This document shows, one piece after another, positions 1 to 64,000 of a stretch of DNA of 64,000 nt (its first letter is position 1; every line of letters begins with the position of its first letter). A program made the translations under genes and the position numbers. The notes beneath the pieces are model-generated. The model made no database searches. It was not told the DNA's origin and saw nothing but the letters and a program-made list of their open reading frames with translations. This stretch comes from an uncultured Clostridia bacterium (GTDB lineage Bacteria > Bacillota > Clostridia > Oscillospirales > Acutalibacteraceae). The stretch spans positions 1 to 64,000 of the forward strand of contig CAJFOZ010000088.1 in the NCBI GenBank assembly GCA_904397895.1, given 5' to 3'.

Positions 1-1
1 A

Positions 2-163
2 CAAGTCGCAGGCAGTAAAACAGAGGAAAATCTTGAAGGAGCGGCGGAAGGAGGGCTTGCGGAGCCGTCAGGAGAGGATAGCAAAACCAATCCCCTCATA
101 ACGGCTCTTTTGAAATCCAAGCCACAAAAAGAAGCCCCCTTTTCCCGGAACATTCCAAAATAG
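2..163 (+). CDS. C-terminal fragment of an unidentified protein (53 aa read in frame 2, truncated by window start)
   Basis: Open frame QVAGSKTEENLEGAAEGG...KSKPQKEAPFSRNIPK ending at TAG 161-163. Confidence 0.35.
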   Translation, partial: QVAGSKTEENLEGAAEGGLAEPSGEDSKTNPLITALLKSKPQKEAPFSRNIPK

Positions 164-196
164 CGCTTATTCTTAAAAATCAGCGATAGCCTCTAT

Positions 197-703
197 GTGT
201 TCAGCCGGCAGAGGATCGGGCAGACCATTTACATTCCCCTTGCCATTCACAGTTTCCCGTTCCTACGTCCGACAAAACTTACCGATGCAGAGAAGTTCCA
301 TATCCGTTATCCCGATCCATCTATGCTCACGACAACGGCGGACAAGCTGCGGTATTACCGGTATAAAAAATCCCTGCTCCAGCGGGAAGTCGCTGAGTAT
401 GCAGGGATCAATGAAAACACCTATATTCACTATGAAAGTACGGGACATGACTACTACCCGGTAGATAAGCTCAGCCGGATTGCAGAGTTGCTGGAAGTGG
501 ATATCACCGATCTGCTGGACGAGTATAACCGATTCCTCTATGACGGTCAGGGCCGGCAGATCCGAAAGATTCGCAAAAGCATGGGCTTGACACAGCACCA
601 GTTTGGGAAACTGCATGGCGTAAATACTGGAACTGTAAAGCGGTGGGAGAGTGGAAAGATTAGAGTATCAAAAAGAATCTGGAAAAGATTAAATGCTGTT
701 TAA
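197..703 (+). CDS. Helix-turn-helix (XRE-type) regulator with two HTH segments
   Basis: KLRYYRYKKSLLQREVAEYAGINENTYIHYE and IRKIRKSMGLTQHQFGKLHGVNTGTVKRWESGK; start codon uncertain (GTG). Confidence 0.7.
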   Translation: MFSRQRIGQTIYIPLAIHSFPFLRPTKLTDAEKFHIRYPDPSMLTTTADKLRYYRYKKSLLQREVAEYAGINENTYIHYESTGHDYYPVDKLSRIAELLEVDITDLLDEYNRFLYDGQGRQIRKIRKSMGLTQHQFGKLHGVNTGTVKRWESGKIRVSKRIWKRLNAV

Positions 704-750
704 TGATCTTTAAACAAACGACTAGCGGTATTTAGGAGCAAAACACATGT

Positions 751-1896
751 TCAACGATTTACTTGCCGGATCATGACTGCTATAGACCCAATCATGATAG
801 CAAAGTAGAAAAGAACCATTAAAAACATATTGGAGAGCGGAAATCCCATAAAATCAATAAATTGATAGGATGATAAAACGCAACTACCGGATAAAACATA
901 GGGAAAAAGAAGGAACCCTAAGCTATTTGGTAGTGGTATTTGTCCAATAGACGGAAAGAAGACCAGTAGGATATAGACGAGAAACGTTAAAATAGACTTT
1001 TTTAGAAGAAGACAAATGGCACTGGTAAAAAGGAGCAAAACGAGAACGCCAACAAATTTTATCAACATGCTAGAAACGGCAGCATGTAAAATAGAGCATG
1101 CATGAGGATAATTAGAAAATTGTTCTAAACTTTGCAAGGCAGCTTGTGGAAATGGAAGTTGATATCTTGTGATAATAAAAGCTACATCAATGCCTTGCGA
1201 AATCACCCACGCCCCCGTACCAAAAGTTAAAATATGGATCATTTTAAATAGATACAATGTGTTCCTTTTTACACATACTTTTACCACATCGGTCATTCCG
1301 CATTCCTGTTCTTTTAGCATATAAGGGACACAAATTACCATGAGAAATACCAGAAGTAAATAATCAATACTTCCTTCTCCAATAAGTTTACTCCACCCCG
1401 TATCGTAGAATAGCAAAAATTGGGATTTAAATTGTTCCAGTGATATTTTACTGCTTTGATGCTCAAAGGCATCTTCTGACTGGATGGAAAATTTCAATTT
1501 TTGCTGTTGTGACTCCTTCTGCAAAAAGTATTGCATTTTTTGGTAAAGCCTCTGAAAGGCATTGCTTTCGGCTTGCACCCTTTGGAATTCCCGATCGTAT
1601 TCTTGGAATTCCTCGTATTCCATTTTTCCAGTAAAGTACTGCTCTCTAATTTGAGGATAATTGGACAAGACACTCTGACGATAGATAAAATCCTCTTCTA
1701 TTTTTTGTCTTGTCTCCTCGGTCAACTCTCCGGATACTTCCCCTATCAGCCTTTCATAAATCAGATCGTCTTGGGTAGGAGCTGTGGTCACCCAACCTAC
1801 CGCAATCTTTCCAATCACAAAGAGAACCAATAGAATTAAAGTGGACTTCGTTAGAAGATTGCGCCATTCAAACTGAATGAGCAACTGATTTTTCAT
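751..1896 (-). CDS. ABC-2 type transporter permease
   Basis: Multiple TM segments with a large soluble loop after TM1; likely start MKNQLLIQFEWRN at 1896, overlapping the upstream permease. Confidence 0.7.
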   Translation of the reverse strand: MKNQLLIQFEWRNLLTKSTLILLVLFVIGKIAVGWVTTAPTQDDLIYERLIGEVSGELTEETRQKIEEDFIYRQSVLSNYPQIREQYFTGKMEYEEFQEYDREFQRVQAESNAFQRLYQKMQYFLQKESQQQKLKFSIQSEDAFEHQSSKISLEQFKSQFLLFYDTGWSKLIGEGSIDYLLLVFLMVICVPYMLKEQECGMTDVVKVCVKRNTLYLFKMIHILTFGTGAWVISQGIDVAFIITRYQLPFPQAALQSLEQFSNYPHACSILHAAVSSMLIKFVGVLVLLLFTSAICLLLKKSILTFLVYILLVFFPSIGQIPLPNSLGFLLFPYVLSGSCVLSSYQFIDFMGFPLSNMFLMVLFYFAIMIGSIAVMIRQVNR

Positions 1897-3214
1897 GGTG
1901 CCGTCCCTTCTTCCCGGATTTTGCCAAAGAATGATCGGACCTTTGAGCAGTATAAAGCCTCCACGTGATGAGGAAAAGAATGGCATTGAGTAAAATAAGC
2001 CATGATACAAACAATGTAAGCCGTGACACAGGAAATCCCAATACATTGACGTAGTCATAATGATCGTAGTATTCATTGATCCTCATAACCATGCCGGGAT
2101 TCCAAATTTTCATGATGTCTTCCCCTACCATTTGAGAATAATCGGTTTGAGGTAACACCATATTTGATGTTTTGTTTGTTATCATATTCCAATAGTTGGA
2201 GGCATCTGGACGCAGGCTCAAAGCTGTCAGCACTACTGCCACGACAAACTGCACTCCCAATGAGATATAATTACGTCTGGCTAGTATCCCGGCCAATGCA
2301 CCCAAAAGGAAGAAAAAGAGAAGAAATAGGACCGTGATAAAAAACTGCTGGACAATCATCCCTAAAATACTGATGTTATAGGGACAAGAGCGGAAATTAG
2401 ATAAGCTTTGAACCGGAGCTGTTACATAAGACAGATCGGTATTGACAGCTAAAGTGATGAGAATACCTAATCGCAGGATTGCAAGGGTTACCACGCAGAA
2501 AAGAAAGCCGGACAACATCTTAGCGAAAAGCAACGTACCTCGTCCCAAATAAGAACATCGTACCACCGGTGTAAAACCGCATTCATCATCCTTGGTAAAG
2601 AGTGAACATAGGGCAACCATGCAAAGCAAAAGAGCCGTTAAGTCAAAAAAATTAACCGGACGCATCACGCCAAGAAATTCTGTAAAATTCCACCAACCGG
2701 TTTTTTCCAGCAAAATCAAATCTCCGCGGTTGGACGATTGGTTGTAGACCAACTCGTTATAACGATAGTCATATATACGGTCTTCCCTATTTTGGTACTT
2801 CTGCATATTTCTCTGGGCTTGCTCTACAATCCTGACACGGTCGTTTTCAAAATCCATCAAACCTTCCATGTCATACTTGGCCTGCTCAAGATAACCTACC
2901 ACATAGCTGCCACCCCATTGAGGGATCTCAACCCTTTGGCGAATGAGTTCCTCTCCTCCTATTGTAACGGTTTCTTCCTCTACTGGGCGCTCACCGGCTT
3001 CAACCTCTTGCAACGTGGTCGTGACAGTCTCGTATGTTTCTTGCGTTAAGGGGCCGGTGATGTGCGAATAAACCTGTTTTAATTCAGGATCCACCTGGAT
3101 ATGAGAATAGCTATAAACTCCGTACCCTGTAAAGAGCACAAGCAAAATCCACACGACAGGCTGTATCCATATTTTTCGCCATTCATATCCGATTAGTTTC
3201 CACAGCCCTTTCAT
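1868..3214 (-). CDS. ABC transporter permease (paralog-like architecture to downstream permease)
   Basis: TM1 + large extracellular loop + ~5 TM; overlaps ATPase gene by 4 nt. Confidence 0.75.
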   Translation of the reverse strand: MKGLWKLIGYEWRKIWIQPVVWILLVLFTGYGVYSYSHIQVDPELKQVYSHITGPLTQETYETVTTTLQEVEAGERPVEEETVTIGGEELIRQRVEIPQWGGSYVVGYLEQAKYDMEGLMDFENDRVRIVEQAQRNMQKYQNREDRIYDYRYNELVYNQSSNRGDLILLEKTGWWNFTEFLGVMRPVNFFDLTALLLCMVALCSLFTKDDECGFTPVVRCSYLGRGTLLFAKMLSGFLFCVVTLAILRLGILITLAVNTDLSYVTAPVQSLSNFRSCPYNISILGMIVQQFFITVLFLLFFFLLGALAGILARRNYISLGVQFVVAVVLTALSLRPDASNYWNMITNKTSNMVLPQTDYSQMVGEDIMKIWNPGMVMRINEYYDHYDYVNVLGFPVSRLTLFVSWLILLNAILFLITWRLYTAQRSDHSLAKSGKKGRHHEKSVAHSV

Positions 3215-4086
3215 ATCCCCGCCTCCCCGAAATAATAAATGTAAAGGTCATCCAGTGTGGGGACTTCTTCCTGGGCTTCTGGACTGGGCGATGTATCGGA
3301 TACAATGCGGATTTTTAAAATCTCGCCTAAATTTGCCACATTAGAAATTTTATAGGATTGTGCTAATATCTCATATTGTTGTTTATCGACAGTCAAAGAC
3401 CAAACCTTACCCGTCATTTGTTCTACCTGTCCGCCTGACTCTATCCCCAAAAGAAGATTTCCCTCCTTAAGAAGGAGAATATGGTCGGCAATTTGTTCCA
3501 CATCCGATACAATATGAGTTGCCAGGAGAATCATCCGCTCCGATGCCATTTCTGATAAAATATTTTTAAAGCGGATGCGTTCCTTTGGGTCCAAACCCGC
3601 AGTAGGTTCGTCAAAAATAATAATAGAGGGATCGCCAAGAAACGCCTGGGCGATGCCGAGCCGTTGCCGCATGCCGCCGGAATACTGCCCCACTTTTCGT
3701 TTGGCGTCGTCTTGGAGATTTACCATCTCCAAGAACCGATCCACTTGGGCGACTGCTTCTGATTTCTTCTCAATGCCTTTTAGCGCCGCGATATATAAGA
3801 GCATATCTCGGCCGCTGAAATTTTTATACATTCCAATGGATTGAGGGAGATATCCTATTTTCCTCCGGTAAGATGCTTTTAAAGAACCTATCTCTTTTCC
3901 ATCCAGTGTCACTTTCCCGCTAGTAGGATCCAGCAAATGAACCATAATCTTAATTAATGTGGACTTTCCCGCACCGTTGGGACCAAGAAGTCCGTAGATG
4001 CCGTTTTGGAATGTATAGTTAAATTCATGCAGCGCCAGCTTGTTTTTATATTGCTTGGATACTCCATGTAAAGTTAGTTCCATCAT
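3211..4086 (-). CDS. ABC transporter ATP-binding protein
   Basis: Walker A GPNGAGKST, signature YSGGMRQRLGIAQA, Walker B IIIFDEPTAGLDP. Confidence 0.93.
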   Translation of the reverse strand: MMELTLHGVSKQYKNKLALHEFNYTFQNGIYGLLGPNGAGKSTLIKIMVHLLDPTSGKVTLDGKEIGSLKASYRRKIGYLPQSIGMYKNFSGRDMLLYIAALKGIEKKSEAVAQVDRFLEMVNLQDDAKRKVGQYSGGMRQRLGIAQAFLGDPSIIIFDEPTAGLDPKERIRFKNILSEMASERMILLATHIVSDVEQIADHILLLKEGNLLLGIESGGQVEQMTGKVWSLTVDKQQYEILAQSYKISNVANLGEILKIRIVSDTSPSPEAQEEVPTLDDLYIYYFGEAGI

Positions 4087-4126
4087 CTCACCCCATTCAA
4101 ATGCAGTAAGCTATGGGAGAAATTCG

Positions 4127-5173
4127 CTATTGTTCAAATGTATAAACCTTCCAACCCTCTCCGTTAAGATCGACGGTGTAGAGCTTGGAAAAATTGTATG
4201 TGGTAAAAGCTAGGTAATCGCAGTCGTCAAAAAGGTAAATACCACCGACTCCGTCGGGAAAATCTCCATATTTGGTCAGCTGGACAATATCTCTGCCATT
4301 TAAATCACAGCTGAAAATCTCCGGCCCTGCCTCTGGCGAATAATAGATCCGGCCGTCCTTGATATTAAAAAACATGGCTCGATCCACTACTTTTTGTGCA
4401 TTGCTGCCGTCCAACTCCGCCCGGAAGACCTGTTTACTGGTTGTGTTGGCATAGTAAAGCTGATCCTCATAGATCATAATACTAGTTGCTTTGGAGGGAA
4501 CAATCACCTCTAAATTACCATCCTGGAGATTGGTGCGAACCAGCTGGGCGTCGTTGCGGCAGAAGTAAAGATAGCCGTCGTAATACAGTACATTTCCCGC
4601 TCCATAACGGGATGGTTCGCAGTCCTCAAAAGTGGCTACTATCTCATCGGTTTTATAATTTTTTACCTCCAGGGTTTTCTCTTCTGTAAAATACGTTATA
4701 AAATCGCCCGCCAGATTGTTGTTAATGCCGTTGGTGATCCCCAACTCTCCATAGCTTCCCGAGGCCACCATCTCTTTGGACTCAAGGCCGAATTTGTAAA
4801 CACTATTGGCGTCTGCTACCAAGAACCCATCTTGGACGGGAACCATGGGGCTCTGGGATGTATTGGAAATAAAAGCCGGGCATTTATAAGAGGTATGCTG
4901 ACAAGTGGGGTCGCTACAGTTGGGAGCACAAAAGTCATTAACCGTATCGATAGAATAAAAAATAGGGTGGGTGTCACTGTTTCCAATGGTGATAAGGTAG
5001 TCCCCTACTTTTTGGCATCGGCCGCCGTTGGATTGGTTGCCGTTAAAGGCCGTCCCTTTGGAATACACTTGCTGGGGAATATCCGTCTGCTCTGCTTTTC
5101 GACAGGAGGATAGGCACAAAAGAGAGAGGGCGAACACTATTAAAACTATCCTCACAATCTTGTATTTTCTCAT
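4127..5173 (-). CDS. Lipoprotein, beta-propeller-like (DUF5050-type)
   Basis: Lipobox LLCLSSC; repeated LYYAN/IYYSPE..IFSCDLNG units. Confidence 0.65.
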   Translation of the reverse strand: MRKYKIVRIVLIVFALSLLCLSSCRKAEQTDIPQQVYSKGTAFNGNQSNGGRCQKVGDYLITIGNSDTHPIFYSIDTVNDFCAPNCSDPTCQHTSYKCPAFISNTSQSPMVPVQDGFLVADANSVYKFGLESKEMVASGSYGELGITNGINNNLAGDFITYFTEEKTLEVKNYKTDEIVATFEDCEPSRYGAGNVLYYDGYLYFCRNDAQLVRTNLQDGNLEVIVPSKATSIMIYEDQLYYANTTSKQVFRAELDGSNAQKVVDRAMFFNIKDGRIYYSPEAGPEIFSCDLNGRDIVQLTKYGDFPDGVGGIYLFDDCDYLAFTTYNFSKLYTVDLNGEGWKVYTFEQ

Positions 5174-5209
5174 AAAGATCCTCCTTTCGTTGAAAAAGAA
5201 CCGCTTCTA

Positions 5210-6250
5210 TCACACAACAATGGTATAGGGTTCTGTAACTGAAAAGGGATATTGAACAGTATCTCCATCCATAATGTCTAGACAATAGGTAACGGCATAA
5301 TAGACATGGCTTCCCTCTTCAAGAACATCAGAGGAGATCGGCACTTCCCAGTAGTTTTCCAGCTCAGAGGATTCCCAATCCAGGTAGCTCTTTCCCCCAA
5401 AGGCTTCCACCAGTTGCCCGTCCCGCAGCAGAATGGTACGATAATGCCCTGCTTCCTGCTGCAACGTCAACCTATAGTTTTCGCTGGAATCGTTTTTCAT
5501 CCATCTTTTAAAAGAGGGCATGCCTGTTTTATCCTCATTTCTGGCAGCACCATATGAAATTCCGTTGTAGCCCACCGCTCCATCCGGCAGTCCATTCTCA
5601 ACAGCGCCCACTTCCTCCATGGAAGCGCTGGAGGGAAGTTCTTTTGTGGCCAGGTCAGGGCTGACAGGTAAAATCCTAAAGAATTCATAAATGCTGAGAT
5701 AATAATTGTCCCCATCAGATTCATGCTCCAGCAGCTTGTCGTAGTTGGCCAACACGTGGAAGACCACATAAGAGGGATGCTCGCTGGAGAGATAGACCGG
5801 GTGGTCGATAGTCAAGGAAATTTTTTGAAAATCCTCCTCCTCGACCGGAATGGTATAAGAGGTTTGTTCCTGGCTTCCGTTTTCTACACGGAAAGGTTGG
5901 ATATACCCATTGATGGTGATAAACAGGGTACAGTTGATCTTTCTGGTTCCGTCACAATTTAAAGAAAAGTCACAGGTCAGAGGCTTCTGCTGGTAAGAAA
6001 CCACGGGATTCTCGTAATCCAATCGCTCCCCATTGACGTCGTTAGGGCGAAATACGATTTGAAGAGTCTCTTCTTCTGGATTTTGAGATGTTTGCCAATT
6101 ATAACGGTTTTCTTCGCTGACAATAGAAGATCTTGAAGGACTTGTTTGTCCTCCGCATCCAGTCAAAACAGACAATAAAAATAGACCGATCAACGTCAAA
6201 CATAGCCTCTTTGATATTTTCAAAACAATCACCACCCTTGCAGACCACAA
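5210..6250 (-). CDS. Predicted lipoprotein
   Basis: Signal + lipobox LLSVLTGCGG; start uncertain (a TTG preceded by AGGGTGG may be the real start). Confidence 0.65.
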   Translation of the reverse strand: MWSARVVIVLKISKRLCLTLIGLFLLSVLTGCGGQTSPSRSSIVSEENRYNWQTSQNPEEETLQIVFRPNDVNGERLDYENPVVSYQQKPLTCDFSLNCDGTRKINCTLFITINGYIQPFRVENGSQEQTSYTIPVEEEDFQKISLTIDHPVYLSSEHPSYVVFHVLANYDKLLEHESDGDNYYLSIYEFFRILPVSPDLATKELPSSASMEEVGAVENGLPDGAVGYNGISYGAARNEDKTGMPSFKRWMKNDSSENYRLTLQQEAGHYRTILLRDGQLVEAFGGKSYLDWESSELENYWEVPISSDVLEEGSHVYYAVTYCLDIMDGDTVQYPFSVTEPYTIVV

Positions 6251-6323
6251 GATAAAATGGACGAAGAAAGGGATTATTTAATCACGTGACAAAAAGTTTT
6301 TGAAAAGAAAAAGCAGATTTTCG

Positions 6324-6683
6324 TTAGACAAGAACAACGGTTACTTCTCCAAATCCCCTGTAAGATCCACTATCCCGCACGCGGCTGATACCTGGAGTAT
6401 CTAGGAAATACGAAGCGGCGTTGTGGCTCCAATTTCGGGGGGATCCGCTGATGGTCTGCTGCATAACGTGGACATATCCGCCGTCCTGGTAATCGGGAGT
6501 TATTCGAGTGCTATACTCAGAAGTATAGTCGGGAGAAGGCTTTAATAGGCTGGATGATAAAGTAAAGCTGTATCCATAATCTGGATTTGTAAAATATTTT
6601 ACTTGTGTCCCAGCTGAAGCTGTAGTACAAGCTAGCGTAGCCAGCACTCCTATGATGGCGATGCAAGCTAATTTTTTCTTCAT
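6324..6683 (-). CDS. Small secreted protein (signal peptide + ~95 aa Cys-free mature region), bacteriocin-like cargo candidate
   Basis: MKKKLACIAIIGVLATLACTTASAG signal with good SD (GAAAGGAGCG); first gene of ABC/lipoprotein operon. Confidence 0.65.
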   Translation of the reverse strand: MKKKLACIAIIGVLATLACTTASAGTQVKYFTNPDYGYSFTLSSSLLKPSPDYTSEYSTRITPDYQDGGYVHVMQQTISGSPRNWSHNAASYFLDTPGISRVRDSGSYRGFGEVTVVLV

Positions 6684-7227
6684 TTGAAACGCTCCTTTCT
6701 TTTTCTCCTTATTGCCTTTCTTCGCCCATTTTATTCGCATTGATTTGTCAAGTGATATTTTACCACATCATTAAAACTTTATCAATATGTTTTTTAAAAT
6801 TAAATTTATTATTTTATGTTATATTTATAATTTTATGATTTTAAAACTTATTTTAATAACTATCTTATATTTATAGCTTTTTGGAATATTTTGTCATATC
6901 TTTATTATTTCGAGTCATACTTATATAATCAATTTGGATATCATATTTTGCATATTATACATTTGTTTTTATTTTGAAGCACATTTAAAAATATGAACAA
7001 TTCTCTACTTCCTACTTCTTTATTTCTTAAAATTTAAAATATTCTATGATGAACTTGTTCTAACGCACAAACGAAAAGTTTTTGTTGTTATACAATAATA
7101 AGCTGAAATAGAGTAATAAAATACAACCATTTACAAACAGAGTCAAAAACAACTTTATTTTTCAAGTTAAAGTAGTGCGATTGTGCTTATCAAATTAATT
7201 CAAAATGTATTTCTGGCAGACATAAAA

Positions 7228-7258
7228 AGACGGTCAAGCCTAACCAGCCTGACCGTCT
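7228..7258. terminator. Hairpin terminator-like
   Basis: AGACGGTCA...TGACCGTCT followed by T-rich. Confidence 0.5.
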
Positions 7259-7270
7259 CATTTTATGTAC

Positions 7271-7435
7271 CTACTTACCGCTTTTCAAATCTTCCTGAGC
7301 GGCTTTCAGCAGCTCCAGCTTCTGCTCTTTGGGGCATGGTAATTTGGTGAGGTACTGCTCTACCGCCTCAGCATGAACAGATGCTATTCTTTTTTGAAGT
7401 TCCCGCCAGCCCTGTTCTGTCTTAGGGTAGTGCAT
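7271..7435 (-). CDS. Small protein of mobile-element type (54 aa), function unknown
   Basis: Hand-translated: MHYPKTEQGWRELQKRIASVHAEAVEQYLTKLPCPKEQKLELLKAAQEDLKSGK*; below the ORF-track cutoff. Confidence 0.55.
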   Translation of the reverse strand: MHYPKTEQGWRELQKRIASVHAEAVEQYLTKLPCPKEQKLELLKAAQEDLKSGK

Positions 7436-7505
7436 GATGATCTCCACGCCCTAACAGCCCCTTCCCTTCTAACAAGATATGCAAGAAGCTTCCTTCAGCA
7501 TGACT

Positions 7506-7712
7506 TCAATCTTCCAAATGATAAAAACCATGTTGTTCCCAATCTTCATAAACTTCCTTATAGACGATGAAAAGCTCTAAAAGAAAACCATCAAATAAAT
7601 TCCAACGCTCTGCTGTCATGAATCCGGTCAGTTCTAAATGATAGGCTAAATTCTTCAGCAAATTGCGGTTCACTAAAATTGTCAATGCCAATTCCTCATG
7701 ATACAAATACAT
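7506..7712 (-). CDS. Small hypothetical protein downstream of rep
   Basis: 68-aa ORF 3 nt downstream of Rep ORF, same strand. Confidence 0.5.
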   Translation of the reverse strand: MYLYHEELALTILVNRNLLKNLAYHLELTGFMTAERWNLFDGFLLELFIVYKEVYEDWEQHGFYHLED

Positions 7713-7715
7713 TTT

Positions 7716-8552
7716 CTATTTCCCCTTTTTCAAATTATATTGTTCGTAAGTGATGGAGTTCAGAACTTCTCCACTGCCTTGTTGATCCCGAATAACTGTT
7801 GTATGGGAATAGCAAGGCAACGTCTCTCCAACAATTTTCTTAAGATTCCCATAGGTCATCGTGACAGGAACAGGTTTTTGAATCCCTCTTGAACGGCTGT
7901 ATAATCTAAAGTGCTCTGGATAGAAAACAATACGATCTGCTTTCTCATATATTTTTGAATCGTTATGAGTAGGAGGACTGTCTCTTAAAAACTTCGGACA
8001 AAAATAAGCTCCGAAATTATCAACAAAGGGAAGATTTTCAATCCATGCACCGCCATGTTCCCACATCTGCTTGATCTTATCCATCGGAACAAATAACTTC
8101 TTTCTATCCATCCGCTTAATAAGGACATGCAGATGATAGCTACCATTTCCTTGTGGCTCTATGATACGGATGTATTCACAGGATGGATAGGAATACCGAA
8201 ATCTCCCCCAAAATTTTTTAAAATCCAAATTGACCTGCCTATAGTCCCTCATGACACTGGAATAGGTCAAAGTCAAGAACTTCTCAGAACAACTTCCTAT
8301 AAAATTAAGATTGATGATTCTTCTCAGTTCATGACAGGATTTTTTAAACCTCTTTTCTATATCAATTGGACTTGCACGGGCTTTGCTCTCAATATATTCT
8401 CCTGTCTCTAAATTGACGTAACCCTTTTTACTTATTTTTCGATATTGAGAAATACCCATACAGCGCTTTTCAATCGTAATTGCTTCTACAATATGATTGG
8501 TACGGTATACCTTGGTTAATTTCTCATTTTCAATTTGTCTTTTCTCTTCCAT
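7716..8552 (-). CDS. HUH-type (rolling-circle) replication initiation protein
   Basis: HUH motif SYHLHVLIK, upstream FLTLTYS motif, AYFCPKFL and LYSRSRGIQKP typical of Rep proteins. Confidence 0.75.
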   Translation of the reverse strand: MEEKRQIENEKLTKVYRTNHIVEAITIEKRCMGISQYRKISKKGYVNLETGEYIESKARASPIDIEKRFKKSCHELRRIINLNFIGSCSEKFLTLTYSSVMRDYRQVNLDFKKFWGRFRYSYPSCEYIRIIEPQGNGSYHLHVLIKRMDRKKLFVPMDKIKQMWEHGGAWIENLPFVDNFGAYFCPKFLRDSPPTHNDSKIYEKADRIVFYPEHFRLYSRSRGIQKPVPVTMTYGNLKKIVGETLPCYSHTTVIRDQQGSGEVLNSITYEQYNLKKGK

Positions 8553-8827
8553 CGCTATACCTCCTGCGTGTTCTAATACTTAATAACGCTTTCTCGGAGA
8601 GAAAACAGCAGGAATTTTTCGTAAGTTAACAAAAAATTCATATTTTATTTCTTAGAGGATTTTTTTATCTACTCGTAATAACGTTAGAAGAGAATGAATA
8701 ACAGCAAAGAATCTACTATTTTTAGAAATTAAAACGGCAAAAATAAAATAAAAGGGGCTAGGATCGCGATAAGCTACAATAAAATCTACCTGAATTTCTG
8801 TATCAAAGCAGAGAGGAGGAAAATAAT

Positions 8828-9016
8828 ATGATACGCATTATCAACCAAAATGCAGATATACCGATTGGCTTAGAGAGAGCAAAGCGTCAGATCCTTGCAA
8901 TCCGCCATGAGTTGGAACAAGATGGAAATCTAAGCGACAAGCTTGGTCTGAGTTTTTCAGTCGTAGACGATGCGCTGGCTGAGATGATGGAAGAACTAAA
9001 AAGTTCTTTTGCCTAA
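8828..9016 (+). CDS. Small conserved-type hypothetical protein
   Basis: 62 aa with strong SD (GAGAGGAGG) 5' of ATG. Confidence 0.55.
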   Translation: MIRIINQNADIPIGLERAKRQILAIRHELEQDGNLSDKLGLSFSVVDDALAEMMEELKSSFA

Positions 9017-9105
9017 TACCGCTTCTTTTTGTCGTATCGATGTTTGAGAAGCGCATAGAACAAAACCTATGTGTTTGGCGAAAAGTTTTGCCCCAAAAAG
9101 AAAAA

Positions 9106-9140
9106 GTCCTCTATGAGCCCTTACAGACTGCATAGAGGAC
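9106..9140. terminator. Hairpin GTCCTCTATG...CATAGAGGAC
   Basis: 10-bp perfect inverted repeat. Confidence 0.45.
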
Positions 9141-9185
9141 AATAAGAAAGACTCCCTAGTATTCTCTCTTTAGGGCGTCTTTTTC

Positions 9186-9596
9186 TTATAGGTGGCTTAC
9201 TATCTTTTTAATAACTCTTTTACGTTTTTCTTCAAACAGGGTAATTCCAGACATAGGAGAAGGAGATGCTTGAATTTTTATGGGATCTTTACTAAAATCC
9301 TTTAGCCAATGAACATCAATTCCTTCCGCAGTCCCAACACGCAAATTTTTAGGTTTGATTTCTGCGTCTATAACAATTCCAATCGCTTTTAAATACATAG
9401 GTGAGTTATTTCTGTACATCTGCTTGGATTTAATAAAAATCAAATCCCCTTCGCGAATCTCTTCCATCAGCTCGTAATAATCCGAGTGTTCTTCCCTGCT
9501 GTAACCTATAACAGCAATATTTTTTTCAATAAATTCATCCGATTTGTCTCCACCGTTTTCACCAAGAAAATATGCTCCAATACCCCATACCGCCAT
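9186..9596 (-). CDS. Small PUA/EVE-like domain protein
   Basis: MAVWGIGAYFLG...REGDLIFIKSKQ...YLKAIGIVID pattern; GGAG SD before Met at 9596. Confidence 0.45.
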   Translation of the reverse strand: MAVWGIGAYFLGENGGDKSDEFIEKNIAVIGYSREEHSDYYELMEEIREGDLIFIKSKQMYRNNSPMYLKAIGIVIDAEIKPKNLRVGTAEGIDVHWLKDFSKDPIKIQASPSPMSGITLFEEKRKRVIKKIVSHL

Positions 9597-9692
9597 TTTA
9601 ACCGCTCCCTTCAAAATTTACTATTTTCATTTTAACAAATTAGAAGAGAAAAACAAGGTAGAGCTGTTGTTAGGCTCTACCTTGTTTTCTCA

Positions 9693-11801
9693 TTAAGCCT
9701 CTTTCTTTTTGCGAAGGAGAAGAACTATCATTGATGCCCCAGAAGCACATAACAGTAATACTGTCGGGATAAGCAAATTGTCTTCCCCAGTTTTAGGATT
9801 GCTCTCACTGCTATTCGACGACCCATTGGAGCTATCTTCCGGTTTTGATGGCTGAGATGTGTTCTCTATGAGTTTGAGATTTTTAATGGCATCTTCCAAG
9901 TTTTTCTGAGCCTGATCGATCTCTTCCTGTGTCGCATCGGGATTCTCCAAAACAGCATTGGCCTGTTTCAATGCTTCCACATAAGCCTGGAAGGAATCAG
10001 AAGTATAGTCAGAGGATTGTAAATTGCTATTTTGAGAAACCAATTTTTCCAGTTGCGTCTTATCCGGCTGTTCTGGAATGGGAGTAGTACCGTCTTCCGT
10101 TACCTGGATGGTGATAATTTTCTCAGGGTTATAGAGCTTACTATCATCTTGATTTCTACAGGTATTGAACTGGTTGTATGTTACTTTCAGCTTGACAGTA
10201 CCTGTCCCAGTAAACGTAAGCGTTTCACTCGATTTTAGCGTATTAGAATAGTCCTGATTGGATTGGCTGACCAGATTTTTACCTTCTAAAATTTCAACAG
10301 AAGGCTGATAAACTGCTTCATGTGCATTATGGATTTCATCACTAATCAGCTCGCCGTCAATATAATTGTTCTCATCTAAATAATATGCCGTGTCCTTGTT
10401 GATAAGGGATGTATTGGTTAGCTCAGTCGTAAGGTGGAAGGTCTCTCCGACCTGAATGGACTCAGGAGCATTTACCTGGATAATAGGTTCTTCAACATTA
10501 AAAATAAAGGGATCCCCTACTTCGATATACTTTTTATTTTGTTCCCATAAATTATCTGGATCCACATAATAATATTTTGCTTGAAGATGATATTCTCCCG
10601 GCCTATAAAAAGAAGTTAATGGAGAGAAAACAGGAACCACAACTTTTCCATCCTCATCCGTTATTACCGGGCCATCACCCCATCCATCATGAGGGATAAA
10701 ACCCCATGAATATTTTTGTTCATAACTACAAGCGAATACCGAGACCATTGTATTGGGCTTTAAATTTTCAAAAATAACCTTATTATCGGGCAAATCTGGA
10801 ATCCAATCCCCAATTTTAACGGAAGCAGGCAAATCGTATTTTACCGTTGGGGCGGGAGTAATATCATCTTCCGTCACTTGAATAGTGATGATTTTCTCAG
10901 GGTTGTAGGTATAATAGTCGCCTGTCTGTTGATAGTTTTCATCAAGAATTGCTTGACAATCTGAGCAGGTAACAATTTGGTTATAAGCAACCTTTAGTTT
11001 AACAGTGCCCGGCTTATTAAAAGTAAGGGTTTCGCTGGTATTTAGCGTGTGAGAGTAATCCTGATTGGATTGGGTTACCAAATCTTGTCCCCCTATAATT
11101 GTAACAGTAGGACGGTATGCAGGAATGTGCCCTTCATAAATATCTGTAGTAGCGGCAATATCAAACTGAAATCCTTTATTATTTTCCCCATAGATAGACC
11201 AATTGGCAGGATCGTCATAATCGGCAATATTTTTATTTTCCAGTGCTGTATTCGTCAGAGTCGTGGTAAAGTCAATGCTTTCCCCTTGCTTAATGGTAAC
11301 AGGCGCGTTGGTCTGAATCACCGGCTCCTCTACCGTGATGGTAATCGGCTTCCCGATCGTCTCAATATCTCCCACAGGGCCGTTATCATCATTGAAATAT
11401 TGATAAGTAGGCTGAACCGTAAGAGTACCCGGTCTAAAAAATGTATTAAATCCCCACATTCCCCCGTACTTGACGGTTCCGTTTTCATCTACCTCTTCAA
11501 ACGGTCCTTCGCCAGCATGCTGTCCAAAGCATACATAGCTATTATCATCTGTAAGGTCGACATTTCCCAGATTCCATGTTGTTTTATGTAACGCAGTTAT
11601 TATCTGGCCAGGTGTTAAGTTGTGATAATAAATGTAATGATCTGGCAGGTCGCATATGGCTTCTCCAATCTTCATAGTTGATGGAAGATTATGCGTAGTG
11701 TACGGCTCATTACCCTCTTGTGCAAAAGCAGGAATAATGGAAATAACACCTACCGCTAAAGCGAACGACAAGATAACCGCACATAACTTCTTCACTTTCA
11801 T
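9693..11801 (-). CDS. Cell-wall-anchored surface protein, two long internal repeats + FIVAR-like helical segment + NPKTG sorting signal
   Basis: Signal peptide MKVKKLCAVILSFALAVGVISIIPAFA; repeated SNQDYSxTLxxSETLTF...VKLKVxYNQ...YNPEKIITIQVTED; C-term NPKTG-hydrophobic-RKKKEA. Confidence 0.85.
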   Translation of the reverse strand: MKVKKLCAVILSFALAVGVISIIPAFAQEGNEPYTTHNLPSTMKIGEAICDLPDHYIYYHNLTPGQIITALHKTTWNLGNVDLTDDNSYVCFGQHAGEGPFEEVDENGTVKYGGMWGFNTFFRPGTLTVQPTYQYFNDDNGPVGDIETIGKPITITVEEPVIQTNAPVTIKQGESIDFTTTLTNTALENKNIADYDDPANWSIYGENNKGFQFDIAATTDIYEGHIPAYRPTVTIIGGQDLVTQSNQDYSHTLNTSETLTFNKPGTVKLKVAYNQIVTCSDCQAILDENYQQTGDYYTYNPEKIITIQVTEDDITPAPTVKYDLPASVKIGDWIPDLPDNKVIFENLKPNTMVSVFACSYEQKYSWGFIPHDGWGDGPVITDEDGKVVVPVFSPLTSFYRPGEYHLQAKYYYVDPDNLWEQNKKYIEVGDPFIFNVEEPIIQVNAPESIQVGETFHLTTELTNTSLINKDTAYYLDENNYIDGELISDEIHNAHEAVYQPSVEILEGKNLVSQSNQDYSNTLKSSETLTFTGTGTVKLKVTYNQFNTCRNQDDSKLYNPEKIITIQVTEDGTTPIPEQPDKTQLEKLVSQNSNLQSSDYTSDSFQAYVEALKQANAVLENPDATQEEIDQAQKNLEDAIKNLKLIENTSQPSKPEDSSNGSSNSSESNPKTGEDNLLIPTVLLLCASGASMIVLLLRKKKEA

Positions 11802-11925
11802 AGTTCTTCCTCCCTAAATTACTTTTCTTCATTTTAATACGCATTTTTCGTTTTGTCAACGATAATCTAGTTTTATAAGACAAAAAAGTCGTTTCTCCCT
11901 TACAATGAAAAGGGAGTTGATCGGT

Positions 11926-12294
11926 ATGCCATTTTGTAATACATTGCGTACTTTAATAGAGGAACGCGGACTTACTCAAAAACAGCTAGCTCAGGATCTA
12001 GGAATTCCTGTTTCCACCCTCGGCGGATATGTCCAGGGAACCAGCGAGCCCGACTTTGAGACATTAAAACTGTTTGCAAAATACTTTCACGTGTCTGCCG
12101 ATTACCTATTAAATTTGAAAATCGGAAATGCCGACACCCATTTGGAAAATGAACTTCTGCGTATCTTTCGTTCTCTGAGTACAGAGCAACAGGAACTCTA
12201 TCTGGAACAAGGAAAAGCTTTTATCCGAATCAACTCAAAAGAAGATGCAAAATCATCAAGATCGACTTCACAAGAGAAAAATAACGTTGGATAA
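11926..12294 (+). CDS. XRE family transcriptional regulator
   Basis: LTQKQLAQDLGIPVSTLGGYVQGTSEPDFETLKLFAKYFHVSADYLL; SD AAAGGGAG. Confidence 0.85.
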   Translation: MPFCNTLRTLIEERGLTQKQLAQDLGIPVSTLGGYVQGTSEPDFETLKLFAKYFHVSADYLLNLKIGNADTHLENELLRIFRSLSTEQQELYLEQGKAFIRINSKEDAKSSRSTSQEKNNVG

Positions 12295-12297
12295 AAG

Positions 12298-12333
12298 AAG
12301 ACTGTCTGCGGAAACCGTAGACGGTCTTTTTAT
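12298..12333 (+). terminator. Rho-independent terminator after XRE gene
   Basis: AGACTGTCTGCGG-AAA-CCGTAGACGGTCT TTTTATTT. Confidence 0.6.
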
Positions 12334-12345
12334 TTAGAAAATGTT

Positions 12346-12374
12346 TTGCTTTTTAAGCGTATTCGGTTTATAAT
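12346..12374 (+). promoter_or_regulatory. Sigma-A-like promoter upstream of the recombinase
   Basis: TTGCTT-17 nt-TATAAT. Confidence 0.5.
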
Positions 12375-12443
12375 AAGGTTGTAGGATAAAGCCGTTATGT
12401 GATGAATAAATAAGTCACATCACTAAAATGGAGGATTGGTCTT

Positions 12444-14162
12444 ATGAAGGGGCAGGATAAGCGAAAGTACGCCATTTACTCTCGGAAATCCAAATTTACC
12501 GGCAAGGGCGAAAGCATCGAAAATCAGATTGAACTTTGCCGTCAGCATATTAAGCTACATCATGGCAATGTGGCAGAAGACGACATCCTCATTTTTGAGG
12601 ATGAAGGCTTCTCCGGCGGAAACGTCAACCGTCCTCAATTTCAGGCCATGATGAAAGAAATACGGGCAAACCGGATTCAGGCAGTGGTCTGTTACCGCTT
12701 AGACCGTATCAGCCGTAACGTGGGAGACTTTGCAAAGCTGAAAGATGAATTTGACTATTATAATGTAGAGTTTACTTCCATAAGAGATGATTTTGACACC
12801 ACCTCCCCCAGCGGCAGAGCCATGATGATGATGGTATCTGTTTTTGCACAATTGGAACGGGAAACAACGGCTGAGCGCATCCGGGACAACATGCACGAGC
12901 TTGCCAAGTCCGGACGGTGGCTCGGCGGTACGACGCCAACCGGTTACAAAAGTACGCAGATTGTCGGAAGCGTTACGGTGGACGGAAAAGAGCGAAAAGC
13001 CTACAAGCTAGAGATTATTAAAGAGGAAGCCGAGATTGTCAAGCTGATTTTCTCCAAGTTCCTAGAAACCAATTCCCTTACCCAAACCGACACCTATCTA
13101 TTGCAACACAACATCACCACAAAGAACGGGAAGAATTTTACCCGGTTTTCCATTCGCTCTATCTTGCAAAACCCGGTCTACATGATAGCCGATCAAAACG
13201 CTTGGGATTACTTTGAGAAATCAGATGTGGAAATCTACGCCGATCGAGCGGAATTTGACGGCAAGCATGGCATTATGGCCTACAACAAGACCATTCAGAA
13301 ATCCGGTAAGGCCAATCAGATGCGGGATATGGACGAGTGGATTGTGGCGGTGGGAAAACACAAAGGATTGATTGACGGAGCCGATTGGGTGAAGGTGCAA
13401 AATATGCTCAGCCAAAACCGTTCCAAGTCCTACCGCAAACCCAAGAGCAATGTGGCGTTGTTGTCTGGTTTGCTGTACTGCGGCAACTGCGGGAGCTTTA
13501 TGCGTCCAAAGCTCACCAAAAGAGAAAATGCACAGGGAGAAAAGATTTACAGCTATCTCTGCGAGACAAAGGAGCGCAGCCGTTGCCAGAACTGCAACAG
13601 CAAAAACCCCAACGGCAACCAACTGGATCACATGATCTGCGAACAAATCAAGATAATTTCTGAGGACAGTTCCGAATTCATGAAAAGCTTGGATAACATC
13701 CAAAGGAGATTGGAAGGCAACCGGGAAGAATATGACCAGCAGTTAAATGCTCTCAAAAAGGAATTGCAGGAAAATGAGCAGCAAATTTCTAACCTGGTGG
13801 AAATCCTAGCGAAGACGCCCAACACACCGGCATTTGATTACATCACCGGGCAGATCAACACCCTGCATGAGAAGAATGAAAAAATCAAGAACCGAATTGG
13901 CGAGTTGGAATCCCTCACCAAAAGCCAATTTTATTCCAGTGAGCAATTTGACAAAACAAAAGAACTGCTAAAATCCTTCGGGCAGTCCTTCGATACCATG
14001 AGCGTAGAGCAGAAGCGTATGGCGCTTAGAGCGTTCATCCGCCGGATTGTCTGGGACGGGAAAAACGTCCATGTGGTGCTGTTTGGCGATGAGGAATCGG
14101 AGATTGACTACACCGATTTGTTAGAGGAAAAATCCGAGCCGTTAGGAGCGGATAGCGAATGA
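12444..14162 (+). CDS. Large serine recombinase (resolvase/recombinase/zinc-ribbon/coiled-coil); candidate sigK-element excisionase
   Basis: YAIYSRKSKFTGKGESIENQ catalytic Ser region; YRLDRISRN; Cys motif YCGNCGSFMRP...YLCETKERSRC; coiled-coil C-term. Confidence 0.93.
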   Translation: MKGQDKRKYAIYSRKSKFTGKGESIENQIELCRQHIKLHHGNVAEDDILIFEDEGFSGGNVNRPQFQAMMKEIRANRIQAVVCYRLDRISRNVGDFAKLKDEFDYYNVEFTSIRDDFDTTSPSGRAMMMMVSVFAQLERETTAERIRDNMHELAKSGRWLGGTTPTGYKSTQIVGSVTVDGKERKAYKLEIIKEEAEIVKLIFSKFLETNSLTQTDTYLLQHNITTKNGKNFTRFSIRSILQNPVYMIADQNAWDYFEKSDVEIYADRAEFDGKHGIMAYNKTIQKSGKANQMRDMDEWIVAVGKHKGLIDGADWVKVQNMLSQNRSKSYRKPKSNVALLSGLLYCGNCGSFMRPKLTKRENAQGEKIYSYLCETKERSRCQNCNSKNPNGNQLDHMICEQIKIISEDSSEFMKSLDNIQRRLEGNREEYDQQLNALKKELQENEQQISNLVEILAKTPNTPAFDYITGQINTLHEKNEKIKNRIGELESLTKSQFYSSEQFDKTKELLKSFGQSFDTMSVEQKRMALRAFIRRIVWDGKNVHVVLFGDEESEIDYTDLLEEKSEPLGADSE

Positions 14163-14172
14163 AATCTTAATG
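14150..14172 (+). other. Putative att junction (attR side) of the sigK-intervening element
   Basis: GAGCGGATAGCGAATGAAATCTTAATG: recombinase stop TGA overlaps N-E codons of sigK (IENEILM). Confidence 0.7.
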
Positions 14173-14553
14173 TACTTCCGCAGTCAGAAAAAGACGTCCC
14201 AAGATGTCTCCCTCAATGAACCTATCGATACCGACAAGGACGGCAACACCTTATCCTTGATGGATGTTATCGCCACAGAGGACAATATTCTAGATAATTT
14301 GGATATCCGCCTAAAATCGGAGCGATTGCGCAAATACATGATGGAAGCGCTCTCCCCACGGGAACGTATGATTTTGGAACTGCGATATGGTCTGGATGGC
14401 AAAGATAGTTTAACCCAACGAGAAGTGGCTCAAAAATTAGGCATTTCTAGATCTTACGTCAGCCGCATTGAAAAAAAATCCATGTCCCAGCTTAAGAAGC
14501 TGTTTGATATGGAAGGGTCTCCTCTGGCTAAACGACGAAAAAAACAAGTATGA
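14170..14553 (+). CDS. sigK: Sigma-K, 3' half (C-terminal region 3/4); 5' half not in window
   Basis: MYFRSQKKTSQDVSLNEPIDTDKDGNTLSLMDV...SPRERMILELRYGLDGKDSLTQREVAQKLGISRSYVSRIEKK, matching the spoIIIC-type C-terminal portion of sigma-K. Confidence 0.88.
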   Translation: MYFRSQKKTSQDVSLNEPIDTDKDGNTLSLMDVIATEDNILDNLDIRLKSERLRKYMMEALSPRERMILELRYGLDGKDSLTQREVAQKLGISRSYVSRIEKKSMSQLKKLFDMEGSPLAKRRKKQV

Positions 14554-14574
14554 TTTTTCTTTTACGATAATAAG

Positions 14575-14608
14575 AACAAGGACACATCTCATAAGATGTG
14601 TCCTTGTT
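14575..14608. terminator. Terminator with core GGACACATCTCATAAGATGTGTCC (copy 1)
   Basis: 15-bp perfect stem, CATA loop. Confidence 0.7.
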
Positions 14609-15001
14609 GGCTTTTTGCATGGTTACTATCATCTGGTAAATGGGTTTTTATCTTTTGCAAAGATACTTCCACTATATGGCTTACTATTTCACCAGATTGA
14701 TAGAATTGTGTGGTCTTTAAAAATTTACAGGAGGAAAAATAGGACTTATTAGTGTAATATGAATTTAATTAATAATCAATATTCTATATTTTACTTTTTT
14801 CATATCAGTATTTCCTTTTCTTCTGTTGTCCTCCTTACAGAAAAGTAAGAAAAAATTAGGCATCACAGCATTTACATTAAGTATATAAAAGGATATACTA
14901 TATACTGGAATATCGGAGTCACAATTTTAGACTGAAATTTTATCAAGAAGTAACAGCAGCCCTATTTGGAAGTTTTTATAATAAAGTAAGGAGCAAAATA
15001 A

Positions 15002-16387
15002 ATGGATCATGTTTTAAAGAATCTTAGTAAAAATAAATTGCCAATTGCATTATTGGTCTTTGTCCTATGTCAACCATTTATCGATATTATCACCTCTTTT
15101 CAAGTAGAAAATGGCCAATCCTTAACGGCAGGAACTATTATTCGTTCCCTTTTTATGGTATTGTGTTTTGGCTATACTACATTAGGTGTAAAAAAGCATA
15201 AAAACAAAATATCTTTCTTTGGTAGCATTATCATAGCAGCTTATTGCGTCATCTTTTTAGCACTTTGTTATTTTAGGGGTGGTTTCCCGTGCGTATTTGG
15301 TAATGTCCGAGAAATGGTTAAAGTATTTTATTTCCCATTTTTGTTACTTGCAGCGTTTGCCCTCTATCAAAGTCATAAGATATTGGTTGGAAAAAAAGTA
15401 CTTATCTACACAGGCATTCTATATATGTCCTCTATATTTATCGCCTATATCACCGGTACCGGATTGGATTCCTATGGATATGGTGCAGGAAACAAAGGTT
15501 GGTTTTATGCTGCAAATGAAATTGGTATTATTATTGGAATGCTTACACCAGCCATTATCTGTTACTGTACAGAGATCTTATTTAAGAATTTAAAAGGTAA
15601 TATAAAACTTCGTTTGGCTAACGTATTGATCTCTATCATCGGTTTGGGGTTAACCATTTTCTGTAGCATTTCCATTGGAACCAAGGTAGTATTTTTTAGT
15701 ATATTAGGTTATTTTCTCTGTTTCACTATTTGGCAGTTTATTTCTTGCATCCGAGAAAAAAAAGCCTCCTATCTTGCAAAAGCATTGGTAGCACTGCTCT
15801 TGAGCGGGGTAATTGTTGGGCTGTATTTTATTTCTCCTTTACAGCAGAATGTGACAGATTCTATTGAAATCCACTATTCTGATGATGTAGTAGAGAAACC
15901 CGAAAAGCCAAATAGTATTATTGAAAAAGAGGAAGCATCCTCCACTTATCAATTTGCAAACTGGATTTTGAGCGACCGTTTGACTATAGTAGAGCCGGTA
16001 ATACAGACATTTGACCAAGGCGATATTACAGCTAAATTATTTGGAATCGGATATGAAAAATACGGTTCCTTTGAAAATACGATGGAGAAATCAGTAGAAA
16101 TGGATTTTATTTCCCTATTTCTCAGACATGGTATTATTGGATTTTTATTGTATGCCTGGCCTGTTGTTTATTACCTATTTATTGTTTTAAAAAGGTTTTT
16201 CCAAAACTTTAAATGCGCATTCTTTTCAATCGAATACTGTACTTATTTATACAGTATAATATTAGGACTAGGAATTTCATTTCTAGCAGGACATGTCATA
16301 TCTGCACCAGCAGTTAGCATTTATCTTGTTTTGTACCTTGTCCTTGCGTACGACGAATCTAGCCAATGCTTAAAGCCTGCTCAATAA
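15002..16387 (+). CDS. O-antigen ligase/polymerase-like membrane protein
   Basis: ~11 hydrophobic segments with a large late extracytoplasmic loop. Confidence 0.6.
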   Translation: MDHVLKNLSKNKLPIALLVFVLCQPFIDIITSFQVENGQSLTAGTIIRSLFMVLCFGYTTLGVKKHKNKISFFGSIIIAAYCVIFLALCYFRGGFPCVFGNVREMVKVFYFPFLLLAAFALYQSHKILVGKKVLIYTGILYMSSIFIAYITGTGLDSYGYGAGNKGWFYAANEIGIIIGMLTPAIICYCTEILFKNLKGNIKLRLANVLISIIGLGLTIFCSISIGTKVVFFSILGYFLCFTIWQFISCIREKKASYLAKALVALLLSGVIVGLYFISPLQQNVTDSIEIHYSDDVVEKPEKPNSIIEKEEASSTYQFANWILSDRLTIVEPVIQTFDQGDITAKLFGIGYEKYGSFENTMEKSVEMDFISLFLRHGIIGFLLYAWPVVYYLFIVLKRFFQNFKCAFFSIEYCTYLYSIILGLGISFLAGHVISAPAVSIYLVLYLVLAYDESSQCLKPAQ

Positions 16388-16404
16388 ATAAAAGCATCCT
16401 AATT

Positions 16405-16438
16405 AAAAAGGACACATCTCATAAGATGTGTCCTTTTT
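16405..16438. terminator. Terminator with same core (copy 2), likely bidirectional
   Basis: AAAAAGGACACATCT-CATA-AGATGTGTCCTTTTT. Confidence 0.75.
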
Positions 16439-16459
16439 CTGCATAAAGAAGGATTCCAA

Positions 16460-16996
16460 TTAATAATTAAGGGCGCGAACCTGGAAGAAGGAACGGGGAT
16501 GAGCACACACGGGGCAGATCTCGGGAGCCTCAGTACCTTCATATACATGGCCGCAGTTGGCGCACTGCCAAATGACAACCTCGTCTTTCTTGAAGACTTT
16601 GCCCTGATTGACATTGTCCAACAGGATGCGGTAACGGGTCTCGTGCTCTTTCTCAATCTTAGCGACAGCTTCAAAGAGGTAAGCGATCTTGGTAAAGCCC
16701 TCTTCCTTAGCTTCTTTCGCGAAGGTGGCATACATATCGGTCCACTCATAGTTCTCGCCTTCGGCGGCATCCTGCAGGTTCTCAGCAGTGGTACCGACAC
16801 CGTCATGGATCAGCTTAAACCAGATCTTGGCATGTTCTTTCTCATTGTTGGCAGTCTCAGTGAAGATAGCGGCAATTTGCTCATAGCCCTCTTTCTTAGC
16901 CTGAGAAGCATAGTAGGTGTACTTGTTTCTGGCTTGGGATTCGCCAGCGAAAGCGGTCATCAAATTAGCTAATGTCTTGGAACCTTTCAAATCCAT
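16460..16996 (-). CDS. rbr: Rubrerythrin
   Basis: E..ARNKY, ENx[15 protein letters not shown] diiron motifs and C-terminal [23 protein letters not shown] rubredoxin domain. Confidence 0.95.
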
Positions 16997-17411
16997 GATT
17001 TTTTCCTCCCTGGCACTCAATAGAGTGCAAATTATTATTTGTCTGACAGGCTTTGCAAGTACCTTTGATGACAACGTCACACTCCGATACTTGAAATCCT
17101 GTAGTTACCTGGATGTCATGCCTAAGATTATCCAATTTTGGTAATTCCACATCGTATATCCTGCCGCAACAGCAACACTGCATGTGATAATGTCCATCAA
17201 GCCGGCCGTCAAATCGGTCGCTGGAATCCGGCATGTGAATCTTGCGAAGTAGGCCATGCTCTACCAAAAGATTGAGATTGCGGTATACCGTGCCCAAACT
17301 TATGGTAGGATATTCCTTCTTCAAGCAATGGTACACTTGATCGGCCGTAGGATGAATGGGATGTTGCCTCACCATATGGTAGATCAGCTCCCTCTGCTTT
17401 GAATACCTCAT
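16965..17411 (-). CDS. perR: Fur family peroxide regulator (PerR-like)
   Basis: [51 protein letters not shown] precedes Met at 17411; overlaps rbr start. Confidence 0.85.
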
Positions 17412-17430
17412 AACTTGGTTCTCCATAAAT

Positions 17431-17449
17431 AATAGTAATAATTACTATT
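17431..17449. promoter_or_regulatory. PerR/Fur-box-like operator
   Basis: Perfect 9-1-9 palindrome AATAGTAAT-A-ATTACTATT, 20 nt upstream of perR Met. Confidence 0.7.
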
Positions 17450-17535
17450 TAGTCCTTCTATACTATAACACTTCAATTTTATGCTGTCAAGCAATTTCGC
17501 AAAATATTTTCACATTCTTTCTTATCAGTGGTACA

Positions 17536-17568
17536 AAACAGGCGGCATCAGAACGATGCCGCCTGTTT
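17536..17568. terminator. Terminator hairpin
   Basis: AAACAGGCGGCATC...GATGCCGCCTGTTT. Confidence 0.6.
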
Positions 17569-18036
17569 CCATTCAGCCATTAATTGGGACAATGGGGGAT
17601 ATACCGGTTGCTCTAAGGTGGGATTAAAATACACTTCTAGAAATCCTGTGGTGGTTTGAAGGTAGTATACAAACTGTTCCTCACCGTTTGGCGGGAAAAT
17701 AATGCCGATAACTTTTTGATGCTCCGGATCTCGGTACAAAGGCGTTTCTTCCTCGTACTGTAAGAAGAGGTAATCCTCTTCTTTTAACCGTTCCAGGATA
17801 TCCGAAGGATTTTCCTGGGCTCGAAAATATCCGATATCCCCTTTGGGCCAAATAGAAGCTACGCAATCAAAAAACGCGTCAAACCCATCCTGCCCTGCAA
17901 GCAGCTCTATTTCCGTCCCGTCCTGATAATGCAAGAGCATTCGATCGGGCTGTGGGAGGTCTTTGTAAACACCTCCGCTGCATGAGGTAAAACAAATGGC
18001 CACAAGCAAAAGCGCCCACCAAATCTTCCGTTTCAT
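17548..18036 (-). CDS. Lipoprotein of unknown function
   Basis: Signal + lipobox VAICFTSCSGG. Confidence 0.7.
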   Translation of the reverse strand: MKRKIWWALLLVAICFTSCSGGVYKDLPQPDRMLLHYQDGTEIELLAGQDGFDAFFDCVASIWPKGDIGYFRAQENPSDILERLKEEDYLFLQYEEETPLYRDPEHQKVIGIIFPPNGEEQFVYYLQTTTGFLEVYFNPTLEQPVYPPLSQLMAEWKQAASF

Positions 18037-18277
18037 TGTAAGCCCTCCTGTTAAACGCTGCGTCCCATTTGAAGGATATCTCTTTCTGCTATCGTCCGTT
18101 CTTAAAATCTCTACCCGGATAATTGCTTACATCAGTGCTTCATCGGTATATTTCAACCTTATCTGTTCTATCTAGGATTTTATAATATCAAACTATAAAA
18201 TTCAATGTTTTGAATTTATTTAACTTAAAAAGGCTGCATACAGAAAAATCTGCACGCAGCCTTTTTTCAATACTATC

Positions 18278-18655
18278 TCAAGCCTCGGTCTCCCACAAAC
18301 CATGGAGATTGCAGTAGCCGTATACTTTAATGGGGCCTTCGCCGGGGAAGAATTCCGCCACAGGCTCATCATCGGGGGTCAGATGAGCGCGGCCCACCTT
18401 GTTATCAAATACAACCCAGATGTAGGGGATATAGTGTTCAGCCGTCATGGGATGATGGACACTTCCCACCTCTACGATAAGCTTATCGCCCTCACGATGT
18501 ACAACGGGGACATGCTTTTCTTTGGCGGCATCCACTGTGTTGGGCTCCAGCAGATCCATGGGCTGGCCGCAGCAGGAAGGGGTAACATGCCCTTCGATCA
18601 ATTCTACAATGTTGCCACAATGGGCGCAACGGTAGATTTTCAGTTCCTTTTTCAT
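18278..18655 (-). CDS. dfx: Desulfoferrodoxin / superoxide reductase
   Basis: YRCAHCGN...PSCCGQPM N-terminal center; HPMTAEHYIPYIW and YCNLHGLWE center II. Confidence 0.95.
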   Translation of the reverse strand: MKKELKIYRCAHCGNIVELIEGHVTPSCCGQPMDLLEPNTVDAAKEKHVPVVHREGDKLIVEVGSVHHPMTAEHYIPYIWVVFDNKVGRAHLTPDDEPVAEFFPGEGPIKVYGYCNLHGLWETEA

Positions 18656-18784
18656 GCTAATACCTCCTAAATTAGTCTACGATTTTTAGTGTATCACTCA
18701 TTTTTCAAAAAGGCAAGTGGAATCCCAACTCATTTACCACTGTGCATTTCCCCATCAAAATCCCACCTAGCCTATGAGCCAATG

Positions 18785-20224
18785 TTACCGCTTGTACTTG
18801 GCAAGCATCAATTGTTTTTCCTCCCACAAAGGTTTGGAAAGATCCACATAATAGGTATGAGGATTCTCAAATCGTTTCACTTCGTCCCATAAAGTGTCCA
18901 CCTGCTGCCGGCAGAAAGACTGGATCTGGTGCACATCCGGACGTTGATACACCAGTTTTCCTCCCTCAAAAATCTGCTGGCGAATGGGTTTAGCAGTAAA
19001 ATCACTGACCGTCTTACTCTTCCAAGTAAACTCCGGGTCGAACAGCACATAGGGCTCTTCGGACGAAATAACTTCGTCATGGAGAGTCACTACATCCGCG
19101 ATGGCTTTTCCGGTTTCATTCTCGTAAAGCCGCCACACTTCTTTAAATCCAGGGGTGGTGATCTTGCCCACATTTTCGCTCAGCTTGATTTTAGGGATCA
19201 GCCGGCCCTCTTCCTCCACGGCGGCCAGCTTGTACACCCCGCCAAATACAGGATCGCTGGAAGAAGTGATGAGCCTCTCCCCTACGCCAAAGGAATCCAC
19301 CTGGGCCCCCTGTTCCAGCATTTCCCGGATGAGATACTCATCCAGAGAGTTGGAAGCTACGATGCCGCAGTCGGGGAATCCCGCCTCGTCCAGCATCTTG
19401 CGGGCCTTCCGGGAAAGATACGCAATATCGCCGCTGTCGATGCGGATGGCGCCGGGACGGTATCCGCGGGGGACAAGTTCCTCCCGGAAAGTGCGGATGG
19501 CATTGGGGACGCCGGATTTTAAGGTGTTATAGGTGTCCACCAGCAGGGTACAATTTTCAGGATATTCCTTGGCATAGGCTTTGAAGGCCGCCAACTCATC
19601 GTCAAACAATTGGATCCAGCTATGGGCCATAGTGCCCAAAGCCGGGATGCCAAAATCCTGTTCGCATACGGTGCAGGCTGTTCCTACACAGCCGCCAATG
19701 TAGGCGGCTCTAGCGCCTAGAACAGCGCCGTCAAACCCCTGGGCACGGCGGGAACCAAACTCCATGACCTTGCGCCCCTTGGCGGCACGGCAGATACGGT
19801 TTGCCTTGGTAGCGATCAACGATTGATGGTTGATGCACAAAAGGGCCATAGTCTCGATAAATTGAGCCTGGATGACCGGCCCACGGACGGTCAGAACCGG
19901 TTCCTGTGGAAAAATAGGCATGCCCTCCGGTACCGACCATATATCGCAGGCAAACCGGAAATGCTCCATATAATCGATAAAACGCGAGTCAAATAGTTTC
20001 TTCCCGCGCAAGAATTCAATATCCTCCTGGGTGAAACGTAGATTCTGTAGGTACTCGATGAATTGATCCAGTCCGGCAAAGATGGCAAATCCACCCTTGT
20101 CGGGAATCTTGCGGAAGAAAAGGTCAAAATAAGCGATCGTATCGGCTAAGCCGTTGACCAGATATCCATTGGCCATGGTAATCTCATAAAAATCGGTCAA
20201 CAGCTCTAATTTGCGATGTTCCAT
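18785..20224 (-). CDS. pncB: Nicotinate phosphoribosyltransferase
   Basis: LLTDFYEITMANGY, LLVDTYNTLKSGVPNAI, RIDSGDIAYLSRKARKML. Confidence 0.95.
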   Translation of the reverse strand: MEHRKLELLTDFYEITMANGYLVNGLADTIAYFDLFFRKIPDKGGFAIFAGLDQFIEYLQNLRFTQEDIEFLRGKKLFDSRFIDYMEHFRFACDIWSVPEGMPIFPQEPVLTVRGPVIQAQFIETMALLCINHQSLIATKANRICRAAKGRKVMEFGSRRAQGFDGAVLGARAAYIGGCVGTACTVCEQDFGIPALGTMAHSWIQLFDDELAAFKAYAKEYPENCTLLVDTYNTLKSGVPNAIRTFREELVPRGYRPGAIRIDSGDIAYLSRKARKMLDEAGFPDCGIVASNSLDEYLIREMLEQGAQVDSFGVGERLITSSSDPVFGGVYKLAAVEEEGRLIPKIKLSENVGKITTPGFKEVWRLYENETGKAIADVVTLHDEVISSEEPYVLFDPEFTWKSKTVSDFTAKPIRQQIFEGGKLVYQRPDVHQIQSFCRQQVDTLWDEVKRFENPHTYYVDLSKPLWEEKQLMLAKYKR

Positions 20225-20237
20225 CCAGAGCCCTCCT

Positions 20238-20909
20238 TTACCACGTCAGGGAAGCTGCCACTTCCACCCCATTGCTCGACATGCTGTACAGACTCAAAGC
20301 ATTGGCCAAATCCGCCTTGTGCCCGGGAGCATCAAAGGTATCCACCAGCTGGGCCGGGACGATAACCCGGCTCTTACGATCCTGACGGTTAAACCATGTT
20401 TTTAACCCTACCGCCAGCTGGTAAACGCAGATATCCGTACAATCTCCCCCCAGCACAAAGCAGTGGATGTGGGGATGCTCGGTAAGCCATTGGACAAACG
20501 CCGGCTCCAGCAAACCGTTGGTGGAATTCTTTTCAATTAAAGTGTGCGGTACAGCGGCAATTTCCTCCACCACCTGGCTTTCCCAATCCCCTTTGACACA
20601 GTGGACAGGATAAGCTTCAAACTCTGGGCTTTGCCCTCCATGGCAGTCGGCGAAATTCACAACCGGGATCCCTGCCTTATGGCATGCACAAGCTGCATCG
20701 GCCACAGTAGGAATCAACGCCTTTACCCTGGGACCGGACATAGCTCCCCCCTTGGCAAATCCATTGACCATATCCACCACCAGAAAAGCGCTGTTTTTGG
20801 GGGGAAGTTCTTTTAGTGAAACCGGTTCCAGCGACTGCATCCAGTCATAGATCCCATCTAGGGCTTTTGCGCCTTGCTGTAAGAAACCCTGTCGATTGCC
20901 CATCTGCAT
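20238..20909 (-). CDS. pncA: Nicotinamidase / isochorismatase-family hydrolase
   Basis: AFLVVDMVNGF; FVLGGDCTDICVYQLAVGLKTW; upstream of pncB. Confidence 0.85.
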   Translation of the reverse strand: MQMGNRQGFLQQGAKALDGIYDWMQSLEPVSLKELPPKNSAFLVVDMVNGFAKGGAMSGPRVKALIPTVADAACACHKAGIPVVNFADCHGGQSPEFEAYPVHCVKGDWESQVVEEIAAVPHTLIEKNSTNGLLEPAFVQWLTEHPHIHCFVLGGDCTDICVYQLAVGLKTWFNRQDRKSRVIVPAQLVDTFDAPGHKADLANALSLYSMSSNGVEVAASLTW

Positions 20910-20911
20910 CC

Positions 20912-21112
20912 CTATTCCTCCAACTCCCCTATCTTAGTTATAAAGAGAGTAATTGCCTCCACAAAAGAGGTATATTGCAAATTCAGCGCACTGACGTTTC
21001 CTTCAGCACGCTGAATACAGGCAGTGCCCACTGCCATATCGTCCCCGAGCTTTTTAAACCAATGGCCTTTTACAAACACGGCAACAAAAGGCGGTAGGTA
21101 CTCCCATCCCAA
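20912..21112 (-). CDS. Small hypothetical ORF fitting between fprA-like gene and pncA
   Basis: 66-aa ORF with 1-2 nt spacing on both sides; no strong SD seen. Confidence 0.35.
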   Translation of the reverse strand: MGWEYLPPFVAVFVKGHWFKKLGDDMAVGTACIQRAEGNVSALNLQYTSFVEAITLFITKIGELEE

Positions 21113-21113
21113 G

Positions 21114-22313
21114 TTATTTTACCTTTTTGGCGAACTCCTCACCAAAGGCGCGGCACTGCTCCAAAGCATCCTCATCCGGAACCCACATCGTGCGGATGCC
21201 GTCCTGTACAATCTCAAAACCGGCCTTTTCCAGATGCTCTGCCATGACCTTGGGCGCCTCGCCACTCCAGCCATAGCTGCCAAAGGTTGCGGCCTTTTTG
21301 TCCTTGATGTCCATGGCGCTGACCAGGTCAAGCACCGCCACAATGGGAGAAAGCGGGCTTCGGATGACGGTGGGCGAACCAAAGATCACAGCCTTTGAGT
21401 TAAAGACATCGGTGACAATGTCGTTTTTATCGTGTTTGGAGGCGCTGCGCACCACCACTTCCACTTCCGAATCGGCCTGCTTGATGCCGGCGGCAATGGC
21501 CTCGGCCATCTTGCGGGTGGACTGCCACATGGTATCATACACAATCGTGATCTTGTTGCGATGGTAGTAGTTTGCCCATTTCCCATAGGCCTCGATGATC
21601 TGGGCGGGGTTGTCCCTCCAGATGACGCCGTGGCTGGGGCAGATCATAGAGAGAGGCAGGTTCATGGCGGCCACTTCTTTGAGCTTCATGGAAGCCATCT
21701 TGGAGAAGGGGGCCACAATGTTGGCGTAATACTTCTCGGCCTCATAGTAGAGGGCATCCTGGTTGACCTGGTCGTTGTACATAAACTCGGTGGCGAAGTG
21801 CTGGCCGAAGACGTCGGTGGAAAACAGGATGTTGTCTCCCGACAGGAAGGCCATCATATTATCCGGCCAATGGAGCATACGGGCTTCCACAAAAGTAAAG
21901 GTCTTACCGCCGCCGATATCAAGGGTATCGCCGGTCTTGACCGGGTGGAAGTTCCAATCCTGATGATAGTGGGCCTTGAGCATTTTGGCGCCATTCTGGG
22001 AGCAGTACACAGGGGTACCCGGGATTTTCTCCAACAAAGCCGGCAAAGAACCGCTGTGGTCAATCTCAGAATGCAGGGAAATGATGTAATCGATTTCCTT
22101 CAAGTCGATGACCGACTCCAGGTTCTCCACAAACTGATAGGCATAGGGACGCCACACGGTATCAATCAACACCGTCTTTTCCCCGCGGACCAGATAGGCG
22201 TTGTAAGAAGAACCCCTATGAGTGGACAACTCTTCCCCGTGAAAATGGGTTAATTCATGGTCTATTTTTCCGACCCAAGTGACGCTGGGTGTGATAGCGA
22301 ATGATTGATCCAT
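21114..22313 (-). CDS. fprA: FprA-family A-type flavoprotein (flavodiiron)
   Basis: HSEIDHSGSLP metallo-beta-lactamase-like diiron site, CPSHGVIWR, flavodoxin domain YDTMWQSTRKMAEAIAAG. Confidence 0.95.
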   Translation of the reverse strand: MDQSFAITPSVTWVGKIDHELTHFHGEELSTHRGSSYNAYLVRGEKTVLIDTVWRPYAYQFVENLESVIDLKEIDYIISLHSEIDHSGSLPALLEKIPGTPVYCSQNGAKMLKAHYHQDWNFHPVKTGDTLDIGGGKTFTFVEARMLHWPDNMMAFLSGDNILFSTDVFGQHFATEFMYNDQVNQDALYYEAEKYYANIVAPFSKMASMKLKEVAAMNLPLSMICPSHGVIWRDNPAQIIEAYGKWANYYHRNKITIVYDTMWQSTRKMAEAIAAGIKQADSEVEVVVRSASKHDKNDIVTDVFNSKAVIFGSPTVIRSPLSPIVAVLDLVSAMDIKDKKAATFGSYGWSGEAPKVMAEHLEKAGFEIVQDGIRTMWVPDEDALEQCRAFGEEFAKKVK

Positions 22314-22530
22314 TTCTGATCTTCTCCCTTCGGATGCTGTTATTTAATTCTTATTATACTATTTCAGTAGGAAATATCAAGTTCCCCGCCAAATTTCGCC
22401 ATTTTTACTAGGAGCCCTTCCAAAACCCACCTGGGTTTTGCACGACTTGCAACTTGCTTCCCGGGCCCTTTAGACTTTGTGTCACAGAAGATCAAACAGT
22501 CCCCTTTAGTATGCAAAAATCCCTCGGGGA

Positions 22531-23301
22531 TTATACCAGTTTCTGCACCGTATGAAGAACATAGATACTGTGGCGTAAGGCGTCGTCCACACCCAGTGCA
22601 GAGGGACGGTCCATCCAAAAGGATACGTCCGGCGCGACGCCGGCATCTTTCAGAGCCTTAAAACTGTCCAGCACCGGCACATTGCCAAACCCCAACAGGC
22701 GAAACTCATTGATCCCTGCCTTGATCAAAGAATCCCGTACAATCACGAAAGCTATCTCCCCGGCCAAGCCTTCCACCACCCGGCTGGGATACCTGTAAAG
22801 CGGTTCATGAAGAAAGGTATTGTGGATGTTCCACGCCACCTTTAAAGAGGCACGTCCCACACAGGTAAGGAAATTTTTCATGTGTTTGCAGCCGGTAAGG
22901 GGGCCGGATGTCTCGACCAGAAGGGAAAGCCCAAGCTTATCGGCTTGATCGCACAGTTGGGCCGCATTGGAAGCGGCTTGGATTTCTAAAAATTCCTCTT
23001 CCGGAATGCCCGGGCGCAGCACCACTGTCTTGACACCGGCACCGGATGCTTGAGAAAGCCATGTGGTAATTTCTATTTGCTGGCTCTTTTCCACCGGCAA
23101 CGGAAGGGACAAAACCTCCACCGTAACCCCTTGGCCTAGAGCCGATTTGCAGCACTGCAAAAACGCCTTTTCCCATTGGGTAAAGGCTCCGTTTTCTGGG
23201 ACATACAAGCCGGCTCGTTTGATGCCCTGCCCCACAGCGGCCTTTATCATCTGGGGCATGGATTTTTCCCCTTCCAAGGGGATCCAAATCAATGGATTCA
23301 C
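22531..23301 (-). CDS. TIM-barrel / sugar-phosphate-isomerase-like hypothetical protein
   Basis: LGLSLLVETSGPLTG...LKVAWNIHNTF pattern. Confidence 0.5.
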   Translation of the reverse strand: MNPLIWIPLEGEKSMPQMIKAAVGQGIKRAGLYVPENGAFTQWEKAFLQCCKSALGQGVTVEVLSLPLPVEKSQQIEITTWLSQASGAGVKTVVLRPGIPEEEFLEIQAASNAAQLCDQADKLGLSLLVETSGPLTGCKHMKNFLTCVGRASLKVAWNIHNTFLHEPLYRYPSRVVEGLAGEIAFVIVRDSLIKAGINEFRLLGFGNVPVLDSFKALKDAGVAPDVSFWMDRPSALGVDDALRHSIYVLHTVQKLV

Positions 23302-23364
23302 GTCGAGTCCCCTCCTTTATCCTTGTCCTTTTCTATGTCATACCCTGATGTAAAACCTAATATT

Positions 23365-25170
23365 CTATTGGCTGGACGATCCTCCTCGTCCAAATAGATC
23401 GTCCCAGAAGCTGGTACGGGATGAAACATCGTCTTCTTCCGATGGATTTTGGCTGGATCCACTGCTCGGCATATGGCTAGAAGAGGACGGCTTTGACGAA
23501 ACAGGCGGGTTATAGTCGCTGACATAGACAAACACTTCAGCGCCATATTCCAACTCCTCCTTGGCCGGAGGGTCGGTCTGGATGACCTGACCGTCGGGCA
23601 CCGTTTCACTGGACTGCTCCACCACCTGGCAGGAGAATCCCTCTTTGGTGAGATCCAAAATGGCCTCCACAGCGCTTTTCCCGCGGACGTTGGGGACTTT
23701 GCGCAGATAGGATCCCTTTGACAAATACACTTTCACCGTTTCCCCCGCCTCAATGGGGGTATCGGGTTCGGGTTCTTGTTTTGCAATGGTACCTTCCGGG
23801 ACACTGTCGTCAAACACCTCGCCCGCCAATTCAATCTCCACATAGGACCAAGGGTTTTGTTCCACCAAATCCTCGTACTCCCGGCCGATCATGGTAGGCG
23901 TAATATGATCCAGCGCCGGGCTTTGGCTGGATGCCTCTGACGATACCATGCTGGAAACCTCCGATGGCATTTCACTGGACGCCCCATTTTCTGTGCCTCC
24001 CTGGGAAAATAACACAATCATCAAAACCACGCACAATACAAACAGCAGCCCCGAAGAGATCCCAAGGCCGATGATCCATCTTTTCTGCTCCTTCTCCTTC
24101 TGGCTGGAGGGAGGGGTCTGGGAAGGGGTAGGCGACGTTGCCTTCGGGCCGGCAACCACCTGTGTCGCTTGGATATTCTCCTCCTTTTCCATCTCTTGAA
24201 GCACCCCGGTCACATTGGGGGAGATAGACAGCTCTTTTTGCAGCTGCTCCACCGTCTTGGTCCGATAGGTGCTGTTAAGCCGCATGGCTTTGGCCATAGC
24301 CGCCGCCACCTGCTGGGGAATGGCCGCCGCCATCGACGACGGGATCAATAATTTTTCATCTTCCTGACGGGCCAACGCATCCTTGGGGATGTACCCGGTG
24401 AGCATGGTGAACAACGTTGCCCCCAGGGCATAGACGTCGCTCCACGGGCCGATATCTTGATCGGGCTTCATCTGCTCCAAAGCGGTGTAGCCGGGATAAA
24501 ACACCGGCGTCAAATCGCTGCGGGCAATGTGCACCTGGTTGATGTGGAATCCGGCCAACTGCATCCGGCCGCTTTGGGTAACCACCAGGTTTTGGGGACA
24601 AATGCCCAGATGAAGGGCCCCCATGGAGTGGAATGCCTCCACAGCGTACAGCACCGGCATCAGCATTGTCCGTGCCTGGTCCCACGACAGATGCCCGCCG
24701 TGTTTTGGGAGCCATTGGTCCAAATGGATGCCTTCCTCCCACCCCGATACATTATAAGCCGTGCCGTTTACTTCAAAGATGTCGTATACCGGCACCACCG
24801 CCGGCTGATTGCGCATCCGCCCCATAATGCGGGACAATTTTAAAAACTCATCCAAGCCATCTTGGAAAGGGCCCTCGCATCCGGCCAACACCTTCAGTGT
24901 AAGGCCGTCTTCAACCCGCTGGGCTAGGGTAGTGGGGAAGAATTCCCGGATGACCACCGGGCTCATGGACGACCGATCCCATCCCAAATAGGAGGTACCG
25001 GCCCCATTGCTGGAAAGCAGTTTCCCCACCAGATACCGATCCTGTAAAATGGTACGCAGGGCCAGGGCCGGGGCTTTCTGTTCCTTTTCCTGGTATCCGC
25101 AGTGGGGACAGGTGGTCTGGCCGCCTTTTTCCTTCATGCATCCAAGGCAAAGATCTTCCATTGAGGGCAT
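23365..25170 (-). CDS. Zinc-ribbon + Ser/Thr kinase-like (probable pseudokinase) + TM + PASTA repeats
   Basis: CLGCMKEKGGQTTCPHCG; kinase fold LVGKLLSSNGAGTSYLGWD..VVIREFFP..HLGICPQNLVV..LAGFHI; TM; PASTA units VPNVRGKSAVEAILDLTKEGF. Confidence 0.8.
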   Translation of the reverse strand: MPSMEDLCLGCMKEKGGQTTCPHCGYQEKEQKAPALALRTILQDRYLVGKLLSSNGAGTSYLGWDRSSMSPVVIREFFPTTLAQRVEDGLTLKVLAGCEGPFQDGLDEFLKLSRIMGRMRNQPAVVPVYDIFEVNGTAYNVSGWEEGIHLDQWLPKHGGHLSWDQARTMLMPVLYAVEAFHSMGALHLGICPQNLVVTQSGRMQLAGFHINQVHIARSDLTPVFYPGYTALEQMKPDQDIGPWSDVYALGATLFTMLTGYIPKDALARQEDEKLLIPSSMAAAIPQQVAAAMAKAMRLNSTYRTKTVEQLQKELSISPNVTGVLQEMEKEENIQATQVVAGPKATSPTPSQTPPSSQKEKEQKRWIIGLGISSGLLFVLCVVLMIVLFSQGGTENGASSEMPSEVSSMVSSEASSQSPALDHITPTMIGREYEDLVEQNPWSYVEIELAGEVFDDSVPEGTIAKQEPEPDTPIEAGETVKVYLSKGSYLRKVPNVRGKSAVEAILDLTKEGFSCQVVEQSSETVPDGQVIQTDPPAKEELEYGAEVFVYVSDYNPPVSSKPSSSSHMPSSGSSQNPSEEDDVSSRTSFWDDLFGRGGSSSQ

Positions 25171-25384
25171 AAATTCACCTTCCCTTATTTTCAAACAGAT
25201 GTGACAAAATATTCCCGATAATGATAGTGTTATTGTACCAAGCCTGTCGGATGTTGTCAATGAGACTTCCTCCAACCGGCGCCTTCCCTCCTGAGGGAAA
25301 GCGTGATATACTAAAGGCAAAGAACAACTTAAGTTTGAACGCGTTGTTGGGACGCGGCATACAAAAATACAAGGAGTGATTTTC

Positions 25385-25900
25385 ATGGATGTTATGCGCG
25401 CTATTTTAGAACGGCGGAGCATTCGCCGTTACCAAGATCGTCCCATCGAGGAATCTGTCCTCGCCAAAGTGCTGGAAGCCGGGAGGCTTGCGCCGTCGGC
25501 CCGCAATGAGCAGGACTGGCGTTTTATCGTGGTAAAGGACGCCGGGCTCCGGGCCAAAATGGTGGATGCCTGCCTTGGCCAGAGCTTCATCCAGGATGCG
25601 CCGGTGCATCTTGTGGTGTGCGCCAACAATGTACGGGATATGGCCTGTGGGCAGCCGGCCCGGACGGTGGACTGTTGCATCGCCCTTTCCTTTATGATGC
25701 TGGAAGCTGTGGAATGCGGGTTGGGAACCTGTTGGCTGGGCAGTTTTGACAACCAAGCCGTCAAATCGTTGCTTCACATCCCCGACGACTATCAGGTGGT
25801 GGCCGTCACTCCCCTTGGCTATCCGGATGAACAGGTGGAAGCCCGTCCCCGCAAAGCACTGGATCAAGTGGTTGCGTACGACGATGGGTGGATCAAATAA
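25385..25900 (+). CDS. Nitroreductase family protein
   Basis: MDVMRAILERRSIRRYQDRPIEE...LAPSARNEQDWRFIVV; GLGTCWLGSFD. Confidence 0.92.
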   Translation: MDVMRAILERRSIRRYQDRPIEESVLAKVLEAGRLAPSARNEQDWRFIVVKDAGLRAKMVDACLGQSFIQDAPVHLVVCANNVRDMACGQPARTVDCCIALSFMMLEAVECGLGTCWLGSFDNQAVKSLLHIPDDYQVVAVTPLGYPDEQVEARPRKALDQVVAYDDGWIK

Positions 25901-26020
25901 AATTCCCTGCCACGCCTCTCCGATTGATAGTATTGGGATGAAAAAAGTACTGGAGAGTTTTATCTTTACACAAAGAGCAGCCGTTTTCCTTTGAGGAAAG
26001 CAGCTGCTCTTTTCACTACA

Positions 26021-28387
26021 TCACTCCAGCAGGATACGGATGACAAAATAGCTCACTGGGTTCATCCGGGATTGCAAGAGCTGTTCCAAATGGAGGTGAA
26101 CAGCTTGTGCCGTCTGCAAATCGCTATCACGGATAGGCTGCTCGCCGTACTTCCATTCCATAAGCACCTGCATCCAGTCGGATACGGTATCTTTTGAGAG
26201 TTTTAGTTTGTTATCCGCCCTCCGGCCGAACTGAAGCCACGTCTCTTCCGGCTGGATGGAAAGGCCCAGATGCTTCAGCTGGCGGACAATATCTTTCCCG
26301 TAGAAGGAAGCGATCTTGACGTTTTGCTTTCCTTTTTGACGCAGGCGGTCAAGCTGATACCGATGATTCCTCCGCCAAATCCGCCAAGCCGTCAAGGCCG
26401 CCAGCAGAAGCGCTGTTCCCAATGCCACCAGGATCCACCGGACGATCTCCGGGCTAATGGTATGATTTTGACCTTGGCCGTCCACCGGTGTAGTAGAACT
26501 ATCCCCAGAGGGATCCCGGGAGGACGAAGTTGGGGAAGAAGATGAGGCGCTCTCAAGGCCGGACAGATCATCCAACTCACTTGAGTCAAAAAAGTTGAGA
26601 GAGTTTTCATAACGGACGGTGGGATCAAAGGGGATCCAACCGATGCCCTTGAGATAAATTTCCGCCCATGCATGGGCCTGGGCGTTGCGCACTGTAAAAT
26701 AACCCGGTTCCCCCATCTCAGCCGATCCGACGCTGAACCCTACCACATACCGGGAGGGGATCCCCAATGTCCTGGCCATAACCGCCATGGCCGATGCGGT
26801 ATAGGTGCAGTACCCTTCCCGCGTCTCCAGGAAATGGGCTACAAAATCCTGATCCTCCGGCGGCATGGGGACATCTAGGGAATAGGCGGTATTTTGATTA
26901 ATCCATTGCTCCAGAAGGGCAGCCCTTTGATAATCGGTATCGGCCCCAGCCGTCACCATCCGGGCCATGTCCCCTACCTCTTGGGGGACGCTGTCGGGCA
27001 GCTGGGTATATCGTTCCACGATGCGGTCATAATCCAAATCGCTCTGGTTTTGGTTGATGCGCTCCAACCGCAAAATATCGCTGGCAAAGTTCTCCAAATC
27101 CCGGTTGAAAAAACGGCTGACCACGGTGTAAGATTCTCCCTGATTCAAAGGATTTTTGACAAACATCTCGGACTGCATATCATAATACGCATCCTGGCCA
27201 ATCAAAACCGATTGAGGCCTCCCTGGGACAAACAATGTCGATACATTATCCTGCAACATGGTGATCTCGGTCGTAATATTGGTGGTAATTTGATTTAAGA
27301 TCTGACGGCCTGTGCCATTAAAGCGATCGGTTCCAAAGGCCGCTTGGAAGTCATCCGAATCGGTGATGTCCTCGCGAAACGGATGTGTGCCGTCCTTTCG
27401 GCTGTCCTCCCAGGAGTAGCCGGTATACCGGTCCATAACGCTGCCCCTGATTGCCAAGGGATAATCGGTCTTTACCGTCATCACGAGATCTTGGTTGAGG
27501 CTGATGGGGCCTCCCATCCGTCCCCCCGCCGGCTGATAACCGGTCCCTTCCAGGCTAAAACTATCGCGTTTGGTGGTAAAGATGTTGCTAAAATACTGTT
27601 TGATCTCCATGCTCTGTTGATAGAGGAAGGGCGACTGAAACTGTCGTGTATCCTGGGGGGTAATAAATAATGTCAGGATAACCGCCAGCACTCCCACCGG
27701 CAAGGCTAAAAATTGCATATAGCTCCGCGCCGGCGCCATAATAAGCCGATTCTTTTTGAGCATGCTTTTGTGTACCGAGCGGGGCAGCAACATGGAGAGC
27801 CCCACCAAAGTGATGCACAAAGGAATAACTAAGTCCTTATAATTGAGGACGTACAGCGTGATAAAAACCCCGCTGACGGCCGCGGCTGTCATAAGGAAGC
27901 TGTACGCCCTGCGGATCATGATGAATACCAGCAGTACAACCCCTGCCGCCAGTAGAATCTGCACAAGCAAGGGGCCCCCATTGGCCCACCAGGTGGAGGA
28001 CCGTGGAAACTTGCTTACCCACCAGGTAAAGAAATCCACCGCCTCGGCCCACTCCCGGCTGAGGGTGAATCCATTTTGATACCACAAAAATCCTATCGAT
28101 AAAAAACCTAAAAGGATCAGGGAGGTCCAAATCCACCATTTGCGGCTGAGAAGTACCACTAGCAGAACCATGATGCCGCACAATAACAGAGTAGTCCCCA
28201 TGGATTTAGGGAACGGCAGCACAATAAACACCGCCATCAGGATTCCCGCTGATAAAAAGAAACACGACAATGCATCGGCCAATAGATTTAAAGCCTTTTG
28301 TCCCCTGGAAAGGGAAGGAAGTTCCCGTTTCCCCGTTTTAATCGAAGAATTTTTTTGTGTTTTTTGTTTTGATTTTTGTCGTTTCAT
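26021..28387 (-). CDS. Transglutaminase-like domain membrane protein (TgpA type)
   Basis: EGYCTYTASAMAVMARTLGIPSRYVVGF; NAQAHAWAEIYLKGIGWIPFDPT; multiple N-term TMs. Confidence 0.92.
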   Translation of the reverse strand: MKRQKSKQKTQKNSSIKTGKRELPSLSRGQKALNLLADALSCFFLSAGILMAVFIVLPFPKSMGTTLLLCGIMVLLVVLLSRKWWIWTSLILLGFLSIGFLWYQNGFTLSREWAEAVDFFTWWVSKFPRSSTWWANGGPLLVQILLAAGVVLLVFIMIRRAYSFLMTAAAVSGVFITLYVLNYKDLVIPLCITLVGLSMLLPRSVHKSMLKKNRLIMAPARSYMQFLALPVGVLAVILTLFITPQDTRQFQSPFLYQQSMEIKQYFSNIFTTKRDSFSLEGTGYQPAGGRMGGPISLNQDLVMTVKTDYPLAIRGSVMDRYTGYSWEDSRKDGTHPFREDITDSDDFQAAFGTDRFNGTGRQILNQITTNITTEITMLQDNVSTLFVPGRPQSVLIGQDAYYDMQSEMFVKNPLNQGESYTVVSRFFNRDLENFASDILRLERINQNQSDLDYDRIVERYTQLPDSVPQEVGDMARMVTAGADTDYQRAALLEQWINQNTAYSLDVPMPPEDQDFVAHFLETREGYCTYTASAMAVMARTLGIPSRYVVGFSVGSAEMGEPGYFTVRNAQAHAWAEIYLKGIGWIPFDPTVRYENSLNFFDSSELDDLSGLESASSSSPTSSSRDPSGDSSTTPVDGQGQNHTISPEIVRWILVALGTALLLAALTAWRIWRRNHRYQLDRLRQKGKQNVKIASFYGKDIVRQLKHLGLSIQPEETWLQFGRRADNKLKLSKDTVSDWMQVLMEWKYGEQPIRDSDLQTAQAVHLHLEQLLQSRMNPVSYFVIRILLE

Positions 28388-29553
28388 AGGCTTTTCCTCA
28401 GCACTTGGGGCACGCCGTCCATGGGGACAGGCACCATCTTGACGCCCGGACGCATTTCACTTTTTTGCCGTTCCAATCCCGGAACCTGTACTTCCAAACA
28501 CACCGCCCGGCATCCCAAAGATCCTAGCAGAGATAGGTTTGCCACGGTCTCGGTGTCCGCCCGTGCGGTGATGACATATACCATTCCAGGCCGTTTCTCC
28601 TCCGCCGTTTCCCCTCGCAGCACATCCCTCATCGATCTCTTTCCCTCAAATGGGAGACAGGCCAGCCACTGATACACCTGTGGAAATGCGTGGACGCCAG
28701 AACACCATTGCCACGGGCCGCTGCTTGCCATCACTTTAAGGCCCCGGCCGGACTCTGCCAAACAGGAAGCGATAGAACATGCCAACTGGCATGCCGCTTC
28801 CCCGTAAGCCAGGCTTTTTTCCGGATCCAGTCCATAATCTTGGTTGTCCAAAATGAGCAGTACATGCCGCTCCACCGCGATTTCATATTGCCGGGTGTAA
28901 AGCTCCCTTGTTTTGACCGACAGCTTCCAGTGGATGCGTTTCAAAGGATCCCCCGGCTGATAACTGCGTGGGGCGGAAAAGCTATCCCCCGCATCGGCAG
29001 GACGGGCCTCGTTGGTGGCATCCCGGCCGGTTTGGGAGGAGACCAGCTGTTCCGGCAGGACGGCCGGAAAAATGCGAGGACATACTATTAACGATAGAAG
29101 ATCCCCTCCCCGCTTTTGTCCTAAAAGCACCACTCGATGAAGGCCAAAAACGTCACATACCTCAATGGATTTGATTCCTATCATGTATTTCCCCCGATAG
29201 GGATATTCAATCGAAAGGTCGACATGATTGGAGCATCCCGGCAGCCATGGGATCAAAGCTTGGACATCATCGCCTTGCCCCGTGCCTACATTCACTTTTA
29301 AAAGGGAGAAAAACCACTTTTTCCCCGTAAGGTCAAGGTGCAGCCGTGCCGATGTCCCCGCCATAATGGTGCCCGAAGAAAGCGACTGCTTCCAATGGAG
29401 TTTACGTGCCACCCATAAATTCCCCAGCACCGCGCTGAGGAATACCGCCAACAGGATGCCGAACACCACAAAAAAATCACTTTTGCCGCTGGCCAAGCCT
29501 CCGACGAGGAATACCACCAACAGCACATAACAAAACCATCGGCGCCCCCTCAT
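28384..29553 (-). CDS. DUF58 domain protein
   Basis: FSAPRSYQPGDPLKRIHWKLSVKTRELYTRQYE. Confidence 0.92.
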   Translation of the reverse strand: MRGRRWFCYVLLVVFLVGGLASGKSDFFVVFGILLAVFLSAVLGNLWVARKLHWKQSLSSGTIMAGTSARLHLDLTGKKWFFSLLKVNVGTGQGDDVQALIPWLPGCSNHVDLSIEYPYRGKYMIGIKSIEVCDVFGLHRVVLLGQKRGGDLLSLIVCPRIFPAVLPEQLVSSQTGRDATNEARPADAGDSFSAPRSYQPGDPLKRIHWKLSVKTRELYTRQYEIAVERHVLLILDNQDYGLDPEKSLAYGEAACQLACSIASCLAESGRGLKVMASSGPWQWCSGVHAFPQVYQWLACLPFEGKRSMRDVLRGETAEEKRPGMVYVITARADTETVANLSLLGSLGCRAVCLEVQVPGLERQKSEMRPGVKMVPVPMDGVPQVLRKSL

Positions 29554-30497
29554 GACGACACTCTCGGTACTGGCACGGTGGAAAGTACTTTTTGAAGTAC
29601 ATCCAATGGGCCTGTTTTTTCCAGCATAGCCTGGGACGTCATCACCAAGCGATGGCTCAATACCGGTATGGCAAGAGCCTGGACGTCGTCGGGAATGACA
29701 TAGCCCCGCCCTTCCATCATAGCCATAGCCATCGACGCCCGCATCAAGGCGATGGATCCACGCGGGCTGACGCCCAGCTGCACGTCGGGATGCTCGCGAG
29801 TGGCCTCCACCAGGCGGACGATATATTGTTTCACAGCGGTGGAACAGTGGACATGATCCAATGCCTCCTGAAGCAGCAACACCTGTCCGGCAGTTGCCAC
29901 CGGATCCAGCGGCGACTGCGCGGCACTTTTTTGGTGCCGGGTGAGGATCTCCACCTCTTCCTCCTCATTTGGATACCCCATGTGGATGCACAAAAGGAAC
30001 CGATCCATCTGGGCCTCGGGCAGGGGATAGGTTCCCACCAATTCCACAGGGTTCTGTGTGGCCAGCACGATGAATGGGCGAGGCAGAGGATAGGTTTTGC
30101 CGTCGATGCTGACCTGCCCCTCCTGCATGGCCTCCAATAGGGCCGACTGGGTTTTGGGGCTGGTGCGGTTGATCTCATCGGCCAACACGATCTGGCTCAT
30201 AATGCTTCCGGTATGGACTTCCTGTTCCCCTGACTTGATGTTGTACATGGTAAACCCCGTAATATCCGACGGCAAAACGTCAGGAGTAAACTGGATGCGG
30301 CGGAAGGTACATCCCAGCGACTGCGCTAGGCTGGACACCATGGTGGTTTTCCCTAGTCCCGGGACATCCTCCACCAACACATGGCCGCCGCAGAGCATGG
30401 CGATAAGAATCAAATCGATCTCTTTTCTTTTCCCCACCATATTTTTTGCCACATTTGTCCGTATGTCGTCCAAGAGTTGCAAATAGCTCATAAACAA
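29550..30497 (-). CDS. MoxR-family AAA+ ATPase
   Basis: GHVLVEDVPGLGKTT, FTPDVLPSDITG, LADEINRTSPKTQSALLEAMQEGQVS. Confidence 0.95.
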   Translation of the reverse strand: MFMSYLQLLDDIRTNVAKNMVGKRKEIDLILIAMLCGGHVLVEDVPGLGKTTMVSSLAQSLGCTFRRIQFTPDVLPSDITGFTMYNIKSGEQEVHTGSIMSQIVLADEINRTSPKTQSALLEAMQEGQVSIDGKTYPLPRPFIVLATQNPVELVGTYPLPEAQMDRFLLCIHMGYPNEEEEVEILTRHQKSAAQSPLDPVATAGQVLLLQEALDHVHCSTAVKQYIVRLVEATREHPDVQLGVSPRGSIALMRASMAMAMMEGRGYVIPDDVQALAIPVLSHRLVMTSQAMLEKTGPLDVLQKVLSTVPVPRVSS

Positions 30498-30793
30498 TCC
30501 CTCAATTTTCCATAAATTTCACATCAAGATTTCCTAAAGTAGAACATTTTGTATTTAAAATTATGATAACAAAACTATCCAGCGAAGTCAAAGACAAAAG
30601 CTCCCAAATCTCCAAACAAACTGTTACTAAAGCATAACAGTTCTGTAACATTGAGGTGAATCCATTGACTTCCCTTTTTCCGTAGGGTATAATTTGTCTG
30701 CATGTTTTTGCGTATTGATAAGGTTTTTGAAGATTTATAGGAGTATGAATGTTTCAAAATACACACAAACTAATTTAGAGTGAAATTAAGGAG

Positions 30794-32023
30794 TTGCATT
30801 TCATGAGCAAACACGACTCGTCCCGCGGAACTCCCTACGACAACGGCGATACATCAAGGGACATTTATTCCAACAGCCGTTCTTCCAGAGGGTCTTCCAG
30901 CCATCGCCCTCCAAATAGGAAAAAAAAGGGCAGCGCTAAAAAAATTGTCATCCGCGTCTTGCTAGTGGTACTGGCCCTTTTGATTGTGACCGGCGTAGCC
31001 GGCGCTTTGTATATCAACTATCTGTTGGGGCTGCGCAAAACTCCGGATGATCTGGAGTCTATGGGCATCCCACAGCTTTCTTCCAGCGTATCCACATCCG
31101 GTTCAGACGTATCTCAGCCGCCGGAGGTTAAGGATATTATGAATGTATTGCTCATCGGCAGCGATACACGCAGTCAAACAAACCGCGGCAATTCTGACTC
31201 GATGATTGTTTTCACAGTGGACGGCGTCCACAAAAAGATCAAAATGACCTCCATTATGCGTGACATTTACGTCTCCATTCCCGGCCATAACGATCAGAAA
31301 ATCAATGCAGCTTATGCCATCGGCGGTCCTGAGCTTTTGATGGATACCATCGAGCAGGCTTTTGATATCCGTTTGGATTATTATGCCATTGTAGATTTTG
31401 CCATGTTTGAGGATGTGGTCAACAAAATCGGCGGGGTGGATATTGAGTTGACCGAAGCCGAAGCCAACTATATGAATAGGAAGAACAATCCCGATATCGA
31501 TCAGGAGACTACTGTATCAGCAGGCCTCAACCATATGGACGGCAAGACCGCCCTCAATTATTCCCGTATCCGTCATCTCACTGGCGACGATTTCCAGCGT
31601 ACACAGCGTCAGCGCAATATGCTGCGGGCCATTATGGACCAGAGCAAAGATTTGAACATCTTAGAACTCAACGGTCTGATCCAAGAGGTGCTGCCCAACG
31701 TCACCACCAATTTAAGCGATTCTCAGATTTTGAGCCTGGCTATGCAGGCCGGTTCTATTTTGAAATACCCAGTCAATGAGCTCCGTATCCCAGCCGACGG
31801 CACTTGGACCAATACCGATAGAAAGGTTACCGGTACCGACGCTTTGGATATCGATTTTGAGGCCAATAGCGAATTGATGAAAGATTTCATTTATGAAGGG
31901 GAAAATCCCGACAAGGCCAGCGCCAAATCCACCTCTGTGGAAAAGACCGGCAGCCAAACCGACGCCTCTTCTACCAAGGGAACTTCTTCTAAAACAACCA
32001 AAAAGACATCTAAAGCAAACTGA
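30794..32023 (+). CDS. LytR-CpsA-Psr (LCP) family protein
   Basis: NVLLIGSDTR...MTSIMRDIYVSIPGH..KINAAYAIGG, ALNYSRIRHLTGDDFQRTQRQRNML. Confidence 0.95.
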   Translation: MHFMSKHDSSRGTPYDNGDTSRDIYSNSRSSRGSSSHRPPNRKKKGSAKKIVIRVLLVVLALLIVTGVAGALYINYLLGLRKTPDDLESMGIPQLSSSVSTSGSDVSQPPEVKDIMNVLLIGSDTRSQTNRGNSDSMIVFTVDGVHKKIKMTSIMRDIYVSIPGHNDQKINAAYAIGGPELLMDTIEQAFDIRLDYYAIVDFAMFEDVVNKIGGVDIELTEAEANYMNRKNNPDIDQETTVSAGLNHMDGKTALNYSRIRHLTGDDFQRTQRQRNMLRAIMDQSKDLNILELNGLIQEVLPNVTTNLSDSQILSLAMQAGSILKYPVNELRIPADGTWTNTDRKVTGTDALDIDFEANSELMKDFIYEGENPDKASAKSTSVEKTGSQTDASSTKGTSSKTTKKTSKAN

Positions 32024-32052
32024 TCCGATTGTTTGTTACACGTTTCAAGAAA

Positions 32053-32092
32053 AACCCTGCCCGCGCCCAGTTGAGGGCACAAGGCAGGGTTA
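32053..32092 (+). terminator. Terminator after LCP gene
   Basis: AACCCTGCC...GGCAGGGTT. Confidence 0.55.
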
Positions 32093-32212
32093 CTTTTTTC
32101 CATGAAATGTGTAATTGGCCTTTAACGGCCTAAACTAATCATTACCGTACTTTCTATAGATTTTTTGAAACTATCCTCTATTTTTATGATCTATACGGAG
32201 GTGTATCGTTTT

Positions 32213-32965
32213 ATGGTCGATATCCACACCCATATTTTATTTGAAGTGGACGACGGCGCAGAAAGCCGCGAAGAATCCCTCATGATGTGCCAGATCGCCC
32301 AGGAAAATAATATCGATGCTATTATCACGACATCTCACTTTGTTGATGTACGTACAGCCCGGGAGTATGTGTCTACTCGCCAGGATCGCATAGATTCTCT
32401 CAAAGAAGAGGCCGCTAGGCGATTTGGTGTGCAGCTTTATCCCGGTGCTGAAGTGCACATTACACAATCCATGTTAGAATTGGAGGACTTTTCCCCCTTC
32501 ACTCTCAATCACAGCCGTTACCTGCTTGCCGAGTTCCCCTTTCGTTTGGATCATCCTCAGATAATCCTGGATCAGGTGGACCAATTGTTTGATCGCGGCG
32601 TCGTGCCCGTTTTGGCCCATCCGGAACGGCTGATTTATCTCCAGAAGGATTATGGGCTGGTCAATGAACTAAATGATATGGGGGCATTGTTCCAGGTGAC
32701 GCTTTCCAGTTTAGCGGGCAACTTTGGCCGGGAAGCCCTTTGGTTGTCTATGGCTATGGTCCAAGCCAATATGGTGGACTGTCTGGCGTCAGATGCCCAC
32801 CGTCCTGTGGGACATCGGGGCATTGACCTGTTGGACCAGGCGGTATACATTCGTCCCTCGCTGCCCGACTACCTCATGCATCGCATGTTGGTGGAGACAC
32901 CCACTCAGATTCTCAATAACCAAGCCATATCCTCCCGCCGTGTGGATCCCATCTTCCGCCGTTGA
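32213..32965 (+). CDS. PHP-type tyrosine-protein phosphatase (CpsB/YwqE-like)
   Basis: MVDIHTHILFEVDDGAES, ITTSHF, LAHPERL, ASDAHRP; SD ACGGAGG. Confidence 0.9.
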   Translation: MVDIHTHILFEVDDGAESREESLMMCQIAQENNIDAIITTSHFVDVRTAREYVSTRQDRIDSLKEEAARRFGVQLYPGAEVHITQSMLELEDFSPFTLNHSRYLLAEFPFRLDHPQIILDQVDQLFDRGVVPVLAHPERLIYLQKDYGLVNELNDMGALFQVTLSSLAGNFGREALWLSMAMVQANMVDCLASDAHRPVGHRGIDLLDQAVYIRPSLPDYLMHRMLVETPTQILNNQAISSRRVDPIFRR

Positions 32966-33146
32966 ACTTTATTTTGACTTTGATTTTTGTGCATAAGGCC
33001 GCTTCCTTTTGGTATGGATTCGGCCTTATTTTTTTGTCTTTTGGCATATAGACATAGGCTTGTGTCCTAATTTTTGTGTGGTATAATGAATGCAGTATTG
33101 TAGGATCGTATTTTATTTTGTCGAGCACAGAATCGAGGGATGTCTT

Positions 33147-34202
33147 GTGAAATCTACCATGAAGGCTTTGGTGTGCCATCAAAACGGCTCCATCCAACTG
33201 ATGGATCGTCCCCTACCTGCCATCCAGAATACGCGTGACGCTGTGGTCAGGGTAACCTTGTCCTCCATCTGCACCAGCGACCTGCACATCATGCACGGTG
33301 CTGTCCCCCGTGCCAAACCGGAAACGGTGCTGGGGCACGAATTTGTAGGAGAAGTCATGGAGGTCGGAGCAGATGTCCACAACCTGCACCCTGGGGATCG
33401 AGTGGCAGCCAACTGTATCACGTTCTGTGGGGAATGCTGGTTTTGCCGTCATGGGTTTATCAACAACTGCCAGCACGGCGGTTGGGAATTGGGATGCCGG
33501 ATTGACGGCTGCCATGCTGAATATGTACGGGTCCCCTTTGCCGATATGGGGCTCACCAGGATTCCGGACGGCGTCACCGATCAAAACGCTTTATTCGTAG
33601 GGGATATTTTATCCAGCGGCTATTTTGGCGCAGAATTGTGTTCCATCCGGCCAGGAGACACAGTAGCTGTCATCGGAGCCGGACCGGTTGGGCTTTGCGC
33701 TATGAGCTGCTCTAAGCTGTTTGGAGCGGCCAAGGTCATCGCCCTGGATGTGGACGAATCCCGTCTTGCCTTGGCTCAAAAACAGAGGATTTGTGATGAG
33801 GCCGTCCATCCGGGCAGACAAGATGCTAAACAAATCGTAGACGCCCTCACCGATGGACGGGGGGCCGACGGTGTAATTGAAGCCGCCGGTTCTGAAGAAA
33901 GCTTCCGGACGGCATGGGAGATCGCCCGCCCCAATGGGACGGTGGCGGTGGTGGCCATGTACGAAGGGGCACAGGTTCTCCCTTTGCATCAAATGTATGG
34001 CAAAAATCTTATCTTTAAGACGGGAGGAGTGGATGCTGTACATTGTGAAAAATTGCTTAAATTAATTGAAAGCGGCCGTCTTTCCACCGATTTTCTCATT
34101 ACACATACCGCTCCCCTCAACGATATTGTAGAGGGGTACCGGATTTTTGGACAAAAATCCGATGGATGCCTGAAATGGGCCATTACACCTTATCAAGATT
34201 GA
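33147..34202 (+). CDS. Zinc-dependent alcohol dehydrogenase (MDR family)
   Basis: GHEFVGEV, CGECWFCRHGFINNCQHGG, VAVIGAGPVGL. Confidence 0.92.
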   Translation: MKSTMKALVCHQNGSIQLMDRPLPAIQNTRDAVVRVTLSSICTSDLHIMHGAVPRAKPETVLGHEFVGEVMEVGADVHNLHPGDRVAANCITFCGECWFCRHGFINNCQHGGWELGCRIDGCHAEYVRVPFADMGLTRIPDGVTDQNALFVGDILSSGYFGAELCSIRPGDTVAVIGAGPVGLCAMSCSKLFGAAKVIALDVDESRLALAQKQRICDEAVHPGRQDAKQIVDALTDGRGADGVIEAAGSEESFRTAWEIARPNGTVAVVAMYEGAQVLPLHQMYGKNLIFKTGGVDAVHCEKLLKLIESGRLSTDFLITHTAPLNDIVEGYRIFGQKSDGCLKWAITPYQD

Positions 34203-34342
34203 TGCTGTACTCTTTGTCGTGTGTAACAAATCGCCTCAAACTTTTTTGGTTGAAAATTCATGCATCATACGGTATAATGGTAAAGATTAAGCTTATAATG
34301 GCATCATTTGGATTGTTATATTAATGGAATTGGGAGATTGCT

Positions 34343-35485
34343 GTGGACTATTCCAATAAAATTTACCTCACCAGCCTTCATATGAAACACGGTGGCGTAG
34401 AGATGGTTATAGCATCTTTAGCCAACGGTTTTGTTCAGCGGGGCTTTGATGTGGAAATTCTATGCACCTATCAATTGGGCGAGCCGGCCTATCCGCTGGA
34501 TGACCGGGTAAAAGTATCGTATCTTACAAACGATTCGCCCAACCGTGAGGCCTTTGCTGAAGCTGTGCAACATAAAAATCCTTTTGGGATTATCCGAGAA
34601 GGATTGCGTGCCATCGGCATCCTTCACCGCAAAAAGTCCACCATGAAAAAAGCGATAAAGTCTATTCAGGACGGAACGGTGATTTCCACCCGCCATGAGC
34701 ATTCCTTGCTGCTTTCTCGCTATGGAGCACCTCAAGTAAAAAAAATTGCCCAGCTACACTGCGACCATCAGTTTGATCCCAAGTTCATCCGAGGAGTCCA
34801 AACCGGATATCAAAACATCGATTATTTTGTATTGTTAACCTCTCAAACCCAGAAAGAGGTCGAGGGGTTTTTAAAAGGACATGTCAAACCTCAATGTGTG
34901 ACCATTCCTAATTTTATCGATCCTCCCCCCAACCATCTGCCTACGCAAAAAAAGCATCAGGTGATGGCTGCCGGACGCCTTCATCCGGACAAGGATTTTG
35001 CATCTCTTTTGCGTATTTGGGCCAAGGTGGCAAAAAGCCATCCGGACTGGATCCTAAAGATTGCCGGAGAAGGCCTTCTGGAACAATCGCTGAAGCAGCA
35101 ATCCCGTGATTTAGAGATTGAAAATCAAGTGTGTTTCACCGGCCCTTTACCTCACGATGAGCTGTTGGAAGAAATGGCCATATCATCCTGCTATGCCTTA
35201 ACTTCAGTGAGCGAGAGTTTTGGCCTTGTCCTGGTGGAGGCCATGAGCTGCAAAACCCCGCCGGTTGCCTTTGACGTCCGAGTTGGTCCGGCCTCTATTT
35301 TAGAGGATGGGAAAAGCGGATTTCTCGTCCCTGATCGGGATGAAGATGTATTTGCCCAGCGGTTGTGCCAGCTGATGGACAATGCTGTTTTGCGTGACCA
35401 GATGGGACAAAAAGCTGCTAAACGAGCGGAAGATTTTTATTGCGACAAGGTATTGGATCAGTGGATGCATTTGTTGCGCTCGTAA
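34343..35485 (+). CDS. Glycosyltransferase family 4
   Basis: KKHQVMAAGRLHPDKDFASLLRIW...SVSESFGLVLVEAMSCKTPPVAFD. Confidence 0.92.
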   Translation: MDYSNKIYLTSLHMKHGGVEMVIASLANGFVQRGFDVEILCTYQLGEPAYPLDDRVKVSYLTNDSPNREAFAEAVQHKNPFGIIREGLRAIGILHRKKSTMKKAIKSIQDGTVISTRHEHSLLLSRYGAPQVKKIAQLHCDHQFDPKFIRGVQTGYQNIDYFVLLTSQTQKEVEGFLKGHVKPQCVTIPNFIDPPPNHLPTQKKHQVMAAGRLHPDKDFASLLRIWAKVAKSHPDWILKIAGEGLLEQSLKQQSRDLEIENQVCFTGPLPHDELLEEMAISSCYALTSVSESFGLVLVEAMSCKTPPVAFDVRVGPASILEDGKSGFLVPDRDEDVFAQRLCQLMDNAVLRDQMGQKAAKRAEDFYCDKVLDQWMHLLRS

Positions 35486-35553
35486 CCATGCAGCAGAGGG
35501 ATTTTTTGTTTGACCGGACCGTCCTCTTATTGCGGGAAACTGGAGTGTAATGC

Positions 35554-36282
35554 ATGCTAAAAGATTATTTTAAAAAATTATATACCGGTACACAGGCGGA
35601 TTTTTTTGATAGGGCGTGCCAGGCGATGGACCAGGAAAAAAAGCTGTTTGTGATTACCGCCAATCCAGAGACCATGATGATTGGCGTACAAACGCCGGAA
35701 TTTGACCAGGTGCTTTGCAGTGCCCATTCCGTCATTGTACCCGACGGCATCGGCGTGGTCAAAGCGGCCTCTACCCTTGGTCTGGAACCCCACGGCAGGG
35801 TAACAGGAGTGGAACTAGCCGCCCATCTTATCCAACATGCCGGTGAAACGGGCCGCCGTATTTATTTATACGGAGCCAAAGAGGAAGTCATATCGGCTTT
35901 GGTAAAAAAGATCTCAGATACCTATTCGCCTGACGTATTAGCCGGTTACCGCAACGGATACGGGCAAGACGATAAGGAAATACTGGAAGAAATTTGCCGG
36001 TTAAAGCCGGATGTCATTTTAGTTGCCCTGGGTATCCCACGTCAAGAACTTTTGATCAACCAATGGTTTGACCAATTGGACAAGGGTATTTTTGTGGGGG
36101 TAGGCGGTTCGTTTGACGTATTGAGCGATACAAAAAAACGTGCGCCGCAGCTTTTTGTCCGACTGAATTTGGAGTGGCTCTACCGCATTGTAAAAGAGCC
36201 CAGTCGATTTGGAAGGTTTTATCGCAGCAATATCCGGTTTTTGCGGGAGATCCGGAAAATAAAAAAACAAATGGGGAAGTAA
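35554..36282 (+). CDS. WecG/TagA/CpsF family glycosyltransferase
   Basis: VPDGIGVVKAAS, RIYLYGAKEEV, DVILVALGIPRQE, FVGVGGSFDVLSDTKKRAPQ. Confidence 0.95.
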   Translation: MLKDYFKKLYTGTQADFFDRACQAMDQEKKLFVITANPETMMIGVQTPEFDQVLCSAHSVIVPDGIGVVKAASTLGLEPHGRVTGVELAAHLIQHAGETGRRIYLYGAKEEVISALVKKISDTYSPDVLAGYRNGYGQDDKEILEEICRLKPDVILVALGIPRQELLINQWFDQLDKGIFVGVGGSFDVLSDTKKRAPQLFVRLNLEWLYRIVKEPSRFGRFYRSNIRFLREIRKIKKQMGK

Positions 36283-36283
36283 T

Positions 36284-37390
36284 ATGCCAATTAAAGTAAT
36301 GACGGTGTTTGGAACTCGTCCAGAAACCATTAAGATGGCCCCTTTGGTAAAGGAGCTCAAATCCAGGCCGGAAATTGAAACCATAGTATGTGTTACCGCC
36401 CAGCATCGTCAGATGCTGGACCAGGTTCTTCAGGCTTTCCAGATTGTGCCGGACTATGATTTGGACATTATGAAGCAGGGGCAGACGCTTTCTGACATCA
36501 CAACCAGGGTGCTTACCGGGTTGGAACAGGTCATTCAGGAAGTAAAGCCCCACATCGTCTTGGTGCATGGCGACACTACAACCACCTTTGCAGGAGCTTT
36601 GGCCGCTTTTTATCAACAGGTTGCCATCGGGCATGTGGAAGCCGGCCTGCGTACCTATAACAAATATTCTCCGTATCCCGAGGAGATGAATCGCCAGATG
36701 GTAGGCGTTATGGCTGACATGCATTTTGCGCCTACGGAACAGAGCCGTCAAAACCTCTTGAAGGAGGGGAAACGGGAAGAAAGCATCTTTGTGACCGGTA
36801 ATACAGCCATCGACGCTTTGAAAACCACCGTGCGTTCCGACTACCAAAGCCCTCTTCTGGATTGGGCAAAGGACAGCCGTCTGATTGTGTTGACTGCTCA
36901 CCGCCGGGAAAATCTGGGGAAACCGATGTACCAGATGTTTCATGCTATCCGTCGCATTTTGGACAAGTACGACGATATCAAAGTGGTGTACCCTGTCCAT
37001 CTGAATCCAGTGGTCGTGGAAGCGGCAGAGACGGTATTTGGCCAGTGCGACCGTGTAAGATTGATTAAGCCCATGGAGGTTGTGGATTTTCATAATCTCT
37101 TAGGGGCGTCTTACCTTATCCTCACCGACAGCGGCGGCATCCAGGAAGAGGCGCCTTCCCTAGGAAAACCGGTTGTGGTATTGCGGGATACCACCGAGCG
37201 GCCGGAGGGTATCGCCGCCGGCACCCTAAAATTAGCTGGTACAGAAGAAGAAACCATCTTCTCTATTATTGATCAACTTCTCAGCGATCCGGACGAGTAC
37301 CGGCGTATGAGCCATGCCTCCAACCCTTATGGCGACGGTTTTGCCAGCAAACGTATCGTGGACGCTATTATCGCCCATTTTTCTAGATAA
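36284..37390 (+). CDS. wecB: UDP-N-acetylglucosamine 2-epimerase (non-hydrolysing)
   Basis: VFGTRPETIKMAPL, VHGDTTTTFAGALAAFY, HVEAGLRT, SGGIQEEAPSLGKPVVVLRDTTERPEG. Confidence 0.96.
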   Translation: MPIKVMTVFGTRPETIKMAPLVKELKSRPEIETIVCVTAQHRQMLDQVLQAFQIVPDYDLDIMKQGQTLSDITTRVLTGLEQVIQEVKPHIVLVHGDTTTTFAGALAAFYQQVAIGHVEAGLRTYNKYSPYPEEMNRQMVGVMADMHFAPTEQSRQNLLKEGKREESIFVTGNTAIDALKTTVRSDYQSPLLDWAKDSRLIVLTAHRRENLGKPMYQMFHAIRRILDKYDDIKVVYPVHLNPVVVEAAETVFGQCDRVRLIKPMEVVDFHNLLGASYLILTDSGGIQEEAPSLGKPVVVLRDTTERPEGIAAGTLKLAGTEEETIFSIIDQLLSDPDEYRRMSHASNPYGDGFASKRIVDAIIAHFSR

Positions 37391-37407
37391 GAAGAATTGA
37401 AAAGAAG

Positions 37408-37442
37408 AAAAGCTCGATCCCATTAAATGAGATCGAGCTTTT
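37408..37442. terminator. Terminator after wecB
   Basis: AAAAGCTCGATC...GATCGAGCTTTT. Confidence 0.75.
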
Positions 37443-37506
37443 CTAGTATGGTGATATTATGGGGAAATGTTAGGTATTGTCAAATGATACAAATAAAGGG
37501 ATCCCT

Positions 37507-37932
37507 TTACTGGCTGATGGCTTTTCCCAATGCTTTACAAGCTTCACTGGCTTCATCGTCTGGGGCTTCATTGCAGATAACACCTTGATCTACAAGTACA
37601 GCTCCATCCCCCTGGCAGGTATCCTCCCAGGTGCGCATCCATTCGCCATCCCCCCAGCCGTAGGAACCAAACAGTCCGATTTTTTTGCCGTTCAGCTTAG
37701 GGCGGCATTGATCAAACATAGGTTCAAATTCGCTTTCTTCCAGTTGTTCTGCACCCATGGACGGGCATCCAAAGGCAATCGCGTCATACTGGTCCATTTG
37801 ATCGGCTGAAAATTCCGCGGAGGTAAATACATCCACCTCTGCCCCTGCATCTTTTGCGCCTTCCGCCACCAAGTCGGCCATGGCCTGCGTATTGCCCGTA
37901 CCGCTCCAATATACCACTGCTACTTTGCTCAT
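37507..37932 (-). CDS. Flavodoxin
   Basis: MSKVAVVYWSGTGNTQAMADLVAEG; GLFGSYGWGDGEWM. Confidence 0.93.
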   Translation of the reverse strand: MSKVAVVYWSGTGNTQAMADLVAEGAKDAGAEVDVFTSAEFSADQMDQYDAIAFGCPSMGAEQLEESEFEPMFDQCRPKLNGKKIGLFGSYGWGDGEWMRTWEDTCQGDGAVLVDQGVICNEAPDDEASEACKALGKAISQ

Positions 37933-38048
37933 AAGGTAAGCACCTCTTTCTGTAAAATAATTTGGCAAAGGACAGCCATCCGTTTCTTTCAAACAGATCC
38001 CCGCTAAAAGCAGGACAAATGCTGTTTTGCATTTTCGGCTTTTTTATG

Positions 38049-38597
38049 TTAAACAGCTACCGTCAGCTGCAAAACCGTCCGCCCCTGTTGGAAAAGCCGG
38101 GTATACACATCCCGGCACTTTTTAAACTTGGCAAACAGCTTTACCGCCTCACATTCATCGCAGTATACTTTCCAGCATCCTGCACACTTGCTGTTTTTCC
38201 CTGCATTCTGGATAAATCCCACCACGTCTCCCAAAGGATACCCCAAAAACAATCCAATCTCATGGGGAAACTCAGACTGTTCAAACCGGGCTTGCAGTTG
38301 CCCGATGGCATCCCGGACCGAGAAATTATGATATCCATAGTTTTTCAAAAAGGCGATGGTATCCGGATGATTTAGATCTTGTTGCAATCTGTGCTGCCGG
38401 TAGACATAGATGAGCGCCACATGATTCTTCTTGCGCAGCACCTTTACCGATACCCCCTTTTGGGAAAGCTGCTGGTGACAGCTCTCTACATAGCGTTCCA
38501 GCATATCCTCCGACGAATAGGTATAAGAAAAGAGATTGGCCGTTTTTAATGACGCCAATGTAGGGGAACAATGCTCCACCAAGTACCGTTCCAACAA
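38049..38597 (-). CDS. DUF3793 family protein
   Basis: FPHEIGLFLGYPLGDVVGFIQN...KVYCDECEAVKLFAKFKKC. Confidence 0.88.
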   Translation of the reverse strand: MLERYLVEHCSPTLASLKTANLFSYTYSSEDMLERYVESCHQQLSQKGVSVKVLRKKNHVALIYVYRQHRLQQDLNHPDTIAFLKNYGYHNFSVRDAIGQLQARFEQSEFPHEIGLFLGYPLGDVVGFIQNAGKNSKCAGCWKVYCDECEAVKLFAKFKKCRDVYTRLFQQGRTVLQLTVAV

Positions 38598-38648
38598 ACA
38601 ATCTCACCATCCTTTGATTGTGAAAAACTGGGGATTTTCAGCCCATCT

Positions 38649-38664
38649 GTTAGCTATAACTAAC
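38649..38664. promoter_or_regulatory. DtxR/IdeR-like metal-regulator box (copy 1)
   Basis: GTTAG-CTATAA-CTAAC. Confidence 0.6.
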
Positions 38665-38707
38665 TATTGAAGTGAAAAAACAACGGATGTTATCATCCGC
38701 CTTCCTT

Positions 38708-38727
38708 TAGTTAGCTATGACTAACTA
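38708..38727. promoter_or_regulatory. DtxR/IdeR-like metal-regulator box (copy 2)
   Basis: TAGTTAG-CTATGA-CTAACTA perfect 7-6-7 inverted repeat. Confidence 0.65.
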
Positions 38728-39035
38728 TATGGGAATATAACACATCTTCTTTTTTCTGTCAAGGAGAAATGTACTTTTTAGAAGTAAAAATTTTAGAGTC
38801 CCTTTTCCCCATCTTAAATTTTCAAGTGAACCAAAACTATTTTATATTGTCGGTTTTTTATTTCATTTAAAAAAGTAATCCATCTTGCCCATAATAAATC
38901 ATAATATTATATCATTTTAGGATAAAAATCAAAGCAATCGGAATGGCATGGATTTATAAATTATCTGGTTTCCCTGTTGTTTTTGCCTGTAAACCAAGTT
39001 ATGTGCGGCAAAAAATCAAAAAGGAACTATGGCTA

Positions 39036-39059
39036 TTGCATTGCTTTAAAGCAATGCAA
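39036..39059. repeat. 24-bp perfect palindrome in long intergenic region
   Basis: TTGCATTGCTTTAAAGCAATGCAA. Confidence 0.7.
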
Positions 39060-39654
39060 CCCCTTGATTGCAGTTTTATGCTAAAAACCGTATAAACATT
39101 TTATTTTAATTGCTTTTGTTTTCTAATTGGTATGTATTCACAAATTTTAATTCAAATTAAAAAGTGTTTTTCGGTAAATTAATTTATTTTAATATTTTAA
39201 ATCTTCTGAAAATCTAAATATATTACAGGATTATAAAAGATTTTACGGTTTTAATTTCCAGTAATTATATTATAATAGTCTATGTTAATCCTTAAAATTA
39301 CTATCTATTGCATATGAATGCATATGAGTATTACCCTTTTGTTACCTTTTATTAAGTAATTATAGATGTGATCTTTTATGTCTTATAGTTATTTTATACA
39401 AATGATTGCATCTAGCAATCGGAAAGTCAAAGCAAAAAAAGAGTATCGATGTGTTTTTTGTTTGTCAGTACGTTTTTTACGGTATCCTTATTGACCGTAA
39501 AGATATTGAATGAAATAACAGGAGGTGAAAAGGAAGGAGGCTATAGCGGAAAGCCCAATCCGCTAAAAATCCATTTTCTGCAAATAAAAGAACCAACTCA
39601 TTTGAAGAACCAAAAAGGTCTTCGCAAAATTTTGTCAGAAAAGAGGAGAGTACC

Positions 39655-42600
39655 TTGAAGAGAAGAAAAAGCCAGTGTCTTATAGCGCTTGTTCTTTCGG
39701 TCATGATGTTGGTGCCGACATTGGGAATCACCGCTTCTGCTAAAGTGGAACTTGATTCAAGCTTCCAACTTTATATGGTTCCCAACACGCATCTTGACAC
39801 CGCATGGCAATGGCCGTATCAGCACACAGCTGATAACTATCTAAGGAACATGTACAAAAACCAGCTTTCTGCCCTGGAAAGCAATCCCAACTATAAGTTC
39901 ACTACTTCGGCATCCGCCCACTACCAGTGGATCAAAGATTACTACAATGAGGATAACCCCATTGAAAACCAACGGTATTGGGAACGGCTCAAGAAATTGA
40001 TCGAAAACGGCCAGTGGGATATCACCGGCGGCCAGGTGGTCGAGCCCGACCTGAATATCCCCAACGGTGAAGCCCTGGTCCGTCAGAGCCTCTATGCCCA
40101 GCACTTCTTTGAAGAAGAGTTTGGCGAGGAGAACGTACCGACTGCGGGCATGGTTCCCGATGTATTCGGATTCTCCGGCCAGATGCCGCAGATCCTTTAC
40201 AAATCCGGCATGCCTTACTTTGTAACCAGTAAGATTAACTGGAATGAAACCACCGGCCAAGGCGGATCCAGCGATTCTTACAGAAAAGTGAACGACGGCA
40301 ACAGAGGCCGTGATTCCGACATCCTGAACTGGCGTGCTATCGATGGAGAGACTTCGGTTCTTGCCTACCTGCTCTACAACGATTACAACAACACGAGTAC
40401 TGCTGGTGCTGTTCAGCAGATCTTTGACCAGAACTGGCAGGAAGGTAAAGAAACCGGCGTCAAGAGAGCGATGGCTTTCTTTGGCGGCGGCGACATGGGC
40501 CAGGGCCTGGCCGGCAGAGACGGCGACAGCTACGGCTATGTTGAAACAGTGGATGAAGGCACAGTAGCCGACGTCAAAATGAGCACGGTAACAGAATACT
40601 TCGATGATGTTGCTGCCAATGAAGACCTGAGCCAGCTTCGTACCTATGAAGGTGAGATGTATCTCGAATATCACCGCGGTACATACACCACATGGGCCCG
40701 CATGAAGAAGTACAACCGTGACAACGAGATCTTGGGAGAAAGTGCTGAAAAGGCCGCTACTGTCGGCTTCTACACCAATTCCATGCCCAACAACGGTTCT
40801 GACAAAATTCAGGACGCTTGGGAAAAGGTCTTGCTCAACCAGATGCACGACGTACTGCCCGGCTCTGCTCTGGCTTATCAGTACTATGTGACATTTAACC
40901 AGGAAGAACTGGCCGCCAACCTGTTCAACGGCGTGCGCGACAATGCTCTGGGTGCGCTGGCATATCGCGCTGACACCGATGTATCCGGCAAACCGGTATT
41001 CGTTTACAACGATCTTTCCTGGGCACGCGACGGCGAAGTCACTGTGGAACTGCAGTACGACGAGACCCCGCCCAGCAGCGTAGTGGTTTACGACGATGAA
41101 ACCCCCATCTATCCCACCAACATCGCCCGCGATGAGGAGAAGAATACTCTGGATGTAACCTTTATGGCTACCGACGTTCCGGCCATTGGTTACAAAGTGT
41201 TCGATGTGAGAGCAGAAGAAGCTGGCTCCCGCACCACTCCCCTTAAGGTCGACGAGGAAAATCTGACTTTTGAAAACGACTACATCAAGATGAAGATCAA
41301 TCCGGAGACCGGTTATATCTCCAGCTTGCAGTACAGAGACGGCGATTCTTGGCGTGAGACTTTTGCACAGAACGTCGGCACAGAAGGCGCTGAACTTCAT
41401 GTGTACAAAGATACAGAAGTTCGTCCTCCCCAAAACTTCGACGTTTGGGAACTGAACGCTTCTGAGATGAACAAAGAGCCCGACTGGATTGTGGACGGCG
41501 CTCCCAAATCCATCTCTATCGTGGAAAACACTCCTGAAAAGGTCACTGTACGCGTTGTCAAGGAATGGAGCGGTTCTGAGATCGCTCAGGATATGACCCT
41601 GTATGCCGATAGCGACCGCGTGGACGTGCATCTGTCCGCCGATTGGTATCAGCAGAAACGTCTGCTGAAGGTTTCCTTCCCCATCCTGGCTGACGCCGAT
41701 GTGGCCACTTACGAAACTTCCTATGGCGCTATCGAGCGTCCCACCGACCGTTTGAACGACTTTGAAAAAGCCCGTTACGAAGTACCCGGTCACAAGTGGA
41801 TGGACGTCACCGACGAGAGCGGTGAATACGGTGTAAGTATCCTCAACGACGCCAAATACGGCTTCGATTCCCTGCGCAGAACCCTGGGCGGCACTACCTT
41901 TGTGCGTTCGCGCATCACTGTAGCCCGTACTCCTAGGGCTCAGTCGTGGGCACCTTCCGGTCCTTCCGGCGACCACAGCTCCACCTGGACCCCCTACACC
42001 TCTTATGTTGTAGACAGCGGCACACATGAGTTCAACTATTCCATCTATCCCCACAGCGGCAGCTGGAAAGATTCTGAGACCGTCAACGAGGCTCAGGAAC
42101 TCAACTACCCGATGACTGCTTTTGAGGCTCCTAAGGGCGCCAGCAACGGGCTGGGTTCTTCCGAATCCTTCGCAAGCTCTGACAAGTCCAATGTCATTAT
42201 CAGCGCTCTGAAGAACCAGTACGATACTCCCGACGATAACAATACCGTCGTGGTCCGCGTTTATGAATCCAGCGGCAGAGATACCGGCGATGTCACCATC
42301 ACCCTGCCCGGCAACATCGAGAGCGCCAAAGAAGTCAACCTGCTCGAACATGACTACGACAAAGACTTCTACGAAGATTATCAGGTCAAGGATCTGAAGA
42401 TCGATGGCAATAAGATCACCTTTGACATCGGTAAATTTGAGATCTTGACCATCGAAGCCAAATTGACTCCTTCCGAACTGGAAGCTCTCACCATCCCGCA
42501 GGAAAGCGTTGCTCTGACCTATAATCAGACAGCTACCACCTCCAAGTCCAATCGTCAGTATAACCGGATTGACGGCGGCGGACTAGCGGAAGATCCCGGT

Positions 42601-45420
42601 ATGAGCATGCCTGAGATCCAGTGGCCGGAGGACGGCATCGACTATCAGGGCATCAACTTCAGCATGGGCCCCAAGGATGCCGGCAATGTGGTTTTCGGCG
42701 ACGGCTCCACCATTGACGTGAGCACCGACGCCAATTACAGCAAGGTTTACCTTGTAGGCTTTGCAACCGGTAAGGACATGGCCTCGGCTTCCGGTGATTT
42801 CACCGTTACTTACGAAGACGGTTCTACCACCACCAAGAACATCAAGTTCAGCAACTGGCGTACCGATCTCTCCGGATGGGATCGTGAAGCTTGGATCGAC
42901 AATAAACCCTATGTTTACGATACCATTGCTCACTTCAACACCCACTATCATCAGACTCACGGCACCACCGGTGAAAGAGGCTATACCGGCATCATGATGG
43001 AATGCTACAACTATATGTTCCTTTACGATATTGACATCGACGATGCCAAGACCGTAAAGAGCATTACCTTGCCTAACAATGCCAACATGAAGATCGCCGC
43101 CATCACATTGGCCGATCCTGTGGATGGTTATGGTAAAGTGTACGATTCTTCCAAGGCTGACGATTGGTCCTTCGAGGCTCCAACTCCCGACGCTCCTCAG
43201 AACGTTGTCGCTACCTATGAACCTGGAACCAATCCTCCCTACAGCAACTTTGTCATCACTTGGGATAAGGCTGAAAATGCCGTCAAGTACAGGATCCACT
43301 ACGGTTCCTCCCCCGACTTCGTGCCGGATGAGTCCAACCTCCTGGCTGAACAGGGCGGCTTGAGCTACACCCACACCGCTCCCAGCATCCTGGGTCCCGA
43401 CGCTATGGCCGGCAAGGGCCAGCTGTACTACAAAGTAGTGGCCATCGGCAAGGCCAGCAATCTGTCTGAACCTTCCGAGGCTTCCAATGCCATTGCCCCG
43501 CAGTACATCGACTACGCTCAGAACAACAGCAGTGTTACCGTCAGCGGCCAGACCAACGCCACTGAAGCTGGTCCCAAAGCTGTGGACGGCAGCCTGTCCT
43601 CCAAGTGGTGCCAGACCGGCATCAGCTCCAGCAATCCCGCTTGGCTGCGCATCGACCTGACCGGCGAAGAAGGCAAGACCATTAAGGTCAACCGTTTTGA
43701 TCTGTACCACGCTGGAGCCGGCGGTGAACAGGCCAGCGCCAACACTGGTGATTACTACATCGAGTACAGCGCCGACAGCACCAATGGCACCGACGGCACC
43801 TGGACTAAGGTTGTCGATGTGACCGGCAATAAGGACTCCGTCACCTCCCATGTCCTGGAGAGCGAGATCGACGCCCGCTGGATCCGCCTTACCGTCACAA
43901 AACCGGAGGCCACTCCTTGGACCAACGCCGTCCGAATCTATGAATTCAAAGTGATGGGCACCAACCCGAGCTTCACCGAGCCTGCTCCTGTGTCCACCGC
44001 CAACAATGCAGCCATCGCTATGTCCGCCAACGACAATAACGAGATTAACCTGGCTGTTTCTTACGACTACTACAACCAGGCCAATGACACCAATCCTGGT
44101 TCCAAGACCGAAGGCGATACCCAGTTTAAATGGTATAAGAAGTTCACCGACGTTTATGGCGATGTGTATGCCTCCATCCCGGGCGCTACCTCCAAAGAGC
44201 TTACACAGCCTCTGGGTGACATCAACCTGGTAACTTCCTACCGTTGCGACATCACCATCTATGACAGCGACGGGACCAAGGGTGAAACCGTTTCGGTTGA
44301 AATCGATTCCCCCATCTCCACTGCGAAAAACGCCGAGATCGCAGCCACTGCCATCCCGGGCAACCAGATGGAATTCACCGCCAACTACGAGTACTACAAT
44401 TCCATCAACGATACCAGCCCCGGCACCAAGGTCGAGGGCGACACCCAGTTCAAATGGTACAAGCTCGTAGGCGACGAGTACGTTGAGATCGAGGGTGCAA
44501 ACTCCAAGACCCTGGTCCAGACAAACGATGAAGCACGCGAGGCCGAAGCCTACAAGTGCGAAATCACCGTTTATGACAGCGACGGAACTATGGGTAAGAC
44601 CGTTTCCGCTGAGGTAAATACCTACGTCAACGTCATGCTGGGCGCCAAAGTAACGGAGGAAACTTCCACCAACGACTCGGCCAAGAAACTGGTAGACGGC
44701 GATTATGGCACGAAGTGGGACGTTGTCACTGCCAATGAAGATCCCGGCCCCTGCCCGCACTGGGCTATCCTGGACATGGGTGAAGTTAAGAGCATTGACA
44801 AGATCAAGGTTCTCCATGCTAACTCCCATCCTTCTCAGCCTTACGATGAGAATCCCCTCATTGCAACCTATGACTTCGATGTGAGTTACAGCGTTGACGG
44901 TGAAAACTGGACCACCACGGAAATCCGTGCCAATACTGATCCGACCACCACCATCGACTTTGGTGAGACTGTTGAGGCACGCTATGTGAAGATCTACGTC
45001 ATCACTCCTAACGCTGGTACTGAGGAAAATGGCTTCGATTCCCAGTATAAAGCCATCCGAATCCTTGAAGTTGAAGCGCTGCAGAGCATCACAGAGGATA
45101 TCGATGCATCCGAACCGGTTACCCTGTACGAAGGCGACCAGAAACTGGATTCCTTCGACGCTGCCAAGGGTAAGACGGTCGACGTCAAGGTCGATACCGA
45201 AGCTACCTACCAAGGCAAGGTCAATGTCGTGGCCGCTACCTATAGCGATAACGGCGCTTTGCTGAACGTGAAGTCGGTGGCTGTGGATGTCGATGAGACC
45301 GGTGCGATTGATTGCACTCTGTCTGATTTTGCAGTTTCCCAAGACGCTGCTAAGATGAACGTCTTCTTCTGGGCCGCTAATACACAGGCCCCCATCTCCG
45401 AGGCGATTTTAGTTGGCTAA
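39655..45420 (+). CDS. Secreted GH38 alpha-mannosidase with C-terminal fibronectin-like, F5/8-type C (CBM32-like) and duplicated Ig-like modules
   Basis: Signal peptide; NTHLDTAWQW, VPDVFGFSGQMPQIL, NQMHDVLPGS; C-term repeats EGDTQFKWYK; discoidin-like WLRIDLTGEEGKTIKVNRFDLYH and HWAILDMGEVKSIDKIKVLH. Confidence 0.9.
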   Translation: MKRRKSQCLIALVLSVMMLVPTLGITASAKVELDSSFQLYMVPNTHLDTAWQWPYQHTADNYLRNMYKNQLSALESNPNYKFTTSASAHYQWIKDYYNEDNPIENQRYWERLKKLIENGQWDITGGQVVEPDLNIPNGEALVRQSLYAQHFFEEEFGEENVPTAGMVPDVFGFSGQMPQILYKSGMPYFVTSKINWNETTGQGGSSDSYRKVNDGNRGRDSDILNWRAIDGETSVLAYLLYNDYNNTSTAGAVQQIFDQNWQEGKETGVKRAMAFFGGGDMGQGLAGRDGDSYGYVETVDEGTVADVKMSTVTEYFDDVAANEDLSQLRTYEGEMYLEYHRGTYTTWARMKKYNRDNEILGESAEKAATVGFYTNSMPNNGSDKIQDAWEKVLLNQMHDVLPGSALAYQYYVTFNQEELAANLFNGVRDNALGALAYRADTDVSGKPVFVYNDLSWARDGEVTVELQYDETPPSSVVVYDDETPIYPTNIARDEEKNTLDVTFMATDVPAIGYKVFDVRAEEAGSRTTPLKVDEENLTFENDYIKMKINPETGYISSLQYRDGDSWRETFAQNVGTEGAELHVYKDTEVRPPQNFDVWELNASEMNKEPDWIVDGAPKSISIVENTPEKVTVRVVKEWSGSEIAQDMTLYADSDRVDVHLSADWYQQKRLLKVSFPILADADVATYETSYGAIERPTDRLNDFEKARYEVPGHKWMDVTDESGEYGVSILNDAKYGFDSLRRTLGGTTFVRSRITVARTPRAQSWAPSGPSGDHSSTWTPYTSYVVDSGTHEFNYSIYPHSGSWKDSETVNEAQELNYPMTAFEAPKGASNGLGSSESFASSDKSNVIISALKNQYDTPDDNNTVVVRVYESSGRDTGDVTITLPGNIESAKEVNLLEHDYDKDFYEDYQVKDLKIDGNKITFDIGKFEILTIEAKLTPSELEALTIPQESVALTYNQTATTSKSNRQYNRIDGGGLAEDPGMSMPEIQWPEDGIDYQGINFSMGPKDAGNVVFGDGSTIDVSTDANYSKVYLVGFATGKDMASASGDFTVTYEDGSTTTKNIKFSNWRTDLSGWDREAWIDNKPYVYDTIAHFNTHYHQTHGTTGERGYTGIMMECYNYMFLYDIDIDDAKTVKSITLPNNANMKIAAITLADPVDGYGKVYDSSKADDWSFEAPTPDAPQNVVATYEPGTNPPYSNFVITWDKAENAVKYRIHYGSSPDFVPDESNLLAEQGGLSYTHTAPSILGPDAMAGKGQLYYKVVAIGKASNLSEPSEASNAIAPQYIDYAQNNSSVTVSGQTNATEAGPKAVDGSLSSKWCQTGISSSNPAWLRIDLTGEEGKTIKVNRFDLYHAGAGGEQASANTGDYYIEYSADSTNGTDGTWTKVVDVTGNKDSVTSHVLESEIDARWIRLTVTKPEATPWTNAVRIYEFKVMGTNPSFTEPAPVSTANNAAIAMSANDNNEINLAVSYDYYNQANDTNPGSKTEGDTQFKWYKKFTDVYGDVYASIPGATSKELTQPLGDINLVTSYRCDITIYDSDGTKGETVSVEIDSPISTAKNAEIAATAIPGNQMEFTANYEYYNSINDTSPGTKVEGDTQFKWYKLVGDEYVEIEGANSKTLVQTNDEAREAEAYKCEITVYDSDGTMGKTVSAEVNTYVNVMLGAKVTEETSTNDSAKKLVDGDYGTKWDVVTANEDPGPCPHWAILDMGEVKSIDKIKVLHANSHPSQPYDENPLIATYDFDVSYSVDGENWTTTEIRANTDPTTTIDFGETVEARYVKIYVITPNAGTEENGFDSQYKAIRILEVEALQSITEDIDASEPVTLYEGDQKLDSFDAAKGKTVDVKVDTEATYQGKVNVVAATYSDNGALLNVKSVAVDVDETGAIDCTLSDFAVSQDAAKMNVFFWAANTQAPISEAILVG

Positions 45421-45460
45421 TGCTTGCTATGTCCCATTGATAGCATGATGGTTTAAAGCT

Positions 45461-45499
45461 AGGGGGAAACTTTTTCATACGACGAAAAAGTTTCCCCCT
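45461..45499 (+). terminator. Strong terminator after GH38 gene
   Basis: AGGGGGAAACTTTTTC-ATACGAC-GAAAAAGTTTCCCCCT then T-run. Confidence 0.85.
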
Positions 45500-45635
45500 C
45501 CTTTTTTCCTCCTCTATTTTACAAAATTCGACGGCATAGCCAATTCTTTGGAATCTTGTGTACGAATGAAAAACCTGAGCCGGGTCCAAGGCTTCAAATT
45601 TGCAATATAGCAACTGACTATAACATAGAATCGAG

Positions 45636-47486
45636 ATGAGTAATTTGTCAAAAGTCCGTCAAAGTGAACCGCTGAAAAAAGAGAAGCATAATAAAAAATT
45701 TTCTAAAAAGTTGTTTTTTATTATACTTGCTAGTTGCTTGCTAGTTGCTGTAGCTGTTATCCTTGTGATCTGGATTGGGGGTAACAATCAAGCGGATCAA
45801 TCCAAATATTCCATCGGTTATGCGGTGGAAACCAATCCGGGCGGCGAATGCCTAAACGTCGACGTCACGTTAGACATCGATAAACTAAATGAAAAACGCA
45901 CCATCGATCTTTACAAAGGTTTGATGACGGCACAATGGCTCGAATGCGTCGATGATTCCGGCAATGAAGTGCCTTATACTGAGTCAACCGATTTAGTTTC
46001 AATCGGCCCTATCGACGAAACCACCAAAACAGTGCATTTCAAATACGACGCTTATCTTGGCCAGACCGGCGAAGAATGGGAGGATACCTCCTATATCCAA
46101 GGATGCCTTTTTGAGGATCTCGTCACCTTCTCCGGTGAGTATGCTTTGCTCACCCCATACGTCGATCCAGACTTTTTGGATTCCATCGGCAAATATGTAA
46201 CAAGTGCATCCTTCACCTTTAACTATCCTGAGGACTGGCAGTCCATTTTACCCTATCAGGCCCCGCTGGCTGAACAGCGTTCCTTTACCCAAAATAAACC
46301 TGACTGGGATTTCTTCAACAGCATCAGCAAATCCGCCTTTTGTTTCGGACAATTCGAGCAAAATGAGAATTTCAAAGACACCATGGTATTTGTCGACAAA
46401 GGCATTACCGACAATGTCTCCGAACATTCCCTGGAAGCTCTGACCATATTCTTAGACTATTACACCACCATCTTTGGCGAACCTTTGGACGATGTACCCA
46501 TTGTCCTGCTTCGGAACCGTCCGTCGGATGATTGCATCGTTGTAGGCGGCATCGGAAGCGGTAGTTCCGCCCTTTCCATCAACATGCGCATGGCGGATGA
46601 CGTTAGGGTCCTATCCAACATGGTGTATCACTCCTTCTTTGACAGCAAGGTAAAATCACGCAACCTTCGTTACGCAACCAACAATTGGCTGTATGACGGA
46701 CTGGCCGAATATTACGTCGGCATCTCGGCAGGGATCTTGCCCGACACCATTAAAGATGAGTATGAAATCGAAGCCCCGGCCTCTATGCCGGAACGGTATC
46801 TTGAGTATCTGTACTTTTCATTGAAGGAACCCGGGCTGCTAGCTGTAAGCCCTACCGATGAAATGAATATGTACAGCGCCCAGCAAGAATTTTATATGGG
46901 TGTCAAAATCCCTCTTGTCATCGACACCATCAACTACTCCATCGAACAGCAGGAGGAACAACCGGATGGTTTGATTAAGGCGCTGGTGGAACAAGGTTCC
47001 AATCCCAAGCCCATCGATGTCGAGAAATTCCTACAGGATCTCTGTGGCCCTGATTACGAAGCCATTAAGAACTACATCTCCGGCCGGGCATTGATCCCCA
47101 ATTATAGGGAGTATAACATCGACGCCCTGCCGCCTGCGCAAATCCTCAGCATCTTAGACGCCGATGAGGAGGTATACTCCTATTTGTTCATCGAAGAATC
47201 GGCCTATTATCCCTACGAGCCACTCTATCTGCTCAATGAGGAACCCTTTATGGCCGAAGTTGCCAAACGTGGAATCCACTACAATACCCCCGAAATCCAA
47301 AACGAGGTCAAAGGTTTCTCCACTGTTCTCGACCGGTTGCTCCTCCAATACGCCATGTGGGCCAGCTTAGCCGGCATCGACGACATCACGCAACCCAACA
47401 TTCTCCGCGATCTCACCCAGGAAGAAGTGACAAAACAATGGGATGAGCTCCGTGAAGAAATCGGTTATGAGATCGACCTATCCTGA
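45636..47486 (+). CDS. Membrane-anchored peptidase_MA/M1-like protein, degenerate zinc motif
   Basis: N-term TM; NMVYHSFFDSK...NNWLYDGLAEYY in place of HExxH...NEG[FL]AxY; paralog of next gene. Confidence 0.7.
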   Translation: MSNLSKVRQSEPLKKEKHNKKFSKKLFFIILASCLLVAVAVILVIWIGGNNQADQSKYSIGYAVETNPGGECLNVDVTLDIDKLNEKRTIDLYKGLMTAQWLECVDDSGNEVPYTESTDLVSIGPIDETTKTVHFKYDAYLGQTGEEWEDTSYIQGCLFEDLVTFSGEYALLTPYVDPDFLDSIGKYVTSASFTFNYPEDWQSILPYQAPLAEQRSFTQNKPDWDFFNSISKSAFCFGQFEQNENFKDTMVFVDKGITDNVSEHSLEALTIFLDYYTTIFGEPLDDVPIVLLRNRPSDDCIVVGGIGSGSSALSINMRMADDVRVLSNMVYHSFFDSKVKSRNLRYATNNWLYDGLAEYYVGISAGILPDTIKDEYEIEAPASMPERYLEYLYFSLKEPGLLAVSPTDEMNMYSAQQEFYMGVKIPLVIDTINYSIEQQEEQPDGLIKALVEQGSNPKPIDVEKFLQDLCGPDYEAIKNYISGRALIPNYREYNIDALPPAQILSILDADEEVYSYLFIEESAYYPYEPLYLLNEEPFMAEVAKRGIHYNTPEIQNEVKGFSTVLDRLLLQYAMWASLAGIDDITQPNILRDLTQEEVTKQWDELREEIGYEIDLS

Positions 47487-47503
47487 GTGGAGGAGTCAAA
47501 ACT

Positions 47504-49198
47504 ATGCGGGTCACTAGGAATACCAAAATCATACTTGCTGTCGCCATCCCTTTGGTGATACTCATCGGCGCTTTTACGGCTTGCTTCTTGGCTGTGGACA
47601 TCCCTCCCAGCTTTGAATACAATGTATCGGTATCGGAAGAGGATTCACAAACACTTCATGTTGACATGACCATTTCTATGCCGTGGTTGTGCAAAAAACA
47701 AGATGTTTATGTGTATCTAGGCAATAAGAATATCCAGCTTCGTTCCTGTACCGACTCTTCGGGGAACAACCAACAACCCGTTGTATCAAACGACATAGCC
47801 GCTATCCCGGTTTCCCGAGGGGGCACTGTCCATGTCGGCTATGACGTCAGTGTTTCTGTATCGGCCAAACACGGCAACAGGGGCGCTATTACAGACGATT
47901 ACATCGTCTTTGATGGGGATCAGGTCTTTTTGCTCCCGGCCGAGTTTTATGTATTTGACCAACAAGGCGTCGAGAATTCCGTAAAAAGTATCGATATGTC
48001 TTTTCAGTTCCCGGAGGATTGGAAAAAGATCATCCCCTTTGAGCGAATTGAGCATCCGCAGTGGATGGATATCTACAAAATTGCAAAAAACGCCTTTGTA
48101 TTCGGTCAATTCGATGAGAAACAGAACCCAGACACCGGGCTCAGTATCTACACCCTTCCCGGACAAATGGTGGACGATACAGAAGGGTTCGACAGCCTAT
48201 TTGCATATTACAACGATTTGTTTGGAAGCAAACCCTCTTCTTATAATATCGTGCTGCTCCCCCCCGATGATTCGGGTGAAAAAATCATGGGAGGTGCAGG
48301 TACCGGTACGGTGGCTGCATCCTTTGATCCCGATTTGCTCCGGGATTGGCAATTGTTGTCCCACCGTATGTTCCATGCCTTCTATGACAATGCCGCACCG
48401 TACGTCAATGTGCATGCGGCGCCTAATCTATGGCTCAATGAAGGGCTGGCCACCTACTACGAAAATCTGGCTACCGACGCCCTGCCGGAAGCTCTGAAAT
48501 CACAATTAGGAGTTGATGTCAACCGCCAGATGGCGCTTACCTTTGACCAGTACTTATACATGCGTCTGAAAGAACCGTTCTCTTACAACTTCGCCCCCAT
48601 GGACGAAAATCAGATTACTTCGGAAGCCATGAGTGAATTCTTACATTATACGACGGCTCCTCTCATTGTGCAGGCATTTGAAAACATCTCCCTAGAACAG
48701 GGTAACGAGCCCAACGCTCTATTGCGCTACTGTCTGGATGAAAGTGCCTTTGAGGACCGCTATACCGCCCTCACGGCAGCCATGGATCTGCTGGGAGGCC
48801 AGGCGCAGGACTTCTGTGAGAATTATCTGATCGGCGTAGGAATCCCTCCGCTTTGGGATTTAAAAGAATATCAGCCTTCCTCAACGGAGGTTCTGGATTC
48901 CCTAAACTACATCGAGATTCTGCTGGGAAGCTGGCAGAAAAAAGAAAACAAGGATTATCCCACCCACATCGTATCAGAAGAAGAGTTGGAAGAGGCAATG
49001 AGCGTTATGGATGACAACAGCATCTCATTGTTGTCCGATGAAGTAGAGGCCCAGCTCAAGGAGTATTGTCCGGAGGTATACGCGCTGGTTGCCGATTATT
49101 ATCAGCAGGCCACCGAAAAGGGGTTTGAGTTGGATGACAAAGACTTGCGATTCAAAATGTATCAAGAAGAATCTCTGGATAATGGAATGACAAACTAA
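47504..49198 (+). CDS. Membrane-anchored peptidase_MA/M1-like protein, degenerate zinc motif (paralog)
   Basis: N-term TM; HRMFHAFYD...NLWLNEGLATYYE. Confidence 0.7.
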   Translation: MRVTRNTKIILAVAIPLVILIGAFTACFLAVDIPPSFEYNVSVSEEDSQTLHVDMTISMPWLCKKQDVYVYLGNKNIQLRSCTDSSGNNQQPVVSNDIAAIPVSRGGTVHVGYDVSVSVSAKHGNRGAITDDYIVFDGDQVFLLPAEFYVFDQQGVENSVKSIDMSFQFPEDWKKIIPFERIEHPQWMDIYKIAKNAFVFGQFDEKQNPDTGLSIYTLPGQMVDDTEGFDSLFAYYNDLFGSKPSSYNIVLLPPDDSGEKIMGGAGTGTVAASFDPDLLRDWQLLSHRMFHAFYDNAAPYVNVHAAPNLWLNEGLATYYENLATDALPEALKSQLGVDVNRQMALTFDQYLYMRLKEPFSYNFAPMDENQITSEAMSEFLHYTTAPLIVQAFENISLEQGNEPNALLRYCLDESAFEDRYTALTAAMDLLGGQAQDFCENYLIGVGIPPLWDLKEYQPSSTEVLDSLNYIEILLGSWQKKENKDYPTHIVSEEELEEAMSVMDDNSISLLSDEVEAQLKEYCPEVYALVADYYQQATEKGFELDDKDLRFKMYQEESLDNGMTN

Positions 49199-49230
49199 AA
49201 TTCTCGGATCATTTGATTGACACAATATTA

Positions 49231-49275
49231 AAAAAGAGCCGTCCTGTTCTTTTCGTAGAACAGGACGGCTCTTTT
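49231..49275. terminator. Bidirectional terminator
   Basis: AAAAAGAGCCGTCCTGTTCT...AGAACAGGACGGCTCTTTT. Confidence 0.8.
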
Positions 49276-49300
49276 CTAAATCGCCCTTGCCTTGAGAAAC

Positions 49301-50446
49301 TCACATGAGTTTGCGGAACAAATCCTTCAGATCCTCCACATTGGTATCCTTGGGGTTGCCGGGACGGCAGGCGTCGGCAAAAGCCGACTCCGCCAAGAAG
49401 GGGAGATCTTCTTCCTTGATGGCCTCCAGCTTGTCCGGGATTCCAACATCGGCCGACAACTTTCTAACCGCTTCCACCGCCGCTTTACGGTATTCCTCCT
49501 GGGACATGTTGTCCACGCCCTGGACACCCATAGCCCGAGCGATCTCGCGGTATTTTTCACCGGTGCATTCGGCGTTGTATTCCATCACGATAGGCAGCAT
49601 CATAGCGCAGGCCACGCCGTGGGGCGTATCGTAAACCGCACCCAAGGTATGGGCCATGGAGTGGGCGATGCCCAATCCCACATTGGAGAAGCCCATGCCG
49701 GCCACATATTGGCCCAACGCCATGCCTTCGCGGCCCTCCTTGGTGTTGGCCACCGCGCCGCGCAGCGATCTGGAGATGATCTCAATGGCTTTGAGATGGA
49801 ACATATCGGTCATTTCCCATGCGGCTTTGGTGGTATATCCTTCGATGGCATGGGTCAAAGCGTCCATACCGGTGGAGGCTGTCAATCCCTTGGGCATAGA
49901 CGACATCATATCCGGGTCCACGATGGCGATAATGGGCATATCGTGGGGATCAACGCATACAAATTTGCGCTTCTTCTCCACATCGGTAATGACGTAGTTG
50001 ATGGTGACCTCAGCAGCCGTACCGGCAGTGGTAGGGACAGCAATAATGGGAACACAAGGGTTCTTCGTGGGGGCCACGCCCTCCAAGCTGCGCACATCCT
50101 CAAACTCCGGGTTTGCGATGATGACGCCGATGGCTTTGGCCGTATCCATAGAGGAACCGCCGCCGATAGCAATGATGTAGTCGGCGCCTGAATCTTTAAA
50201 AGCTTGTACGCCGTGCTGGACATTCTGGATGGTGGGATTTGCTTTGATATCGGAATAAATTTGATAAGCAAGATGCTCCCTGTCCAGAATATCGGTCACT
50301 TTGGAGGCCACCTTGAATTTGATCAAATCCGGGTCGGAACACACAAAAGCTTTTTGAAAGCCGTGGGCTTTGGCCTCATTTGCGATCTCTTCGATTGCGC
50401 CGGAGCCATGATAGGAAGTTTGATTGAGCATAATCCTGTTTGCCAT
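49301..50446 (-). CDS. Iron-containing alcohol dehydrogenase
   Basis: DYIIAIGGGSSMDTAKAIG, TTAGTAAEVT, GMDALTHAIEGYTT, GIAHSMAHTLGAVYDTPHGVACA. Confidence 0.95.
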   Translation of the reverse strand: MANRIMLNQTSYHGSGAIEEIANEAKAHGFQKAFVCSDPDLIKFKVASKVTDILDREHLAYQIYSDIKANPTIQNVQHGVQAFKDSGADYIIAIGGGSSMDTAKAIGVIIANPEFEDVRSLEGVAPTKNPCVPIIAVPTTAGTAAEVTINYVITDVEKKRKFVCVDPHDMPIIAIVDPDMMSSMPKGLTASTGMDALTHAIEGYTTKAAWEMTDMFHLKAIEIISRSLRGAVANTKEGREGMALGQYVAGMGFSNVGLGIAHSMAHTLGAVYDTPHGVACAMMLPIVMEYNAECTGEKYREIARAMGVQGVDNMSQEEYRKAAVEAVRKLSADVGIPDKLEAIKEEDLPFLAESAFADACRPGNPKDTNVEDLKDLFRKLM

Positions 50447-50586
50447 GGGTGATCTACTCCTTTACTGATTTTTAATGCATCTGCCTATAGCAGTGGGCAG
50501 ATGTTTGAAAGAAAGCCTACTATCATATACCATATCTCGTTATTACTATCGTAACTACAATTGGGGCAAAAGTAAAGTTACAAAAT

Positions 50587-50740
50587 CATCCACTTGTAAC
50601 ATCTCTCGAAAATTCCTCCATTTCCATTTGAACTAAGGCAACGGACTTCAACAACAATTTATCAAAGTACCGGTTGATGAGATCGCATTTATCCTGGAAA
50701 TTGCGGTAAAAGGTTCACGGCTGACGCCGCAGACAATTGT
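50587..50740 (-). pseudogene. Degraded TetR/AcrR-family regulator remnant
   Basis: Minus-strand translation ..TIVCGVSR / frameshift / TFYRNFQDKCDLINRYFDKLLLKSVALVQMEMEEFSRDVTSG*; recognisable TetR HTH end GVSRxTFYRNF. Confidence 0.6.
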
Positions 50741-50821
50741 CCTTTTATTGTAACAGAGGAAGTTATTGCCGGCAATTACAATTATCACTCCGCTTCATCA
50801 AAAGTAAACAAAATGTTAAAA

Positions 50822-50848
50822 TTAGCACTCTACTATTGACAGTGCTAA
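50822..50848 (+). promoter_or_regulatory. CIRCE element (HrcA operator)
   Basis: TTAGCACTC-N9-CAGTGCTAA, one mismatch to consensus GAGTGCTAA. Confidence 0.9.
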
Positions 50849-51028
50849 TTTTGGTGTTATAATAAAATTGAACTTGAAAGAGAGGTTCCACAGAGAAACA
50901 ATGTGAGAGCTTCCCCCAAGAGATTCACCATTCACACCAGATGAAAACCCATGGTAACAAAAGCTCGCCACCGCGAGGATGATTTCCCCACAGCTACGAG
51001 TGAGACAAAATGATTGGAGGAATGACTT

Positions 51029-51475
51029 ATGTTACCTAGCATTTTTGGTGAAAACTTGTTCGATGATATGTGGGACGATATGTTTGATACCACATCGATG
51101 TTTGGCCGCCACAATCCCCTGTACGGCAAGCATTCCAAGAATCTGATGAAGACCGATGTCCGTGAAACCGACCATTCCTATGAACTGGATGTGGATCTCC
51201 CTGGATTCAAGAAGGATGAAATCCAAATCCAATTGGACAATGGCTATCTGACCATCAGTGCAGCCAAGGGCCTGGACAAAGATGAAAAAGACAAAAAAGG
51301 CCGTTACATCCGTAGAGAACGTTATGCCGGCCAATGCAGCCGCAGCTTCTATGTAGGCGATAGCATGCAGTCTAAGGACGTAACTGCGAAATTTGAAGAC
51401 GGCATTCTAAAAATCTCTATGCCCAAGATGGAACCCAAACAGCTACCCCATCATGGTTCCATTTCCATTGAATAA
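51029..51475 (+). CDS. Hsp20/alpha-crystallin small heat-shock protein
   Basis: YELDVDLPGFKKDEIQIQLDNGYLTISA...GRYIRRERYAGQCSRSFYVG...AKFEDGILKISMPK. Confidence 0.95.
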   Translation: MLPSIFGENLFDDMWDDMFDTTSMFGRHNPLYGKHSKNLMKTDVRETDHSYELDVDLPGFKKDEIQIQLDNGYLTISAAKGLDKDEKDKKGRYIRRERYAGQCSRSFYVGDSMQSKDVTAKFEDGILKISMPKMEPKQLPHHGSISIE

Positions 51476-51527
51476 TGTTTGCAAAGGCCGTCCCTCAGGG
51501 GCGGCCTTTCTCTTTTTAGAAGGATGC

Positions 51528-51566
51528 AAAAAGCCTGAAGTACAAGATATGTACTTCAGGCTTTTT
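51528..51566. terminator. Terminator hairpin
   Basis: AAAAAGCCTGAAGTACA...TGTACTTCAGGCTTTTT. Confidence 0.8.
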
Positions 51567-52276
51567 TAGACGTTTTCTCCCTCCCAAGACGTTAAAACAG
51601 CTAGTTGTTCCGGAGTGTGCAGCCAATGCTCCCCCTGCTCCATAACCGTCAAGGCTGCGCCGTATTTCCGGGCAAAGGCACGGACAGTCTCTCTGGAAGT
51701 CATATGGTCCTTTCCCCCGTACAGAATGCAAACGGGACAGTGCCAATTGTGGATAGCATGCTCCCTGACATAGGTCAGATAGCGCCAAGAGAGGGTTTCC
51801 CCAAATTTTGTTGGGATCTCCCCCTTTTCCTTGAGGGTACACTCTTGGACCCCTGCCCAGGACATCATGTCTAAAATCAATTTTTCCATGTCCACTATGG
51901 GGGATACAAATAGGGCCTTTTGGATATTCTCAAACGCCAGCATAGCGAAATAGGCCCCAATGCTGTTGGCCCGGATCGAAATTCCCTCCCACCGGGATGC
52001 AAGATAAGACATCACCATCTTTAGCTCCGGCACCACCGTCCAGGGATTACATGCATCCTGCGTTTCTTTTCGAGCGCCGTGCCCCGGCAGGTCGATGGAA
52101 AGCACCTGGTATTGCGCGGCACAGGCCATCTTTGCAAAGGCTTCGGCCTCCTCTTTGTATCCGCATTTACCGTGCAGAAAGAGATAGATTTTATCACTGT
52201 GCTGGCCGTACAGTACGGCAGGGATACCCTGGATCTCCAAAAACTCCTTCTCCATCAGATCAAGATCCCTTCGCAA
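51566..52276 (-). CDS. Alpha/beta hydrolase
   Basis: VLSIDLPGHGARK; IRANSIGAYFAM; CILYGGKDHMTS. Confidence 0.85.
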   Translation of the reverse strand: MRRDLDLMEKEFLEIQGIPAVLYGQHSDKIYLFLHGKCGYKEEAEAFAKMACAAQYQVLSIDLPGHGARKETQDACNPWTVVPELKMVMSYLASRWEGISIRANSIGAYFAMLAFENIQKALFVSPIVDMEKLILDMMSWAGVQECTLKEKGEIPTKFGETLSWRYLTYVREHAIHNWHCPVCILYGGKDHMTSRETVRAFARKYGAALTVMEQGEHWLHTPEQLAVLTSWEGENV

Positions 52277-52680
52277 TGATCGATCTCATGCTGGATGATT
52301 TGAGCCGTCCAGCCGGTGAAAGTTTTGTATCGGGTTTGAAATTGAGGGGTCTGGTACTGCACTTTAATGGATCCCCATCGTTTGGTTTTCCGTGTGCCGG
52401 TTAGGGATAAGCATCCCTCTTCCGCCTCATAGGGTTGGGATTTTTTCACAATCTCCGGGTTAAATAAGATCATGTATTCTCCTTGGTTATCAAAGGCAAT
52501 GATCCGTTTGCCAACGCCGATCATGTTGGCCGCCATACCCACACAACCATCCTTATGGGCCTTTAAGGTATCCAGCAGGTCCTCCGCCACCGGTAAATCC
52601 TCTTCTGTGGCCTTCTCGGCCTTCTGAGAGAGGAAGATTACATCTTTTACAATTTCTTTTACCACGTTTTTCCCTCCCAC
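52255..52680 (-). CDS. def: Peptide deformylase (motif-1 variant)
   Basis: VGMAANMIG, EEGCLSLTG, IQHEIDHCEG. Confidence 0.88.
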   Translation of the reverse strand: MGGKNVVKEIVKDVIFLSQKAEKATEEDLPVAEDLLDTLKAHKDGCVGMAANMIGVGKRIIAFDNQGEYMILFNPEIVKKSQPYEAEEGCLSLTGTRKTKRWGSIKVQYQTPQFQTRYKTFTGWTAQIIQHEIDHCEGILI

Positions 52681-53438
52681 TGGGTCTTTTTCCCTTTCTC
52701 CTTGAGAAACACATAATGGTATTCTTCCGAATATTGAGGGGCGTATCGGTACCCTAGATCCTGGAATTCCCGGAGTTGTTGGACATTAGCCACACTGTGT
52801 TCGGCCATCCATCGCACCATTTGGCCCCGAGCCATCTTACACAATGTTCCTTTTTCCACCACTTTTCCATCTTTGAGTTCCCCAAAGGTGCAGGTAAAAA
52901 AGCCCACGGAAGACGGCAAATAGGGCTTCACCGCACGGCTATACTCATTTGAAGCCAGGTTGAGCACAAGATCGGTTTCCTCCGCCAAAGCCTTTGCCAG
53001 CTTGTCTCCCCAAAAAGCGTACAAGTCTTTGCAACCGTCCACAGACAGCTTAGCCTGCATTTCCAGACGGTAAGGCGTCACCCCGTCAAAGGGCCGGAGC
53101 AGGCCGTAAAATCCCGAGAGAATGCGAAGATGTTCTTCCAAAAAGGAAAATTGATGGGTTTCAAAAACCCCTGGGGCCATGTACCGGTACTGTATTCCTT
53201 CGTAGGACAAAATAGCTGGGGTCAGCTGCGTATATAGATCCATGCGGCGCACACGTTCCAAATTCAATGCGGCAATGGCGTCGTTGCATTTCCAAAGGGT
53301 TTTGAGTTCCCCATCCGACATAGTTCTCAAAGCCTTTAACAGCCGCTGTGTTTCCGGCAAAAAACGGGGTAACCCGATGGGTTCCAATGTATCGATATCC
53401 ACGTTCATTTTCTTGGCCGGCGAGATGATGATCCGCAT
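52659..53438 (-). CDS. yaaA: YaaA family (peroxide stress-type) protein
   Basis: MRIIISPAKKM; HLRILSGFYGLLRPFDGVTPYRLEMQAKL; LVLNLASNEYSRAVKPYL. Confidence 0.93.
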   Translation of the reverse strand: MRIIISPAKKMNVDIDTLEPIGLPRFLPETQRLLKALRTMSDGELKTLWKCNDAIAALNLERVRRMDLYTQLTPAILSYEGIQYRYMAPGVFETHQFSFLEEHLRILSGFYGLLRPFDGVTPYRLEMQAKLSVDGCKDLYAFWGDKLAKALAEETDLVLNLASNEYSRAVKPYLPSSVGFFTCTFGELKDGKVVEKGTLCKMARGQMVRWMAEHSVANVQQLREFQDLGYRYAPQYSEEYHYVFLKEKGKKTQWEGKTW

Positions 53439-53557
53439 AGGTCAGCTCCTTTGTAAACTTCGTTTCAGCCGTTGCTGCATGGCCGGTGACGTTGGCATAG
53501 ACCAGTCGATCGCCATCCCCATAGTAGCTTATGGGGATGGGAAAGGCAGCAACCTGT

Positions 53558-54016
53558 TCACTGTATCGCTTTCTCCGATTCCAAACCTTTGGCTAGAATA
53601 GCCTTAAGAGCCTGGGCGAAATTTTCATCCTGGGTCGGCTTACGCCGAGGCGGGCCTTTGAGACGTCCACCGGCATTTCGAATCTTCTTGGCCGTATGTC
53701 GCGCTAAAAGAAGGCTATCGATATTCGCATCGGTGTATTCCATCCCATCCTGATTGAGCACTCGCGCCTGCCGGGCCAGGCACATGGCGGCAAGTCCATA
53801 GTCCTGCGTGATCACAATATCCCCAGGGCACAATAGATTCACCAGGGCGAAATCCACGCTGTCCGCCCCCTTGGAAAAGGTTAAGGTGGTGGCCCCTTGC
53901 TTTTCAAAGGTATGGGAGGTATCGCAGAGAATCAAGCATTCCACTCGGTTCTCACGGGCGATGGCTACAGCGATGTCCACTACCGGACAGCCGTCAGCAT
54001 CAATCAAAATGCGCAT
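53558..54016 (-). CDS. YaiI/YqxD family (DUF188) protein
   Basis: MRILIDADGCPVVDIA; ADSVDFALVNLLCPGDIVITQDYGLAAMCL. Confidence 0.92.
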   Translation of the reverse strand: MRILIDADGCPVVDIAVAIARENRVECLILCDTSHTFEKQGATTLTFSKGADSVDFALVNLLCPGDIVITQDYGLAAMCLARQARVLNQDGMEYTDANIDSLLLARHTAKKIRNAGGRLKGPPRRKPTQDENFAQALKAILAKGLESEKAIQ

Positions 54017-54173
54017 CGGGATGGCTCCTTTAAACAAATGTATCTATCATAACAATTTTGGTTTATTATACCACGTTTTACTTCCCTTTCAAAGCGGGAG
54101 AGTGGTACAATACCCCTCTATCCCCTGCCACATCCTAGGCACAAATTATTCTTAATTTTTTATCACAAAGGAC

Positions 54174-54204
54174 TTGACTTTGACGTAACGTCAACCGATA
54201 CAAT
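54174..54204 (+). promoter_or_regulatory. MerR-type promoter with 19-bp spacer and palindromic operator
   Basis: TTGACT-(TTGACGTAACGTCAACCGA, 19 nt)-TACAAT; spacer contains TTGACGT-A-ACGTCAA. Confidence 0.85.
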
Positions 54205-54244
54205 AGGAGCCAGCAGCTGCAAAACCAAAGGAGGGATCTTGCCC

Positions 54245-55009
54245 ATGGAATATTCCATTCAAGAATTGTCACGTCTATCCGGGGTGACCACCCGTACCCT
54301 GCGATGGTACGACAAGATCGGACTGTTAAAACCCAGCCGAGTGTCTGAAAGCGGATACCGTTATTATGGCCCTGTCCAAGTGGATCGGCTTCAGGACATT
54401 CTTTATTATCGGGCACTCGGGGTAGAGCTGGCCCGCATTAAAAAATGCCTGGATGATCCTTCCTTTGATCGTCTCTCGGCTTTACGAAGCCATCTAATGG
54501 CCCTTCAGGCTGAACAAATGCGATTGAGCCGGCTAATCCAGTCGGTAAAACAAACCATCGAGACACAGGAAAGGAATGAGATGATGAACGACGAGCAAAA
54601 ATTTGAGGCCTTTAAGCGTCAAGTTGTGGAAGACAACGAAAAGGCATATGGCCGTGAGATCCGTAAAAAATACGGCCATTCCCAAGTGAATGCTGCCAAT
54701 GCCGCTGTAATGAATTTAACGCAGGAGCAGTACAAAGAGTGGACCGATCTAGGCCGTGAAATTCAGGTTCAATTAGAGGATTCCGTCCAAGGTAAAAAGT
54801 CTCCCTCCAGCGTGGAGGGACGGGAGATTGTCCGGCTCCACCGTCGTTGGCTGACGATAGCCAATGGTAACTACGAAATAAACCGTCATAAAGGCATCGC
54901 CGCGTTATATGTTGCGGATGAACGCTTCTCCGCTTACTACGATCAGAATGTCCCGGGATGCGCTCAATTCCTTCGGGATGCGGTTTATCATTGGGCGGAT
55001 CAAATTTAA
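54245..55009 (+). CDS. MerR family regulator with TipAS antibiotic-recognition domain
   Basis: YSIQELSRLSGVTTRTLRWYDKIGLLKPSRV; C-term GNYEINRHKGIAALYVADERFSAYYDQNVPGCAQFL. Confidence 0.92.
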   Translation: MEYSIQELSRLSGVTTRTLRWYDKIGLLKPSRVSESGYRYYGPVQVDRLQDILYYRALGVELARIKKCLDDPSFDRLSALRSHLMALQAEQMRLSRLIQSVKQTIETQERNEMMNDEQKFEAFKRQVVEDNEKAYGREIRKKYGHSQVNAANAAVMNLTQEQYKEWTDLGREIQVQLEDSVQGKKSPSSVEGREIVRLHRRWLTIANGNYEINRHKGIAALYVADERFSAYYDQNVPGCAQFLRDAVYHWADQI

Positions 55010-55224
55010 AAATGCTTCACATCCGAAAAACTTATGTATCGTGATTTTAGATTGTCAGAAATATAAGGCAACAACCAAGACGCATCTCAAAAATACGAGG
55101 TGCGTCTTTTTATCTCTTTATGTGAACCGCCCAATCCCACAAGCTGAAAGACACTTCGCGGGGGTACAAAACAAAACGCACCCCACAAAGTGAGGTGCGC
55201 GATTTGTCTGCGGCGAGTCGCCGC

Positions 55225-55301
55225 TGGTCGGGATGACAGGATTCGAACCTGCGGCATCCTGCTCCCAAAGCAGGCGCTCTACCAAACTGAGCCACATCCC
55301 G
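55225..55301 (-). tRNA. tRNA-Pro (anticodon TGG), CCA encoded
   Basis: Minus strand CGGGATGTGGCTCAG...CCTGCTTTGGGAGCAGG...GGTTCGAATCC...CATCCCGACCA. Confidence 0.95.
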
Positions 55302-55400
55302 ATTGTTTTCCTATTTGAGTGGTGTCGTGTACATTTTATTATACTACAGTCAGAACAAAAATGTCAATTCTAATTTTGATATCCGTAAATATAAAAGCAA

Positions 55401-56036
55401 TTACTTCACCACGAGTCCCAAGAAACGGGCCAAGTCTGCCGCTTGAAATACGTCCACTATAGCCCCTTTTAACTCTGGACCGGACAACTGAATCCCCTGA
55501 ATATCACAACTGCGCAAATCGATATCTTGTAGGCTGGTGGCCAACAATTCACTTTCTGCTAAAGAACAGTTGGTAAACGTTGTCTTTTTTAAATGGCAAT
55601 TGCAAAAGCCTACCTGTTTCAAGCTGCTGTCTATCCATGAGACCTCCTGAAAAATGCCGTCGTTTAGATTGGCATACTGAAGATTGCACTGTCTCCATTC
55701 CACATGATGGGCCGAAAGTTCTGCAAAATTGGCCCCTACCATCTTGCAGTTTTGAAACAGCACTCGAAAAAAATTAGCTTCTCTCCAGTCCACATTGGAA
55801 AGATCACAGTTTTCAAATATGACATCCGAAAAATAGTTTCTCTGCATCTTACTGCCTACAAAACGGCAACCTAGAAAATGACAGCCATGCCATTCCAAAA
55901 AATCCCCGCCCTGTCCACACCAGGTTTGCCCTTCCAGTTTCCCTGCTTTCGGGCTTTCTCCCTGCATTGCAAATTGACGGACAATTTCATCCATGTTCAT
56001 AGGCTGTAACTGTTTTGGCATTTTGGGCAAGTTCAT
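55401..56036 (-). CDS. Pentapeptide-repeat protein
   Basis: Repeats C..V..R.N.F / C.LSNVDWREANFFRVLFQNCKMVGANFAEL. Confidence 0.88.
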   Translation of the reverse strand: MNLPKMPKQLQPMNMDEIVRQFAMQGESPKAGKLEGQTWCGQGGDFLEWHGCHFLGCRFVGSKMQRNYFSDVIFENCDLSNVDWREANFFRVLFQNCKMVGANFAELSAHHVEWRQCNLQYANLNDGIFQEVSWIDSSLKQVGFCNCHLKKTTFTNCSLAESELLATSLQDIDLRSCDIQGIQLSGPELKGAIVDVFQAADLARFLGLVVK

Positions 56037-56062
56037 TTGTCTTTCTCCTCTATTTTACGGAA

Positions 56063-56524
56063 TTAATAAAGAACTGCTTGGTACCATGGTGTATTACGCA
56101 CCACTAGAAATGCCACCGCTAGTACCGCCAGCAGTATAATCTGATACCGTTTTAGTCGAATACAAAGCGGGCGATAACGAGGTCGCAATGCATTGACAGT
56201 AAAAACCACATAGAAGATTAGGACCAGCAATGCCACAAGAAAAAACATGGGATTGTAAAAAAAGCTTCCTCCCCAATCTCCTCGTAAGAAACACTGGATA
56301 GATCGTGTTGCTCCACATCCCATACAACGGAAGCCTGTAACCACTCGAAAAAGGCAGGGCGGGAGGATACCCGTTATAGAAACAGCCCCTGTATGAAAAA
56401 GGAAAGAAGTCAACACTGCCAAAAAAGCCAACCCTGCACTGATGATCAGATTCCCCCTGCGTGTCATCCACATATGGCGCCAAAATCCTCCGGAAGTGGT
56501 AATAAAGTCTTGATTCTTTCCCAT
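56063..56524 (-). CDS. DUF2752 family membrane protein
   Basis: PPCLFRVVTGFRCMGCGATRSIQCFLRGDW...NPMFF. Confidence 0.88.
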   Translation of the reverse strand: MGKNQDFITTSGGFWRHMWMTRRGNLIISAGLAFLAVLTSFLFHTGAVSITGILPPCLFRVVTGFRCMGCGATRSIQCFLRGDWGGSFFYNPMFFLVALLVLIFYVVFTVNALRPRYRPLCIRLKRYQIILLAVLAVAFLVVRNTPWYQAVLY

Positions 56525-56645
56525 TGTTTTTTGCTCTCCCCTTCCTCAAAACATCTTATCAAGAGGTCGTTGATCAGCCAACAATATTATATCATAGTCT
56601 TAACGCTTTGGCATACGTCCAGGTAACCGGCAGATATTTCTGCAA

Positions 56646-56680
56646 AAAGATCCCCTGCCTTTTAAGGACAGGGGATCTTT
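56646..56680. terminator. Terminator hairpin
   Basis: AAAGATCCCCTG...CAGGGGATCTTT. Confidence 0.7.
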
Positions 56681-56704
56681 ACCGTCTTACAATTTTTTGT
56701 CCAA

Positions 56705-57184
56705 TCAATACTCATAGCGATAATAGTAATAGAAGTTGTCGTTCATAATATCTTCTACAATATTGGGGTAGGCCGCCATAACTGCTACCATAACTATAAA
56801 GCTAAGGAATCCCACAATAGAGAGAATCAAACCCGCAATAGCCATACCGCTACGATTTCCCTTAGCCATGGCAATAATAGCACAAATCAGGCCAGGCAGA
56901 CCTAAAAAGCCGCCAAAACATAGGCAAAAAACCAAACTTGCGATACCTAGGACTAAAGAAGCAATGGCAAGCCCATTAGCTGGAGGGACACTTTTTTGCA
57001 CAGGGGGAACTCCCGGCTGATAATTGTACGGTTGATATGGATCAACCGCTGGGGGAACTGGCGGTTTCTGATATGGGCCTGGGTTGGGTTGGACAGGGTC
57101 ACCGCTATATGGAGTCGACTGGCCTTGGTTAGAGGGATCCGGCTGCTGATCCGGTTGGTATGGATTATATGGATTCTGATCCAT
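56705..57184 (-). CDS. DUF4190-type proline-rich membrane protein
   Basis: Pro/Gln/Tyr-rich N-term; NGLAIASLVLGIASLVFCLCFGGFLGLPGLICAIIAMAKG. Confidence 0.85.
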   Translation of the reverse strand: MDQNPYNPYQPDQQPDPSNQGQSTPYSGDPVQPNPGPYQKPPVPPAVDPYQPYNYQPGVPPVQKSVPPANGLAIASLVLGIASLVFCLCFGGFLGLPGLICAIIAMAKGNRSGMAIAGLILSIVGFLSFIVMVAVMAAYPNIVEDIMNDNFYYYYRYEY

Positions 57185-57381
57185 GGCAATTCCTCCTCAA
57201 AAACTTTATCCAGACATAGTATACCAATTTCCGATAAAAAAAGCAAGTGTTTTTATACTGATTCAACGGTTTACCAACATTCTCCTACTCATCCGAAAAT
57301 GCGACGTCCTTCACCAATTATTTAACCTTTTCATATCATATTATCGGATGCGTTGACATCCCAGAAAGGAGTCTTACCAAT

Positions 57382-57597
57382 ATGGCAGATGCTTGCAGTT
57401 CCTGCAATTCTTGTGGAACTTGCCCTCCGATGATTGACGACAGGACGCCCTTTCCCGCCCATACCCCGGTGGCCATGGCTTATGTTCCTTACCAGAATAT
57501 GACCGAGGTTTTTGAGCCGGAACACGCCCTGCGAGTCGGTACGCTTTTCCCGGAATTGGATAAACCGTTTCTTGCTGGAAAGGGGTGCCGCTGCTAA
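57382..57597 (+). CDS. cotJA: Spore coat-associated protein CotJA
   Basis: PFPAHTPVAMAYVPYQNMTEVFEPEHALRVGTLFPELDKPF. Confidence 0.92.
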   Translation: MADACSSCNSCGTCPPMIDDRTPFPAHTPVAMAYVPYQNMTEVFEPEHALRVGTLFPELDKPFLAGKGCRC

Positions 57598-57857
57598 TGG
57601 ATGACCGTATGATGCTCATGCGTAAGCGGGCAGCGGCCTGTTTTTCCATGTGGGAAACCCATCTGTATCTCAACACCCATCCCAACGATACCCAGGCCCT
57701 TCAAATGCTCCGGCAATACGAGGCTACCTGCGACAAATTGACCCAGGAATACGAATCGAAATACGGCCCCATTTCAGCCAGCAGCGCTGATATGGGATGC
57801 CGTTGGTCTTGGTTAGCTGATCCGTGGCCTTGGGATTACGATAAGGGGGATTGTTAA
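57597..57857 (+). CDS. cotJB: Spore coat protein CotJB
   Basis: Stop-start overlap TAATG with cotJA; FSMWETHLYLNTHPNDTQAL, WPWDYDKGDC. Confidence 0.92.
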   Translation: MDDRMMLMRKRAAACFSMWETHLYLNTHPNDTQALQMLRQYEATCDKLTQEYESKYGPISASSADMGCRWSWLADPWPWDYDKGDC

Positions 57858-57861
57858 GTAT

Positions 57862-58065
57862 ATGTGGAGCTATGTCAAACAATTACAACATCCGATTAAA
57901 GTAGCTACACCCAATCCTGCTTTGGCTAAAGTGATTATCTCTCAATACGGCGGACCAGATGGTGAATTAGGCGCTTCTTTACGTTATTTAAGCCAGCGTT
58001 ATTCTATGCCCTATCCTGAGCTCAAAGGGTTGCTCACCGATATCGGTACCGAAGGGTCAGAATGA
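57862..58065 (+). pseudogene. cotJC: CotJC (manganese-catalase-like), truncated after 64 conserved residues; possible 5' half of an interrupted gene
   Basis: MWSYVKQLQHPIKVATPNPALAKVIISQYGGPDGELGASLRYLSQRYSMPYPELKGLLTDIGTE then non-homologous GSE*; expected EELAHLEM continuation absent in all frames. Confidence 0.85.
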
Positions 58066-58205
58066 CACACGACGGTGAGAAATGGCTGTATACCTCCGTT
58101 TCTCACACTTGAATTTTCAGAAAAAGACGGCGAGACATCGGGGGCACAATGATACACAGGCTTTTTCGGGGACATTTTGCTGTTTTTCATGGCATATTCC
58201 TTTCT

Positions 58206-58313
58206 CTTTGCGAAGCAAAGTTTCCTTATTTCCGGAATTGTGCGGTTCACCGCAAGGTGAATTGCCGGCGTTGCCGGCAAAGCACAAAACGGGCGTTTGA
58301 ATTATTCAAACGC
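58206..58313. repeat. Cluster of four short perfect hairpins
   Basis: CTTTGC-GAA-GCAAAG (58206-58220); TTCACC-GCAA-GGTGAA (58246-58261); TTGCCGGC-GTT-GCCGGCAA (58262-58280); GCGTTTGAA-TTA-TTCAAACGC (58293-58313). Confidence 0.8.
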
Positions 58314-58442
58314 AACGCTCCTTTGTTTTATGATTGAGGTGGGATGTCCCGCCTTTTTTCCTGCAAAAAGGCCCCTTTGCTCCTGGGATACTCCCAGTGT
58401 AGCAAAGAAGGCCGAAGATAGCGAATGTATGGGCTCGAATTT

Positions 58443-59261
58443 TTATAGAGCCTTTTTGGGGCAGGCTTTGACACACTCCATGCACAAGATGCATTCGGTA
58501 CCGTTTTTACGCCCTCGGGAGTTATCGGTCATATCCACCTCCATAGGGCAAACCGTTTTGCATTTGCCGCAGGAGATGCACTTTTCCTTGTCACAGGTGA
58601 TTCGGAACAGGGAAAAGTAACTCATTGGCTTTAAGAAGACCGTAATTGGGCAGATGTATTTGCAAAATACCCGGTTATCCTTGAAAGCAAAAGCCAAAAG
58701 AATCCCCACGAGATAGTAAAGGATATTGCCAGCCAAAAACGCCCAGAACATAATTCTTTCCAAATTCCCCAAGTGAGCAAGAAACAGCACCGCCACGAAA
58801 ACTAAAGATGCTGCGAAAGTTATGTATCGAATCCAGCCGATTTTTTTGCGAGGATGTTGGGGCGTTTTATAAGGCAGGAAATCCAGCACCATGGCCGTCC
58901 AGCAGGCGTAGCCGCACCAGCCGCGTCCAAAAATCAGCGGCCCGAAGATTTTGGCCACCGCATAGTGGATAGTGGCAGCTTCAAATACGCCGGTAAAGAG
59001 ATAGTACCAGAAGCCTTCAATCTGCATATTTTCGTTGCAGATCAGGCCCAGATAAATCAGCATATACAAACCCACCAGAAGCTGGACAATCCGCCGGGCG
59101 TGCCTATAATTTTTGGTATATAGAAAGACACCGGTAGACAGCGCCAGGCCGATGTAACTGAAATTCAACAGGTAAAACAGATTGTCTTTTGTTAGCCAAA
59201 GGGTAAAGGCCACGGCTTCAAAAACCACCAACAAAAGCGCGGTGGGAAGATATTTTTTCAT
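58443..59261 (-). CDS. 4Fe-4S binding membrane protein (NapH-like)
   Basis: GRGWCGYACWTAMVLDFLPY, CKYICPITVF, CISCGKCKTVCPMEVDM, CILCMECVKACP. Confidence 0.92.
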   Translation of the reverse strand: MKKYLPTALLLVVFEAVAFTLWLTKDNLFYLLNFSYIGLALSTGVFLYTKNYRHARRIVQLLVGLYMLIYLGLICNENMQIEGFWYYLFTGVFEAATIHYAVAKIFGPLIFGRGWCGYACWTAMVLDFLPYKTPQHPRKKIGWIRYITFAASLVFVAVLFLAHLGNLERIMFWAFLAGNILYYLVGILLAFAFKDNRVFCKYICPITVFLKPMSYFSLFRITCDKEKCISCGKCKTVCPMEVDMTDNSRGRKNGTECILCMECVKACPKKAL

Positions 59262-59404
59262 AGCAGTGCCACCTACAAACAGAGTGGGTTTCCTCTATAA
59301 TCTTATTCTAGCATAAAGCTTTGTCATACGCCACCTGTTTTATTGGGCCGGACGGTTTTTCTTACTGGATACGGGAATTCTATTGGTATCTTAGAAATTG
59401 AAAG

Positions 59405-59788
59405 TTGAGAAATGAAATGGAAGTCTTTGAAGAATACCTAGCAAAAATTGAGAATGAAGCGCACCGGTTCAGAATGCGGGAAGTGCTTGCCTGGGTGAAA
59501 GACACTTTTCCGACGCTGGCAACGAAAATCGCCTGGAACCAACCGATGTTTACCGACTGCGGGACGTTTATCATTGGGTTCAGCGCCGCCAAGGGGCATT
59601 TCGCCGTCTCGCCGGAGGCGCAGGGAATGGCGGCGTTTTGCGATGATATCGCAAAATCGGGATACAACCAGACGAGCAATCTCTTCCGCATTCAATGGGA
59701 CGAACCGGTGGACTTCCCCTTACTGGAGCGCATCATCCGGTACAATATCGAGGATAAAAAGGACTGCACCACCTTTTGGCGGAAGTAA
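59405..59788 (+). CDS. DUF1801 / YdhG-like protein
   Basis: KIAWNQPMFTDCGTFIIGFSAAKGHFAVSPE. Confidence 0.85.
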   Translation: MRNEMEVFEEYLAKIENEAHRFRMREVLAWVKDTFPTLATKIAWNQPMFTDCGTFIIGFSAAKGHFAVSPEAQGMAAFCDDIAKSGYNQTSNLFRIQWDEPVDFPLLERIIRYNIEDKKDCTTFWRK

Positions 59789-59808
59789 TCGCGAACGGAG
59801 GGAAAAGA

Positions 59809-60516
59809 TTGGATTTGGCATCCGTTATGGCCGAACTGGAAGCGCTGGGGACGGAGCAGACCAGAAAAACCTATCAAAACCACGGGGCGCGGGAGCCTCT
59901 GTTTGGGGTAACGCTTCGGGACATGAAGCCTCTGGCCAAAACGATCAAGAAAGACCACGCGCTTGCGATGGAGCTTTACGCTACCGGCAACTACGACGCG
60001 CAAACGTTGGCGGGAATCGTTGCCGAACCCGACAAGATGACCGCCTCGGATTTCGAGCGTTGGATGGAAACGGCAAACTGCCGGGCTACGGTGGACTACG
60101 TGGTGGCGGTTACATTGGCGGAAACCGGTTTTGCGGAGGAGCTTGCCGACCGCTGGATTGACAGCGGGGATGAGAACGATCAGTCCGCCGGGTGGAACTG
60201 TTATTGCCGGCTTCTCAGCAGCCGCCCTGATGAGCAATTTGATCGAGGAAAGCTGAACAAGATGTTGCAGCGCGTGGTTCGGGATATCCATGGACAGTCC
60301 AACTGGGTGAAATATGCCATGAATAACTTTGTCATATCGGTTGGCACTTCCTATCTCCCGCTACACGAAGAAGCGATGAAAGCCGCCCTGAAAATCGGCG
60401 CTGTCTTGGTGGACCATGGGAATACCAGCTGCAAAACACCGCTGGCGGCGGACTATATCCGCAAAGCTGAGGAAAAACAGCGCCTGGGCTTCAAAAGGAA
60501 AAAGGCGCGCTGCTAA
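59809..60516 (+). CDS. DNA alkylation repair (AlkD-like) protein
   Basis: YGVTLRDMKPLAKTIKKDHALAMELYATGNYDAQTLAGIVAEP; TTG start with GGAGG SD; C-term FKRKKARC. Confidence 0.88.
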   Translation: MDLASVMAELEALGTEQTRKTYQNHGAREPLFGVTLRDMKPLAKTIKKDHALAMELYATGNYDAQTLAGIVAEPDKMTASDFERWMETANCRATVDYVVAVTLAETGFAEELADRWIDSGDENDQSAGWNCYCRLLSSRPDEQFDRGKLNKMLQRVVRDIHGQSNWVKYAMNNFVISVGTSYLPLHEEAMKAALKIGAVLVDHGNTSCKTPLAADYIRKAEEKQRLGFKRKKARC

Positions 60517-60522
60517 ATTTGC

Positions 60523-62130
60523 TCAACTATCTCTTGTCGCCGCCAGGCTTTCCAGCACATCGATCCACTTGGTCGGTAGCAGCTTCAAATGTACCTCCAT
60601 GCGCCGGTCGGGATAGGCGGTGATGTGGTCGAGCAGGTTCCCGTAGAAATTATCGGAGGCGTTCTCTCCCCTGACAATGCTCGTTACCCTGGCGCGGATA
60701 TCTTTCTCCAGTGTGGCGGTGTCGTAGGACAGGCTTTCCCGTTTCTCCGCCGCTGCGATTTTTTCGGTGAGTTCTGCGATGTGGCGGTCGTATTCGGCAT
60801 TCATCAGCTTCATGTCCTCTTTGGAAATACTTTTGGCGAAAAAGGCGTCCAGCACGCCTTTTTTCTTTGCCTCAATCTGCTCCAGCTCTTTTTTCAGCCG
60901 GTCGGCGCTGAGCTGGCTGCTGTCCTGAGAAGACTGGATGGTCTCCAGTACCATACGGGTGATGTCACGGATGATAACGGCTGTATCCAGCTTCAGCATT
61001 CTTATCGACTGTCGCACCATCTCCATCCCTACCTCGTCCCGGAGCTGATAACTCACGTTGCAGCCGACCTCGTTGCCTGCCGGATCCATGTGGCGCTTGC
61101 CCTCCGCTGTGGCAGTGCCGCACCGCCATGCCTTGTAGCGGCTGCCGTCCTTTCGCCTGCGGCTGCGGGAGACAAAGCTCTGCCCGCATTCGCTGCACTT
61201 GATTTTTCCCGAAAGCGGATAGCGGTTGCCGTGGCCGGTGCCGTATTTGCCGTCGATATCCCGACGGGAAATCTCCCGCTGGGCTTCTTCCCACAGCTCC
61301 CGGGCGATGATAGGCTCGTGGTGGTCTTTGAGAAAGACAAATTTTTCCTCGCCCCGGTTGTATTTTTTCTGATGGGTGAGATAGTCAGGGGTGATGGTCT
61401 TTTTCTGCTTCAAGTCCCCGCAGTATTTCTCGTTGCGGAGGATTTTTAAAATCACGGTATTCCGCCAGCTTGTGCTACCGGTGAGGGTCTTGTAGCCCGC
61501 CTCCCGCAGCTCCCGGGCGATGACCGTGGTGCCTTTCCGCTCATGGACGTACTTGTGAAAAATCAACCGGACAATCTCCGCCCCCTGTGGATTTACAGTC
61601 ATTTTACCGCCTTGCACATCGTACCCCAGCAGGGAGCGGCCGAACACGACGCCCTGTTCCATCCGGCGGGTCTGGCCCCATTTGACACGGGCGCTGGTGG
61701 AGCGGCTTTCCTCCTGCGCCATGGTGGATTTGATGGCTAGCAGCATTTCGGAGTCCTCTTTGAGGGTGTTCATATTGTCATTCAGGAAGAAAACGCCAAT
61801 CCCCATCCGTTTCAGTTCCCGGGTGTAGGTGAGGCTGTCCAGCGTGTTGCGGGCGAAACGGGAAATCTCCTTTGTCACGATCAAATCAAACCGGTGAAGC
61901 CGGGCGTCGTTGATCATGCGGTTAAACGCCGCGCGCTTTTTGGTGCTGGTGCCGGTGATGCCCTCGTCGGCGTAAATCTCATATAGCTCCCAGTCCGGCT
62001 GGCGGTCGATGTATTCCCGGAAATACCGCTGCTGGCTTTCAAAGGAATTGGCCTGATCCTCTTTATCCGTAGAAACACGGCAGTAGGCTGCAACTTTCAT
62101 TTTTCCATCACTCCTTGATTTTTCTTTCAT
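60523..62130 (-). CDS. Large serine recombinase
   Basis: VAAYCRVSTDKEDQANSFESQ, DLIVTKEISRFARN; recombinase domain GYDVQGGKMTVNPQGAEIVRLIF; zinc ribbon IKCSECGQSFVSR; coiled coil. Confidence 0.95.
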   Translation of the reverse strand: MKEKSRSDGKMKVAAYCRVSTDKEDQANSFESQQRYFREYIDRQPDWELYEIYADEGITGTSTKKRAAFNRMINDARLHRFDLIVTKEISRFARNTLDSLTYTRELKRMGIGVFFLNDNMNTLKEDSEMLLAIKSTMAQEESRSTSARVKWGQTRRMEQGVVFGRSLLGYDVQGGKMTVNPQGAEIVRLIFHKYVHERKGTTVIARELREAGYKTLTGSTSWRNTVILKILRNEKYCGDLKQKKTITPDYLTHQKKYNRGEEKFVFLKDHHEPIIARELWEEAQREISRRDIDGKYGTGHGNRYPLSGKIKCSECGQSFVSRSRRRKDGSRYKAWRCGTATAEGKRHMDPAGNEVGCNVSYQLRDEVGMEMVRQSIRMLKLDTAVIIRDITRMVLETIQSSQDSSQLSADRLKKELEQIEAKKKGVLDAFFAKSISKEDMKLMNAEYDRHIAELTEKIAAAEKRESLSYDTATLEKDIRARVTSIVRGENASDNFYGNLLDHITAYPDRRMEVHLKLLPTKWIDVLESLAATRDS

Positions 62131-62274
62131 TGTAGCGAGTCTATCTCGAAAACACGAATGTGCGGATTTGATCTTTCACTATGTAAAACGGGAAAAGCGC
62201 TTGCGGATCATAAAAGGACGACCCGCATTTCGCATCGTATCGATGCGAAAACGCGCTTTTTCTCCAGCATAAGT

Positions 62275-62451
62275 TCAAATTTGATGGTTCAGTGTGTCCA
62301 AACAGTGCTGAAATTGCACTTCGTTTAAAACGTCCTGCTCTTTCAGAGCGAGCAAAACCGACTGCTGATACAGCCGGTAAAATTCCGGTGTGGTCGTTTT
62401 GCTGACTGCGATTTCTTCGGTACATTTTAAAAATACCGCTTCATTCCCCAT
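62275..62451 (-). CDS. Small mobile-element hypothetical protein
   Basis: MGNEAVFLKCTEEIAVSKTTTPEFYRLYQQSVLLALKEQDVLNEVQFQHCLDTLNHQI. Confidence 0.6.
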   Translation of the reverse strand: MGNEAVFLKCTEEIAVSKTTTPEFYRLYQQSVLLALKEQDVLNEVQFQHCLDTLNHQI

Positions 62452-62475
62452 TGGCCACACCTCCCTCATCCATGT

Positions 62476-62967
62476 TTATGAAGGAAGATGTTTGGCTTTG
62501 CCTGTCCGCTGCTTCTTTCTTTGGGTGAAAGTGCTTGACATAGCGGGTGTGGGAACGAATAGCGAAATCGTCTGTGGAAATACCAGTTCCAAACAGCTTT
62601 TTCTCAGTTGTATCAAGCCGCGTTCAATGCTGCGGCGGACGGTGCTTTCGTCTACGCCTTCGCTTCTGGCAATCTGGGAATAGTTTTCCTCGCAGAAAAA
62701 GTATCGGTAAATGCGGACAGCCTGCTTACCCAGCAGGCTGTTCAGAGCGTCGTATAAAATGCGATAAGATTCCATCCGGATAAAAATTCGGCAGGGATCT
62801 ACGTCGTAAGCCATACACCGGCTTTCCAGATAATCTTGAAGTCTTTCATCATCGAGTGAAAAGGCAAGCCTGTTTCTCCGATCCCGCTCTTTTTGGGCGC
62901 GTTCCCCTTTGTCAAATTCCTTTACAAGGGCTCTCCAAATGGTTGCGCTTTCTGCTTCATGAGTCAT
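62476..62967 (-). CDS. Sigma-70 region 4-like small protein
   Basis: RIYRYFFCEENYSQIARSEGVDESTVRRSIERGLIQLRK. Confidence 0.7.
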   Translation of the reverse strand: MTHEAESATIWRALVKEFDKGERAQKERDRRNRLAFSLDDERLQDYLESRCMAYDVDPCRIFIRMESYRILYDALNSLLGKQAVRIYRYFFCEENYSQIARSEGVDESTVRRSIERGLIQLRKSCLELVFPQTISLFVPTPAMSSTFTQRKKQRTGKAKHLPS

Positions 62968-63153
62968 AGGATATGACCTCCTGTTTCTACACAGCTCACG
63001 GCTATGTACCGCAGGAGAACAGAGAATTTCTTTTTTATGTAGGAGGAACCGCCTGTCCGCCGGTTCCTCTGGATTTGTATAGCCCCCTAATTTAAAGCAG
63101 ACTTTTCGATCTAATTCGGACGGCCTTTTCCAATTCCATACGGGAAGAACGAA

Positions 63154-63519
63154 CTAAACCGCGTATTCATTAAGTCCTACGCTAATCGCCAACGCATGGT
63201 TGATACCGTGGAGATGGCACTCATTCAAATGCTCGACAAAGGCGCCAATCCGCCTTTTGTCAATGGTGCGGATCTGCTCCAAAAGGACAAGAGACGGAAG
63301 CTGTAGGCCGCTTTCCGGCTGAAGCAAGTAGTGAGTAGGCGGCTTGGCTTTGGCATTTACCTTGCTGGAAATAGCCGCGACAATTACCGTGGGGCTGTGC
63401 CGGTTTCCTATGTCGTTTTGAATGATCAAGACGGGACGGTACCCCTCCTGTTCCGAGCCCATTCCCCGGCCCAAATCGGCGAAATATAAATCGCCGCGTA
63501 AATAGGTGCGTTGCATCAT
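63154..63519 (-). CDS. PemK/MazF-family toxin (endoribonuclease)
   Basis: RGDLYFADLGRGMGSEQEGYRPVLIIQNDIGNRHSPTVIVAAIS..LQLPSLVLLEQIRTIDKRRI. Confidence 0.92.
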   Translation of the reverse strand: MMQRTYLRGDLYFADLGRGMGSEQEGYRPVLIIQNDIGNRHSPTVIVAAISSKVNAKAKPPTHYLLQPESGLQLPSLVLLEQIRTIDKRRIGAFVEHLNECHLHGINHALAISVGLNEYAV

Positions 63520-63672
63520 AAGACCTCCCTTTGAATGGAAGATGGCATAAACCGCCTATGTAGGGGAACCGGGAAGGACAATCACAAAATTGCCGCGAAG
63601 AAAAGAAAAACAGGTGAAAGGCTTTTTGTCCTTTCACCTGTTTCCTCACTCAAGGGCGTTTTTTCAACCGCC

Positions 63673-63999
63673 CTATTTCAAAATATTTTTCAATCTTATT
63701 TCTGCGGCTGTCACCGATTTGGCAACAGCTTGAAACGCACACCCCTCCCTTTTTGCAATCTGCTTATAAGTCAAACCTTTAAAATAATACAGAATCAATC
63801 TGCGCCGCTGTGTATCCGATAATTGGGAGATCGCCTGATATAGCCGCTCATACTCCAGTTTGCGGATAACGGCATCCTCAACGGATTCCGGTTTATCTAT
63901 AGCCCGTAAATTGAGGGGAATCTCCGTCTGTTCCGATTGTTCATAATGCCTGTCCACTGCGTTGAGATAAGAGAGATCTTCCAGCCCAAAGCGATCCAT
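63673..63999 (-). CDS. Sigma-70 family-like protein (may extend past window edge)
   Basis: LYQAISQLSDTQRRRLILYYFKGLTYKQIAKREGCAFQAVAKSV. Confidence 0.75.
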   Translation of the reverse strand: MDRFGLEDLSYLNAVDRHYEQSEQTEIPLNLRAIDKPESVEDAVIRKLEYERLYQAISQLSDTQRRRLILYYFKGLTYKQIAKREGCAFQAVAKSVTAAEIRLKNILK

Positions 64000-64000
64000 A

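Follow-up and report, generated by a model that had tools for sequence, protein, structure and literature searches.

How does a conserved sporulation gene come to break off at one codon while the genes before it are complete? We addressed this question for cotJC in a window of 64,000 nucleotides (contig C88, positions 1-64000) taken from a MAG of 2.13 Mb, 91 contigs and 86% completeness. The original prediction read the abrupt switch in CotJC as a site-specific junction rather than as drift. Our analysis points in the same direction: probably, an element with a large serine recombinase is inserted at one base pair of cotJC and is excised in the sporulating mother cell.

Attachment sites at the cotJC break

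As predicted, cotJA (57382-57597, plus strand; Pfam CotJA, 67.7 bits) and cotJB (57600-57857, plus strand, with an alternative start at 57585; Pfam CotJB, 87.5 bits) are intact. The ORF that follows on the same strand (57862-58065) starts normally, reads CotJC over 64 residues and then switches to GSE-stop; its match to the Pfam Mn_catalase profile covers positions 1-65 of 284 only. The cotJC 5' part consists of codons 1-61 and the GG of codon 62 (57862-58046), the cut falling at codon 62 (position 58045), so that the insertion interrupts the reading frame of a sporulation gene. The orphan 3' part expected to begin near E-L-A-H-L-E does exist, not downstream in the 64-kb window, where it is absent, but on a second contig of this genome (C72:5170-5604), where a genome-wide Pfam search matched C72:5167-5535 to Mn_catalase positions 62-197, without internal stop. 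Joined to the 5' part of the window, this 3' part gives a full-length CotJC reading frame. Simple drift or a frameshift was rejected, because no cotJC sequence continues past the switch and the remainder of the gene is intact elsewhere.

An intact second cotJC was looked for in the window's genome and not found. The third Pfam hit, on contig C60 (G000:C60:10713-10931, L003), was considered as a backup gene and discarded: with the cotJC model it matches in two parts (15.9 and 11.6 bits) and represents a diverged CotJC-like paralogue. Several family members have similar weak matches.

The left junction, in the window, reads GATATC|GGTACCGAAGGGTCAGAATGACAC and the right junction, on C72, reads CATTGTGACCCTCCGGTA|GGTACCGAAGAACTAGCC; the cotJC 3' part on C72 is directly preceded by ...CCGGTAGGTACCGAAGAACTAGCC. 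Both junctions contain the core GGTACCGAAG (58045-58054, plus strand, in attL; identical at C72:5170-5179), and the core guessed beforehand, ACCGAAG, falls inside it. The crossover was placed at the GG of Gly codon 62 (58045-58046, plus strand), because the junctions of several genomes differ in both flanks. This inferred dinucleotide is common to all junctions read at this site, hereafter site B1. The left-end arm P' of the element, TACCGAAGGGTCAGAATGACACACGACGGT (58047-58076, plus strand), mirrors the C72 arm as an inverted repeat. Joining the element ends gives CATTGTGACCCTCCGGTA-GG-TACCGAAGGGTCAGAATG, an inverted repeat at 17 of the 20 nearest positions about the central GG, whereas the same arm symmetry reaches at most 14 at 5800 other positions in the element. 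This is the form of a large serine recombinase attP. The shared core, the near-palindromic attP and the full-length CotJC restored by the joined flanks bear out the site-specific junction that had been proposed.

The element and its recombinase

The left part of the element extends from 58047 through the end of the window (64000) to the contig end at 65464, and C72:1-5169 would be its right end. The two ends sit on different MAG contigs, C88 and C72, and a single element presumably spans them. Its cargo in the window comprises a membrane-bound 4Fe-4S protein (58443-59261, minus strand; Pfam Fer4 families), a DUF1801 protein (59405-59788, plus strand; domain match) and a DNA alkylation repair protein (59776-60516, plus strand; PF08713). 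Next, all on the minus strand, come a large serine recombinase of 535 aa (60523-62130; Resolvase, Recombinase and Zn_ribbon_recom), a SHOCT-like ORF of 64 aa upstream of it (62275-62469), a sigma-70 region 4-like protein (62476-62967), a PemK/MazF-like protein (63154-63519; PF02452) and a second sigma-70 region 4-like protein (63673-64000 and past the window end). The C72 part encodes a ParB-like protein; reading by eye adds a nitroreductase-like protein, an ArsR-type regulator and, at the contig edge, a MobC-like protein. From this gene content, the element looks mobilisable or conjugative and not like a prophage. No relaxase or T4SS genes were seen in the assembled element parts, and the middle of the element is not assembled with them.

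The recombinase lies 2.5 kb from attL; most other cotJC-site recombinases abut a junction. It falls with 100/100 support in the B1 clade, whose 15 members are all found at this cotJC site. The serine-recombinase element expected just downstream of the break is therefore one that encodes a recombinase of the matching clade, which is probably the integrase and excisionase of the cotJC element.

In the mechanism that we propose, a mobile element would have integrated within Gly codon 62 and split cotJC. In the sporulating mother cell, the recombinase would then recombine attL with attR, probably with help from the small protein whose gene lies just upstream. The element would leave as a circle and a seamless cotJC would be restored, while the vegetative and the spore genome would retain the element. 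Excision and its restriction to the mother cell are inferred from comparative and selection evidence, and the part played by the small protein is likewise presumed.

A short SHOCT-like ORF is found near the recombinase in about ten B1 elements examined, the most distant of them being weakly similar. It usually lies directly upstream of the recombinase on the same strand, and its product is a candidate directionality factor. Small RDFs are known: GirX of the gin element has 42 aa (PMC5595907), others have 53 and 72 aa (PMC10747680), and the small RDF of the C. difficile skin element in sigK is needed for excision (PMC5025042). A scan for a sigma-E/sigma-K-like promoter upstream of the small ORF remained at chance level.

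Excision might also be ordinary ICE/IME transfer during growth, with restoration of cotJC as a by-product without developmental control. The MobC-like, ParB, PemK and sigma-like genes do make the window element look mobilisable, and the element of G005 carries relaxase-like genes, by eye. However, many cotJC elements measure 2-9 kb and show no transfer genes, and one element has been kept across two species; domesticated, developmentally used elements therefore fit better, and we regard excision by growth-phase transfer as unlikely.

A second sporulation gene of the same genome, sigK, is disrupted as the original prediction stated. Its 5' half lies at C69:61714-62052 and its 3' half in the window (14152-14505), abutted by a serine recombinase of 572 aa (12444-14162, within the region 12444-14553). 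cotJC and sigK are also both split in [Clostridium] viride. The further idea that the two elements are excised in a coordinated manner was not supported. sigK is intact in all seven family genomes checked, six of which have a split cotJC, including the closed congener G019, while the seventh (G101) has only an extra cotJC 3' half. The two splits are therefore independent.

Recurrent breaks and selection on the pieces

Among the 80 relatives retrieved through the cotJC 5' part, 12 show the switch at the same place. Eleven of these hold the matching 3' part, divided once more in two of them; the twelfth (G004) showed, besides the 5' half, only intact cotJC copies. The eleven include two isolates, Pseudoflavonifractor phocaeensis An507 and [Clostridium] viride DSM 6836; the latter has its halves 5.1 kb apart on one scaffold and also a second cotJC copy that is uninterrupted. 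When both halves are on one contig, they are 5.1-12.3 kb apart (five genomes) or ~163 kb apart (one genome). In the latter case (G008:C69:11087-175051), the distance may be due to one very large element, to more than one element or to a rearrangement. Virtual excision produced a full-length CotJC in 15 of the 15 genomes tried. In the closed congener G019, the same base pair is filled by a different element of 14.4 kb. This element carries, by eye, a polysaccharide biosynthesis cluster (L127 4107-16217) unrelated to the cargo of the window element.

In G101 (contig C2, L140), cotJC is intact, and its 3' half occurs a second time ~5.5 kb further downstream, behind an attR-like arm and with an identical protein sequence. 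Between the two copies there is a 1650-aa ORF, and no recombinase was found there. A duplicated 3' part may have served to repair this gene.

In the window's own family, 93 of 121 genomes have a Mn_catalase match and about 40 of these 93 carry cotJC only in pieces (table read by eye). Interior piece boundaries cluster: 75 of 89 fall within 6 profile positions of three regions, against 22% expected (nominal P ~1e-36, the three centres having been chosen from the same data). This clustering bears on the origin of the break itself. The window comes from a 91-contig MAG with the cotJC pieces on different contigs, a situation that could reflect an assembly or binning artefact, with contigs joined chimerically or broken within cotJC. 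Yet the two ends form one symmetric attP, and breaks of the same kind are found on single contigs, in the isolate [Clostridium] viride DSM 6836 and in the closed genomes G019 and G061. Given the closed genomes and the fixed break codons, an assembly chimera was rejected and an artefact of any such kind is hardly credible.

Base-level reading of the junctions placed the crossover at codon 31 for site A (QYGG-PDG, dinucleotide GG), codon 62 for site B1 (GG), codon 65 for site B2 (GA) and ~codon 136 for site C (MAAE-QKAR, GA). The cotJC junctions have large serine recombinases at or near them. In a maximum-likelihood tree of 33 recombinases, those of A (8/8), B1 (15/15) and C (4/4) form three fully supported site-pure groups; the deep branches of this tree are long, and it is these groups, not the branching order, that we rely on. 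Four B2 recombinases form a clade with one more, from G109, which is located inside a B2 element. The recombinase adjoining sigK is a very long branch outside the cotJC groups.

Some genes are split several times. A single contig of G109 carries cotJC codons 1-35, 30-64, 62-139 and 135-198, colinear and all on the same strand. An additional 11-bp cotJC piece, GGTACAGAAGA, lies between the B1 and B2 elements, for a total of five pieces and four elements. G127 has three pieces plus an intact copy elsewhere, and in G102 four pieces are spread over three contigs. Some of these elements have a cargo that can be recognised by eye. The site-A element of G127 (L128 3864-4649) encodes an apparent Fe/Mn superoxide dismutase inside the split Mn-catalase gene, and the site-B2 element of [Clostridium] viride (L117 1237-4183) apparently has genes for an MntR-like regulator and for FeoA/FeoB iron transport.

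G109 and its congener G133 share a colinear site-A element, with 73-81% DNA identity over aligned stretches, that contains genes for the recombinase, a small ORF, a ~320-aa protein, a GH25 lysozyme and a holin. G133 also has B2-type junctions, whose right end is similar to that of G109; neither a B1 nor a C break was seen there. For the shared site-A element, descent is a simpler explanation than parallel acquisition of the cassette, which would be possible but less simple. Between these two genomes, the cotJC pieces have a dN of 0.027, a dS of 1.27 and an omega of 0.022; dS values near or above 1 are approximate. Omega is 0.19 for the shared recombinase and 0.07 for the holin. The cotJC pieces of the window genome and G019 give an omega of about 0.03-0.04, and omega differs little between split and intact cotJC genes. 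Such strong purifying selection on the pieces of a gene split by a shared element suggests that the interrupted gene is used, which would require its regular reconstitution. It seems to be the strongest indirect support for excision.

The recurrence of insertions has another possible reading, namely that cotJC is a dispensable safe harbour, a gene whose loss costs little, from which nothing is excised by programme, its 3' half being a recent remnant. Many different elements use the cotJC site, one recombinase is short (295 aa in G009, although both cotJC halves of that genome are intact), and the excised forms, the attB junction and the attP circle junction, are both absent from the window's own assembly. 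Nearly all cotJC pieces are nevertheless without stops, the few exceptions including G033, and their omega equals that of intact genes. At a depth similar to that of the G109/G133 comparison, a neutral simulation put stops in >90% of copies. Genomes with several elements retain their pieces, in G109 all in order. We therefore judge a dispensable cotJC quite improbable and prefer programmed excision.

The site-A GH25 lysozyme and phage holin are kept under purifying selection in G109 and G133 (L130 1752-5766, L169). As a speculation, this pair could serve mother-cell lysis.

On balance, we favour the view that cotJC exists in this family as a "gene in pieces" and that each of four serine-recombinase clades has specialised on one of its conserved motifs. 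Some species would have to remove up to four elements from between five pieces (one of 11 bp), all with single-base precision in the mother cell, before one coat enzyme could be made, and some elements would now be stable, selected parts of sporulation.

Comparison with known interrupted genes

Programmed gene restoration in spore formers is known from single insertions, in sigK, spsM, spoVFB, spoVR, gerE and yabG. In the open-access literature searched, we found no paper on programmed restoration of cotJC. Here, a spore-coat gene appears as a recurrent hotspot across a whole family, with four positions and four recombinase clades. The set offers natural replicates for studying what draws such elements to late sporulation genes, how multiple excisions might be coordinated and whether the host benefits, and it supplies four serine recombinase groups with base-exact att sites. 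Automated annotation will label cotJC as missing or as a pseudogene in many gut bacteria.

Elements in sporulation genes that combine a serine recombinase with an RDF are a precedent for the proposed mechanism (PMC5025042, PMC4191935, PMC5595907). Like the cotJC element, skin in sigK of Bacillus subtilis and C. difficile has a large serine recombinase, a mother-cell gene as target and a precise junction (PMC5025042). In contrast to the sigma factor gene hit by skin, the cotJC target encodes a coat enzyme; the window element is ICE/IME-like where skin is prophage-like, and cotJC excision is deduced. The gin element in gerE of Bacillus cereus is likewise a non-phage element in a sporulation gene, with a serine recombinase and a small partner, a symmetric attP and a short shared core; its target is another gene with one site, compared with four sites and four recombinase clades in cotJC (PMC5595907). 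SPbeta in spsM (PMC4191935) and yin in yabG (PMC10747680) also interrupt sporulation genes and do excise. Unlike the cotJC elements, they are prophages or prophage-like, with one element per gene.

The nif/hup elements of heterocyst-forming cyanobacteria resemble cotJC in that one gene is occupied at several fixed positions by different elements, although the developmental programme, the phylum and the recombinase genes (xis) are others (PMC4874684). Up to four elements occur in the nifD gene of Rivularia, the most fragmented gene of that survey, and the cotJC of G109, with four elements, equals it (PMC4874684).
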